64,000 nucleotides of DNA, from NCBI RefSeq assembly GCF_032854445.1, contig NC_088299.1, positions 13,385,608-13,449,607 on the forward strand, given 5' to 3'. Positions 1 to 64,000 of this stretch are shown one piece after another. Origin of the DNA: Liolophura sinensis (lineage: Eukaryota; Mollusca; Polyplacophora; Chitonida; Chitonidae). Every line of letters starts with the position of its first letter. Positions within the stretch are counted from its first letter, which is position 1. A program made the position numbers and the translations under genes. A model generated the notes under the pieces. It made no database searches. It had not been told where the DNA came from and saw nothing but the letters and a program-made list of their open reading frames with translations.

Positions 1-1098
1 TGCTGATGATAAGTCTGCGTTGTCCGGGATTGCGGGAAGATTGTTTCTGCATTCAACAGATGATCTTGCCAGATCACTGTCACTCATCTGTTCCATCTTG
101 ACTGCAAAGCCGGCTTGGGCAGGTAAAATTGGGTTCTCTGAGCAGGGAGCTTGGATTTCCGGGGACTGGGAACTGTCTGGGACTTGCTGGTTGGTGTGAG
201 CATAGGAAGTTAGAGGAGCTGACTCAGTACAGGTGAACAATGAGGAGCTGGTGACAAGGTTAGAAAGAGCACTGTCACTGGAGAAGTTGTAGGAACCACC
301 GTGTTGAGCTGGGTGTGACATACCAATGCCGGTATGTACCTGTGGATTGGACTGAGCTGAGATGGCGCTTGTGCTGAATGGTTCTTTTTGCTGCTGAACA
401 GCTGAGGGAACGGCACATTGTGAGCCAGAATGCGTATTGCCAGCATCCAAGTTGAAAGATCTCACTGGGGTTTGACCTGACACCAGCCCCGTGGAACTAG
501 ATTGAAAGGTAGACAGTGTATTACTGTGAGCGTTGTTGAGAAACCTTTCTGTGGTAACTAAGTTGGGCATAGTGACACTGAGATGGATGGGTTGGTTTGG
601 CATGGTGTTGGCTGGAGCAAAGTGGAAGGTCCCCTGGGCCTGCACCACGTTTGCAGCATTAGGGTGGGCCTGGGAGTTGATCGGGGGACAGAGGTTGACA
701 AGGTGTGACATGACAGTGTCAGGTAGAGAGGAAAGCTGTGACAGAGAGGCCAGTTCTCCGCGCGCTGCGGCTAAAGGGCTGCGGGTTTGGTGAGCTGTCG
801 TCTGACTTGCGGGCAAAGCATTTGCCACTTTCACAGAATGCTGAGCATCCACACTGTATGCATGAGCCAGAAGGGACTCTGTGGTTATAGGGTAGATTTG
901 ATTGGTTGGTAAATTCAACGGAAGAGTGCTGGTTTTCTGTGGAGCACAAAGGGCATTGTAGCCAGGAAGAATTGGTGTTGTTTGGTTGTGATACAATGAT
1001 GAAGATTCCCCACTCACGGAATTGGGCATTACTAGGTCGGACAAGGTTTTATCACCAAGTACTTGCTGGATAGCTTCAACAACTGGGTGCCCTGAGAC
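1..1098 (-). CDS. HSF5: HSF5-like exon 4 (Ser/Thr/Gln-rich region), continues past left edge
   Basis: From the acceptor TTTTCCTCTTAG the minus strand is open for all 366 codons to base 1, with no stop. The peptide begins VSGHPVVEAIQQVLGD and is rich in Ser, Thr, Asn, Gln and Pro, with few charged residues, like an activation or disordered region. It enters in phase 0. The end of the exon, the stop codon and any 3'UTR are outside the window. Confidence 0.8.
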
Positions 1099-4000
1099 CT
1101 AAGAGGAAAAAAGCAAATATATTAACCATTTCATCCTATATTGTTTGGAAACTGATATTTTGCAGCTGCGTTTTTTCATGTTTTTTTTTTCATCTAAAAG
1201 TCACATGCATACCTTTATTATGCCTTATTAAAGGGATGATCTCAAAAGGAAAGTGAAATTCTCTTAATGATTACTACTATAGTTTGAGATCCTATACTTA
1301 ATCTGATGAGGTTAGCTGTGCGTTTCATGAAAATGTAACATTTAGTTCCTGATGTATTGCATCTTGGGCTTCCGTTCGGGTATGCAAATGAGCTGTAATG
1401 ACATCATGTGATGTTGACATTCATTTGAATGAGCTATAATGACATCACATGATGTGAACATTCATTTAAGTGACGGTGGTCAGTTTTATAAGTGCAAGAA
1501 ACCATACTGCGCTGAGGAAAACCACTGACATTTGACAAGCTGTTCATGAACAATAATTGGGGAAAATGATACTGACATGCACATTTTGTTAGAAAAAGAT
1601 ATTTGTCTTGATGTTTACATGAGTTTTCCAGCAATCAGACTGTTTTTCATATAAATGATTTATAAGGAACGTGTGATACATGTCACTATCAAACGCTAAC
1701 ATAAAGGAAATTCATTTCATCGAAATCACCAATTTGGCAACATATGCTGAATTCACCTTTATTGACTGAGAAATGGAAATATTAATGATTTCAAGAGTAC
1801 ATGCATCACAGACCTCAAGGGAACATAATGGTGTCCATAATTTTTTACATGGATGAATTTTAATGACTTTACAGATGTGTAAGTGATTGTCCCCTCCCCG
1901 ATAGTTCACCCTGTAATATCAGTCAAGTTAATTTGCTTGTACTTTTTGAAATTAATTGCCTTAGGACTTCAAATGTCGATGTCTCAAAAATCGATTGAAA
2001 TTTTATGATCTGACATAGTATTCTAATTATCTTGTGTTCAAAATAAGTAACCATTAAATATATCCATTAAAGACAAACAGGACAGTGGGTTGCTTACATA
2101 TACTGCACTAATTTTTGGGAATTCCAGTAAGGTTGCAGGCTGGCTCACTGGTTTGGCTTCCAGGGGAATTCAGCATTATCTGGTGCATTCTATGGTCATG
2201 TAAGTGAAGTGCTGGAGTTCAACACCAACCATACACACAGAGATCAAATACTTACATGCTGTAATCGGTAGTTGCTGGGTGCCATATGGGATGTGTTGCT
2301 TACATTTGATGCAAAATGAGCCAGTTCCATCCCTGATTTGCCAAAATAAAAAAATTAATATACTGTTGTACTATACTAACTAGCAATCAGCTAGGCATTT
2401 GCCTAGTTTGTTCAGTCTTCTGTACAAAGTATACTATTGCCTAAATTAAATTTCTTGAAGACTTATTTAAATTTTTAAATATTTCCTTTGGTATTTATTT
2501 GACAATCTAATGTGATTTCTAATCCATAAGAAGCAACATTAATATAAAGACTCTTTACTGGAATCCACTAAATTTGATGCACAAGATACATGAAATGCCT
2601 TTTCAAGTCACAAGTAAAATTTCATGTATGTTCCCTACAACATGCTTGGATGTAAAGAAGAAGTCATGTGAAATTATGTATTCTTTTGGTGTGGAGGCAT
2701 TCTTAAAACAGTGGCCAAACAAATCATCTAATTCTTACAAGTTACTTGTAAACTTTTAATCAGATTTTAGTATTGGTATCATGCTAAGATTATTGTGATG
2801 TGGGCAGGTCAGTCTGTGGGTACTTTCCAGCTTCTCTAACCCAGTCTTCCTTTGTACATGTTCTAGCTGATAGCTCATGATTTTCGTAATCTAAAGTAAT
2901 ATAGAGAGTACCAAACAATTCATTCAAGGTACTGTAAATCTTCAACCTTTTCAAGCACTATAGTACTTTTTTTTAGCAGAATTTATGCATTACAAGTATT
3001 ATGCAAATGACACTAAACATGATTTGTTTGTGTCATTAAAGATGCAAGCTTTTAATTTATAAAAGTTGGTAATATTGGTTTGAGAAGCAGTTGAAAAGGT
3101 TGAAGAATTAGGGTAAATGACAAAGAAATACAGGTTATCAACATGCCTGCTGATCTGTTGTTAGAAGCACCTGGAATGGTTGAGAGAAAAGCTGGAGTAG
3201 TAACTGGTTTAGAAACAGTCTGACAGCCAGACCAACTGGCAGCATTGTCCATCCGTAGAGCAGGGCACCTCAAAACAGAGGCATTGATTTCCAACGTGTG
3301 CAGAGGTTGGCGGTCATACTGGCCATGCTGCAAATTAAACAGTGCAGTGAAGTACTCTGTATGACTATTCCTGAAGCACTGCAGTTTTTAGTACACTTGT
3401 GACAACAATAGATGTATACTGGGTGATTTGTCATAATCCTTAAGCCATCCTCAAGAAAATGTTAACAGTTGTTTGACATAACCCCATCATGGAAAATATG
3501 GGTAGGTCAGTCTTGATTTTTTTTTTTTATTATGAATTTACAAATTACACAGGAAATGAAAAACAGAAATATATTTTCTGGAGGAAAGCTCAATAGAAAC
3601 ATTCAGTTAGGACCATTTTAGGTGGTTATATATGGTTATACGAAACAAACGTCTCTTCAAAGAAGACCCTGCTGTATATTTAATGCTGGCAGTTCTCCAT
3701 CTCCATCCACTCCCCCCCCCCCCCTCCAACCCTACTCACACACACACACACACACACACACCCTGTCCCACACTTGCGGGACATATTTAAAACACAAATC
3801 AAATAAATAATACATAATACTGATTGTCATTTATACAACTCTCACTGCATGGCTGTTTCAACGTTTGTGGCAATTTATGTAAATGACGTGATTTCTTATG
3901 ATTTAAACTGAATTAAATTGCCTCACTATTGCAGTGGCATACGGCATTATCCATAAATCAGCTGATGAGAATATTCTTCAAGACTTATTATAATCAGTGA

Positions 4001-5670
4001 GTAGTGTTTGTTTTTAGAAAATGTATTCATGTTCTTTATTTTGATAAAAAAAATAAAACGTAGCCGCGCGGAAAAGGTACATGTACCCAGTTTGCAGTTC
4101 ACGGGAGTGAAGTGCCTATCTCATACAGCGACGTCATTTGAGTGCATCTGCACTAACATAGAGCAGGTGGACTCACCAAGTCTCCCTTCACCAAACGATC
4201 ACAGCTCACTGCTAACTGGGTAATAGTAGCTACCTTAGTGTATTCTGTAGTTTTATGTCACGAGAGACTTTTGACGTGAAAGTAAACTCCATAGTTTTAT
4301 TGTAATTTAACTTTGACGCTACCCAGATAAATAGGGCCTATCTTTACGTTCAAATATCTAACCTATGTGATCAGTAGGCCTATATTCCAAACGCAGATCT
4401 CAGAATCCCAAAATGCGTAGTTTAGATCCCTAACACTAAATGGAATTTACTGGTATTTTTGCGCTCACCATGGTTCGCCGTGCGTAGTTGTAAAGACGAT
4501 GAAAAACGGATAATCAGCTGCGGTGAAAACGGTGTGGACTCGCGATGAAAAAAAAAGAAAAACAGATTTATCGATCTGAAATTTATACAGCGCCTGAACG
4601 GATAGCATGTGTTGCTCTGAAAATAAGGCAAAGTCGCCAAGATACTCCAACTTATCAGACGAAAACGTCAAATGTGGTAAAGTGGACATTATATTGATCA
4701 TCAACCGTCAGAAATACATCGTTAAGTGAGCGTTAAAGTCAATAAAACTGCCCGTTTGGTGATTTGACGTCATTGCATGAACTAACCAAGAGTTAGAAAG
4801 TGAGAGAGAGTAGTAATTCTGAGAATATGTTACATTTTTCCCAATATTATTTCGCAAATTTGAGATGAAAATAATTGACGAATGTGAAATGATTCGGAAC
4901 TAGGACTGATCTGGAACTGGCTACCGCACAACTTGTGGCTTATGAGGCTGCATCGGCTTAATTCCACTGATTCCCCGGGCTTAACTCTTATAAATGCGCG
5001 CATACTCATACTTTGTAAACATGAGTAAATATAAAATCACGGTTACGGAAACTCAAACCATAAGTTACCCACATACATTTTCTTAATAGCAGCAAAGTCT
5101 TACCTCTTTTGGCGTGGAATGACCTAATGGCTTCAGTAAGGAGGAAACCAGTGGAGAATTTTCAACTCCGAAATCCGGCCGTCCGGCAGTATTTTTTCTT
5201 CCTTTCATTCTTCTCTGAACTCTGTTGAGTAAATCCGGGTGTCCTCGTCGGAAAAAAGGATGATGATATTCATGGATGTCTGAATCGGGGAATGTGTCGG
5301 GTTGATTGAAACGAAAAGTATTTATTACTTTTCTAAAACCATACAAGTTCAACTGTCTGACAAAACTACTGAAATTCGAGGTTTTGAAAGCACTGTCGGC
5401 TGGCATTAAAAACTCCCTCTCGAACATTCTCCGATCTATCCTGATTGAACGTCCATGCTCAGCCCAACAAATTGCCCCCGAATTACATCTGTTTAGCAGA
5501 CGCCATAACTTAAGAGGAAAGCGGGTTGAAAAAGACTCACTAGCAGACATCGCGGAAAAGGCCATCTTGAAGTTCGCGCTGGAACCTCTTGCAGCGAACT
5601 TTGCCTCGTTTTCCTCTACCAAGTGGGTATTTCCCTGCTGAAGCTGTACACTTTGGTGACAGAAATGCAT
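1..5670 (-). CDS. HSF5: Heat shock factor-type transcription factor (HSF5-like), partial at 3' end
   Basis: Sequence-specific nuclear DNA-binding protein of the HSF family. Four exons join in frame on the minus strand: 5670-5104, 3327-3171 (or to 3132), 2332-2256 and 1098 to beyond base 1, giving at least 633 codons. Residues about 51-155, counted from the first ATG, form the winged-helix HSF domain, with KLWRLLN at 54-60 and recognition-helix segment NFSSFVRQLNLYGFRK at 99-114. The FKTxNF lead-in resembles HSF5 more than HSF1 or HSFY, which is family knowledge and not a search result. The first ATG is at 5670. A second, at 5565, begins nearer the domain and may be the true start. No HR-A/B leucine-zipper trimerisation region is evident after the domain, as expected for HSF5/HSFY types rather than HSF1. 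The rest is Ser/Thr/Gln/Pro/Asn-rich, like a transactivation region. The C-terminus lies outside the window. Family certain, subtype less so. Confidence 0.85.
1371..1475. repeat. Two-copy tandem repeat (about 41 bp) in HSF5-like intron
   Basis: A segment reading ATGAGCT(G/A)TAATGACATCA followed by a TGATGT(T/G) stretch and ACATTCATTT occurs twice in a row, with a few differences. It lies in the intron between exons 4 and 3. No function is apparent. Confidence 0.7.
2256..2332 (-). CDS. HSF5: HSF5-like exon 3 (77-base exon)
   Basis: Acceptor TTTTGGCAAATCAG, then GGATGGAAC, ending at the strong donor CAT|GTAAGTATTT. It carries two bases plus 25 codons, so it enters in phase 1 and leaves in phase 0, fitting both neighbours. 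It is too short to be found by open-frame length and is supported by splice signals and phase. Confidence 0.7.
3171..3327 (-). CDS. HSF5: HSF5-like exon 2
   Basis: The acceptor TTTAATTTGCAG precedes CATGGC at 3327 in phase 0, matching exon 1. Two donors give the phase 1 end that exon 3 needs: CCAG|GTGCTT (end 3171) and ACCT|GTATTT (end 3132). Neither is a strong consensus, so the 3' boundary is uncertain by 39 bases. The peptide is Ser/Pro/Thr-rich linker with no recognised domain. Confidence 0.65.
3709..3771. repeat. Poly-C run and (CA)n microsatellite
   Basis: An uninterrupted C run near 3714-3724 is followed by about twelve CA units. It lies in intron 1 of the HSF5-like gene. The open frame across it is a by-product of the simple repeat. 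Confidence 0.9.
5104..5670 (-). CDS. HSF5: HSF5-like exon 1 (DNA-binding domain)
   Basis: It encodes the whole winged-helix domain. The exon ends in phase 0 at a consensus donor, GAG|GTAAGA, with the GT at 5103-5102. The alternative ATG codons at 5670, 5565 and 5550 are all in frame. The opposite-strand frame at 5306-5641 is a shadow. Confidence 0.88.
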
Positions 5671-5828
5671 CGAAATTCTGGCGCTGTAACCAAGTTCCAG
5701 GAACGGATGGTAATAAATGTAGCCTTCTCACAAGAAAGTTCGTCTGTTTCTGGCGTTTCGATTCCTTTGAAGTCATCAATTTGAACGCGACCTCAACGAC
5801 TGATTACGTCAATAAATCGTCACAAAGC

Positions 5829-5836
5829 TGACGTCA
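5829..5836. promoter_or_regulatory. Palindromic CRE (TGACGTCA) upstream of HSF5-like gene
   Basis: A full 8-base cAMP-response/ATF palindrome lies about 160 bp upstream of the first HSF ATG on the minus strand. CREB/ATF or CREM-type factors bind this motif. Male-germline use of CREM together with testis-biased HSF5 would fit, but that is inference. Another full copy is at 4765-4772 in intron 1. Confidence 0.45.
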
Positions 5837-5879
5837 TCAATACAATATACGTACACATGCACGAAGAATTTTGCTGAGC

Positions 5880-7100
5880 TGACTTTTTTTTCTTTGGCAG
5901 CGATTTATTCTTTATTTAGAGGGGTGAATGGAGTTGAATATTTTTGTTAAGTATGCATTTATATTATGCGTCTACTATGGGATAAGTATATGTATTCGGT
6001 AAAATAGCCCATTTGAGTCAGATTCAACCTGTGAATTATCATAGGTTTCTCCAGGTCCCGGGATCACGAAACGATTTTACAATTAAGTCAAAATATCATG
6101 TCACTTAAATTTTAATTTCTTACGTAACATTTTCAAAATATTGCTTGACAACGTAAATTCCTGGTAAGTTATGGTAAAACAAATTTCAGCTAAAATAACA
6201 GAAATGAACATACCAAGTGTAAAATGATGACTGATGAAATTTTGACTTAAGCCTAAAGCGCTTAGTAATGTCGGATTCCTCTCCGCGTAATGCTGGCTGC
6301 CATCATATAAATGAAATATTGATGTGTATGGCGTAAAATTACGATCAGGTGAATAGACAAAAAAACTTAAGTTAAATTTCACATAACTTGTAATATCGAC
6401 GACTATTTCTTCTACTGGAAAAGGAGAACCTGGCCAGTTTCTTGACATCACTGTGGTTTTAATCTGGGATATTTGTCAGCTACCACAATTGACGTCAAGC
6501 GAAATAGTTTCCTCCTAGGAAAATAACCGCAAGTAAGGTGTAACCGATGCCACGACGGACCGTTCCGTGTAAATTAGTAGTAGTGGTGGTACTTGTGGTA
6601 TACAAGCGCATGAATGTGGGCCTACATATTCTAAAGCCAGAATTATTCTACATGCATGAACAATTTTTTTTTTTATTAGGCTGCTCATCTTCTTTTACAA
6701 TTGTTTCAAACCATTGAGGGAGAGCAAAATATTCTTCCCTTGTCATGTCAAGTGATTTAAAATTAATAGTGATTAAAAATTGCAAGTAGTAGTAGATTAC
6801 TTGCACATTAAAGGAGAGAAATCCTGATTTCCTCGGAAAGCTAGTGTGAGACAGAAGTTGCCTGGCGTATAGACTTTAATTCCATTCCATTAATTTAAAA
6901 AAGCGCATATGAGCAATCATAATCGGTATTATACTGCTTTAGACTCGCATACGTACATGGACTCGATGATAATGAAAAAGCACCGCCATAGACCTAAAAG
7001 GGTCGATCTCACGTAAGTCTTTAAAGTTTACGTGGAGATGGCTTTATACTGGTACATCTTCAGTATACAGTCTGTATAAATAGGAATTGGTTAGATGCCT
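5880..7100. other. Intergenic, no gene seen; one degenerate SINE-A fragment
   Basis: There are no splice-bounded coding segments. The bases at about 6270-6343 match, in plus orientation, the 3' part of SINE-A (TAATGCTGGCTGCC, then a degraded GTATAAGTGAAATATT). This explains the 116-residue minus-strand frame here. Confidence 0.5.
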
Positions 7101-7114
7101 ACTGATTTCAGCAT

Positions 7115-7485
7115 GTAAACCGTTTTGATGATTAGAGCGTCCGCCTCGATGTAGGGAGACCCGGGATCAAACCCTGGTTGGGTTATACCAAAGACTTTTA
7201 AAAAGTGGTGCGGTTTGTTGCCGCCTCGCTTGGCACTCAACACCGAAAGGCTAGTGGAAGGGAACAGGACTAATTGGTCTGGTATAATTTAAATATATTT
7301 ATTTATTTGATTGGTGTTATCAGCCGTACCCCGATATTAGTATAATGTGACTGGGTGAAGGGTCATGCCATGAAGAGTGACGACAGTACTTAGGCGGCGT
7401 TGGCTCGAACTCTCACAAGAAGACACGGTACATGCACACGCCTAAAACTCATCGTCGTCATGTGACTGAAAAATTAACTGAAAAA
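7115..7485 (+). mobile_element. SINE-D copy carrying a short inverted SINE-A tail
   Basis: The tRNA-like head reads TTAGAGCGTCCGCCTCGATG with a B-box-like GGGATCAAACCCTGG, followed by the D-family body (ACCAAAGACTTTTAAAA, CCTCGCTTGGCACTCAACAC, GTATAATGTGACTGGGTG) and the 3' motif CGTCGTCATGTGACTGAAAA. At 7297-7328 a 30-base minus-oriented SINE-A tail (TTTATTTGATTGGTGTT) interrupts the body. Confidence 0.7.
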
Positions 7486-7995
7486 ACAATAACGTAAAAC
7501 CTCAAGCGTACATACAAACATATAGACATTTAAGTGTCAAGTTCGACGCTGGAACAGGGGCATAGAACTTGTAAACCATGAGTAGATAATAGTAAGATCA
7601 AAACAACCAATAACACCAGTAGTCCCTGACGTGTTCAATCCACAGTAGCTTCAGAATGGCGCAACAAGAATTACGGTAACCGAAATAACTATGTTTCCTT
7701 AATTCTTGGACAAGTGACCAACAAGAGTATGACCAGCGGCTTGAGACAATCTTTATACAGCGTTAGACAGCAGAACCACCCTCTCAACCGCCATAAATAT
7801 GTATTCACCAGTAATTTTCGGACTGAATTCGGTAGCGATATGTGTTTCACAACAAATGTATACCTGTATAATCAGTGTGGACGAGTGTGGTTCCCAGTCT
7901 TGTACGAGACTTGAATTAATGTCGACTTCCACAGATTTAAAAAAAAAAGTCTCCAAAAAAAATAATCTTTCAACAACAAAATAAATTTTGCAAGA

Positions 7996-8645
7996 AATCT
8001 GTTATCTCAGTAATGGTAAAATCTATCCTGTTATTGCAGCAGATTATTCTGTTAAATATAGCATACTTAATCAATTAATTCAACATAAAGATTGTGTTAG
8101 GCGAACAGGATATGTTGAATATGAGTGAGCGAGTGCTTATGTCGTACTTTACAATTTTTCAGTCATATGACGAGAGCATGTAATCTGCCTCCTAGTTGCA
8201 GAACAAATTTCCAAGTCTCTTTTATCTAGTGCTGCTTCACTGAGACGACTCACCGAAGGCCAGTAAGCTGCCTTACCCGAGCCATTATACTGATACGGGT
8301 CAACCAATCGTTCTTAATGCTGAACGCCAAGCGAGGAAGCTACGATCTCCTCTTTTAATGTCTTAGGTGGGACCAGACCCAGGATTGACCCTGGATCACC
8401 CGCCCCCGAAGCGGACGCTATATCAAGTGAGCCATCGGTGCCGGTCATGTTGAACATGAGATACTATCTCTGCGACAACCCCTATAAACTTACGGTAGAC
8501 TGTAAGGCTACGGCCTCTGCGTAACGGGAGTAAATATGAGACATTATTGTGTTAGAAGAACAGAATACGTTCTCGGATCGCTCAGACAACACATTTCTAT
8601 TAAAATTAACAGAATAGTTTATTTTGAGTGATAGCAGGGGATAAC
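7996..8645. mobile_element. MITE-C copy interrupted by SINE-B
   Basis: The left part (CTGTTATTGCAGCAGATTAT, then ATTCAACATAAAGATTGTGT) and the right part (AACAGAATACGTTCTCGGAT) match the complete MITE-C copy near 16.6 kb. A SINE-B separates them. Outer ends are eroded, so the limits are approximate. Confidence 0.6.
8126..8446 (-). mobile_element. SINE-B, near full length, with target-site duplication
   Basis: On the minus strand a tRNA-like head (GCGTCCGCTTCGGGGGCG, B-box-like CAGGGTCAATCCTGG) is followed by a body ending CGTCATATGACTGAAAAAT-like. It is flanked by ATGTTGAATATGAG at 8112-8125 and ATGTTGAACATGAG at 8447-8460, a 14 bp duplication with one mismatch. It inserted into a MITE-C copy. 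Confidence 0.8.
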
Positions 8646-8649
8646 ACAT

Positions 8650-11210
8650 CGGTCAGTTAAAGCATGCCACTATAAACGTTTTCTCTGCTGCGTAAACGCT
8701 TTCTCCGCAACGTTTACACCGTGGAGAAAACGTTTTTCATTGTTTTGTTGTTTTTTTTTTTCGAAGTTTATAGTTGAATTTATCAATTTTATCCAAAATA
8801 TTTGTGTGTTTGTGTTAATTCCCTTTTCCGTATATACTTTAAACTCTTTGATCCTAATAATAAGATCTCATTTGAACAACCTTGAACCACGCAAATCATT
8901 AGAAAATGTTAAAAATTTCGAATGGCACTAACAGGCCACCGTAGTGCACACATTAGTATGCTATATTTAGTGTCATTTTTTGTAGATCCAATTCTGGGTC
9001 AAGGTTGGGGTTATTTCGCGCAGCACTGAATCCGTGTTACTCATATATGAGTTTCGGAATGTCAAAAGAATGTTATCTGATCAAACTTAGTACGTCCAGA
9101 ATGTATACACATGTATCTTGTTTTTGCTTTAATATTACTGACGACGAAAACAATGTGCTGCTGTTTTAAACATCATGCACATTAAACTAAAACTTCAACA
9201 TGTCTATTGACATGTATCTGACTTTGGGTGGACAGTCGAATGTTCAGTTTTATGCGAGGTTTCTCTTCGACCATCAGCCCACTCAGGTCGCTATATTTAG
9301 AAACATGACCGAAGTTTGATAGCCTACCATGAAATTTCAGTTCTGCAGTGCTGATCGTTGGGAATTGTGAGTAATTTATAATACCTTATCCATCGAAGGG
9401 AAGGTGGTATTTGTTATACCAGACTTACAATTTGCTTTGAATCTGTCATATTGTTTACATGCCCTATTAACGAGAAAACGTTGCGTCACGGGAGTCTTTG
9501 CTCTGCCTTGTATGCATGTTATCTCGTCGGGCGAATAGTTTAGACCAGTGACGGATTTCCCGTTTTTCTAATTCTTTTTAACTGAGACTTTTCGGATATA
9601 TAGGCCTATGGCTTTTAGTTAGGAATCAAATGCAACTCCTTTTGTTTTATTCGACGGAACCAACGCAAAAGTCCTGAATTTCTTTCAACATTATTTCCCT
9701 TTAAATGAACTACCTGTATTGGATCTATGTGAGTCACGAACCACATAGCGAAGGACTACCATGGTGTTACAAGCAACTGTGTAAGGAGTCACGAGTTTTG
9801 TAATGGTCAGATTGGAAACATAAAACAACTTAGATTTTACCATTATATATATATAGGGACGCTCATTTTTTCGTCCTACTTTAAACTATAATAATAATAA
9901 TAATAATAATATGATTTCGTGTCGGGGCTACCTCCAACAGTTTTCTAAATAGAGTTTTACTTTTTGATGGATACATAGATACACCGATGACGATGTGTCG
10001 CGTCTCACATTTGTCCATTTTTGCGGTTGTCCGGGAAACCAGATAGTCATTTTCTTAATGCGAACTATATAAATAGTATATAGTATACATAAGGAAATAT
10101 AGTATACATAGTTACAACTCCAACCGTTTTTCGCATAAATTTTTTATTTGTGGTGGACACATTTGTTCACTTGCTCGGTTGTCATCATGAACACCCGTGG
10201 AGATTCTCCTCAGGGATTCCACTCACCATAATGCTGCTGGTATTCTTTCATACATTTGAAACAAATGCATTCGTTGGGGGGGGTTGTGTTCTCCTGAACT
10301 TGTGTTATTTTTGAAATATTGTGTAACCAAGATGTCTCCGTTCAAAGTACACAAAATCGTTCACATGTGCATCGAAGAAATTGAAAGTGCCGCCATATTA
10401 TAAATTTTAATCAAGGGCGAATTTTTTCTCTATCTCATTACGCGAACACTGGTTTGTTTTTAAGTCAAAGACTTAATGGCCGTAGGGTACCAGTGAGGAG
10501 ACATTGTGTTGCCGGTTTCTTTAATATACTGTATCCAAAGGCCTTGTAAGAACTGCAGATTAAAATATTGGTTACCAATTAAGTTCGCCAGAGAGAAATG
10601 ACTGTGACCTCTTTATATTTGACCCCACCCCCACCCTCCACCGTCCTAATTGTCAAAGAAATTATATGTTCAATTATGTTTAATTTATGTTTAACTCTGA
10701 ACCTCACAGACAAACAAAGCCAGATACCTTTCACGTCGGTGATGATATCATATACAAGTATACGCAGTCAGTATAGAACGGTAAACTGAAACCTCTGTTC
10801 AACTCTATCCCGTATGAAGTCATCGCAGTGAAAAAAACCTTTATCTTCATAAAACTGTTGGAATCTCGTTTAACATACTCAGATGCTATTATCTAAAATG
10901 CTATCAGTGACATCGATGTCAGTGATGACTAGGACTTGCTGCAGCTATCAAGCCTTTGGTGAATGCGCTCAGGTGTTTGAGTCTAACGTTGACTTTTTCT
11001 ACTGTGGATTTAAGCCAAGGGGTTTATCAGGTATCCCTGGCGAAGTATGGTGGTTTCATCATGGTATTCCAGTTTCCTTCCGTCGAAGTACAGTAGTTTC
11101 CACAATGTACTCCGGTTTCCTACTGGCTAAGTACCATGGTTTCATCAGGGTATCTAGTTTCTTCGCAAATAACCTACACCGCCGTCTTATAAGTGAAAGG
11201 GCATACTTAT
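8650..11210. other. Intergenic, no gene recognised
   Basis: AT-rich non-coding sequence with an (ATA)n microsatellite at about 9889-9911. The frame at 10883-11212 ends in a degraded SINE-like 3' segment (CCGCCGTCTTATAAGTGAAA) and is not a convincing gene. Confidence 0.5.
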
Positions 11211-11212
11211 AA

Positions 11213-11666
11213 CACCTCTGTGGCCGAGGTGTTCAGGGCGCTAGTGCGGTGCAATGATTTATTTATGTGATTGTTGTTTTACGCCGTACTAAAGAACATT
11301 TCACTTATACGACAGCGGCCAGCATTATGGTGGGAGGAAACCGGGCAGAACCGGGGCAAACCCAGGGATCATTCGCAAGTTACTGCAAAGACCTTCCCAC
11401 GTACGACCGGAGAGGAAGTCGACATGAGCTGGAGCGGTGCAATGACCCAGGAGCCTCTCACCAATAAGGTTATGTCCAGCTCATATTGGCTTCCTCTCTG
11501 GCCGTACGTGGGAAGGTCTGTCAGCAGTCTGTAGATGGTCGCTGGTTTCCCTCGGACTGTGCTCAATTTCCTGCTGGCAACCATCGTATAAGTGAAATGC
11601 TCTTGAGTAAATAAGAAAATATAACTGAAAAATTCTTGAGCACAGCGTTAAACACCAACCAATCAT
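11213..11666 (+). mobile_element. SINE-A copy split by a second, inverted SINE-A
   Basis: The plus-strand head begins CCTCTGTGGCCGAGGTGTTC at 11213 and resumes at 11434 with GCGGTGCAATGACCCAGG. It continues through GGCTTCCTCTCTGGCCGTAC to a degraded tail ending TTAAACACCAACC. The inner element is listed separately. Confidence 0.85.
11258..11433 (-). mobile_element. 5'-truncated SINE-A inserted in SINE-A
   Basis: A minus-oriented SINE-A tail and body runs from TTTATTTATGTGATTG to GACATGAGCTGGA and lacks the tRNA head. It is flanked by perfect 12 bp duplications, GCGGTGCAATGA at 11246-11257 and 11434-11445, lying inside the outer SINE. Truncation plus duplication fits target-primed reverse transcription by a LINE partner. 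Confidence 0.88.
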
Positions 11667-11884
11667 TTAGTCTATCCGTCAATCAATAGGCGACGACCAA
11701 CTTGATTTTACTGACACCACCGTGTGGAAGAAATTAAACCATGAAATTAAAAATGTACCAATTCTCTAACAGTAAAAGAAGGGCAGTACCCTGCATTTCT
11801 GTCCTCTCTAGCTATGTTAAATGTGATAACAACACAGTAGTTCAATAGTCCAATAAATTGCGATAAACATCACTGCAATTCTGC

Positions 11885-11990
11885 TTAGGTCATGGTGAAT
11901 TGTGTGACCATTTGTCAGTGTCACACTGTCGTCGCAGATCTGCATTTACCCTCTATGCTCTACGATTTAAATCATATTAACATAAAGAGA
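11885..11990 (-). repeat. Repeat-H copy
   Basis: On the minus strand it reads GAGGGTAAATGCAGATCTGC then GACGACAGTGTGACA and AAATGGTCACACAATTCACC. It matches the Repeat-H copies near 13.1, 36.4 and 48.7 kb. The nature of this family (SINE, MITE or other) is unknown. Confidence 0.6.
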
Positions 11991-12201
11991 CACCTTTTTT
12001 TTCTATTACTGTAAGGTGTATATAATTCAAGCATATTCTGAAGACATTATTCTGTGTAGACTTTTTGTGAGGCCTTGAAGAAATTTAAAAATGTGCATAA
12101 ATTGCACTGAAAGTTGCCGTTAGCGAAAAGGTTGAGGAATTAGGTTAGTGTCAACAACATGAATGTGAAGCGTTGGCCTGGATTTGGGTTAACTGAGGGT
12201 T

Positions 12202-12209
12202 TATAAATA
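12202..12209 (+). promoter_or_regulatory. TATA box of the pathogen-related-protein gene
   Basis: TATAAATA lies 91 bp upstream of the ATG. Transcription would start near 12232, leaving a leader of about 65-70 bases. No initiator or other site is assigned with confidence. Confidence 0.65.
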
Positions 12210-12299
12210 GAGGCAGAGCGTGGCTGGTTGGAATAGACTTAGCTAGGCACACATCTACCTACCACCTACTACACCACATCTTTTACCTTACCTGCGAGA

Positions 12300-12506
12300 A
12301 TGGGGAGTCCTGACGATGCACCTGTGAGGAAATATATGGACGACCCAGACATTGAGTGGAAGGTCGGAAAGCCAGATTACACAGCTGTAAATGCAAAGTA
12401 TATGAAAGAGAAGCTTAATAAGCACAAAGCAGATTCGGTGGAAAAGTTGGTGGAAAACCTAGTGAAAACCTGGGAAATGGAAAGTTCCCATAAAGGCAAC
12501 CCAAAG
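12300..12506 (+). CDS. Pathogen-related protein exon 1
   Basis: It encodes residues 1-69. The ATG follows a TATA box and short leader. The exon ends in phase 0 at AAG|GTAAGA. The frame continuing to 12542 is read-through into the intron. Confidence 0.85.
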
Positions 12507-15500
12507 GTAAGATTTATCTATTTCAAAGGATATTCTTTATGAAAGTGACAATTTTACGCTTTGAAATGTTTAGTCTTGCTGAAGATCAGCAAAAATGATG
12601 TATGTTTTCTATAGGGTTAAAAATGCTTGAATCATCAACAGAAAGCCGACATTCTGACACTGTGATAGAGACAAGTAGCAAAATGACAAATTTCGCTGTG
12701 TACTGTGATATAGACAAGTAAAAAAATGGCAAATTTTGCTGTGGAGCATAGAAATCTAACACCTTCGTTGTTCAAATCTTTGCTGACATATGTTAGAGTC
12801 TCAAATACATGGCACGGCTAAAGGAATGTAGGGCAATATACAGTCATGAATTACATGTAGCAGGCGATTTTACACAGGACATAAGTGACCCAGAAACCTG
12901 GTGAGACAGACTATGGAAGATGGATGAGGCCACTCGTGTTTTTGGTTTTGCCAACTCTCGTCTTCTCGACCCCCGCATATTAATAGACGTGAATTAAAAA
13001 CGCAAGTGACTGCAACCGGTGTACCGATATAGGACAATATTGGCACAAGCCTAGAGAGTAAAACCAGAAGCGATGACAGCGTGATAGCTGTCAAATGGTT
13101 ACACTTAACCGGTGAAATACGGTCTCTTGCCAGTTTACTTCAGTCAGGGTTTTCTTCTAACTGTTTAAGTAAAAGAAAGCTAAAATATAGAGGGTCATCA
13201 TAAAGACAAGTGAAAACTTTGCGTAAAGATACTTTTTTTATTTTGTTAGATTTTTTGAACAGTGTTAACAGGCATTCAAATATTTGAATTCTATGGTTGG
13301 CTTTAGGAGCCATTCTGACGGTATCTACGAACTCTGACGTTAGATCACTTTTTTCCTGATATATAATAGAAGGAAGAAATCTCTGTGTACATTATTTCAG
13401 TAATCTTTTAGTCATGATAAAAAAGAGTTATTCCAACACTCAGGGTGGTGATTAGGCTTGGATAAACTTCCTGTTACTAAACTCTGAAAGTATGATCCAT
13501 AAACCCCACCTTGGAATTAAAATTTTTGGTTTTAGATTTTTGTAAAGAGAGATAAAGGCGCCCAAACGTTTGAAGTGGTCTATTATATTTTAGGTATTTT
13601 CCTTTCATGTAAATGCATAAAAAGTAGTAATTTACACGCCCCTCCTGTCAGATTCCTGATTTGTGTTGAAAATTTATTCTATAATTTATTATTTGTGGGA
13701 GTATATATACGAGAACAGAATCTCTTTCATACCCTAACAGAAATTGTGATTTCATCCACCAGTTAGATTTGTTAAATCTGGTTCACGATATTCACCAAAA
13801 AGTACTGGAAAGATGCTGCTAACTTACAGTAAATGTTTCACATATACAAGATGACCTAAGGTATATTGACTTGATTTAGTGATCTTTTACACTGCGTAAG
13901 TAACAGTCAGTAAACATATAGATGTTCAGGTACGGGTATATCCTACTCTCCTCCCAAATAGCTGAACGTTAGAGCTAAGTCATTACTTTACTAAAGCAAA
14001 AAAAGTTTAGCAAGTTATATGCAAATCTTTACATTACAAAAGTAAACGTATATTTCATCTGAAGTGAAACATTTAATGGAAAACAGATGCACCCTTTTCA
14101 GTAAACGTTTACGGAAAAATCGTAACAGTTCTTAGTTAAGTCTGGTATTGGTGTATGGTCAACGAACTATCCCGTTTAAAAATCATACCATTTTCATTTT
14201 TGTGAGTTGCTTGACCGAGATATCACAGGTCCAAATAAGTCAAATTGAGAAAATGTGAAGGGTCGCCATATTTTTAGATTTAGCGAACTGACGCGAGTTA
14301 TTTCAGTATAACCCGAGAACGCAGTTATTTTCGCGACCACTGTTTTACCGTTCAGTCATATGAGCCTGGAGTATAATGACGCGACATGGTGTTTTCCCTT
14401 AACATGGCGCACCCCATGGCTTCGTAAAAATGCTGGATTAAAAGTTGGTTTATAGATTTACCAATGACGTTAGAACAGCATGTCTGTGACCATTTAGGTC
14501 TCTTTCCACCCGTCTTTCGAAGTAAGTAAGGTTAAATTATTTCTTGTCTTTTCTTTTAAAGTGGACGCAAAGATTTCAGTAAGGCCCGTTCTGTCACATC
14601 ACGTGTGGCACAGGTCTGGGGATATCACAGTTCATACGTGGGCCTATATTGTGAATCAAGACACCTACAATTTAAATGTTTTGCTCTGTAAGGTTTCAAA
14701 TTTCTACAGTAATTCTTTACTGCAAAACAATATAAAAACCGTAATTTAAGGTCTTTCCAGTTCTGACTTTGGCTTTTCAAGCCCTTGCAATTTTTGACTT
14801 CTGCCAGCCCAGGCCCGTATTTTATCACCACTATGACATTCCGTTTACCATTACACCTTTAGCCTGTCCTAAGATTTGGTATATACACCGAATCGCAAGT
14901 CATTCAGGTTTTAAATTAAGATGTGAAAACCAGGTCAACAATAATCCAGACGTTGAATCGATAACTCAAACAAACAACCACCATGGTTCATATACTCGAA
15001 CCTCCGACAAGATACGTGCTTGTTGTTTTAATGTTCTAGGTGGATTCTTGCCATGCAGGTGACTTTTGTTTGGAATTTCTTTAATATTCGTTTGTTCTGT
15101 TTTTGATTTATTTTTACCTTCAATTATGTTGACACCTTGCCACATGTGTCTCACAAATGAGGTCGGTGTGAGTTCAATTCCAGCTCATGCTGGCTTCGTC
15201 TCTGATCGTACGTGGGAAGGTCTGTTAGCAACCTGCAGATGATTGTGGGCTTCCCTAGAGCTCTGGCCGGTTACCTGCCTCCATAAAACTTGCCTAAGTG
15301 AAGGATTATTGAGTACGGCGTATTCGGGTAATTAAATAAATAGAGACCTTTAGAAGTTACAAGTACACACTTGTAACTTGTAACTTCAGTCTTGCATTAG
15401 ATTATCTATTCTAACTGTTCTAAAAGTCTAACTAAAGTCTGTATTAAATAAATAGATTTTTGTTAACTGCATGCATATCTTTCAAACCTTGACGAAAGTC

Positions 15501-18500
15501 CGAATATAAACGCAACAGACGCACCTTTTACTTGTCACTATCAAATGTTCCAAAGGCTGGATTATTGTTTCCCGAATATAACATTTCTATTGACCGGATA
15601 AGTTGAGGATTGAGTGGTATGTCACACGCTAGGGCAAACTCGAATTGTAAATGAAATTTTGGATCGTGGATGAGACAGGGCCCCTGCTCCGCATGAAGTA
15701 CTTTGTCTGGCTACCTCTGCTGTGTTCATCTTGGAACACAGTCTTCTACGGCGACAATAATAAAATCATGAAAATGTGACACACATTTCTCCGCATCAAG
15801 AATGTCTTTAAGAATTCATCAATGTATAAGCGTGGAGGGACTTGCGAAATCATTAAAATCTGTCTTTATTGAAATTGTAAAAACATAGTTGTTCGACGTA
15901 TAAGTGGAGAGGTACATACGTCGTTCACGTACAATAAGTTTGCGTACGTGCGACACAATCAGGCCCCTTACACCATACACCCACACTATCTGTGTTACAA
16001 AAAAAACAACCTGCTCAGACCTGTTCATTACACCTCGTGTCTAATTCTTCACGCTTTGGTAAGTGTTTACTGGCATACAAATCTATTTAACCGGATTTGT
16101 CAGCGGCCCGTGCATAGACCACATTGTGGTTTGTTTCACGATTTCTTAAGAAACACACTCCAGAACTGCATACCACTCCAACGGTTTAAAACCCCCGCAA
16201 GTCAAGAGAAAATCGCTCGTTTATGCAAGTTTGTGAATTAGGCTATGTCACTGGGCGGTGGCCTAAGAGTAATAAACGCCGACGAGGTATCTTTTTAGCT
16301 GACCTAGCTCACGGGGTACCTTTTCTCGGATGAAAGGCGAACTGACCATTTTTCTCTCACAACGACTGAGTACTACGTTAAAGCATGAGCTGCACAGCTT
16401 GGACTGGAATTACTTTAGGTAGAAAGATATACCATTCTATCTATAAAATGTCGGCCACTGTTTCAAGCTCAGCGCGTGTCCAAACAACCTCATCACGCAT
16501 CAGTGAAAACTCCCTGTATTTCCTGTTGGCTAATCAGTTCTCTCTACACTCAAAAAATTAATCTGTAAAATTTAACACACACTCTGTTCTGCGAGTGATG
16601 CTAGAATATACTTTGTTATTGCAGCAGATTATTCTGTAAATACAATCCACACATTCTGTTAATTCAACATAACGATTCTATTAGATTAACAGAATATTAT
16701 GTCAAATGTGAAAACAATATTACCTTCTCATAACAGAATACATTCTAGCATCACTCAGATAACAATCTTTCTTTTAAACTTACCAGATTCATTTTAAAGT
16801 GTAACTACATGTATATCTCTATAACATCTGTTTCATTCTTCCTAGTTTGGCTTTGATAAATGTTCACCTGGTCTACAAAGCCACAGTTATGTTAAATTAT
16901 GGCCACAGTCAACGGTCGATATGAAAAGTAACACGTTATCCAAGAAGCTTAGGCAACGGGGTGAAATGAGCAACATTCTTGTCTTTGAACTACATAAAGC
17001 CTTAGTCAACATGAAGATATTTGAACTGCCGACACTCCAGTCTTATCCGCAGGCGTCATTCAGTTTTCATGACGGCAATCATCTTGACCTAAGACGGGAA
17101 CAATATGGGGTTTCAAGGATTTTGATTAGCGGGGGTGGGGGGTGTCAACTATCCAAGCTCACAAGGTGAGGGGCCAAAGGCTCCATTGACCCGAAGGCTC
17201 TTGTGGTCCTTAGACAGCTTTGAACGAAACTCGATCTTTCCTCGGCCACAAACATAACAATGAGTGCAACCTTAGGATGTATGCCGACATCTCACATTTT
17301 AATACAGCTGTGATGGTCATTTTTTTTACCAAGTGCACTGACAAGAGATGTGCTGAAAACTGATCTTAGATCCAAAGCACACATGTAAATCCGTCCAAGA
17401 TTATCAAAGACAGCGTGAGGACAGCCTGAACGACCATTGTACTGTACATGTATCCTTCACTCACAAAGGCCTGTGTTATATTTTTTAGATAAAAATTGAC
17501 CTCACCTGACCCGACCAGTGGTCATCACATTTGGGTTATTCTTATCGGAAGATACACTAAACAAAATATCTGCAGACAAATTTGACATTTTCCCACGTGC
17601 AACACACGTGCATGGCTCTTGTTTTTATATATCCGGGCCTCCTTATTCTAATGCCTTCGCGCGATCTTAGAGGCCTTCCAGACTCGCCTGTGTAAGAATG
17701 CTTAATGTTTGACTCTCAGTTTTATAGGAATCCACCAGACTCGTAACATACAATCATGCTTATGTTTAATACTAATGCATGTACATAAGCATGATTATGT
17801 TTGATACTTAACATTGTTCATATATAAACATGCCTATACTAGGCACTTAATGATGTGTACACATAAACATGCTTATGTTTAGCACTTGACGCTGTGTTTA
17901 TATAAACATTGTTTATGTTTGACACATAATATTATGCATATATAAGCATGTTTATTATAAAACTTGATATTGTGCAAATATAAGCGTGTTAAATGTTTCA
18001 CACTTAATGTTGTGCGAATATAAACATGTTTAACATGCTTAACGTACGTAATGTTTACGTATATGTGCAGCTGCATGCTTAATGTTCGTCTCTATAATGC
18101 TATACATATATAAAACATGCTTAATGCGGGGCACTTAATGTTGTACATATATAAGCATGCTTAATGTTTTCCTCAGTGTTGTACATATATAAGCATACTT
18201 AGTGTTTGTCTCATAATGCTGTTAATATATAACCATGCTTAATGTTTGTCTCATAATGCTGTACATACATAAGCATTGATAATGCTTGTCTCATAATGTT
18301 GTACATATATGAGCACGCTTAATGTTTTCCATATATAAACGTACGTAATGCTTGTTTCTTAATGTCTACATATATGAACTTAATGCTGTTTGAGCACCCG
18401 TCTGGAACACGTAGTTAAATGGCCAGCCGGGCCAGGGTTAAACATTCAGAATTGCAATTTCATACAGCTGTATAGATGTAATTCCATGGCGTAGCACACG

Positions 18501-21500
18501 GCCTACAGGAGATAGCCATAAATGGAAGTTCTTCATCTGGTGTCCGTGTAGCGTGATTATAGGTGGGGTTCGTGTCACCGGCACGCCATTCCGATGAGGC
18601 AGCATTGTAAACATCCAGGGACACGTGATCGGCCTTCTGCAATGAGACACCATCATAGCATGACCGGAATAATGTTCAATGCGGTACTTAAACCACGTAC
18701 GAGCAAACAAAATGTATGCCGAAGACAAGTCTAATTCAAGGCACTTATCCTCATTTGCAAGACAACCATAGAAGTGTAGCGTCCAGTACACAGATGCTTA
18801 TTATACTCGTATATGTAGAAATCCACACGCAGGAATGTCTGTCTACATAGATGCACTCGTGGATCATGTGTATGTTGATAAATACGGAATTCAATAGGAT
18901 TTTGTGGTCTGAATTTGTAAAGACATCGAGCACGGTTTTGTTAAGTTTTCAGCGAGTGTATGTAGATTGTAGTGTACAGCCTGGATATGCACATACTGGG
19001 CGGCCGACAAAAAAATGCCTCATAATATCGAAAGTGCAGTTGGCTCCATTCAAACACCATATTATTTACTTTCAGGGAAATGTATAGGAAAAAGTCATTA
19101 TCACACACACACCATTGAAAACTGTATCTTAAAATATCTTCGCTTTTTTTTTTACAAAAGTTTCTTGAATAGAATTAAACGCGTATAAAATTTAAATAAC
19201 GTGCGCTTTATAAACGATATTTATATTGTTCGTCGTTACAAATTAAGGTGCTTGGATTTCATTCGCAATGACACGCGAGGTGCGGGTTCTAATCCGCCTT
19301 GGGCAGATAATTTTTTAGATTTTGTTGATTTCCCCGCCCTCGCTGTTGGGCTGGGTAAATGGCGGTGGTCGGCTCAGTTTAAGAGTCGTTTAATAGGCTA
19401 CTTGTTTCCCACAAGTATGGTGCACATATCTGTACGTCCACACGTGACAAAGTTCGTCGGTAACCTGCCGAAGGCTAGTGGTTTACCCCAGGCAATCGGA
19501 ACCCCCAATACTCACTCTTGGTATAAATGAAAGAATCATGGCTTTAAAAAAGAATCAAATAAGTTACATTGTTGGGCTTCTTATTTTTCATTCTTTTTTT
19601 TTTTTTTACCTGAACTTAGCAAAGAGTGCTGAACGGCCCCAAAACTGGGTAGTGGTGTGTTCTGTGCACACGGCAATTTCATGTCCGTACCACCTGGTCT
19701 ATTTATTTATTTATTTGATTGGTGTTTTATGCCGTACTTAAGAATATTTCACTTACACGACGGCGGCCAGCATTATGGTGGGTGGGAAACCGGGCACAGC
19801 CCGGGGGAAACCCACGACCATCCGCAGGTTGGTGATAGACCTTCCCACGTACGGCCGGAGAGGAAGCCAGCATGAGCTGGACTTGAACTCACAGCGACCG
19901 CATTGGTGATACACTCCTGGGTCATTACACTGCACTAGCGCGCTAACCAACTGAGCCACGGAGGCCCCCCACCTGGTATAGAGCCACGTGATACAACGCA
20001 GTAATAACCTGCACTGTGCTGCACAACAGTTGAACGGTGATGAGTGGCAGATTCCTGATACTGTACATGTTATCACCACTGGTCGCTTGTGAGCCAGACT
20101 CCGTACCGTGCGATAGCCATATACACTTACCGTGTCGTGCAGGCTGTTGTGCTGTAGTACAATACTTAAAATCCTGCATGCGGTACAGTGTGGTGAGCTT
20201 TCGGATTAATACCATGCGTTAACCGCGCGGAGAAGTGCGGTGAAGGTTTTATATTGTCTACGTTCAGCTATGAGCAAAATTATTATGAAGTAGTTTACAT
20301 AATGTGCATTATGGCGGTAAATGCCTGGTTAAGAGCAAAAAAGCCATTTTCTTGACGCGATGGACGCCTAAAACTTGATCAGAACGGTACAGACGCCCAT
20401 TTTAAGACTGAACTTTTTGAAAGCATATATAAGAAGTAAAAGCATTTTATATTCAGATTTCAGTGGTGTGTTTTTAGACGATAACTTTCATTTTGTTTTT
20501 TCTTTTAAATTAAAATGCGTTGTATATCATGAAGTTCGCTGAAGACTACTTCCCTTCCATCAATATGATAACATAACTGTGGCATCAACATGATAACAAC
20601 TGTATTATCAATATGATAACATCTCTGTCACATAAATATGATAACATCTCTTTCACATCAATATGATAACATAACTGTGGCATCAACATGATAACAACTG
20701 TATTATCAACATGATAACATCTCTGTCACATAAATATGATAACATCTCTGTCACATAAATATGATAACATCACTGTCACATAAATATGATAACATCACTG
20801 TCACATCAATATAATAACACCAATATCCTTCAGTGGGCCTCCAGTGACCTACTGGTTAGAATGCCAGTGCGGCGCAATGCCCCCGGAGCCTGTCACCAAT
20901 GAGGTCGTACCGGCCCAGATAACAAAGTTGGTAGAGCGTCCGCTTCGGGACCGGTAGATCCAGGATCAAGTCACACCTAAGACTTTAAAAGAGGAAGTTG
21001 TAACTTGCTCGCTTGGCGTTCAGCATGAAGGGCATAGTGCAACGACTGGTTGACCCGTATCAGTATAATGGCTCGGGCGGGGCGGCTCAGTGAAGCAGCA
21101 CTAAATAAAAGAGCGGTGGAAATCCGTCCTGCTACAAGGAGGCACATTACATGTACATGCACCCTAATGATTCCTTCGTCGTCATATGACTGAAAAATTG
21201 TTGAGTACGACGTTAAACCCACTCACTTATCACTTAAAGCACTTAAAGCACTCACTCACCCAATGAGGTCGCTATGAGTTCAAAACCAGCTCATGCTGAC
21301 TAGCTCTCTGGTCGTACGTACGAAGGTCTGATAGCAACCTTCTTGTGGTCGTGGGTTTCTGCCATGTTTCCTGACAACCTGGGAGCCGTCGCATAAGTGA
21401 TATATTCTTGAGTATGGTGTAAAACACCAATCTAAGAAATAACTAAATGTTATTAAAAGGATTGCATTGTTACCGCCAGATTGTCGGTGTAGGTGTGACA

Positions 21501-24500
21501 GACAGTGTATGTGACACACAGTAGGCCTATATGTGCAGACTCATTGGGATAATATCCCATAACATACAGATAATTATCCCATAACATACAGATAATTATC
21601 CCATAACATACAGATAATTATCCCATAACATACAGATAATTATTACATATTTATATGCTCGGGTGAAGCCCTTTCCCCTGAGAAATCCACAAACACAAAA
21701 CTCCTTGATCCTGATGCTGTTGCAAGACCATTTGAAACTATAGCAGTAAAACAACTTAAGACACGCGACTGAAATCACACCTACACGATCTGACAAGATC
21801 AGCAGATCTGCATGCATACCATGTGGTCGATATAGGCTCACTTGGTGGTTAAAGAGAGACAATTAAGTCCGTCTAATTATGCTTACACATGTCATCGTTT
21901 GAGATTCATTCTGTTCCATTTAGTTTGCCGATGCATGTGCCTTTGAGAAGATGGCTCATTCTATATCACCGTTACGTAACCTTACTCACGTATAGCCTTT
22001 TACAAAGGCAGCTTCGCAGGGCTCTAACATAACATATATAGATCATTGTATTATAATGTTATTATAGTCTTCAATTCATACCAGGAACATACACAATCTT
22101 TCAAATCGCATGAAAATCGAAATTTAGTAGATTTCCCCGTCTCACTGCTCCCACTCATGTGGTCTTATCTGTAGGTCACATGTGGGAGGGTTCGTTAGTA
22201 ACAGGACGGTGAATTATCACCTGACACTTCAGTTTCCTCCATTCAAAATAGTAACCGCCTATCGCATGACTGAAAAATTCCTGAGTGTGGCGTAAACAAC
22301 AAGCTGCTATTTATTTTTTGTAGGCACACAAAAAACACTTGTGTTGAAATCTAACACAACAACTTGTGTTATTTCATTCAATACGGAAATGCTTTACTAC
22401 AACACAAACATGTGTTAAATAAATGTGAAGTACACATGTTTGTGTTGCGTTAAATCAGTGTGAAGTACACATGTTTGCGTTGTGTTAAATCAGTGTGAAG
22501 TACACATCTTTGCGCTGTGTTAAATCAATGTGAAATACACATCTTTGCGTTGTGTTAAATAAATGTGAAGTACACATGTTTGTGTTGTGTTAAATCAGTG
22601 TGAAGTACACATGTTTGCGTTGTGTTAAATCAGGGTGAAGTACACATCTTTGCGTTGTGTTAAATCAGTGTGAAGTACACATGTTTGCGTTGCGTTAAAT
22701 CAGTGTGAAGTACACATGTTTGTGTTGCGTTAAATCAGTGTGAAGTACACATGTTTGTGTTGTGTTAAATCAGTGTGAAGTACACATGTTTGCGTTGTGT
22801 TAAATCAGTGTGAAGTACACATGTTTGTGTTGTGTTAAATCAGTGTGAAGTACACATGTTTGCGTTGTGTTAAATCAGTGTGAAGTACACATGTTTGCGT
22901 TGTGTTAAATCAGTGTGAAGTACACATGTTTGCGTTGTGTTAAATCAGTGTGAAGTACACATCTTTGCGTTGTGTTAAATCAGTGTGAAGTACACATGTT
23001 TGTGTTGTGTTAAATCAGTGTGAAGTACACATGTTTGCGTTGTGTTAAATCAGTGTGAAGTACACATCTTTGCGTTTTGTTAAATCAGTGTGAAATACAC
23101 ATATTTGCGTTGTGTTAAATCAGTGTGAAGCACCCATGTTTGCCTTGTGTTAAATCAATGCGAAGTACTCATGTTTGCGTTGTATTAAATCAACGTGAAG
23201 TACATATGCTTGTGTTACAAAAAGATCAAACAAACAAGACCACGTGTTCATTCAACAGAAGATAGAGTTGTCCAAGTATGACACAAGGCTTTTGTTGGAA
23301 ACAACATAATTTTGTTATCATACAGCACAGGTGTTTTTTGTGTATGTGATTCATCTGGTGAAAGGATTTATTCTTATATATCATGTAGCCTATAAACGCC
23401 TCTTTTAAACATTTACTATTATAAATCCTGTATAAACGCTGCATTGACCGCTCGAATGTTGGTATAATGAAATATTTATAGCACATACAAGGAGTCCATC
23501 ATGCTTGCATCTTCAACATGCTATGATTTCTTTCCTGTTTCCGTTCGTGTGTACGAAGTCTGATTTTTTTTTGTTTATGAAGATCTGGATGATGTAGATT
23601 TAGACGTCATCGATCGAAGTATACAATTAAACCGAGTCTACTTTCCTTTTTTTTGTTTAAAATTGTGCGTATGTCATTTCTATGAAAACTTTCTCTTCGA
23701 GTTGTATCTGACGCTTTTCAGTTTTAATCGGTAAAAATCAGAAACCGCGGGAAAAAAAAAAGAAACCACACTAAAAAAAACGAGAAACAGCGGGGGGGGG
23801 GGGGGGTGGATAAAGATTGACATCGTTATAAATATGTGTTGTGTACTTTTATAAGTGCACATTTTTCTGAACAACTCAGTAAGACTGTCTCAACTGAACA
23901 AAAAACAACAAAACTATACTGTAAGCTCGAAATATTTTAGCATTTACATATATACATGTACATTTGATGCATCCTGAGATCTGCCTGAAGTACAGACAGG
24001 CTTATTTCTATGTTAAATTTTGCTCCTTTCTTGCGTTTTTCTAGTATCGGATTCGGTTCTTGTTTCAGCGTTACTTTCAGAGGAACCTTGACTTATTTAC
24101 CTTTCCGACAATGCTATTATCAGTTTCCACGAACACCATTTCTAATCAACTGACCATTGACACTTTTCCATCACGCGATCACAGGTGATTTGTGTGTAAT
24201 TAACACTACTCAGGTGGTACACAATCTGATTAAAATCAGACCTTATGTACATGTGTCGCTCTTGTTGTTGCAGGTTGGGCGGCACAGTCCACCAGACCAG
24301 CATCGTGAAGTGACCAAAAAAGGTCAACACTGAACTCTCACTATTCCCTTATAATCCTTTTAATTTTATTCTTCAAAGAATTTAAGCTGCATACTGGTCC
24401 ATATCCGGTCTATCTGTCAACAGGAATTGCCTGTAACTTTTCAATACAAACATACCATTAAGGCTATTATATATCAGGGTGTGTGATCAGGTGCCGTGTA

Positions 24501-27500
24501 GAGCGGCTTTCAGGGCACGCTCACGTTCACGTTTTGATGAGAACACACAGTAACATCGTCGTGTAGGTCCGATAGTTGCGTTTACATGCCAAATACTAAT
24601 TCTGTAAAAAAAATAAAATAAATAACTACCGGTAACAACAACCGAAGTAAAATTGGACTACTTAGAAATGGTAAATATATTCCCTTGTTTTTTACGAAAG
24701 TTATTGGTGACAATATGCGGGAGTGTATATGTGTTCTTCAGCATTTCGTTAAACAACGGTCAAATAAATACATACATTAATGATGTAGGCCTACATGTTT
24801 GTGTGTTTGTGATGCCAGTTTAATGAGGAGGCGGCATATTTTTAAATCCCGTGAGGTGGCGCTAATGTGAAGCAGGACTTCGAGCCATTGTAACGTCTAA
24901 AATGGATGGTAGTGTAACGTGTACATCGTTATTATATATCGGTTTCTGTTGTAACGTCGCACTGTCTTTAATGTGACGTCATCATGATGAGCTGGAAACG
25001 GAACATTTGACGTCAGTAATATGACGTCAAGGTCCTGCTGCCTTGCGTTTGGCAGGTCTTCATTGATGGAACTGAACTGTGCTGGTCGTTACAGCACTCA
25101 AATCTCCTTCACGACTTTGACAAAGCAATTCAATATGGAAGCCAATATAGAGGCATCGCTACATCGCTATTTCGTTACCTCGCTTGGCTACCTCGTTACC
25201 TCGCTTTGCCACCTCAATATCTAGCTGCCTCGCCCTGTAAGAGACGAGTCGAGGTAGCGAGATGTCCTCTATCGGCTTGCATAGTCCAAATTTATGTACA
25301 CCTACTCTTTTGCTTGATCCTGTAGTACTCAAGCATTTCGATGTATGTGTATTTATGAAACACTGAGGTTAAGCAGGCCTTCACAAGAACTGCAAAGGTT
25401 AGATACAGCAAAGCACGTGTACACGTCTCGCCTTGTAGCATTTGTTAGATCCTGTGTGTTGCGTCAGGATTATAATCAACGTCACAACTTAGGCCTATTA
25501 GGCCTACTGCAAAACCTGGTGTGTCAAGATTATTTCACCAAACGTCTTCACTCTTAGTTTTACAATGAAAATAATTCGTTTGTAAGTAAATGTGGAAAGA
25601 ACGTCCGGAATCTGACGAGAATGCGCGCATATTCATCGTGCCGAGTTGGATAATATGAACAGTTGCAGTCCAGGCGTTGTTGAAATTCATATTTGGTGGT
25701 CGACAACTTACATACTATCATGATACACGATTTGAATACTGATTTAACTGGAATTTTTGCCAATTTGTGTAGCATCTCAGAGTTTTATAGCTGAAGGAGC
25801 TAAAGGGTAGGATTGTGATATGGAATCTTCTGCTATATCGTGTTGGTAGTCATATGATAAATCCCAAGTGTTATAAAAGCAATTTCTAAACCTATGTAAT
25901 ATAAGCTGTAGTAATATACCTCCCGCGAAACCTTCGCTGGCTCAGTTGACGAAAGCGTTCATCTCCACAGCTAGGCTTGGATTAATGAAGATGAAGGTGG
26001 TTAATTAAGTCTTAATACCAGTCTTGGCCTAATACAAAATTAATGGGGCTTTAGTCCACACTACAGTTAATGCCGAACTGAACTGCTAATACACTTGTGA
26101 ACAACTTGGCCCTGGGTTTAATCGAACACATGCAGGCATCGCTGTGGTTTTATAGTCAGAATGTTTGTTACGTGCCCAGCATGGGATTGTATAGCATACT
26201 CCGGACACTCTGGTTTTCTCCACACATAAACGTGAAAACGCCGTCGCATATATAAATAAATAATTCCTGAATACGGCTTCAGGCACCCATCAAATAAAAG
26301 AAAACATTAATATGTCTACAATACTCTTCTCATTATTGTGACCACAAGAACATAAACCGATAAAGCCGAATTTAAACTTGTTTAAATCTTCCCCTGCGTT
26401 TTAACTCTATCAGGTGTTTTATTGAACATTTACGTTGTGTGTATTAACTACGTAACTGACAGCTACAATGAATGACAGCAATTAACTGCTCAAGTCAATG
26501 AGTCCGTCAAACTAACTGAACGGAAAAAAACGTACAACATTCATTAATCTGAAATCTTACAATAAACCAATAAATGTACAAATGTAAACTGTTTTCCCTT
26601 AATTCCTTTTCTATATTTTTTTTATTTCTTGAGGACTGGAACACTGTGGTCAAAGAAAAGTTCACTATCAGCGCTAATGGCGGATTTGTGGGCACGTTAA
26701 AGGACAATATAGAGATTGGCAATTACAACATCTTGATGAAGGATTCTCCACTGTATGACCCCAGCATCACGTGGGATCAGTCGCATGATATGTTCCGGCA
26801 GGCTTTTCCGGCAGGGTTTCCATGGGAACTAATAGAGCTCCATTCCGGTAAGTTTGCCAGACGACGCTACAACAGCTTTAGACTAAAGTGCAGATCTTTT
26901 CATCTTTATCTGAAAGTTTGATTCCTCAAGGCCAGTTCTGTCCAAGTTTGAAATACGATTTTAGAGCTTACTTTTGGGGCCCAGTAGTTAAAAGTAAGTC
27001 ACCTCATAAATGTTGTATTAAGACGAACGTTGAAAATTTCAGCTCGCACTATCAAAAACTATAAGCATTGTAAAGGGGCTTTCAAGTTTGGCCTAAGTCA
27101 GATTGTGGAATCGGTCTCTGGTCCTCATGATCCTTAGATTTAACACCTGCAATCGGAAACCTTTCCGCCAAAAGAAATTCCGTCCAAAGCTGTGGAATCT
27201 ATTGTTCATTCCTGCTTTTGCAATGACATTTTTGCGAGCAAACCGGTAACATATTACCCATGTATTGCAAGAGAACAATAATAAGCCCAGCTTGGACCCG
27301 AATCGCCATTGCGCAGGAAGACGTATCCCTTTGCCTCAAGAAAAAAACCCCATAAGCATGGTTTGATTAGCCATCGATTTTTCTCTTAAAAATACTGAAT
27401 TTATGGTTCAAGAGGATTTAAAAATTAATATCTTTTTATCCCAAAACATGAATGTTGTGTGAGGCCACTGTTTGGTGACAATTTGTTTTCTATTTGATAA

Positions 27501-28696
27501 CTTGCGAATTGCTAAACTTGCCATGAAATTCAACTTCGAACTGTGTGAAAGTTCATATATCTGACCAAAAAAGTATACGAGAGTTATTAATAACTTGCCA
27601 AGGGTTTTCCCTGAGCATTCTGGTTTCCCCCAAACTTAAATTTGACCGTCATCGTATATGCGAAAAATCTTTGAGTATTCAGTGTTTCATTATTGATTGT
27701 TTTAAGGCTGGTGAACACTGACTGTCACATGATGGTCTGCTTCACACATTCATAAGTTTATTTGAATTTGAATATATGTCCATACTCCAACCGAGCAGCG
27801 GCCGGACAGAAACCCACGACCATTCGCAGGCTGCTGGAGAACTTTCCCACGTACGGCCGGAAAGGAAGCCAGCATGAGCTGGACTTGAACTCACAGCGAC
27901 TGCATTGATAAGAGGCTTCTGGGTTATTGCGCCGAACTGGCGAGCTAACCAACTCGGCCACGGAGCCGCCCTTGGGCTATATGGAATATTTTTTACAGTG
28001 TGTAGCTCAACTAAGGATTTGTATGTTTCTCAGGTGTATATCTGTGCGGTGCACTCACCTGGGCTCAACACTGTTTCATCCATTAAAACGTTCAAAATCA
28101 ACGTCGTGATACATAAAATAAATATCCTTGTGTATGGTGGAAACCTTTAATAGCATATTATGCATACATCATGGTCATAACTGAGAAGTACATTACACTG
28201 ACGTTATATGGGATAAATTAACTAAAGATAAACACAATCAATCTATCAACCAATCAAAGGCGAACACATTACTTATGAATATCAAACCTCTTCAATTATC
28301 AGAAGCTACATCGAAAAGCCACCGCAAATATTTGAAGGAGTTTTTCATCCTGAGTTTGATTTAAGTAATAAGTTCATCTTTTAAGCTTACACCAGTTCTA
28401 AGATTGTCCGCCAAGAAATTAACAATGAACTAATTGACATGTTTAAACCAACAGGCCCTCCAACCGTATCGTTCACCTGGCGTCACTGGGCACATTGGGA
28501 AGGCCCTTTCCTGGGCGTGGAACCCACAGGTGAGCTGATGGAGATGTACGGTAGCTGCATCGCTAAGACCAGTCCCGAGGGTAAACTGGAGAAGCTGGAA
28601 ATCTACTTTGACCCCAATCAAGTATTAGCCAAGATGATGAAATTTAACGTTCGCGACGTCCCGAATTGCCCATATGCTAAGCTGAGAAATTGTTAA
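12300..28696 (+). CDS. Pathogen-related protein (SnoaL/NTF2-like fold), complete, three exons
   Basis: Exons 12300-12506, 26634-26847 and 28455-28696 join in frame (phase 0, then phase 1) to a 220-residue protein ending in TAA. It resembles the family named after plant 'pathogen-related protein' and also present in fungi and many invertebrates. Its landmarks are a YMDDPDIEWKVGKPDYT start, KTWEMESSHK at 56-65, SHDMFRQAFPAGFPWE at 119-134, FTWRHWAHWEGPF at 147-159 and EIYFDPNQVL at 189-198. The fold is a cone-like SnoaL/NTF2 alpha+beta barrel that usually binds a small hydrophobic ligand; no ligand or reaction is established. There is no signal peptide or membrane segment, so it is probably cytosolic. 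Splice sites are AAG|GTAAGA, TTCTTGAG|GAC, TCCG|GTAAGT and CAACAG|GCC. Length matches the family. Recognition is from remembered family features, not a search. Confidence 0.85.
12655..12742. repeat. Two-copy tandem repeat (about 49 bp)
   Basis: ACTGTGAT(A)AGACAAGTA followed by AAATGACAAATTT-CGCTGTG occurs twice in succession just inside intron 1. No function is apparent. Confidence 0.6.
13035..13165 (+). repeat. Repeat-H copy
   Basis: It reads AGAGAGTAAAACCAGAAGCG, GATGACAGCGTGATAGCTG, then AACCGGTGAAATACGGTCTC and CAGTCAGGGTTTTCTTC. The match to the copies near 36.4 and 48.7 kb is clear. Confidence 0.7.
15150..15342 (+). mobile_element. SINE-A copy, head-truncated
   Basis: It begins at CAAATGAGGTCGGTGTGAG with the B-box GAGTTCAATTCC, continues GCTCATGCTGGCTTCGTCTC, and ends GAGTACGGCGTATTC before AATAAATA. 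The 5' third of the tRNA-like head is missing. Confidence 0.8.
16545..16803. mobile_element. MITE-C, complete copy with terminal inverted repeats
   Basis: The left end TA|CACTCAAAAAATTAATCT and the right end, on the opposite strand TA|CACTTTAAAATGAATCT, are imperfect inverted repeats of about 75 bp that share GAGTGATGCTAGAAT. A TA at each end fits a TA target site. It is about 255 bp and non-coding, so it is a non-autonomous DNA transposon; superfamily unassigned. Confidence 0.8.
17755..18375. repeat. Degenerate minisatellite, about 40 bp units
   Basis: The recurring core is GCTTAATGTTTGTCTCATAA followed by TGCTGTACATATATAAGCAT, in about 14 diverged copies. The minus-strand frame at 17879-18076 is only this repeat read in frame. 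Confidence 0.85.
19262..19560 (+). mobile_element. SINE-E copy, head partly eroded
   Basis: The B-box-like GCGGGTTCTAATCCGCC is followed by the segment ACGTCCACACGTGACAAAG, shared with the SINE-E copy near 38.4 kb (ACGTCACGTGTGAGAAAG), and by the 3' segment ATAAATGAAAGAATCATGG, also shared. Confidence 0.65.
19699..19968 (-). mobile_element. SINE-A, full length, with target-site duplication
   Basis: This is the best full-length copy. Read on the minus strand it has a tRNA-like head with A-box TGGCTCAGTTGGTTAGCGC and B-box GAGTTCAAGTCC, a body with GGAAGGTCTATCACCAACCT, and a tail ending in AATAAATA repeats. CCACCTGGT flanks it at 19690-19698 and 19969-19977. The A and B boxes should form an internal RNA polymerase III promoter. 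Confidence 0.92.
20557..20822. repeat. Minisatellite, 25 bp unit
   Basis: About ten copies of ATAAATATGATAACATCTCT plus GTCAC, with variants ATCAACATGATAACAACTGT. It is non-coding. Confidence 0.9.
20838..21450 (+). mobile_element. SINE-A copy split by SINE-B
   Basis: The head 20838-20907 (GGGCCTCCAGTGACCTACTG ... GGAGCCTGTCACCAATGAGG) resumes at 21261 with CAATGAGGTCGCTATGAG and runs through GTCGTGGGTTTCTGCC to a tail with GTGTAAAACACCAATC. The inner element is listed separately. Confidence 0.85.
20908..21260 (+). mobile_element. SINE-B inserted in SINE-A, with target-site duplication
   Basis: The tRNA-like head contains AGTTGGTAGAGCGTCCGCTT and the B-box-like GGATCAAGTCACA. The body has CTTGCTCGCTTGGCGTTCAG and the 3' end GTCATATGACTGAAAAATTG, then ACGACGTTAAACCCACTCAC. 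CAATGAGGTCG at 20897-20907 and 21261-21271 is the duplicated target inside SINE-A. Confidence 0.88.
21551..21640. repeat. Tandem repeat, 22 bp unit, about four copies
   Basis: CCCATAACATACAGATAATT plus AT is repeated head to tail almost without change, so it is probably a young expansion. Confidence 0.9.
22140..22312 (+). mobile_element. Degenerate SINE, A-like
   Basis: GTGGGAGGGTTCGTTAGTAA, TTTCCTCCATTC and GACTGAAAAATTCCTGAGTG with GTGGCGTAAACAAC follow the SINE-A order with heavy divergence. It abuts the 35 bp satellite. Confidence 0.45.
22411..23217. repeat. Satellite array, 35 bp unit, about 23 copies
   Basis: The unit is TGTGTTAAATCAGTGTGAAG then TACACATGTTTGCGT. Copies in the middle are nearly identical; edge copies are diverged, as unequal exchange predicts. 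ACACATGT(T/G)T makes each unit partly self-complementary with its neighbour. Confidence 0.95.
23640..23812. repeat. Simple-sequence patches: poly-T, poly-A and poly-G
   Basis: A run of about 15 G lies near 23792-23806, with A-rich runs before it. Low-complexity only. Confidence 0.9.
24974..25029. promoter_or_regulatory. Cluster of three palindromic CREs
   Basis: TGACGTCA occurs at 24974-24981, 25008-25015 and 25022-25029. Three perfect 8-base palindromes in 56 bp is far above chance. It lies in intron 1 of the pathogen-related-protein gene, 1.6 kb before exon 2, so it may be an enhancer or an unannotated promoter. Confidence 0.5.
25925..26300 (+). mobile_element. Degenerate SINE-like sequence
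   Basis: It starts with a head-like CGCTGGCTCAGTTGACGAAA and ends with AAAACGCCGTCGCATATATA, TTCCTGAATACGGCTTCAG and ATCAAATAAA, echoing the SINE-A tail. It may be two eroded elements. Confidence 0.4.
26634..26847 (+). CDS. Pathogen-related protein exon 2
   Basis: It encodes residues 70-140 plus one base of 141. A pyrimidine-rich acceptor, TTTTTTTATTTCTTGAG, precedes GACTGGAAC. The donor is TCCG|GTAAGT, phase 1. It carries most of the conserved core. Confidence 0.87.
27785..27970 (-). mobile_element. SINE-A copy, 3'-truncated
   Basis: On the minus strand a complete head with GAGTTAGCTCGCCAGTTC-like sequence and B-box GAGTTCAAGTCC, followed by the body to GGTTTCTGTCCGGCC. The tail is absent. 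It lies in intron 2 of the pathogen-related-protein gene. Confidence 0.85.
28455..28696 (+). CDS. Pathogen-related protein exon 3 (terminal)
   Basis: The acceptor AAACCAACAG precedes GCCCTCC. Two bases complete Gly141, then residues 142-220 and TAA. Possible AATAAA signals lie near 29420-29430, but the 3' end is not fixed. The ATG at 28439 is intronic. Confidence 0.87.
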
Positions 28697-28711
28697 CATT
28701 CAGATACTCCG

Positions 28712-28805
28712 CTGTGTGCTCGGCTACGTCCATGTTGTGACTTGTCGGTACATACATGCTGTGACTGTGTCGGCTACGTCCATATCGTGGCTGTGTCGAC
28801 ACCAC
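28712..28805. repeat. Short imperfect tandem repeat
   Basis: GGCTACGTCCAT(G/A)T(T/C)GTG with a TGTGTCGG lead occurs two to three times just after the stop codon of the pathogen-related-protein gene, probably in its 3'UTR. Confidence 0.55.
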
Positions 28806-30296
28806 AGTTAGCGAAACCATAACAACAATGATGGCATAGGACGCAAGAGGGCATGCGCTAGCGGGACATATATTGGAAACTTCGTCTTAACATTGTCTAA
28901 CATCACTTTTTGTCATCTTTTTCTTGTCGCAGCTCAGTGATCCATTAACGTGAAGATATTTATAACACTGTATTGAAAGTTAAACTTGTAAGCCCTGATA
29001 AAATTTGGAAATGCTTTATTCGCGACTGTCAGAGACATGCTGATTACCTGAATTTTTGCGTATCCAGATCAATACCTTCATCTGTATGCACTAGAAATCA
29101 TAATTCACTTCATACAAATATTTTCGTCAATCATACTGAAGAATTTATGATCGATTCTTTGTATATCGGTTTAAAAAATGTTATCTTTTGTCGTAAAAGT
29201 TTTGTGAGTGAAACGCTAATATCCCAACAGATTATTTTCATTATCATAAAGTAAAACGTACGGACAAGTTTTAAACATTCAGTTATTACTTGTGATATCC
29301 TTTTTTTTTTCTTTGTATTAATCTGTCAGAGCGTTATATACCTTGCGCACTGCCGAAGAACCCGCCCCATGTACAGAAGATTGTTCTCTAGACTACCGAG
29401 AAGTGTTGTACCTTTTTAAAATAAATAAAGCATTAGATTTACAAAAGAAATCAAAGTACAAGACTTAAATTTTCTTATTTTCAAAAATAAATCTCATACT
29501 CCCATAGATTTATATGTCATTATTACCAAAAGTATTTAGCTCTTTCCTAGAGGGCATGTGCCAATCTCTACGCTCGCTTTACTTCACTGCCACCACACCA
29601 GACAAGTTTGACTTTTGGAGCCTGAGCGACGAATGTAAGATAATATAGGTTAAAGCTTACCACTGATATCCTCGCGCGGACCAATAATCAGCGTTCATCA
29701 ATAAAAGCTTTATCGAGGACAAATTACAGAAACTTAAAAATGTTAATAACTGCCTCCAAAAGTAATTTTGATTAATTTCGAAAATCTGAAATTTCACCAT
29801 GAAGATCACGATTGTCTTTTTTTCACAATTTGTTTAATACAATGCATTTGAATATATTATTCCATGGTGGCCTTTTCTGACCACATGCAATGGGACCGGT
29901 GACGTCACATAATGTTTTTGCTACTTAACACTCATTAGATTGCTACATTTCATTATTCGAAATGCATATACATATAGATCCGTGAATGCATTCGCTGATT
30001 TGACCATGGAACGAATTATTTCAGGCAAAAAGCATAGATGTGACGTAATTGATACCTTCTGGGTTACAACAGTCCACAGTATAATCTGATCTTTTCTAGA
30101 AAAATTCCAAAAAAAGCTAATTTCAACATTATTCCTGGACGGTCTTTAATGTTCTTTCATTTGATATATAGGGCCTACTTCATTTTACATTGATCTTTGC
30201 TTTTAAAATAATATGATACATTGTCTCGTTCCTGTCACAACAGCGTGTAACCCCGGTAAGATGACAAGCTGCTAAATGGACAACGCTAACATACAC
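28806..30296. other. Intergenic, no gene recognised
   Basis: AT-rich, no splice-bounded coding segment. One full CRE palindrome, TGACGTCA, lies at 29900-29907. Confidence 0.5.
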
Positions 30297-30366
30297 AGAG
30301 AGAAAAAATTTGATCTAATTTAACTGAAAACTCTAAGTTATACAATTCAGCCAATTCAACAGCTCG

Positions 30367-30481
30367 GTAAAGTTGGCACAAGATTCCAACACAACATTCA
30401 GCACCATATTCGCCAGAATGCAGCTCTTGCAGCTGCGAATATGGAACTGAATGTTGTGTTGCAATATTGTGTCAACTTTAC
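30367..30481. repeat. 115 bp palindrome in the left arm
   Basis: Arms 30367-30413 and 30435-30481 are inverted copies with few mismatches, around a 21-base centre containing CAGCTCTTGCAGCTG. The inner 27 bases pair at 25 positions. The homologue in the right arm is at 34879-34993. Confidence 0.9.
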
Positions 30482-30879
30482 TTTGTAAAACAACATTCAG
30501 ATGGTTATAGACACATCTTGTGCACGAACGTGACATTTATAATAGCATGCTATTTAAATAGTTAACAGTTCGTTCAAAGAGACATAAATTTCATTATTAC
30601 TTAAAACATAAGATATATTTTGACATTTCGAACGAGTTTAGTGCCCAAAATACCTTTTGAAATGGGTATTCTTTTACCTATAGCCGGCCCTAGCAGTACA
30701 TTTCTAACATGCAGTCAAAATCCTACAGGCTGTGAAGTAAATATGGATCAAATCAGCAACTGGCGACAGTGCCTAATGGCATTTCGTTTGCAACATAACT
30801 CAAACTGCACATGTATGTAAAGATGCATAGTTGTGGTCAGGAAACCAGTTGTCACGACAGATGCAGCGCAAGTAGCAGA

Positions 30880-33160
30880 CGTTTAGTAATGGGTAATAAA
30901 GGATAGCAGCTTTTTTACTGTTTGTATTTAATGCCATTTTTAGACTGCCGCCAACATGCCTAGGTATCAAAAATGTCCTCTAAAATTCATTTTACGAGGA
31001 AGATACCTGACTGAAAGGTATCATTTTACAGATAAAAAACATACAGTGCAACTGGCAGACGCCCTGGAAAGGCGATAAAACGACAGCACGTTGTTCATTC
31101 GTAACATTCAACGCAATCTCAAACCGTCTCCAATTACTTGCTATGGTGTTAAAAATGTCTTCTTTAAAGTGCCATTACCTTATTTTATTATTGACCTTAG
31201 AGTACAATTTTAAGGTTAGAAAACATACACAATTTTAAGGTTAGAAAACATACACAATTTTAAGGTCAGAAAACATACACAATTTTAAGGTCAGAAAACA
31301 TACACAATTTTAAGGTTAGAAAAAATACACAATTTTAAGGTTAGAAAACATACACAATTTTAAGGTCAGAAAACATACACAATTTTAAGGTTAGAAAACA
31401 TACACAATTTTAAGGTCAGAAAACATACACAATTTTAAGTACAATTTTAAGGCCAGAAAACATACACAATTTTAAGGTTAGAAAACATACACAATTTTAA
31501 GGTCAGAAAACATACACAATATTAAGGTTAGAAAACATACACAATTTTAAGGTCAGAAAACATACACAATTTTAAGGTTAGAAAACATACACTATAAGGC
31601 GCAGACGCCCTAAAAAGGATTAAACGACCGTATGCTCTCCATTCTTAATATTCAGTGCCATCTTAGACCGTCTCCAACATGCCTAGGTGTCAAAATTGTC
31701 CTCTAAAACTTCATTTTACGAGACAGATACCTGACTGAAAGGTACAATTTTATAGTCAAAAACCATACAGTGCAAGTCGCAGACGCCCTGGAAAGCCGAT
31801 TAAATGACAATGTGGTGTTCATTCCTTGTACTTAATGCCATCTTAGACCGTCTGCTACTTGCTACGGTGTCAAAATGCTTTGTCAAAAATGAAATTAGCC
31901 TAGATTAAAACAGACTTTACAGGACCACTTGTAGGGTCACAAAGCATACAGTGCAAATCGCAGGCGCCCTGAAAAGGCATTCTTAGTATTTAATGCCATC
32001 TTAGACCATCTGCTAACTGATACGGTGTCAAAAATGCTTTCTCAAAAATGCCATTTGCTTAGTTCAAAACAGGCTTTATACGGCCACTTATAGGGTCAGA
32101 AAACATACAGTGCAGACGCCCTGGTCAGGCGACTAAACGACAGGATGTTGTTCATTTGTAATATTTAATGCCATCTTAAACCGTCTGCTACTTGCTACTT
32201 TGTGAAAAATGCCTTCTCAAGAATGCCATTTGCTTAGTTCAAAACAGGCTTTATACGGCCACTTATAGGGTCAGAAAACATACAGTGCAAGTCGCAGACG
32301 CCCTGGTCAGGCGATTAAACGACAGGATGTTGTTCATTTGTAATATTTAATGCCATCTTAAACCGTCTGCTACTTGCTACTTTGTGAAAAATGCCTTCTT
32401 AAAAATGCAATTTGCTTAGTTCAAAACAGGCTTTATAAGGCCACTTATAGGGTCAGAAAACATACAGTGCAAGTCGCAGACGCCCTGGTCAGGCGATTAA
32501 ACGACAGGATGTTGTTCATTTGTAATATTTAATACCACCTTAGACCGTCTGCTACTTGCTACTGTGGCAAAAAAGCTTTCTCAAAAATGCAATTTGCTTA
32601 GTTCAAAACAGGCTTTATAAGGCCACTTATAGGGTCAGAAAACATACAGTGCAAGTCGCAGACGCCCTGGTCAGGCGATTAAACGACAGGATGTTGTTCA
32701 TTTGTAATATTTAATACCACCTTAGACCGTCTGCTACTTGCTACTGTGGCAAAAAAGCTTTCTCAAAAATGCCATTTGCTTAGTTTAAAACAGGCTTTAT
32801 AAGGCCACTTGTAAGGTCAGAAAACACACAGTGCAAGTCGCAGACGCCCTGGAAAGGCAATTAAACGACAGTATGGTGTTCATTCTTATATTCAAAGCCA
32901 TTTTAGACCGTCTGCTACTTGCTACGGTGTCAAAAATTTCTTCTCATGAATGCCATTTGCTTAGTTTAAAACAGGTTTTATATGCCCACTTATAGAGTCA
33001 CAAAGCAAGTCGCAGACGCCCTGGAAAGGCGATTAAACGACAGCATGTTGTTCATGTTTAATATTTAATGCCATCTTAGACCGTCTGCTGTTTGGTACGG
33101 TGGCAAAAATGCCTTCTCAAAAATGTATTTAGTTCAAAACAGGCTTTAGAGGGCCACTTA
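30880..33160 (+). repeat. Direct array of about 180 bp units (left arm)
   Basis: Each unit contains CAAGTCGCAGACGCCCTGG, GATTAAACGACAG, CATCTTAGACCGTCTGCTAC and AAACAGGCTTTATA. The GACGCCCTG landmark recurs near 31060, 31603, 31782, 31961, 32111, 32292, 32478, 32659, 32840 and 33013. Central units are the most alike. Confidence 0.92.
31203..31596. repeat. 25 bp tandem array nested in the foldback element
   Basis: About 15 copies of ACAATTTTAAGGTTAGAAAA plus CATAC, with T/C variation in GGTTAG/GGTCAG. The unit corresponds to a segment of the surrounding 180 bp repeat (ACAATTTTATAGTCAAAAAC then CATAC near 31745), so it is a local amplification of part of that repeat. Confidence 0.93.
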
Positions 33161-33164
33161 TAAG

Positions 33165-33700
33165 GTCTAAATGGCATGAATATTAAGAATGAACAACATA
33201 CTGTCATTTAATTGCATTTCCAGAGCGTCTGGGACTTGTACTGTATGTTTTTTGACCCTATTAGCGGCCCTATATAGCCTGTTTTGAACTAAGCAAATGA
33301 CATTTTTGAGATGGCATTTTTGACACCGTAGCAAGTAGCAGACGGTCTAAGATGGTATTAAATATGTCTACGAGTTACACTGTATGTTTTCTGACCCTAT
33401 ATGTGGCCCTTTAAAACCTGTTTTGATGTAAGCAAATGGCATTTTTGAGAAGGCATTTTTGACACTATAGCAAGTTGGAGACGGTTTAAGATACTGTTGT
33501 TTAATCGCCTTTCCAGGGCGTCTGCGACTTGCACTAGTCAGGTATCTTTCTCGTATAATGAATTTTTAGAGGACACTTTTGACACCTAGGCTTGTTGGAG
33601 ACGGTCTAAGATGGCATTGGATATAAAGATTAAACAAGATACTGTCCTTTATTGCCCATTACTGAACGTCTGCGACTTGCGTTGCATCTGTTGTCACTCC
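33165..33700 (-). repeat. Inverted array of the same units (right arm)
   Basis: The same landmarks appear on the opposite strand: CCAGGGCGTCTGCGACTTG near 33513 and AGACGGTCTAAGATGG near 33340 and 33600. There are about three units against about ten on the left, so the arms are unequal. Confidence 0.9.
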
Positions 33701-34322
33701 TGGTTTCCTGACCACAACTATGCACCTTTACATATATGTTGTTATGACCCAAACTGTCTGTATTATAAAGAGATGGCTTGTTCGAAATACACGACAGTTT
33801 AGCTGCACAAAAAAGTAACCAAAACCAGCAGAGTTTATTTTACAACAATTTATTAGGTTTAACAAGAACAGATAACAAGACTCATACAAATACTAAAGTG
33901 CTTAAGTTTAACAAGAAAGGATAGCAATATCTATACAAATACTAAAGTACTTACATGTACAACGGTGTCAAGTCCAAACGGACGCATATATTCCACAATG
34001 CTGAAAACTACTAAGGCACAAATGCACAGAGGCAATATTCACAAGAGGGAAAATCCACAGTATAACTGAGTGTGTGACGAAATATACACAAAATTCCACA
34101 GACAGGGTCCGTGTACTAATAAGCACCGTGTACACAAGAGCACAAATTAAATATACAAGTTCAGACTGAACAAGTGCTCGGTGGAGATATGATATAACAA
34201 AGCCAGAGGCTATAAAGACACCAAAATTCAGCACAAAAGGCCTACTAAAGTAATACACAGCGAAAGCATCCAAAACTCTCAATAACTTTCCTTTCTCCTC
34301 GTTTTGACTTGCTTTCATAGGT

Positions 34323-34330
34323 CTTATATA
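34323..34330 (-). promoter_or_regulatory. TATA box of the heat-shock module
   Basis: TATATAAG on the minus strand directly follows the proximal heat-shock element, the order seen in hsp70-type promoters. The predicted start is near 34293. Confidence 0.65.
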
Positions 34331-34337
34331 GACTGGT

Positions 34338-34367
34338 GGAATTTTCTAGAATAAGAAAATTCTTCAA
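34338..34367. promoter_or_regulatory. Heat-shock element, perfect three-unit plus flanking units (proximal)
   Basis: GGAATTTTCTAGAAT at 34338-34352 fits nGAAnnTTCnnGAAn exactly. GAAAATTCTTCAA at 34355-34367 continues the pattern with one imperfect unit. It ends about 8 bp from the TATA box. Confidence 0.78.
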
Positions 34368-34403
34368 CACTTGTTGTAAACAAACAGGCCCCGAACTGAG
34401 CGA

Positions 34404-34418
34404 ATTCTGGAACATTCT
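34404..34418. promoter_or_regulatory. Heat-shock element, perfect three-unit (distal)
   Basis: ATTCTGGAACATTCT fits nTTCnnGAAnnTTCn exactly. HSF1-type trimers bind such arrays. It lies about 75 bp upstream of the TATA box, on the minus-strand reading. Confidence 0.75.
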
Positions 34419-35059
34419 AAGGCAGAGGCAGACAGCAGGCCCTTAACTCAGCATATGTAAACAGTGGCAAGCTAAATTCAGAAGCTGACGGCAGTTGTTC
34501 ACATAATAATGCACAGTTTTACTTATGTTGCAAACGAACTGCCCTTTGACACTGTGGCAAATTGCTGACTGGATGAATATCCAGTAAAGGACCTTTAGGA
34601 CTTGAACTGACCGTAGAAATGTACCTCTAGGGCCGGTTACAGTTTCAAGAACACCCATTTCAAGAAGGTATTTTGGACACTAAAATCGTTTGAAATGCGA
34701 AAATATATCTTATGTTTCCAACATTGTAGGCTTGCAGTAATAATGAAATCTGTGCCGATTTGGATGAAGTGTTAACTACCTAAATAGAAAGCCATTATAC
34801 ATTATTATTAACTATTATTAACCATGTAACATTTATGTACAATATGTACCTATAACCATCTGAATGTTGTTTTACAAAGTAAAGTTGGCACAATATTGCA
34901 ACACAACATTCAGCTCCATATTGGCAGCTGAACGAGCTGCATTCTGGGGAATGTGGTGTTGAATGTTTTGTTGGAATCTTCTGCCAACTTTACCGAGCTC
35001 AATTCAACCCAGAAAGCGGAGTCATATAACCAGATCAGCTGTCATGAAACTCATCTGGT

Positions 35060-35160
35060 TATATTGTTGACTCACTTGTTTAGTCTTTCATGACTCGGCT
35101 GATCTGGTCATATGACTCAGCTGGTCTGGTCATATGCCTCAGTTTTCTAAGTTGAATTAG
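35060..35160. repeat. Short tandem repeat near right terminus of the foldback element
   Basis: GACTC(G/A)GCTG(A/G)TCTGGTCATAT is repeated, with related ACCAGATCAGCTGTCATGA sequence just before in opposite sense. It is absent from the left terminus. Confidence 0.7.
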
Positions 35161-35215
35161 CTCAACTGAATAACTCCGACTTTTCAGTCAGTTGACTATT
35201 CTCTTAGTGCACGAG

Positions 35216-36345
35216 GCGCCATATATATAGTGGTAATTACGCATTCTTAAACACAAATGTTAAGGCGCCAGCATTTTCTAAGTGTTGTAAAATTTGAGGA
35301 CCAAGATCGTAAAATGTTACGTAATGATTTTACACATTTGTAAACTGGAACACAACACCTAAAACTGTTATTTTGCCATAAGATTACAACATTTTAAGCA
35401 TATTTTAAAGCGATGAATTTCCTGAAAACAATGCAGGAAGTGTTAATCTACCAGGCATTATAAATGCTTTCCTTCCTCCACCAATGCAATGATGTTGAAT
35501 TTAAGATTGCTTAAATTATATATAACATTTCAGTTTTAAGTGTGCATGCACTTTGAAGGCAAAATCGACAGTTGACAAAAGCGGTTCATCACGTATTACA
35601 TAAATACGTGTACAATGCATACAGAATCTTACAAAAACAAACCCACAGGCGGTTATAATAGAATATGCTGTTTCATAAAGCTGTACAACTTCGAATTAAT
35701 TGGATTATAGTATTTTAGTAACTGCCAGTATACTGTATAACTGTAGAATGAGACAGCCATAGATCTACGGAAACGTCTCATACAACGGTGGATACTGTCA
35801 TGGTTGGAAGAGACCAGAGTGCCCGGAATTAATCTCAACCCTTTGGCAAGTAATTGACATACTTTCCCACATTTGAGAGACAGGCCACGAGAAAAGCGAG
35901 CTAAATGTGCATGTATGACATATTGAAAGTGGTCTCCAACGATCATTGAACATTGTTGTTAGGCCGAAGCTTTAAGTCAGAAGGTATGCCCAGTACATGA
36001 CGAAGGAATGTCGATTTATCAGGACTATTTGGTTTCCTCTACCCTTATACAAGTAAATCGAGTCTCGAGTGCGGCGTTAAACAGCAATCAGATGAATAAG
36101 TAAACCAAAAGGTACTCCGAGAACTGTAAATCTCAGCCACAGTTATAAATATATAAAACCACGTGATGAGTTCGAACAAACAACAATGCAATGGGAGACT
36201 TTCTGCTGTGACGTTGCATTGCATGCATACTTCATGTATGCTTTATTCGCACCTGTACACCGATAATTTTGACGTAATAAAGGAAACAACAAATGGGCTC
36301 ACAGCTTTGGACCGTTTTGATACAGACGGGAAGGGGTTTTACGAG
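35216..36345. other. Intergenic, no gene recognised
   Basis: The 97-residue minus-strand frame at 35653-35946 has no recognised domain and no splice or promoter support. A degraded SINE-like tail (AGTCTCGAGTGCGGCGTTAAAC) is at about 36058-36080. Confidence 0.4.
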
Positions 36346-36347
36346 TT

Positions 36348-36500
36348 CCCCATTAAAGACGTAGAGCATAGAGAGTAAAACCAGAGCAGCGACGACTGGT
36401 CGATAGCTGATTAATGGTCGCGCACGTAACCGATGAAATACAGCCTTTTGTCAATTTACCTCACTAAGGGTTTTATTCTGACTGTTCATGTCAATGCAGA
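36348..36500 (+). repeat. Repeat-H copy
   Basis: CATTAAAGACGTAGAGCATA, GAGAGTAAAACCAGAGCAGC, GACGACTGGTCGATAGCTG and TTGTCAATTTACCTCACTAA follow one another as in the other copies. Confidence 0.75.
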
Positions 36501-36661
36501 AACAGTAGCCTCATATACGCCTTCCAGCGCCATAGCTTTAGCATAATTAGGTACCGTAAAGAAAAGAAAAATTAGTGATGTTATTTAAAATTTTAGAGGT
36601 CACTGGTGTAAAATTACTCAAAATGCTCTATTGTCATCACATTTAACACAATACAATAACA

Positions 36662-36815
36662 TAATAATACCCTTCTATTACAAGGTAAAAGGAACATATG
36701 CATTTCTGTCCTATATGATTCCCTATTACAGTGTACATAGAAAATATGCATTTCTGTCCTGTATGATCCCCTATTACAAGGTAAATTGAAAATTTGCATT
36801 TCTGTCCCTATAACA
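36662..36815. repeat. Tandem repeat, about 57 bp unit, three copies
   Basis: CCCTATTACA(A/G)GGTA...ATGCATTTCTGTCC recurs three times with small changes. The minus-strand frame here is its product. Confidence 0.85.
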
Positions 36816-37439
36816 CGGTAAAATTTCCCTGGAATATATACTACATGAGTTATTGGTGGGACTTCTTTCTCGTTCTGTTCATCGTTGCTGCTTTTTTGTT
36901 ACCTCCATTTTCCATTCTTTCTCCTTTTCGCCTTTTCGCCATTGTGCACTTTTGCTTTGCAATTACTTACTATCCTTTCAGGTCGGAAAAAACGTGAAAA
37001 AGCGAAACCAGGAGTGCTTCATACCAGCAAACGTCATATTTTCGTATTTGTCTGTTAACTTGCAGTGCACATGGTACATCAGAAGTAAAGAGGTGAAACG
37101 AGTGAGATTACACCAAATTTTGCCCATTTCGCCAGTTTTGCCATCAGGGTTGTCTTGTTTACTTTATTTTCTGTGTATGGCAAAATCACGACAGGGCATT
37201 TATTATATAAAAGAATAGTACAAAAGAGCAAGGCAAATGTACAAAAGGGGCGAGGAACTTAGCAAAGTCTTTTCTTCACATCTCGTCACTCTAGTTTGGT
37301 GCTTTTGTATTTTTGCCTCATTCTGACACTGTCTCGTTCTTTCTCGTTTTTTCTGGCCTAAATAGAATGTAGAAAGAAACAAAACAACCATTTCTGGATC
37401 ACCGTGTCCTGTGGTGGCAAGGTCAAAGCTAAGTCATTA

Positions 37440-37691
37440 CTATACAGCTGTAGTGGACACAGTCTTGTCTCCGACAAAGTTCCTTCCGGCTTCCCCGCAC
37501 CCAACTTCCCCAACGTCCCCAACAAGGCCCTGTTTACAGCAAGGTACGAGTCTGCGCAGTCCTAGCCGAAATGTCTTGTTGAATGTCGCGTAGAGAATGG
37601 GGTTGGTGATGGTACTGACGGCAATCATCAAATGTTTGACTGTGTGAGCAGCGGATGCCGACTCTGAGCTATTATCCGTGTCAGTTATTTC
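37440..37691 (-). CDS. GPCR exon 3 (helix 7 and C-tail)
   Basis: Acceptor TGTGTGTACAG, then GAAATAACT. It encodes 256-338 with NPILY and a Gly/Val-rich tail ending KTVSTTAV, then TAG. Confidence 0.88.
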   Translation of the reverse strand, partial: EITDTDNSSESASAAHTVKHLMIAVSTITNPILYATFNKTFRLGLRRLVPCCKQGLVGDVGEVGCGEAGRNFVGDKTVSTTAV

Positions 37692-40600
37692 CTGTACACA
37701 CACAAACATGAAGACTGATTTACTGATTTACTTAAGAATTTAAATCTATAATATGGGGGTCAGGTTTATGAGCGGAGGAAACCGCCGTGCTCCATCAGCT
37801 ACTTGACAAATCTCCTGACAAAAAACTGGAGCCGAAACAGCGAGAGGTGGATTCGAACACGCAACCTTATAAGTCAAGGCTCTGACAGCTCAGCGCTTTA
37901 ACTGTGTGAGAGCCCTAAAAATGCGGACTGTTCTAAGAAAAGACAACACAATTATAATATTCACAAAACCTTACAAGTATACCTGTACATGTAAATACTT
38001 TTTTATATTTAGCTGAAATTGTAAACGCAGTATTCAAGTGTTTTTCGTTTAAAATGATGCCCGTTAGGTTTATAGGTTCCTTGGAGGGGAAAACTGAGTG
38101 TCAGCAGTATACTACCGCCCCTTCAACAGATACCTGACAGATCTCCTGAGTTAAAGCCGCGGCCATACCATCGAACAAGATACCTCATTGGTCAGGAGCT
38201 GGAGAGGGTCGTGGTCTAGTGGTTAAAAGCGTTAGCTGTTCAATCCTTGGTATGGGTGCGGGTTCAAACCCAGTCTCTGGTGATGAGGATTTGCTGAATC
38301 CCCTCTTTGCTTGCTTCGCCTTGGTAACAAAAAAGCGGCTGAGTGACCGTTTGCGCAGCCCAGCGTTTGTTGAAGAATATATTGTGCCTGGGCATACGTG
38401 TACGTCACGTGTGAGAAAGTTCCCATGAAAGAAACTTGACAAAAAGTTGGTGATTTAATCCGGTTCACTCCGTTTAGGCCACCAAAAATTCTGATCGCAG
38501 TGGGCATAAGTGAATGATTCTTGGGTATGGTTTAAACAACAATTTATATAAAATCAAATCAATATAAAAGACGACAGCGCAGTAAGTATAATCAGAGCAG
38601 TACCGAGAGTGCAATAATTGGCAAATGCACACAAGTAACAGAATACGGCATCATCATCAGGTCAGGGCGTGATAGTTGCGGCGAGCAACCGTTTTAACCC
38701 TCTGAGTAGCGTATAATGCTGAAAATTCTTACAAAATACAATAGAATCATACATCCACATAACCTTAAGTTTATTTGAAAGGTGATTAAAGTAGCACTCG
38801 GGAATTTTTCGTCAAAAATAAGGGTTTACAGGTGGATGAAACTCGTAGCCAACCACCGCCCTTCACTAAATACCCGACAAACCATTCAACTTAAAGCCAC
38901 AGTTAAAGTATAGCGTGTCCGGGATTCGAGCCTGAGATACACGTAAATATTTCACTTTGTATTGCATTACTTTTTTGTATGTTTTATACTTGAGTTCTTA
39001 AGTCGTACCTAACAATTTTTCAGTCATATGACGACAAGCAGACAGCGGGTCTTTTACATATATTGTTTCTCTGTGGCAGGGCCTATGCCGCCAAATGCTG
39101 CCACCACTGAGGTATCATGCCGACGGCACCAGACATGACACACCACCTAGTCACATTTACTGACACCGGGCCAACCTCTCCCGTTTTCTTGTCCTGACCT
39201 CTCAGTGCTGAGCGCGAAGCGAGGCAGCAAAAAGTACCATTTTTAAAGTCTTTGGTATGACTTGTTTTCTCTGAAATCCGTATTTATGATAAGCATAAAA
39301 TTCTATATGAGGTAAACTCACTTCGACTGGTTACGTGTGACCATTTGCCAGCTCTCGCACTGTCCTGAACTTTTCTCGATTTACTCTTCATATGCCATAA
39401 TTTTTTTGTATTAATACCATTCAACCTGACCATTTATGAACCATCGAAGTTGCGTGTTCGAATCTAGCACTCGGTGTAGGCCTGGTTTTTCTTCACCCGT
39501 AAACCTGACCGCCGTCATATCAGTTGAAAAAAAAATGGAAAACGAGGTCTTCAAACCAATTAATCAATCAGTCAATCAATCAATCCTTCTGTCTTAAATC
39601 CAACATTAAATTGGTTCGAGATATATCGCTTTAAATATCGAGTTACCATAATCCAATTTTCGGTTATGGCTGAGGATGGGCTAAAAATTTGGGTTTGTAA
39701 ACAGCTGAGACAAGCAACTCTATTACTAATATCTGTCTGTCACTCTGTCCGTCTGTCTGTATCTCTTTCCGTCACTTTATTTGTCTGTCACATTTGTCTC
39801 TCTGTCTGTTCGCATGTTTGTGGCTTTGTCTGGCTCTCTGCCTGTCTGCCACTGTTTGTGGCTTTGTCTTTCTGCCTACTACTCTGCCTGCCTGCCACTC
39901 TGTCTGTCACTCTGTCCATCTGTTTGTCGCTCTGTCTGTCTGTATCTGTTAGTTTGCCTATCAGCCTGTCTGTCTATCTGCGCGTTTGTGCTCTGTCTGT
40001 CTGCTGTTTTGTCTGTCCGTTGCTCTATCTGTTTGTCACCCGGTCGGTTGCCCTGTCAGTCTGTTGTTCTCTCTGCTTGCCTCTCTGTCAGTTGTTTCTG
40101 ACTGCTTGTCGCTCTGTCTGTCGTTCTGTTTGTCTGTTGTCCTTTGAGTTAGTTGTTCTGTCTTCCTCTATCATCCGTCGTTCTCTCTATTTGTCCCTTT
40201 GTTTCTCTATGTGTCTGTGTGTCTCTAAATTTGTCTGTCGCTCTATAGCTCTCTCTGGCTGTCTCTCTCTGTCCACCTGTCGCGCTGTATATGTACTGAC
40301 CGATCAAAATTTCAACATCCTATCTTTTAACATAGCGATTCACTTAACGAAATCTCCGAGGATACATCGATTCTCTACGGCAATAAGGCACCTATTCCAA
40401 ATTTGAGCCTGTTTATGGACCACCCGCCATTGTCACAAACACACTTCAAATGGAACTGAGCTTACGTCTGGAACTATGCCTGAATACGATTTTCATATCT
40501 TACCTCGATTGTGAAGAGAACAAAGTATGGCATCCACAGAATGATGAAGATAACTGTCAGACAGATCAACAATTTCAAGACTTTGATTTTACTCCTCATC

Positions 40601-43600
40601 ACATGATTTCCTCCTTGTCCGAGCCTAGTGCCAGTCGTTACAACGCTTCTCTTATACAGAAACACCACCAGTCGACCGTAGTTTCCAGCGATGAGCATCA
40701 GAGGCAAAACGTACGAGACTACCAGAACTATGCACGCGTACACAGTTTCAAAGTTCTCCGGGATGTCATGTGACCCACACGAGACGTGAGTATCGTTATC
40801 GTACTCTTCCACCTCGAGACTGACGGAGTACTCGTACAACTGCGGCGCTGAAGTAGCAAGGGCGATAACCCATATCAGGGCAATCAGGACAGCTGTTACT
40901 CGAAGGCGCATGTACTTCTGTTCGGTGATGGCGAATAGCCTATCAAACGAAATGGCCACCATTGTAGATATGGAACACATAATACTGAACTGTGGAACGA
41001 ACTGAATCAGCTTACAGCCCACGTCACCTATGGGAGTAGAAAAGAAACATGGCTGAATGACTGACTGAATAAATCATTGATTAGAAATGATTCTAATCGT
41101 GTAGTCAAGAGTGTTATACTACACATGCCCGTTTCGATCTGTGATGGTCGTCATCCTTTCTGCACTTAATCACACTATAAGTACAAGAATCTAGTCATGT
41201 GACAAGCGTTACATACATAATCACTATGTTCGAATTTGGCATGTGGGAAAATGGTTATAGTGATAGCAACGTTTTAGGTAAATGAATAAGAGAGTCCTTT
41301 AATTGTCCATATTGTGTACATATACGAACGCAACTTCGAGTTACATGAGATGCAGTTGGTATTTGTAAAGGTGAGAGATGATATAAAATGAACCCAAATT
41401 GTATTTCAAATAAAATATGTCATAGGCTTTATTGTATTCTCGCATAAATCGAGATTCTACTGGTGAACTAAGTATCCCGGTGCCTTTGCATTGTTTTAAT
41501 GTGCTCTTACAATAGGCCTAAACGTGATGACATCACATCATTTCGAGTAATTCTAGACCAGTCACGCCTTATATGTTACAATTAAAATGACTGCATACTA
41601 AACCAGAGTGATACCATACTAATTTGCTACCATTGAAACGTTCATATGAACATTTAGAATGAAACCCTGACTGAGGTAAATTGACCATTCGCCATTTGCG
41701 TGACTATTCTCCTACTATCACACTGGTTTTACTCAGTGCTGTACGTCTTTCTATGTTACATTCATTCATGGTACAGCTGATCTATAATAGCTGATCTATA
41801 AATGGAGAAAAATAACGAACATGAACAAAAAGACAGAAAAATCACTTTTCAAAGACGTCTAGACCATGAGGATTCGCATCGATCTTTAGGAAAATATGTG
41901 CAGGTAATTACAGAAGGCCACCAAGACAATTTAAGACAGTCTTAATGACCATCTTAATAGACGTTTGATGTAGAGAGCTGATGTATGTGTGGTACCAACG
42001 TTCATCTTGTAAAGCGTTAGTTTGTTTGAAGTCAGCTTTGCTGATGTGGTCGATCTGTTATCGACGAAGGGCTGTCCGGACAAACTTTCCACACCGTTGA
42101 GTCGATGTTTCAATAGATACAGGAAGCTTAATAATCACTCACGACAGAGCTACAGACCACACAAACAAGGAATAGTATCGATCAATACACCTGCTAATCA
42201 CGCCTAATCATCGGCCGGACAATTATAAAGGGCTCTCTTACTCATTTTTGCTATCATCGTAAACCCCTAACAAATTCTGGAGGGTGCAGCTCGACTCCAA
42301 CTCTCGCTGGCTTAACTTTACTGTATATATTGGTAAGTCTGTAGAAAAATAGTAAAGCGCCGCGGTTTACTCCGGGTTTCCTTCACCCACGACCTAAGCT
42401 TTCTCATGCAAGGGGAAAACTATTGCGTCCCGATTAGACTAGATTTTTGTACTTATTGTGTGATTAAGTGCAGAAAGTATGACGACCATCACAGATCGAA
42501 ACGCGCAGGTGTAGTTTAACACTCTTGACTACAGGCACACTTTCTCGTTTCTCTGCAGAGACAGTCAGATACAGCTAAAGAGGCGAGGTCCATATAGAAG
42601 TTTTGAGGTTGACTTGTAGAGCAAACAAGACATAACAGAGTACTAAGCTTACCAACTGGTATCATGAGTATCAAGTTGTAGGTGATTGATTGCTCATCAC
42701 TGTTGTTTAAGGCCGTACTTAAGAATTTCTCTTACACGGTTCCCTCCACCAACTCTTCTTGAGTACGCCACTAAACATTAATGTTTTTTTAATTTAACAC
42801 TAATGCAAATAAACATGCAAAAATGCAATAAAAATAAAATTGAAAATCCAAAAAATCCAAATATTTTTTTGTCCGATCTTTAACTATCGCTGGTGTCTAG
42901 AATTTCCCAATTTCATATTTTTTTCTATATTCTATACAATATTCCATTTACTTGTTTGATTGGTGTTTTGCGCCCTATACGAGAATATTTCACTTATACG
43001 ACGGCGGGCAGAATTGTGAGGGAGGAAACCGGGCATGCGGAGCCCGGGAGAAAACTACGACCATTAGACAACTTTTTGTGAACAACGTTGTAATACATCA
43101 CTTGAGTGATTCGAATTAAGACATCTTACATTATTTGGTTGTCCCTTATTGAATGAATGAATGAATGAATGAATGAATGAATGAATGAATGTTTGGAGTT
43201 TAACGTTGGACTTTTCAGTCATATGACGACGATGTGTCCTTAGGTGTGTGTACAAATACTGTGTCCAGTTTCCTTGCTCTAACCTCTCAGTGCTGAGCCC
43301 CAAGCGAGGCAGCGGGCAGTACCATTTTTAAAGTCTTTGGTATGCCCCGACCAAGGTTTGATCCTGGGTCTCCCGACTGTCTTTTGGATCAATCAGAACA
43401 ACTCTTCGTAGTATACATTCCACATCTCTTTTTAAATCAAAGCTTAAACTATACCTCCTTGAGTAATTTGATTAAGACGCATTTTGATTGCTTATGTGGG
43501 TTAGTGACAAAAAAAGTTCCCTCCTTAAAGTTTCCAACATCTTTTATGCTTCCTGATAACGAACATTTGTTCATTACCACGTATGCTTATATATGTCACA

Positions 43601-45773
43601 CTGTAACATCATTACCATTAATCTATGTATACACTCTGTTATATAACATTCTGCTTTTCATGAGACAGAACAAGTTCTTGTGAGCTTTATTCTCGCCTAA
43701 TGTATCACTCATGTAAACTTATGTATTTAATTTAAGGTTTATGGTGGATAAAAAATGAAATGAAATGAAAGTGACGCTGAATTACTGCCCAATAAAAATA
43801 ATTCCCACATTTGACAATCCATTCTTCATCCATGATGATTACATCAAATTTTGATTTCCTCTGTGGAGTTGTAGTCAAAGGGATGTGAAATAAAGATAAG
43901 TTTTTTAATTGATTATTCCTCTCAAGCTGGAGCAAGTGAGAATTTCACTTCGCTATACGCTATATACTACATAAGATAGCGTGTACTCTACGGAAAGGAG
44001 AAAGGAGTAGAGCATGCCAAGAATTGAGCTCAGAGTAATATATCAAGCTGTCAAAGGGAGGATGTAGTATGTTTCAAAATGGGGCCGAATTACCATCGTT
44101 ATTTGTTGGAAAAGGAAAACAATCATAGGCTTATACTTCCCACTGTTATATGGCGACAAAAACTGTTTGTTGAAAAATCTATTTTGGAAAAAATGAATGT
44201 TTGTCATGTAAGGGCTATACGATATTATGCTGATTTGCGTGCTATCCACCTCCCAACTCACTCACCCCACCTCCCCACCCAACTAAAGACTGTCCGTGGT
44301 ACACAAATTTGTAGTACCCTTTTGTTGTATTATTTCCAGTTGTACTCTTTGATGTACATGGTAGTTGTATTTGTATAAGCTCTGGATCTGTTCACGAGTC
44401 CCATTTCGATTTATTTATAGAAAATATTGTTTGGGTCTCAAGGATTTAAAATCCAGTTTCCTTGTTACCGCTCCAGGGGGGTGGGGACATTGTCATCCTT
44501 GTTTATCCCATTGTTTATTTCATTCTTTCATTATCAAGAAAATTTAAATATTATGAACCTATCCACATGAAACTACAAGTGACGGTAAGCCATGTACATG
44601 CAGAGGAAGAGCCCAGTTTATGCGCAAGGACACAGAAATTTTAGGTAACAACTGTAAATATTCGGCCTTTTCCATTGGACTTTGTGCATACAATTATTAT
44701 GAAAATGATGCTATAGATCGATTTGTTTATTATAAACATTAAAGATACAAACTATATTAAACTGTGCAAACTATTTCTCCAGACAGCATATTTCTCTAGG
44801 AATATTTCGAAATATTGGTTGCAGAGGCGATTGAAAAGGTTGATGAATTAGTGTAGATCATGGTGTGGATAAAATGATTTGAGGGATTAGTTCATGGTGT
44901 AGATACCAGGATATTGGGTGTGCACGGATATAGGAATTTTATACTGTGGTTACAGGAATATTTTTTTAGATGAAGGAATGCTTGGTCATTTGTTAAAGAG
45001 CTGCTACAGTGTGAAGACCTGAAATTCTTAAAAGGAGGGTTAAATGATAAGTATTGAGATAGACCAAATTGCTTTCCTAAATCATTAGGAAAATAGCAAT
45101 GTATTAGAAGCGCTGTCACTAGTTTCGGAGGATAGTACGGAAACAAAAGCTTTCTGTCGTTTCCAGTTTTGCCTGGTTTGAGGTCATGCAAGAACACTTT
45201 CACACTTTCAAACGCACATGACATCATTCCAGCATAACTGCCTTACTCGACGTCACATCTACTTGACTCATCGTCACATAAGGAACATTATCACGTCACA
45301 TCAGGAAAATTTGCCGAAGATTTTGTTTTTCAGGATTCTTCACTTATAGTGTTAAATAGTGTTATTCGTCGTAAACCTTTTTGAACCCTGGTGTTAGCTC
45401 TGTTCCCTAGGGTATCCCTCGTATCATTTTAATATTTCCGCGTAGCTTCTCTTAGGACTGAAGTAACACTTTAATGGTACAGATACAACAGTTTCGTAAT
45501 TTCTTTGTATTTATGAAGACATGTATACTTACCCCCGTGGAAGTCACCATCAGCGTAGAGAGCTGTGTTGATCTTGAGAGGTAAGGCCAGTCCAGCTAAC
45601 AGAATATCGCTAATGGACAAATTCACCACGAATAGGTCCGTGCTGGCCCTCATGTTGCGATTCAGCGCCACGACCAGAATGACAAGCAGGTTCAAAATCA
45701 CACCAAGGACACAGATACAAATCACCATAGCCGCCAAGCCAGCATCTATGTCCGTGCCACTAGAGGATGTCAT
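37440..45773 (-). CDS. Rhodopsin-family (class A) G-protein-coupled receptor, complete, three exons
   Basis: Exons 45773-45533, 41027-40504 and 37691-37440 join in phase 1 and phase 0 to a 338-residue seven-helix receptor ending in TAG. An in-frame TAG at 45791-45789 supports the ATG. Class A landmarks in order: Asn28 in helix 1 (ILNLLVILV), Asp56 in helix 2 (NLSISDILLAGLALP), Cys85 at the top of helix 3 pairing with Cys164 in loop 2, FDR at 108-110 in place of DRY, Trp133 in helix 4, Pro189 in helix 5, LWMP at 244-247 in helix 6 and NPILY at 285-289 in helix 7. Cys306-Cys307 may be palmitoylated. The short N-terminus has no glycosylation sequon, but Asn158 and Asn262 do. It acts at the plasma membrane, coupling a ligand to G proteins. 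The helix pattern suggests a peptide receptor (QRFP/NPFF/galanin-like neighbourhood), but the ligand is not identifiable here. Confidence 0.92.
37753..37917 (-). mobile_element. SINE-G copy
   Basis: On the minus strand a tRNA-like head (CAGTTAAAGCGCTGAGCTGT, B-box GTGTTCGAATCCACC) is followed by CTCCAGTTTTTTGTCAGGAG and a body ending TTTCCTCCGCTCATAAACC. Confidence 0.75.
38058..38190 (-). mobile_element. SINE-G copy, diverged
   Basis: Minus strand: TTGTTCGATGGTATGGC, CTCAGGAGATCTGTCAGGTA, and CCTATAAACCTAACGG follow the SINE-G order. Confidence 0.6.
38205..38545 (+). mobile_element. SINE-E, best copy
   Basis: A clear tRNA-like head has A-box TGGTCTAGTGGTTAAAAGC and B-box GGGTTCAAACCC with folded-stem potential (CAGTCTCTGG). 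The body carries GTGTACGTCACGTGTGAGAA and the tail GGTTTAAACAACAATTTATA. Confidence 0.8.
38770..38935 (-). mobile_element. SINE-G copy
   Basis: Minus strand: B-box GGCTCGAATCCCGG, then ACTTTAACTGTGGCTTTAAG, TTTGTCGGGTATTTAGTGAA and GGGCGGTGGTTGGCTACG, with a CCTGTAAACCC end. Confidence 0.65.
38990..39265 (-). mobile_element. SINE-D copy, head-truncated
   Basis: Minus strand: CATACCAAAGACTTTAAAAA, CTGCCTCGCTTCGCGCTCAG, CACTGAGAGGTCAGGACAAG, and the 3' CATATGACTGAAAAATTGTT. The tRNA head is missing. Confidence 0.8.
39308..39400 (-). repeat. Repeat-H fragment
   Basis: Minus strand: GCGAGAGCTGGCAAATGGTC, ACACGTAACCAGTCGAAGTG and AGTTTACCTC match the central part of Repeat-H. Confidence 0.5.
39430..39590 (+). 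mobile_element. SINE fragment with (AATC)n tail
   Basis: B-box-like GCGTGTTCGAATCTAGC, then TTTTTCTTCACCCGTAAACC, GACCGCCGTCATATCAGTTG and a tail of AATCAATC repeats. Family uncertain. Confidence 0.55.
39720..40290. repeat. Cryptic (TCTG)n-like low-complexity tract
   Basis: CTGTCTGTC, CTCTGTCTG and related tetramers fill the tract, in GPCR intron 2. The 246-residue Cys/Leu/Ser-rich plus-strand frame at 39666-40406 is a product of this composition and not a gene. Confidence 0.9.
40504..41027 (-). CDS. GPCR exon 2 (helices 3-6)
   Basis: Acceptor TTTTCTACTCCCATAG, then GTGACGTGGG. It completes Gly81 and encodes 82-255, ending phase 0 at GAG|GTAAGA. Loop 3 is short and basic (YKRS...RSKIK). Confidence 0.92.
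41660..41745 (-). repeat. Repeat-H fragment
   Basis: Minus strand: GAGTAAAACCAGTGTGATAG, GCAAATGGCGAATGGTCAAT and TTACCTCAGTCAGGGTTTC. Confidence 0.55.
42270..42430 (+). mobile_element. Degenerate tRNA-headed SINE fragment
   Basis: GCAGCTCGACTCCAACTCTC resembles a B-box, with GGTTTACTCCGGGTTTCCTT and CACCCACGACCTAAGC following. Family uncertain. Confidence 0.4.
42953..43072 (-). mobile_element. SINE-A 3' fragment
   Basis: Plus-strand reading: TTTGATTGGTGTTTTGCGCC, CACTTATACGACGGCGGGCA, GAGGAAACCGGGCATGCGGA. The head and half the body are missing. Confidence 0.85.
43151..43382 (-). mobile_element. SINE-D with (ATTC)n tail
   Basis: Minus strand: a D body (TACCAAAGACTTTAAAAATG, GCCTCGCTTGGGGCTCAGCA) ends CATATGACTGAAAAGTCCAA and passes straight into nine or so ATTC units at 43151-43189. 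The head B-box GGATCAAACCTTGG is present; part of the middle is deleted. Confidence 0.85.
45533..45773 (-). CDS. GPCR exon 1 (N-terminus, helices 1-2)
   Basis: It encodes residues 1-80 plus one base. Donor GGGG|GTAAGTAT, phase 1, sits in extracellular loop 1. Confidence 0.9.
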
Positions 45774-45789
45774 CTTTCTGACGTTCTTC

Positions 45790-46035
45790 TACCTGGTTTG
45801 TCTGCTATCGGTTTGGCGGTATTCGGTTATCGTTTTGGCGGAAGTCGGCTATCGCATTATCAGTTGTCAGCCCTTGGTTTGTCGGTTGTCCGCTATAGGG
45901 TAGTAGCTTGCTGGATCTTGGTTTGTCGGTTTTCGGCCTCCGAGTTATCGGTTCTTGGTTTGTCGGTCATAGTGTTGGCGGTAGTTGGCTGTCGCGTTGT
46001 CGGCCATCGACTAACGATTTGTCTAGATCAGGCAT
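45790..46035. repeat. Cryptic GGTTTGTCGGT-type repeat upstream of the GPCR
   Basis: Motifs TTGGTTTGTCGGTT, TTCGGTTATCG and GGCGGTA recur irregularly from about 17 bp above the GPCR start codon, i.e. in its leader or promoter. Confidence 0.75.
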
Positions 46036-47875
46036 GATGGCTCACAGAAATTCTGTAACATTAACTGATGATGATGCACACTTTCTCACTTGCATAAATG
46101 TCGGATTTGTTCTAATTTCAGGTGTATACCTTAATCAAGTTTCTTACAACAATAACTTCTGCATTTGTCGGTGCACTGACGATAACTTATCACTTGTCCA
46201 AAGTCTGATGGCAATTCGTCAGTAGCAAAGTGATTGTGGAATTCATTTCTGATGTGATAATGAGCTATCCCAATTTGGTACTGAAATCCTCAAGTCGCTG
46301 ATCAATTAGTCTGTGCTCAATATAATGCTTGCTAATCCACAACAACGTCCGACAGTTTCACGTGATTTTTTTGATTCGCTCTTGGTAATGTGAACTTCTG
46401 TCAGTTAGCTTTCTAACCCAGGTTTCAGTCCTTCATTCGTGTGTTACTTGATCATCCGTTAATCAAAAGTGGTGGGATCTTTGTATTTTTCTCAGTCATT
46501 TAAAGTCGTAATTCTCATCCCATCTATATCATTTCTATGTCACAAATTCACTCATTCCTTTGCATCTTCTTTCAAAAACTCACCGAATCCCGCCATTCTC
46601 CATGTGTTTCTTCAAGTACTGTTTGAAACTCGTCCATCTGTCTGTAAGTTATCTCATCCACAAAGCAGGAGTAATTCGCAAACTCAGCCGCATAATTTCC
46701 CAACCGCTTTTACGAATTATTTATTCCTCATTTCAATTCTTCACTGACTTTCCTTTAGTCTTCGTAACAGGCGTTCGTCATTCCGGATTTATGTTCCCAG
46801 AAAACACTGGATAACATTTAAGAGAATTCAGTAAGATTATCAGTGAAACAGTCTGGGAATTATCAGGCGATGCCGTTCGTGTGTTCAGTTCTTTAGAAAG
46901 CAAAGGTTTAGAAAGGCGTGCCCTCAAGCCATCGCAGCGGGAAGCTCAGTCATCAACACACTATGTGAGATGTCGTGCCACTGGCTTACAGCAGAGGGAA
47001 TGGCTGTGAAGCTGGCTAATCACCGACGAGCTGACAAAGCTGTTGTAGCGCGGGACTCGATGCAGGCTGAGCGGATAAGATGTAGAAGAGACATTTTTTC
47101 CATGCAATCAGTCGAACAAATCGCCACTGTTTTGTGTGTTTTTGTAACTACATGAGCGTTATATTGATTTCCACAAAGAGCCGACAAAATCCCCTTCTTA
47201 TCTGAATTATAGCCATAGAATCTGAACAAAAACCCCATAAGCAAGCGATACGTACAAGTGTGTACAAGCTTTCCGTCGATTTCGCTGTACTCCGAACTAT
47301 CTCGCTAATGTTTTCCCAGGCCATTAGGTAAAAATGGAAAACTAGTTTTAATCCCAAGTAAAATGGGAAAATAAACAAACCTTACGTGGAAGTCAATAGT
47401 GCCTGGAACATTTTATCAATTAGATTCCCTGATCACATACGTGTTTCACACATAGTTCCTGTCTCATGTATGTCTCGTATTGGAAGAGGATGATTAAATC
47501 GAATCTATACATAAGGTTTCGTACTAACGCTATACAAACCACGTCATCTACGCCCTTGACAATGTTATCATGGTTGTTGAATATGCCTGCGTATACTGTC
47601 ATGCAGTATACGCTAACATCGATGTTTTCACAGCTTACACAGCATAAACAGCTGAAAATAGAAATGTAAACCAAACACAATAACAAAGAGATTCCTTCCG
47701 GAATTTTAATTGGGACTACAACATGCAAAACTAGACGCGAAAACGCAACATAGGCCTACACGCTTTGATTCCGACGAGTTTTTGTGGCCTGCACATGCGT
47801 ATGGGGCATTTGGTTTCAAGAGTTCCTTTGGTTCGATAACATGTAAGGAGAATAATGAATCAAGCTGAAGAAAGG
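46036..47875. other. Upstream of the GPCR: no gene recognised
   Basis: Several 60-105 codon frames on both strands lack domains or splice support. It probably includes GPCR promoter and leader sequence, but no TATA box or start site is assigned. Confidence 0.4.
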
Positions 47876-47879
47876 TATA

Positions 47880-47926
47880 GATTTATTTATTTGACAGGCG
47901 TTTTACACCGTACTCAAGAATACTAG
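47880..47926 (-). mobile_element. SINE-A tail, severely truncated
   Basis: TTTATTTATTTGACAGGCGT then TTTACACCGTACTCAAGAAT is the 3' 45 bases of a minus-oriented SINE-A. Confidence 0.7.
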
Positions 47927-48190
47927 ATGCATGGACAGTTATTTTGAAGTATATGTATACGTCTGAGCGAATGTCCAAATGTCATTTATTTGTAGAGTTA
48001 TCGCCGCTGAAAACTAAATGTTCCCTGTACACATGTGCAAACTTGTGCAATTGGTACAATTCGATAAATCCCACCGTTCGAACTCGGCATGTGAAAAAAT
48101 GTTTGTCGTATATATATATTTTTTTTTTTGGACAAGTAGATTTCAGCCAGTTGATAGACAAATGAAACCGTGGCGTTATGTGAACGTGAC

Positions 48191-48300
48191 TTTTTATTTA
48201 TTTATTTACTTGAATGTTGTTTAATTCCAGAGTATAGTATAATACTACTATAATAAATTATGGAATACCATAGTCACAAATTTTTCACTTATACGATGGT
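48191..48300 (-). mobile_element. Degenerate SINE-A tail
   Basis: TTTATTTATTTACTTGAATG and TTTTTCACTTATACGATGG bracket unrelated AT-rich sequence. It may be an eroded or interrupted SINE-A. Confidence 0.4.
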
Positions 48301-48454
48301 TGTGTTTAAATTTATGCCATGTTCAGTATACAGTGTTGTGCGGATTGTGGGTTTCGACATCTATACAACCTCTTGTCAATTTACCTCAGTCACAGGGTTG
48401 TCTTCTAACTGTTTGTGTACACATATATATGGTTAAAAAGTGGCAAATTACACG

Positions 48455-48745
48455 CTCTCTATTAGCGACACGCCTATAACATAATTAAAGACGTAAAGCT
48501 TAGCGAGTAAAATCAAAGCAGCGACACGCCTTGGACATAATTAAAGACATACAGCTTAGAGAGTAAAATCAGAGCAGCGACACGCCTATGACATAATTAA
48601 AGATATACAGTTTAGAGAGTAAAATCAAAGCAGCGACACGCCTATGACATAATTAAAGACATACAGCTTAGAGAGTAAAATCAGAGCAGCGACGACAGAG
48701 TGATAGCTGGGAAACAGTCACACGAAACCGGTGAAATACGACCTT
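48455..48745 (+). repeat. Repeat-H with internal 56 bp tandem expansion (about four copies)
   Basis: CAGCGACACGCCTATGACAT, AATTAAAGACATACAGCTTA and GAGAGTAAAATCAGAG repeat at a 56 bp period, followed by a single normal Repeat-H end (GACGACAGAGTGATAGCTGG, AACCGGTGAAATACG). Confidence 0.88.
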
Positions 48746-48755
48746 AAGTTTTAAA

Positions 48756-48830
48756 TATAACACACATCTTCTATCAACTCAACATAAAGATTGCATCAGA
48801 CTAACAGAATATTTTTATTAGTGTAGCTAA
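48756..48830. mobile_element. MITE-C fragment
   Basis: AACTCAACATAAAGATTGCA then TCAGACTAACAGAATATTTT matches the internal part of MITE-C. Confidence 0.6.
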
Positions 48831-50040
48831 TGGAACGTCCTTTGTTTCGAACGGATTCGCTTGTCATTTCGGACGGTGCGACCAGAAAAATACCTTACCA
48901 GACATACAAGCCACAAACACGGTATAAGCTTACTGCTGGTAAATTATTCTACAAAGTTTATTGCGGAAACTAAATTAGAAAGCTGTCTGTCTGTCCGTCA
49001 CTATAGCAACTGTTTGGTATTCTATAACATTGTCTTCTGACCAGCATATACATGAATGGGCATTGTATTGGCTAGGGGGATGTGTGTACAGGTGTGATCA
49101 AACCTATATATGATATACATCATTTACATCAAGAAGGAATTAGCTTTATTAAAATCCATCAAGGCTCAGTAAGATTTTTATACCGGTACTACTAACTAAC
49201 CATGTATTGAATGTCGATATCGTTTTTTTTCATCCCAAATGAATCAAAGTGAACCGAAGGAACTACAGGAGTTTGGTGAAGATCGCTTGGGTATAGACTA
49301 TATGTAGCCCTGGATTATCTGACATGTATCTACAAGTCGGGAAAACTTGCTAGGTATTTTTGGCACAAAGCCATATAGATTCAACGAAGTGGCGGTTGAA
49401 TTAGGTCGCCCTTTGATCGCAAATGTTCAGATAGAAACGTTCCAAGACGGTAAACCTCAAGCACTCACTCATTCGCTCACTTTAACAGAAAGTATGTATG
49501 CTGGAGTGATGCTGGTGTGCCGGATGACCATACTGATTTTTTATGTTGTATATTTCGATCAAGCTAATCACTCCTTTGTTTCACTTTTGCGGACAGATTT
49601 AATGCTAAAGGCAGAACATATTGTTTCTGGTTACACTCACTCATATTTTGGTCTGATATTATGTTCTCCGAAATTCTTACTTTCGTTGATGAATTTGGGA
49701 ATGAAGTGAGTTTAAAGCCTATGACAGGGGTAGCGGTCCTGTTGAGTTAATTCCACTCAGCTTCTCTTGATTGGAGCAAATATCTGCAGGATCTCCGTAA
49801 ACTTGCGTATTCGGCCTGGGAGATCCCGAAGCCCCTGTGACACTCACTAAGAAAGTTGCCATGTTCGCCAGATTGGGCTTTGAGAGGAGTTGACGAAGGG
49901 ATGGGGGTACGGACTGAGCGAGAGACCTGTAGGTAGGGGGAACAGTTATTTTTCGTTTATGTTCTGTCATTGTACTTGGGTTAACTTTTACATTTATTTC
50001 TGTAAAATTCGATAATCATTAAAAATCATTTTGTTCAACT
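48831..50040. other. Intergenic, no gene recognised
   Basis: The 120-residue plus-strand frame at 49347-49709 has no recognised domain. No splice-bounded evidence. Confidence 0.4.
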
Positions 50041-50044
50041 GCAC

Positions 50045-50213
50045 AGCTGTGTTGTGTGTATTTTTCTATTATTCCAACATAAAGATTCTACTAGGCTAAC
50101 AGGATATTGTGTTGAATGTGGCAGATTATTACGTTATAACAGAAAATCCATTCTTGCATCACGCAGACAACAGACTTTCCGTTGAATTAAACATATTGAT
50201 TTTTTGAGTGTAA
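50045..50213. mobile_element. MITE-C copy, one end intact
   Basis: CCAACATAAAGATTCTACTA, GGCTAACAGGATATTGTGTT and the right terminus GATTTTTTGAGTGTA match MITE-C. The left terminal repeat is eroded. Confidence 0.7.
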
Positions 50214-50375
50214 GTGATGCAAATTCCCTTCCCTTGTGTCCATTATAAATGTGGTACTTATTATTTTAAACGTGGTAACAAATTTACTTTATGAGTAAAT
50301 ATTGTTTTAATTACCGAAAACAAATGTGATGATGGGTCACTTTTCCTTACAAGGACAGAGAAGATTGAAAGACAG

Positions 50376-50376
<1 letters not shown>

Positions 50377-50429
<53 letters not shown>
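50377..50429. repeat. (TA)n microsatellite
   Basis: About 26 uninterrupted TA units; frames across it are spurious. Confidence 0.97.
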
Positions 50430-51655
50430 TTGGACACGACATTAGCATGGCTTTCATCCCAAACTTTCTGCGTCGGTGACCATTGTAACAAGCCACATTC
50501 CTTTCAATCATACACATGAAATTCTTGATCACAGTTCCTCGGACTGCAAACTGCGAATTTAATAATCTTTACTTATTGTCAAGCACAAATCCTCTCTCAA
50601 TAACCTGATTTCCTCAACACCGTTGTTCTTATTCAATAATTAGCGGCGTCATACAGTGCATTCTTTCTTTTAATCATACATAACCGTCACTAGTGTTGTA
50701 AATGCCTGTACTCTTTTATGTATCAATGCACTGTTGTTCATAAATTTGCTTCTGTACATACCCTCACTTTGTATACAGCCCTTCATAGCATCTACCTGTG
50801 CAATTACCACTTACCTGATGATGGAAGGAGTCTCTTCCGAAAGCTCGTAAACTAACAACCATGTATACAGAGTGTTTTTCGTCGTGTTGTTTTTAACAAA
50901 TATTATGATTTAATCTTACTGCAGACTTTAAAATTGGAATTAATGATCAGGGTTTAACGCCACATTGGCACCATTTCAGCTCTATTGTGGTCAGTATATC
51001 TTACCTTGCATTAGCTTAATGAATTAGACGTAAATATAAGTGGTTTCATAACTGCTGGTCAAGGTAATTAATATAATACGAAGAATTAATTACATCCCTT
51101 TTGTAGGGTAAACTGTGTACCAAGTTTGAGAACAGTTCGGTTATATATGGATCAGATTTACAAAACGTGACGTCTTTGGATTGGAGTAGCTCGAAAAGGC
51201 AATTAATATCCGTCATATCCATTGAATTTACAATATCCTGCTAATTAGAGTACAAAGTCTGAGCTTAATGCCACCAGCATATCTGACGAAAATGTCCTTA
51301 GCACAAATTTAATCATTCCTTGTTCAGGTAATCGGTATATGTAAGACTCTGATGAATTTGGCCTAAAATATCTGAGTTGAACAGGTTACCCGGGTACTAT
51401 CTTCACCAACTACGTTGGCGAGGGAACAATACTATATATATATATATTTCTGCGACTAGTCCCAGTCGCAGAAATGAAAAGCGATCGATTCAGCTTAAGT
51501 GTTGTGACTTGAGTAAAATGAACAACGCCTGGTCACCGCTGCATCTACGCCTACAGAAAGATGACCTCGAACTATTTCAGATTTTTATAGAGCCATGTTT
51601 ATACATCACGTGTTTAATCGCTTTAAATGATTCTCTCGTGAGAATTCCAGATTGA
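50430..51655. other. Intergenic, no gene recognised
   Basis: AT-rich. GATGATGGAAGGAGTCTCTT then CCGAAAGCTCGTAAACTAAC at about 50816-50856 resembles the 'biphasic response' type 3' remnants of some retroelements, but this is not secure. Confidence 0.3.
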
Positions 51656-51656
51656 T

Positions 51657-51752
51657 TCATTTATATATTTTATTTCACTTATACGATGACGGCCAACATT
51701 ATGACGGGAGGAAAACGAACAGAAACCCACGACCATCCGCGGGGTGCAGCAT
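51657..51752 (-). mobile_element. SINE-A 3' fragment
   Basis: TTTCACTTATACGATGACGG, CCAACATTATGACGGGAGGA, AACCCACGACCATCCGCGG. Confidence 0.75.
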
Positions 51753-52402
51753 CCAGACTGAGAGTTACAAAGCACATCAGAAGGAATATCTGTGACCGTT
51801 TAGGCCTGCTCCCACTCCTCTTCGGAAATAACGGTCATATTATTTATTGCCTTTTCATTTAAACATTATAGCCTTTGTCAGAACGATGTATTTCCAGATA
51901 CAGCATACCTTCAGATATTATGTTGCTTTGAACCGTCGCTCTTAATTTAAGTAGTTGTGTGATAACTTCCAAATTGCCATGGCAACATCACGCATAGCCG
52001 TAATGTTTCGCACCATGGTAGTTTGATTTTGACCTGAAATGAAACCTAATCAACTCTGGTCATGCACTGCAGTCCGGTGATAACAATGGGCATGTTGATT
52101 CTGTCGGGGGTTGTCTTCAAATTTGCTATAAGAAAAGTATAATTCACAGGACGCCTTTCCGATAGGAAATGAATCAGAGATATGTGTGTTTACGATAACT
52201 TTGTGACTTCCATTTCTCAGTGTAAAACTATACCCATGCCTTTGTAATCCCTCACTGCTGACTTATTAACGGATGTACATGTAATAAAAAACGTCACACT
52301 AGCTTTTCTGCAGTATGGTTTATCATAGTGTTATTGCATGACAAATCAATCCTTGGAACCGTATCAATCAAACTCAAATTAATCCATTACTTCTTATTTT
52401 AA

Positions 52403-52637
52403 TCACTTATTTATTTATTTATTTATTTATTTCATTGATTTTTTTCGCCGTAGTCAAGAATATTTCACTTATACGACGGCAGCCAGCATTATGGTGGGTG
52501 GAAACAGGGCAGAGCCCGGGGAAACCCACGATCATCCCGCAGGTTGCTGATAGACCAGGTATGGCCGGAGAGGAAACCAGCATGAGTTGGACTTGAACTC
52601 ACAGCGACCGCATTGGTGAGAGACTCCTGGGTAATCA
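52403..52637 (-). mobile_element. SINE-A, nearly complete, head-truncated
   Basis: A TTTATTTATTTATTTA tail, CACTTATACGACGGCAGCCA, GGTGGGTGGAAACAGGGCAG, and a B-box GAGTTCAAGTCC (minus strand). It stops inside the tRNA head at AGACTCCTGGGTAATCAC. Confidence 0.88.
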
Positions 52638-52715
52638 CTTACGGATGGTCTGGATATTTGAACGGAACTTTATCAATGTTGATGACAAGAAATCAAACAC
52701 AAAAAAATAGACTAG

Positions 52716-53086
52716 ATATGTATGTATGTATGTATGCTTGCCGTTTTATTTAGTACTTAACCATGTTAGTCATATAACGACGGGGTGTTATTAGGTGTGT
52801 GCACAAATATACTGTGTCTTCTTGTGGTAGACGAGTCCATGCCGCCAGTGCTGCCGCCACTGAAGTATCACGCCGAAGACGCCAGACATGTCACAACACT
52901 CAGTCACGTTATACTGAGACCAGGCCATCCAATCTTGTTTCCTTGATATAGACCCTCAGTGCTGAACACGAAGCGAGGCAGCAACAAATGCAATTTTTAA
53001 ATTCTTTGACAAGACTTGATCCTGGTTTGATCCCACGTCCCCACACTTCGAGACGGACGCTCTAACTATTAGGCTACAGAAACTGT
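52716..53086 (-). mobile_element. SINE-D, full length
   Basis: Minus strand: a head with TAATAGTTAGAGCGTCCGTC and B-box-like GGATCAAACCAGGATCAAG. The body follows (CTGCCTCGCTTCGTGTTCAG, TGGCGTCTTCGGCGTGATAC, GCAGCACTGGCGGCATGGAC), then TAACACCCCGTCGTTATATG and a tail of four-base ATAC/TGTA repeats. Confidence 0.85.
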
Positions 53087-53156
53087 TTAAAAGCCATAGG
53101 TGGATCATAGTGTGACATCAAAAAGCCAGATGAACACCATCTAGTTATAGCTAATC

Positions 53157-53400
53157 GTTTCGGTGGCCTAAAGGTTAGACCCTCCGAGTTGATGTCGAGA
53201 GACCTTGAGAACAAACCAGGGTCGGGTCATACCAAAGAGTTTCTACCTGACTCAGCAGTCAGCACTTAGATTTTAGAGCAAGGAAACAAGACTTGTTAGC
53301 AGGTGTGAGTATTAATGTGTTTGGATGGGATTTCATGTCTGATTCTACAGTGGCGGCAGCACTTTGGTTGCAGGGCTTCCAGTGCCGCAGGAAGGCACAA
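53157..53400 (+). mobile_element. SINE-D, 3'-truncated
   Basis: TTTCGGTGGCCTAAAGGTTA head, GAACAAACCAGGGTCGGGTC, AGAGCAAGGAAACAAGACTT, and CTACAGTGGCGGCAGCACTT. It lies in opposite orientation to the SINE-D just upstream. Confidence 0.8.
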
Positions 53401-53613
53401 TATATGATTTTCTCAATGTATCAAATTCTTGTCTTTGAACTCCAATATGTCGTTGATGAAATGGCACAAACACAAAAAAGGTATACTTTTGCCAAACTTT
53501 ATTCGGGATATTTTATCGAAGCATATACGCTTTTTGTATAGCGTCACAGAAAGACTGAACATCTGTAGCCAATGCGTGGGACATACCGTTGACCTACTTG
53601 CAACAGTATTAAT

Positions 53614-54010
53614 TATGATTGGTCAAATGCATGTTCCGGAAAGGCCTATACCGCCTATGATTAGTGGTTAGCGCGCTAGCGCAGCGTAATGACCCAGGAG
53701 CCTCTCACCAATGCAGTCGCTGTGAGTTCAAGTCCAGCTCATGCTGGCTTCCTCTCCGGCCATATGTGGGAATGTCCTGCCAGCAACCTCCGGTTGGTCG
53801 TGGGTTTCCTCCGGGCTCTGCCCGGTTTCCACCCACCATAATGCTGGCCGCCGTCGTATAAGTGAAATATTCTTGAGTACGGCGTAAAATACCAATCAAA
53901 TTAATAAATAAATAAATATGATTGGTCAAATGCATCTTCTTGACTGACGGTCCGGAAAGGTCTATACTGCCTATGATTTGTCAAATGCATGTTCTTCATT
54001 GACTGTTTGG
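53614..54010. repeat. Three-copy ~65 bp repeat split by SINE-A
   Basis: ATGATTGGTCAAATGCATGT, then CCGGAAAGGCCTATACCGCC, occurs at 53617, again at 53918 and, diverged, at 53972. The SINE-A sits between copies one and two. Confidence 0.8.
53662..53916 (+). mobile_element. SINE-A, near full length
   Basis: GTGGTTAGCGCGCTAGCGCA, GTTCAAGTCCAGCTCATGCT, TTTCCTCCGGGCTCTGCC and GAGTACGGCGTAAAATACC with an AATAAATA tail. TATGATT at 53655-53661 and 53917-53923 may be the target duplication. The first bases of the head are lost. Confidence 0.88.
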
Positions 54011-54176
54011 AAAGATGTATTGGTCTTCAGATCGAATGATGGAGGTTCAGTTTGAAAGGAAAAATAACTGGACATCGCCCACCTCGATGTTCTCTTCCCA
54101 AGGCGTCTGGTCTTGTTCTTATACTTTAGCCTATAACTGAGTTTTGATGTGCGAGTGGACAATGGCAGACAGTCTA

Positions 54177-55007
54177 CCACCCAAAGTATACATATACAGA
54201 TATTCTACCATCCAAAGTATACATATACAGATTCTCTGTCACCCAAAGCACACACAGATATTCTACCACCCAAACTTACGTTTACAGATATTCTACCACC
54301 CAAAGTATACATATACAGATATTCTACCACCCGAACCACACACTCACAGATATCCTGCCACCCAAAGTATACATATACAGATATTCTACCACCCAAAGTA
54401 TACATATACAGATATTCTACCACCCAAAGTATACATATACAGATATTCTACCACCCAAAGTATACATATACAGATATTCTACCACCCAAAGTATACATAT
54501 ACAGATATTCTACCACCCGAACCACACACTCACAGATATCCTGCTACCCAAAGTACACTCTTACAGATATTCTATCACTCAAAGCATACAAGTACAGACA
54601 TTCTACCATCCAAACATACGTTTTCAGATATTCTACCACATACAGCATTTATATACAAGTATTCTACTACCCAAAGTACGCACCTACAGATTTCTACCAC
54701 AAAAAGTACACACATGTATTCTACGCCCCAAAACATATATATATACAGATACTCTATCACCCAAAGCATTCATATGCAAATATTCTACCAGCCAAAGCAC
54801 ACATTTACAGATATTCTACCAGCCAAAGCACACATTTACAGATATTCTACCAGCCAAAGCACACACTTACAGATATTCTACCAGCCAAAGCACACATTTA
54901 CAGATATTCTACCAGCCAAAGCACACACTTACAGATACTCTACCAGCCAAAGCACACTCTTACAGATATTCTACGACCCAAAGCATTCATCTACAAATAT
55001 TCTACAA
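54177..55007. repeat. Minisatellite, 31 bp unit, about 27 copies
   Basis: Unit: ACCCAAAGTATACATATACA then GATATTCTACC. A second sub-type, CCAGCCAAAGCACACA, fills 54780-54960. Since 31 = 1 mod 3 and the unit lacks stops in any plus-strand frame, it yields overlapping frames of 337 and 298 codons that are not genes. Confidence 0.95.
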
Positions 55008-55035
55008 ATGTCCGAACACCACACCTGTCATCAGA

Positions 55036-55075
55036 GAATGAATGAATGCTTGGGATTTAACGTCGTACTTTGTCA
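55036..55075 (-). mobile_element. SINE-D tail fragment
   Basis: GAATGAATGAATGCTTGGGA then TTTAACGTCGTACTTTGTC is the 3' tip of a minus-oriented SINE-D with its ATTC tail. Confidence 0.65.
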
Positions 55076-56365
55076 AGGAGACAGAAGTTCTCCGGAATTT
55101 CCGGCAACACATCACAGCTGCTCCAAATCCCAAAGAACGAGATATTGTCCAAAATAAAGATCTACCTATTTATCTTTATCATGTTTAGCCAAACCTAGAC
55201 ACCCTCCTCCGCGCCCCGTTCAAATCCCAGTCACGGGATTTGGTCAAATACTAAAGTTTACTTACTTATTTTAAGCCAAATTAAGACTTAACTAAACTCA
55301 ACTCACCTGGTCGTTCGCCGTTGGTACCAGTCACTGAGTATGTCTAGCTTTAACCGTTTTAGGTCACAAATGTGCCATTCGGCCAGTTCGGTCGCAGAAA
55401 TGCCTCGGAACTAAAGAGTGAAGAAGCAGTGATTGGATGATAGTGTTACACAGACATTTTAGGTTGTGGATACACTATACATTTCTGCACTGCTATTTTC
55501 CACATATTTAAAATACCTCTTAATTTTGTCTGTTTTGGATAGAATTGAATACTTTTTACCGAGTGATACAATCCATGCAAACCACTGGAGGTTACCAAAG
55601 TAACAAAGTCCTAGGACTAGACTTCCAGCATCCACAGCTCAAGAAATTGTGGCCATGCTTGGTTGATTTTTTTCATATATTATAGAGAAACTTGCATGTT
55701 GAATGTGGAGGTGTGACATGGTACCACCGGGAAAGTTATGGGATTTATATGTTTGATGTTGATATTGGCAAATTTACTACATAAATAGTAAGTACCCTTT
55801 ACTTACTATAAAGAGCCCCTGTACCCTTTAGCCAAAGCATTGACCCGCATCACATTGAAAGAAGACAGGTGCTGTGCCACGAACGTTAAATTGTGCAAAC
55901 AGCGATATATGAGCATCATCGATTGTTTTTTGTTACCAGGGTACCACACCCAGTGAGGACAGGGGACATCATTTTCAGCTCTACATAATATATCTGTCCA
56001 GTGAGTTTGGAGCTTTTTGTCAGCTGTTCGATTTTCTGGTAACCCCATAATCAAACACCACGACCTCAGATACAAAATCCTTCACAACGTGGTCAGTTTA
56101 TAGGTTTTTATACCCGTCTTTGGAACCTGACAAACAATGTGTTAAATAAACAATGACAGTGCATGGTTTCAATGATCTTAGCCTGTGGATGACATGGACA
56201 GAGTATATTAATTACGCGTGACCTCCGTTCATTCAATAGCATGAATCTTTTTACTTATCCCCAAATATTCAGTTATCTTTAAAATCACCCACACTCACCA
56301 TACCATGAGCGCCTTTTGTCAGCGACACATAACATCATAAGTTCTGTATATCATTAGGGCCAATA
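55076..56365. other. Intergenic, no gene recognised
   Basis: The 89-residue minus-strand frame at 55806-56075 has no recognised domain or splice signals. Confidence 0.4.
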
Positions 56366-56560
56366 TTTATTTATTTATTTGATGTTTTACGTCGTACTCA
56401 AGAATATTTCACTTATACGACGGCGGCCAGCGGGAAAGATACCGGGCACAGCCATGCGCAGGTTGCTGGAAGAACTTCCCTTGTACGGCCGGAGAGGAAG
56501 CCAGCATGAGCTGGACTTGAACTCACAGCAAAACCGCATTGGTGAAAGGCTCTGGATCAA
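56366..56560 (-). mobile_element. SINE-A with internal deletion
   Basis: TTTATTTATTTATTTGATGT, TTCACTTATACGACGGCGGC, then a gap where the GGTGGGAGGAAACC segment should be, and GAGGAAGCCAGCATGAGCTG to the B-box region. Confidence 0.85.
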
Positions 56561-57082
56561 CATTAGGGCTACATGCTGAAGTTCTACACATCCTAGCATC
56601 CTATACAGCTAGAATGCTTTTCACGATTCATAATGTTAAACTTTGATTTTTGCAAACTTTATTTGTTCATTGCCTTAGGTGCTCTCATGATTATTGAATA
56701 GAATTGTTCTTGAAGCTTTTGAATGAAAAAAATTAGGAAAGTATCAAACTCAGTGAGAAGGTCGCCGAAAACTATGTGCAAAGAACTTTCAACCCCAAAA
56801 TGAAAGTAGGCCTACAAAAAAACATAGATTTCCTTCACTGGCATCAATCAGTATTACTAAGGTCCATTAAGCCTACCACTTGACCGCATTTAATTCCCTC
56901 AAATAAATCTAATGATATTTAAGTAAAAGCAGTTCTTGATAAATTTCCATTGATCTTTCTGTTGACCCTTAATTACTTCTTATATATCAGTATATAATAT
57001 TTCTTCACTAAAATATTAAACTCTTGAAAACTGCGTATATTGCTATGATTTCCATGGATCTTTAAGGACTTCTTTTAGCTGT

Positions 57083-57365
57083 TGGTCTGCCATTCGGCCT
57101 GTCGGTCTGTCTGCTAGTCGGTGTGTCGGTCAGTCAACCAGTCGGACTGTGGGTCGGTCTGCCAGCCGGCCCGTGGGTTGGTGTGCCAATCGTTCTGTTG
57201 GTCGGTCTGCCAGTCGGCCTATCGGTCGATTTGCCTGCAAGCCTGTCGGTTGGTCTGCCAATCGTTCTGTGGGTCGGTGTGCCAGCCGACCTGTCGGTCC
57301 GTTTGCTAGTTGGTCTGCCTGCCCGTCTGTCAGTCAATCTGTTGGTCGGTCTTCTAATCGGTCGG
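57083..57365. repeat. Cryptic (GTCGGTCTGCCA)n-type repeat
   Basis: GGTCGGTCTGCCAGTCGGCC and variants form an irregular 4/12/16 bp repeat, giving Cys/Ser/Val-rich or Gly/Arg/Thr-rich frames on both strands that are spurious. Confidence 0.9.
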
Positions 57366-57733
57366 TCACATGTTTAACTTCCAATCTTTTAACATTCACT
57401 TCACAAAGGGCTTGAGTAAAAGACGACATAGATATTTTGCGGAATGTCGCAGCTATTGAGAATCTGTGCCTTTTTTCTCTGATCATCTCCGTGATTCCAT
57501 TAAAAGAGACACCTCATGAATAACTTGCAGTCATCTATGTGAATTATTGTATATATCACATCCACATCACGCGTGCTTTATCAAGAGCCCACATGGTAGA
57601 GTTAACCTGTAATCACAATAATTGACCAAACATCGGAGGAACTTCTAGCCACAGAGTTATTCCCCTTAGAGGTGGAGACAATCTGTGTAACTGTCTGTAT
57701 GCCCATGTAGGCAGAATATTTGTTTGTGTATCG

Positions 57734-58667
57734 CTGGTATGAGCGACAGTCTGGGTGTGCCATTGTCAAACTGTGCCCATCAGTGACAGTCCGGATGTGC
57801 CATGGACAAACTGTACCCATCAATGACAGTCCTGGTTTGCCGTGGACAGGCTGTACCCATTATTGACGGTCTGGGTGTGCCGTGGAGAAACTATACTCAT
57901 CAGTGGCAGCCTGGGTGTGCCGTGGACAAACTGTACCCATTATTAACAGCCTGGGTACGTTGGACAAACTGTACCCTTTAGTGACAGTCCGGGTGTGCCG
58001 TGGACAAACTGTACCCATCAATGACAATCTGGGTGTGCCATGGACAAACTGTACCCATCAGTGACAGCCTGGGTGTGCCGTGGATAAAATGTAGCTTACC
58101 CACCAGTGACAGTCTGGGTGTGCTGTGGACAAACTGTACCCTTCAGTGACAGTCCGGGCATGCCGTGGACAAACTGTATTCATCAGTGAGAGATTGGATG
58201 TGCTGTGGACAAACTGTACCCATCAATGACAATCTGGGTGTGCCATGGACAAACTGTACCCATCAGTGACAGCCTGGGTGTGCCGTGGACAAACTATACC
58301 CATCAGTAGCAGTCTGGGTGTGCCATGGACAAACTGTAACCATTATTAACAGCCTGGGTTTGCCATGGACAAACTGAACTCTTCTGTGACAGTCCTGGTT
58401 TTTCGTGGACATATTGCACCCATCAGTGACAGTTTGGGTGTGACATGGACAAACTGTACCCATCAATGTCAATCTGGGTGTGCCATGGACAAACTGTACT
58501 CGTCAGTGACAGTTTGGATGTACCGTTGACAAGCTGTACCCATCAGTGACAGTCTGGGTGTGCCGTGGACAAAATGTAGCTTACCCACCAGTGACAGTCT
58601 GGGTGTGCCGTGGATAAAATGTAGCTTACCCACCAGTGACAGTCTGGGTGTGCTGTGGACAAACTTC
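57734..58667. repeat. Minisatellite, 40 bp unit, about 23 copies
   Basis: Unit: GACAGTCTGGGTGTGCCGTG then GACAAACTGTACCCATCAGT. Three units carry a longer form with ATGTAGCTTACCCACCAGT. The frames on both strands are repeat products. Confidence 0.95.
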
Positions 58668-59713
58668 ACCTTTAGAATTATACTGATGGGAGGTACAGTT
58701 AAACGGTATTGCGATTTCTCTTTACATTATTTCATCTCTAAATTGAAGTGTGGATAAAAACTATTTATAGCCATAGGTGTTTAACACAGTACTCATGGAC
58801 AATTATATATTGCAGCAGTCGTTTTATGGGCGTGGGAAACATTTACTCGTGGAAACAACCCCACTTATATAAATCAGGCACACCAAGCTTAACAAACCCG
58901 TGTGAAGGCTTATAACACCTCAGCTCAATGGGAGCTTAGTATTAGTGAGCAAGTTCGTTGGTCGAGAGATATAGATCTATGTTTGTAAATGAGAACAAAA
59001 AAAGTAAAAAAGAAAGGAATATAGTAATTTAGTCCGTTTCCGNNNNNNNNNNNNNNNNNNNNNNNNNNNNNNNNNNNNNNNNNNNNNNNNNNNNNNNNNN
59101 NNNNNNNNNNNNNNNNNNNNNNNNNNNNNNNNNNNNNNNNNNNNNNNNNNNNNNNNNNNNNNNNNNNNNNNNNNNNNNNNNNNNNNNNNNNNNNNNNNNN
59201 NNNNNNNNNNNNNNNNNNNNNNNNNNNNNNNNNNNNNNNNNNTCCGTATCCGTATGGTTGTTAACATCAGTTTTAAACTCTCAAGAATAATCTTTAACTG
59301 TCATAAAATACGTGCAAAAGTTCCTGTGACGTGTTTTAGAATGGTCATTTTTAAAGTTTTAACCAAGGTTTTTAAGGCCTAAAACTGTTTTCTTTTTTTT
59401 AATCGTTTTCCTTTTTTAATCATTACATCAAAGCGTTGGAAAATAAGAGGCTTAGAGAAAATAAAACTAATCATTAGAAATGTCGATAATATATCATCAT
59501 CAGGGACATAGTAACTAAGCTCACGTTTATAATGTGGATGAGGAGGCCTTCCTTCGCGCACTGTCGGTCGAAGGGAGGTAATCCCATATGACGGGCAGAT
59601 GGGCAGCACTGTGTGTACACTTCGGATAAGAAATTTTGACGTCACGTCGACAGAAATTGACATCATCAATAGACAGCAGAGGGTATAGGGAAAAACAATA
59701 CCAAGAATTAGAA
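58668..59713. other. Region upstream of Rab2, with 200-base gap
   Basis: No gene seen in the readable part. The sequence abutting the gap (TAGTCCGTTTCCG on the left, TCCGTATCCGTATGG on the right) suggests a short tandem repeat that failed to assemble. The 96-codon minus-strand frame spanning the gap is not real. Confidence 0.6.
59043..59242. other. Assembly gap (200 N)
   Basis: Exactly 200 undetermined bases, probably a fixed-size placeholder rather than a measured length. Confidence 0.98.
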
Positions 59714-59759
59714 ATGTCGTACGCATATTTGTTCAAATATATCATCATCGGGGACACAG
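59714..59759 (+). CDS. RAB2: Rab2 small GTPase, first coding exon (partial gene)
   Basis: The ATG opens MSYAYLFKYIIIGDT(G), which matches the very conserved start of Rab2 (Tyr-Ala-Tyr-Leu-Phe-Lys-Tyr-Ile-Ile-Ile-Gly-Asp) leading into the P-loop GDxGVGKS. The exon stops at ACAG|GTAAGT inside the P-loop Gly codon, phase 1. Rab2 is a lipid-anchored GTPase acting in ER-Golgi and Golgi-endolysosome transport. The remaining exons (rest of P-loop, switch regions, C-terminal Cys pair) were not found in the 4.2 kb to the right edge, so they must lie beyond. The signal is short but distinctive. Confidence 0.8.
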
Positions 59760-61205
59760 GTAAGTTCAGCAGAATGTCCAGCTCTGTGCACTTTCGTGTG
59801 ATCGATCGAGTGTCTGTAAAGAGGTAGAAAGAAGACGAAAAATCCCAACTGTGCATTAATTGCGACAGAAATGATTTGACGCAGGCAGTAATGGCGGCCA
59901 ACTAAACCCCTGACCATCTCATAGATTGATGAGATCGATATTGAACACTGGCCCTCCGAAAATTGGAATAATTTGTGGCCAGAGGGACAAATTTGTTTCT
60001 TTCTCGAACACCCACTGTCATTAGACGTTGCTGCCCAGTTAAAATGCCACTTGCATCCACGAAAACGAGGTGACCACAAAGCATATGACTGATGTCACTG
60101 GTATATCATTTGTCCTGACTTCTGTGGATATCGTTAGGATAAGTCTGTCCTTACTGTAGTACAGGTTTTGTTCCCGCCATGCTGCACACTTTTTCAAAGT
60201 CTTGTATAACATTGTCGAATCGGCTATATTTTTTCCATGGTTGTATTGTTGTCTAATAATATATAAATAGTAATGATATGTATGCCTCAGCAAAGATATG
60301 TATAATGCCTCTGAGAGGAACAAAGGACCAGACAATTCCCCAAGGAGAAGTAGACCTGAATGTTTCAAATGGTAATAACAATGCTACAGTAAGTTTTGGT
60401 TTTGATATAAGACCTGTGATAGTTTACACAGGGAAATGTGAGCATAGTATACAAAATTAAATGAATCATTCATATTCCCAATTTTGTGGTTCATCTCTTC
60501 TAAGCAGTTACAACTACTAAATAAATGGATCAGTTGTTTGTTTTTTTTTCTAGAAGTTATGATATTACATGACGTTGGATTATATATATCATCAATTTTT
60601 TTTTCAATTTCAAAATCCATATGCAGCATATTTGTCTTTGTTTGATTTTCATTTAAGGATGTGTGTATGTATGTGCTTCTGCCCAATCAACTTTTTCTGC
60701 TACTAATTATTTTAAATTATAAAACATCAAATGTCACTATCAAAAAATTAAATTTTGCAATTAGTTAATGATCTAGTCAATTTTAAAGTGATGTATGACA
60801 CATAATTGTGAAGTCAAATTTAAATTTAAATTACATCTTATGCCATGCTCTGATAGAATTTACTCTTCTCAAGTATCAAAAATGTCTATTTCTTCCTTTC
60901 TCCTTCACAAGTGCAATTCGCAAACCCTGTGACATGGTGCAAAATGTTTGATATTGTCTTGCACTCATACCCATCAAAAGTGGATGGGACCGTGGTAAAA
61001 ATTAGACAGACCAGTCCAACCCAAATGTTTCAAAAAGTAGGGTGTCAAATATTGGACAGATCAGTTCAGCCCGTGGTAAAGGACAGGATTTCAAATATTG
61101 GATCAGCTGACATAAAAGAAGACATTACAGACACAGCAGCTTATAAAACTGCTTGTTGTAGCTCAGAAGTTACAAGTACCTATCCAGATGCTTTATTGCT
61201 TCAAG

Positions 61206-61690
61206 TGCAGTTATGCTGGCTTCTTCTCCAGTCGTCAACAGCTTCGGTGGCCTAACGCTTAAAGCATTGGCCTTGAAGTTGGGAGGCCCTGGATCAAACC
61301 CAGGTCAGGTCATACCAAAGATTTTAAGACTGGCACTTGTTGCTGCCTCTCTTTGTCACTCAGCACTGAGAGGTTAGAGCAAGGAAACAGGACAGGTTAG
61401 CCCGGTGTCGGGATATAATAAAAATGGACTCCCCTTGTGGCAAAATATGAAGACACTTAATGACTCCTCCTCATGATATGACTGAAAATCTATTAAGTAT
61501 GACGTTAAACCCCAAACATTCATTCCTTCCTTCATTCACTCTGCGGTCATACGTGAAAAGGTCTGTCAGCCACCAGCGAATGCTGATAGGCTTCTCCAGG
61601 GCTCTACTCCCCACCATAATGCTGGCTGTAATCGTATAAATGAAATATTTTCCAGTAAGAGGTAAAATACCAATCAAATTAGTTAAGAAG
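61206..61690 (+). mobile_element. SINE-A split by SINE-D
   Basis: A short SINE-A piece, GTTATGCTGGCTTCTTCTCC, precedes the SINE-D. SINE-A resumes at about 61540 with TGCGGTCATACGTGAAAAGG and runs to GTAAAATACCAATCAAATTA. Confidence 0.75.
61236..61539 (+). mobile_element. SINE-D inserted in SINE-A
   Basis: Head CTTCGGTGGCCTAACGCTTA with B-box-like GGATCAAACCCAGG. Body AGCACTGAGAGGTTAGAGCA. 3' end TATGACTGAAAATCTATTAA, ACGTTAAACCCCAAACATTC and a tail of ATTC/CTTC repeats. No clear target duplication could be read. Confidence 0.85.
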
Positions 61691-61697
61691 TGAATAG

Positions 61698-61978
61698 GGG
61701 TCTCCATGGTTCAGTTCGTTAGTGTACTAGCGCAGCATAATGACCCAGGAGCCTGTCAGCAGTGCAGTCGCTGTGAGTTCAAGTTCATCTCATGCTGTCC
61801 TCCTCACTGGCTGTTCATTGGAAGGTCTAACAGCAATCTGTGGATGGCCGTAGGTTTCCCTCGAACTCTGCCCGGTTTCCTCCCACCGTTATGCTAGCTG
61901 CCTTCGTAGAAGTGAAATATTCTTGAGTACGGCGTAAACACCAATCAAATAAATAAATAAATAAAATAAATAAATGAA
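61698..61978 (+). mobile_element. SINE-A, full length, diverged
   Basis: GGTCTCCATGGTTCAGTTCG head, B-box GAGTTCAAGTTC, body TTTCCCTCGAACTCTGCCCG, GAGTACGGCGTAAACACC and an AATAAATA tail. It sits directly after another SINE-A in the same orientation. Confidence 0.88.
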
Positions 61979-62616
61979 TATGCCATGGTTAATGAGACAC
62001 ATCTTCTTTATTCTGTAAGCTTCAGATTAGATCAGTGTACTATCACTTTTTGCTCAAGTGGATATGTCTTGAATTGTTCGTAAGCATGTATCAGTACAGC
62101 CACTTGCTGTTGACAATAAATGAAACCCACATCAGTCGGCCTCACTTTTTCTTTTTAACAAAAAGTTAATGTGATGTATTGAGGTTACTGCATGTAGATG
62201 GTAAAGTGTTATGTATAATTAGGATGACTAAGATCATGGTTGACAGCACTGTCATGCTCCAAATCCCGTTCATTGCTTCTGTTTATAAAATGCAGTAATT
62301 GAGTTAAAAATGTTGTGAGATGATTCAGGGATATGTGTGCGTGAAACTTCTTTACATTGTTCCTCACCAAAATATAAAGCGTTGAAACATTCTATAGTTA
62401 ATTCAGTGGTGAACCTAATTGAAGGGTGCAAAGTAATTAAATGGGACAAAAACTTTACCTCTTTAGATTGGTATGTTGATGGGATTTTGTTGTTCCTGCT
62501 CTTTTAATGCATATTCATGGATGAGCTGAAGGGCATCAGTGGGAAAAGTTGAAATCCTTACATTCTCATTTGTATTTCTATGCCAAATTCGATTATAAAT
62601 TATTTGTTTTCTTCAG

Positions 62617-62816
62617 AGTCTTTTGAGACTATTCTAGAGATAGGCGGATGTGTCAGTAATTTGTTTAGATCATATGCCATGAAGCATTTGGCGTTTGAAA
62701 CCCACTATGTTAATCCCCTCAACTTCCAGCATATGTATGAATGCCACCAGAGGGAATTCCCTGTGAAGGAGGACGTGTCATCTCTGTACAGACAATTCAG
62801 TGTGATATTTTGTTTC
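62617..62816 (+). CDS. Exon-like segment, unknown
   Basis: A good acceptor, TTATTTGTTTTCTTCAG, precedes an open stretch beginning SFETILEIGGCVSNLF and including HLAFETHYVNPLNFQHMYE. Composition is protein-like, but I recognise no family and no convincing donor follows; the frame reaches TAA at 62816. It could be a terminal exon of a gene nested in the Rab2 intron, or chance. Confidence 0.22.
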
Positions 62817-63571
62817 TAAAGAGAACCAAAGCTGAAGTATTGATGTCTACTGTCAAATATATGATTAATTCTACATTGTACAATGCAATATACATGTGCA
62901 TACAACCAGACAACTGCCTCCCCAGATTTTTTTTTTCATTTCAAAGACAGGAAATGAAGGCAAATCCTGATCTTTTTGATACCAAACCGTATTTTGTGCC
63001 ATTTTTGGGACACCTGGTCTCTTTTTAGCCAGTATACATGTAATTGAAGCAAGATATTTTTTTCTCACATGGACTCCATCTTATGAACAACATACTTATA
63101 TCTTGACTTTTCCAAAAAACTGGGAAAGAAATGTAATATTCTGCCTTCAGCACTGCTGATATCTGACCCAAAAATTTGAAAATGATGGGGTAGGTTACTG
63201 GTGGGTGTTTCTGATGTGAACCATGCACCATGATGACCTATATCAGCACATGTCAGTCTTGATGGAAATGGATATCTAACAATCAGCATAGAGGCTAGGT
63301 CTGTAATAAAGCTAAGACACACATATACAGTAATCCTGTGGATAATTTCACATCAATCTCCACAAGTCCATACACATATCGTCAGTGTGGAGCACAGGTT
63401 AGCATCACTTGTCAAAGAGATGAGAGCTCATGGAGAAATGAACAAACCACCTTATGTTCCGCACGATCGGAAGACAATTTTTTCCACTGAGCAGCCTCAA
63501 CAACCACCCTGTTCCACATTGGTTGTCTTATGGCATGTTCTTGTCAGAATCAGGATCAGAACATTAGAGTA

Positions 63572-63743
63572 TTTATTTCTTTATTTATTTGATTGGTGTT
63601 TTACGCCGTACTCAAGAATATTTCACTTATAGGATGGCGGCCAGCATTATGGTGGGAGGAAACCGGGCAGAGCCCGGGGGAAACCCACGACCATCCACAG
63701 GTTGCTGACAGACCTTCCCACTTACGGCCAGAGAGAAATTCAG
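63572..63743 (-). mobile_element. 5'-truncated SINE-A with target-site duplication
   Basis: TTTATTTGATTGGTGTTTTA, CACTTATAGGATGGCGGCCA, CCGGGCAGAGCCCGGGGGAA, ending at GGCCAGAGAGAAATTCAG. CAGAACATTAGAGTA at 63557-63571 and CAGAACGTTAGAGTA at 63744-63758 form a 15 bp duplication with one mismatch. Confidence 0.9.
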
Positions 63744-64000
63744 CAGAACGTTAGAGTAGGACACTGCTTGGCGGTTGGTCAGGATACAGTAAATGACCTG
63801 AAATTTGACCCCAAAAAGGGCATTTTTAGAAGCAAATAAATGTGTTAAAATATTATCTTTGCTGCTGAAAATTTACATTTCTCCAGTAGGGTATCATCCT
63901 ACTTTATTAAGAAAATATCAAAACATCTTTGAACGATCAGTAAAACTTTCAAAATCAGGTAACATGTACAACTTGATCATGGGTGAAGTCTTAGGTCATT

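What the first reader, a model, noticed from the sequence alone, without database searches (positions are those of the whole stretch)
33738..34505. A heat-shock promoter module carried inside one arm of the foldback element
Seen: a segment without a left-arm partner holds two perfect three-unit heat-shock elements (34338-34352 and 34404-34418), a TATATAAG box 8 bp beyond the first, and AATAAA signals about 450 bp on. The order HSE-HSE-TATA is that of hsp70-type promoters. The only frame starts upstream of the predicted start site, so any RNA is probably non-coding. Inference: a mobile element that captured a heat-inducible transcription unit could spread stress-responsive promoters, or be mobilised or silenced under heat.
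Basis: partly seen in the sequence, partly recalled or inferred. Interest (0 to 1): 0.8.

Follow-up and report, generated by a model that had tools for sequence, protein, structure and literature searches.

The report
Heat-shock promoter in a chiton retrotransposon
The segment is a leftover end (solo LTR) of a retrotransposon whose own promoter carries binding sites for the heat-shock factor, and hundreds of copies of it are spread through the genome of a rocky-shore chiton; heat response itself has not been tested.

Summary
The segment is a solo LTR (33740-34508, minus strand) of a Ty3/gypsy-type retrotransposon that inserted into a foldback arm, leaving a 4-bp target duplication; the left arm still shows the empty site. 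Contig lengths point to the intertidal chiton Liolophura sinensis, published as L. japonica. 586 places share exact flanks of the distal heat-shock element (HSE2). One copy encodes integrase upstream of reverse transcriptase, the Gmr1-clade order. The U3 holds an HSF-type promoter: up to three perfect HSEs plus TATA; the window copy keeps two and lost the third by one base. Exact-flank counts give this family at least 1,349 of the genome's 9,490 perfect three-unit HSEs; the whole excess over a reversed-pattern control is 1,369. Against function: HSE2 is no better kept than a control LTR site (456/586 vs 477/579), HSE1 is imperfect in the subfamily that looks younger, and there are no expression data. 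Against the five host hsp70 promoters only short words match. It works like ONSEN; heat induction is inferred.

The parts
33740..34508 (-). solo LTR, 769 bp (U3-R-U5 on the minus strand); its minus-strand 5' end reads TA where the other printed copies mostly read TG; 3' end ...TAACA
   Evidence: ends shared by copies L002-L024; directly read
33736..33739 (.). target-site duplication, left copy (ATGT)
   Evidence: 4-bp overlap against the empty left arm; family duplication of 4 bp or more in 13 of 17 LTR pairs
34509..34512 (.). target-site duplication, right copy (ATGC, one mismatch)
34404..34418 (-). distal HSE (HSE2), perfect three units nGAAnnTTCnnGAAn
   Evidence: perfect in 50 of 54 aligned LTRs
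34338..34352 (-). proximal HSE (HSE1), perfect three units nTTCnnGAAnnTTCn
   Evidence: perfect in 20 of 54 aligned LTRs, 0 of 16 in subfamily B
34354..34368 (-). third HSE (HSE1b), TTCnnGAAnnTTC in most aligned copies, one base off here (TTG at 34365-34367)
   Evidence: perfect in 43 of 54 by column; 42 by pattern
34323..34330 (-). TATA box TATATAAG
   Evidence: TATATAAG or a close form in 42 of 54 copies, any TATA in 48 of 54
33834..33854 (-). two AATAAA poly(A) signals (33849-33854, 33834-33839); R/U5 boundary expected just beyond
   Evidence: the boundary is inference
30799..30821 (.). empty site in the left foldback arm that pairs with the two LTR flanks

Best explanation
The segment is a solo LTR (presumably left by LTR-LTR recombination) of a Ty3/gypsy-type retrotransposon with the Gmr1-like domain order, integrase before reverse transcriptase, in the chiton Liolophura sinensis. 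Its U3 is an HSF-type promoter: in the family, up to three perfect heat-shock elements sit upstream of a TATA box. In intact copies, stress-activated HSF trimers would bind these sites and raise transcription of the element from about 30 bp past the TATA box; the transcript would end at the AATAAA signals in the 3' LTR. A solo copy like this one can at most make a short (about 450-nt) poly(A) non-coding RNA or act as a heat-responsive promoter or enhancer for its surroundings. Shown: solo LTR, target duplication, family, copy number, domain order in one copy, HSE and TATA positions. Inferred: HSF binding, heat induction, start site, origin by recombination. The solo-LTR part is about 0.98 likely; HSF-driven activity of source copies about 0.6.
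For: LTR ends, 4-bp duplication and empty site. L005 is an element with two LTRs; on its minus strand a tRNA-Pro-like primer-binding site follows the LTR after two or three bases (the tRNA assignment is recalled from MLV). Genome-wide: 43 exact LTR-PBS junctions, control 0, and 95 polypurine-LTR junctions with up to 1 mismatch, control 2. Integrase H2C2 and rve upstream of RVT_1 and RNase H on one strand of one copy. HSEs in 54 LTRs: HSE2 50, HSE1 20, HSE1b 43 and at least two sites 45 by column (42 and 43 by pattern). In the 54-copy alignment only 1.6% of 746 slid placements are as well kept as the HSE2 core. Exact-flank counts 456, 672 and 221 sum to 1,349 of 9,490 perfect HSEs genome-wide; reversed-pattern control 8,121. 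A sister family with the same PBS has unrelated LTRs; none of 8 loci looked at has a perfect three-unit HSE.
Against: No expression or HSF-binding data. Genome-wide, HSE2 is intact in 456 of 586 flank-anchored places and a control site in the same LTR in 477 of 579 (Fisher P 0.056, in the control's favour), so copies show no selection for the HSE. HSE1 core conservation is ordinary (0.911 against a mean of 0.963; 90% of placements as good or better); its GAA is GAC in most subfamily-B copies and in some of A, 0 of 16 B copies have it perfect, and B looks younger by LTR divergence (median 0.015, 11 pairs, against 0.030, 6 pairs). HSE1b and TATA columns are no better kept than average.
Confidence: 0.65

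Rival explanations
1. The HSEs are vestigial: present in an ancestral LTR by chance or past use, copied by descent, and no longer important for element transcription.
For: HSE2 decays like a control site; HSE1 is imperfect in the subfamily that looks younger; enrichment in the alignment is limited to HSE2.
Against: Up to three perfect HSEs and a TATA box within about 100 bp are unlikely by chance (about 0.0096 perfect HSEs expected per 769 bp); HSE2 and HSE1b are kept by column in 37 and 29 of 38 subfamily-A copies and in 14 and 14 of 16 B copies.
Confidence: 0.22
2. The promoter uses HSF, but mainly for germline or developmental HSF activity rather than for heat; the HSEs serve to be transcribed where new insertions are inherited.
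For: Consistent with the same anatomy; HSF roles in animal gametogenesis are recalled knowledge. Nothing here tells it from heat induction.
Against: No expression data for either.
Confidence: 0.1
3. One reading: the foldback element captured a heat-inducible transcription unit and carries it as cargo.
For: The segment does lie inside one arm and has no partner in the other.
Against: Precise LTR ends, own target duplication and empty site; hundreds of copies elsewhere; 0 of 133 flank pieces (30-300 bases, some of them inner sides of elements) match the foldback. Other foldback copies in the genome were not searched for.
Confidence: 0.01
4. The U3 is a captured piece of a host hsp70 promoter.
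For: Same motif classes; a 12-bp exact word with one of five hsp70 promoters (E 0.11).
Against: No alignment beyond short words with any of the five hsp70 promoters; different spacing (host: one perfect HSE about 140 bp before TATAAA). Promoters of other heat-shock genes were not tested.
Confidence: 0.02

Closest known systems
ONSEN (COPIA78) of Arabidopsis and other heat-responsive Brassicaceae COPIA families (PMC3907296, passages; PMC5059998, abstract)
   Same: LTR retrotransposon whose LTR carries HSF-binding sites; PMC5059998 reports heat response correlated with high-affinity HREs in LTRs.
   Different: Ty1/copia in plants, with induction, HSFA2 binding and extrachromosomal DNA shown; here Ty3/gypsy-type in a mollusc, and nothing shown beyond sequence.
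Helitron-borne HSEs of Caenorhabditis (PMC6927752, abstract and passages)
   Same: An animal transposon that supplies a large share of the genome's HSEs.
   Different: A DNA transposon with HSF-1 ChIP and expression data; here an LTR with its own TATA promoter, at least 14% of perfect three-unit HSEs, and no functional data.
DIRS-1 of Dictyostelium (Zuker et al. 1984, known here only from a passage and reference in PMC2685390)
   Same: Retrotransposon with a heat-shock promoter in its terminal repeats.
   Different: Inverted terminal repeats (passage) and a tyrosine recombinase (abstract starts); here an rve-integrase LTR element.
Drosophila copia (Strand and McDonald 1985, known here only from passages and reference in PMC3907296)
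   Same: Animal LTR retrotransposon with heat-shock consensus sequences in its promoter and raised expression in heat.
   Different: PMC3907296 says it lacks the further nGAAn units needed for high-affinity HSF binding; this family has up to nine units in three sites.
Gmr1 clade of Ty3/gypsy elements (PMC6238403 and PMC8220671, passages)
   Same: Integrase upstream of reverse transcriptase in a gypsy-type pol.
   Different: No phylogeny was made here. No HSE-bearing Gmr1 element appeared among the papers listed, whose lists are capped.

Membership tests
LTR retrotransposon (solo LTR) | Precise shared ends TG...CA | tested here: met
   Printed copies mostly TGTTATGTG...GTAACA; window copy TA...CA, one substitution
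LTR retrotransposon (solo LTR) | Short target-site duplication of fixed length | tested here: met
   4 bp or more in 13 of 17 LTR pairs (4 unresolved); of 22 single LTR loci, ends found in 17, of which 11 have 4 bp or more and 6 do not; ATGT/ATGC in the window
LTR retrotransposon (solo LTR) | Full-length copies with two LTRs, PBS and polypurine tract | tested here: met
Gmr1 clade of Ty3/gypsy | Gypsy-type RT/RNase H with integrase upstream of RT | tested here: met
   One copy, C10:22044530-22049560, by Pfam domains
Gmr1 clade of Ty3/gypsy | Groups with Gmr1 elements in an RT tree | not tested
   No reference Gmr1 sequences were obtained
Heat-responsive LTR retrotransposon (ONSEN-like) | HSF-binding motifs (HSEs) in the U3 upstream of the core promoter | tested here: met
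   As sequence motifs only
Heat-responsive LTR retrotransposon (ONSEN-like) | Transcription induced by heat through HSF | not testable with these tools
   No RNA-seq or ChIP at hand
Heat-responsive LTR retrotransposon (ONSEN-like) | HSE kept by selection relative to the rest of the LTR | tested here: inconclusive
   HSE2 high in the 54-copy alignment but 456/586 vs control 477/579 genome-wide
Foldback cargo | Other copies of the segment lie within foldback sequence | tested here: not met
   0 of 133 flank pieces match the foldback at E 1e-5
Captured host hsp70 promoter | Sequence similarity to host hsp70 promoters beyond the HSE | tested here: not met
   Five promoters; best word 12 bp, E 0.11

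The most novel reading that the evidence does not exclude
In a rocky-shore chiton, one Ty3/gypsy retrotransposon family has scattered many hundreds of ready-made heat-shock promoters and by itself accounts for nearly the whole genome-wide excess of perfect heat-shock elements; some of these LTRs now drive host genes or non-coding RNA in heat, so the animal's heat-shock response has been partly rewired by an LTR family, as Helitrons did in Caenorhabditis.
Probability: 0.3. Interest if true: 0.75.

Novelty: new member of a known kind. Interest (0 to 1): 0.5.

Why it matters
Among the papers seen here, heat-responsive LTRs are described mainly from plants, and HSE-spreading transposons in animals from nematode Helitrons. 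A Ty3/gypsy family with an HSE array in an intertidal mollusc would be an animal counterpart of ONSEN, and makes a direct test possible: do genes next to these LTRs join the heat-shock response? The count (at least 14% of perfect three-unit HSEs in one family) is a concrete, checkable number.

Tried and rejected
Foldback cargo: rejected by the empty site, target duplications and flanks. The 133 flank pieces are 30-300 bases long; some are inner sides of elements or short outer flanks of the junction loci, so the number of independent outer flanks is smaller. Captured hsp70 promoter: no alignment beyond short words. Selection on HSEs in copies: the slide test on the alignment favoured HSE2 (1.6% of placements as good), but the genome-wide control did not; HSE1, HSE1b and TATA showed nothing. 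Three of the four subfamily differences that fall inside HSE footprints are at n positions and one is in a core (read); too few to count.

HSEs as a general feature of LTRs with this primer-binding site: rejected; of 8 loci looked at (five that align with each other over about 1 kb, L099 that shares only about 160 bases with them, and the single loci L101 and L102) none has a perfect three-unit HSE. L100 was a 25-base slip in a request and was not used.

Rows dropped or loose: of 43 junction LTRs, 13 aligned over less than 700 bp and were left out of the 54-copy alignment. L002-L024 come from the 40 best matches to the window, so subfamily A is over-represented. The 586 places include at least one that is plainly not an LTR (C1:26220747, seen among the 100 listed). 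The HSE1 and HSE2 true/false columns printed search 400 bases loosely and were not used. One search counted HSE1 in 19 of 54 by a sliced pattern that missed L042; searches give 20. HSE2 is 50 with spacing intact and 51 by column alone (L047 has an insertion in a spacer). The subfamily age comparison leaves out the L005 pair (98.9% identical) and counts as A two pairs (L064, L073) that have GAC in HSE1; the smallest A value (L047) rests on 377 bases.

Literature: word searches of an open-access library listed no report of HSEs in a mollusc or Gmr1-type LTR. Searches held 0 and 1 papers. Four lists are capped: 12 of 27, 12 of 102, 12 of 155, 8 of 83; for most listed papers only title and start of abstract were seen.

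Full report
WHAT IS THERE. The two perfect three-unit HSEs are real: cores at 34339-34351 and 34405-34417, the only two in the window. Chance gives 0.73-0.84 per window and two or more in 20-22 of 100 shuffles, so the number is ordinary; both within one 769-bp unit is unlikely (P about 5e-5, worked out after the fact). TATATAAG lies at 34323-34330 and AATAAA at 33849-33854 and 33834-33839, all on the minus strand. The longest minus-strand frame inside the unit (33968-34318) starts upstream of the inferred start site near 34300.

IT IS A SOLO LTR. A genome search scored 40 places (1,161 candidates), most of them matching from about base 2-3 to base 768 of the query. Fetched copies share sharp ends and differ outside them. 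The unit is 33740-34508. The inverted-repeat arms of the foldback stop at 33739 and resume at 34509 and overlap by 4 bp in the left arm (30809-30812). Joining the flanks and aligning them with the left arm gives the empty site with a 4-bp gap at the junction (99 of 120 columns identical): target duplication ATGT/ATGC. Of 17 LTR pairs, 13 have a duplication of 4 bp or more and 4 could not be resolved; of 22 single LTR loci, ends were found in 17, of which 11 have 4 bp or more and 6 do not. None of 133 flank pieces of other copies (30-300 bases, some of them inner sides of elements) matches the foldback, so the LTR got there by its own insertion and is not foldback cargo.

THE ELEMENT. L005 (C8) has two LTRs 98.9% identical. 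On its minus strand the LTR ends in GTAACA and, after two bases, runs into TTGGGGGCTTGTCCGGGA, like a tRNA-Pro primer-binding site (assignment recalled). So transcription runs in the same direction as HSE-TATA-AATAAA, as expected for U3-R-U5. There are 43 exact LTR-PBS junctions (control 0) and 95 polypurine-LTR junctions with up to one mismatch (control 2). A copy with a 5-kb internal part (C10) encodes, in order, a SCAN-like gag region, integrase zinc-binding and catalytic domains, then reverse transcriptase and RNase H; its integrase stretch matches foamy-virus and Ty3 integrases by sequence. In Ty3/gypsy elements this integrase-first order marks the Gmr1 clade (passages in PMC6238403, and PMC8220671); no tree was made. 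The 17 LTR pairs differ by 0.003-0.042 (JC on mismatches; some pairs aligned only in part).

THE HOST. Six contig lengths of G000 (96,433,062; 60,359,117; 58,388,612; 37,343,639; 25,057,479; 19,479,325) and the number 632 equal those of the published chiton assembly (passages of PMC11068029), since renamed Liolophura sinensis (PMC12441733, read whole). Two other pseudomolecules and the total differ slightly (for example 82,489,547 here against 82,493,220, and 609,464,459 against 609,495,693 in all), as a later trimmed version would. The window lies on its chromosome 13. It is an intertidal animal of East Asian rocky shores.

THE PROMOTER. In 54 LTRs (window, 23 loci from the best matches, 30 of 43 junction loci; 13 dropped as short), HSE2 is perfect in 50 and HSE1 in 20. 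A third site just upstream of HSE1, TTCnnGAAnnTTC, is perfect in 43 by column or 42 by pattern; the window copy has it with one base changed. Two or more sites are perfect in 45 of 54 by column, 43 by pattern. TATATAAG or a close form is present in 42 of 54, any TATA there in 48. Two subfamilies differ at 25 of 767 positions. Subfamily B (16 copies) mostly has GAC for GAA in HSE1, as do some A copies; B keeps HSE2 and HSE1b by column in 14 of 16 each. B looks younger by LTR pairs (median 0.015, 11 pairs, against 0.030, 6 pairs; L005, an A pair at about 0.011, is not in that sum), so the perfect HSE1 of the window may belong to the older group. CpG is low in the window LTR (3 seen, 8.5 expected in U3; 10 against 18.4 in R-U5), which fits decay of methylated copies as well as selection.

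GENOME-WIDE. With exact flanks, HSE2 is intact at 456 of 586 places, HSE1 is found at 221 and HSE1b at 672 (control 1): at least 1,349 sites, 14.2% of the 9,490 perfect three-unit HSEs in the genome. The reversed-pattern control gives 8,121, so the total excess is 1,369. The near equality may be partly luck: the control pattern is rough, and one tandem array adds 30 sites.

TESTS AGAINST. A nine-base control in the R region of the same LTR is intact at 477 of 579 places, slightly better than HSE2 (Fisher P 0.056). So copies decay as if neutral, and conservation reflects descent. In the 54-copy alignment HSE2 cores are among the best 1.6% of placements, but HSE1, HSE1b and TATA are not special. 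The five intronless hsp70 genes on C10 have one perfect HSE about 140 bp before TATAAA; the LTR shares only short words with their promoters, at best 12 bp, E 0.11. A sister family with the same primer-binding site has an unrelated LTR of about 1 kb; none of 8 loci looked at has a perfect HSE.

HOW IT MOST LIKELY WORKS. HSF trimers bind HSE2 and the HSE1b/HSE1 pair in heat or other proteotoxic stress, and Pol II starts past the TATA box; full elements make genomic RNA, while solo copies make a short non-coding poly(A) RNA or influence neighbours. Binding, induction and start site are inference. From the window copy, any read-through would run into the foldback's inverted repeats and could make a hairpin RNA; this is speculation.

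COMPARISON. It works like ONSEN, which has HREs in its LTR and HSFA2 binding (passages of PMC3907296), and other Brassicaceae COPIA families (abstract of PMC5059998). Caenorhabditis Helitrons spread HSEs (abstract and passages of PMC6927752). DIRS-1 has a heat-shock promoter in its terminal repeats (passage in PMC2685390). HSF binding in human Alu repeats also turned up (PMC3334603, listing only). What is new is the host group and element type, as far as the capped word searches show; the kind is known.

Noticed in passing
G000 C1:5808707-5810362: A tandem array holding 30 listed perfect HSEs (mostly GAACATTCAGGAA, spacing often 34 bp): an HSE-bearing satellite.
   Followed up: no
G000, e.g. 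L095-L098, L103: A second LTR family with the same tRNA-Pro-like primer-binding site and an LTR of about 1 kb (start not verified), no perfect HSE; roughly 100 junctions, by subtracting the first family's 43 from the 154, of which only 100 rows were listed.
   Followed up: partly
G000 C10:18983545-19050453: Five intronless hsp70 genes of 637 aa in a 67-kb cluster, two on one strand and three on the other, with similar promoters.
   Followed up: partly
L063, L068, L039: LTR variants of the family that lack about 280-500 bp between U3/R and U5 next to an intact primer-binding site; L038, L041, L051, L069 show only the U5-side part within the 865 bases fetched.
   Followed up: no
window 30361-34999: Foldback element with imperfect arms, a 25-bp array (31204-31592) and a 182-bp array (31987-33167) inside; outer arms 89% complementary.
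   Followed up: no
G000 C7:17379232-17391357 and C8:46358907-46364933: Primer-binding-site junctions of the sister family repeat every 6.0-6.05 kb, as if full elements lie in tandem.
   Followed up: no
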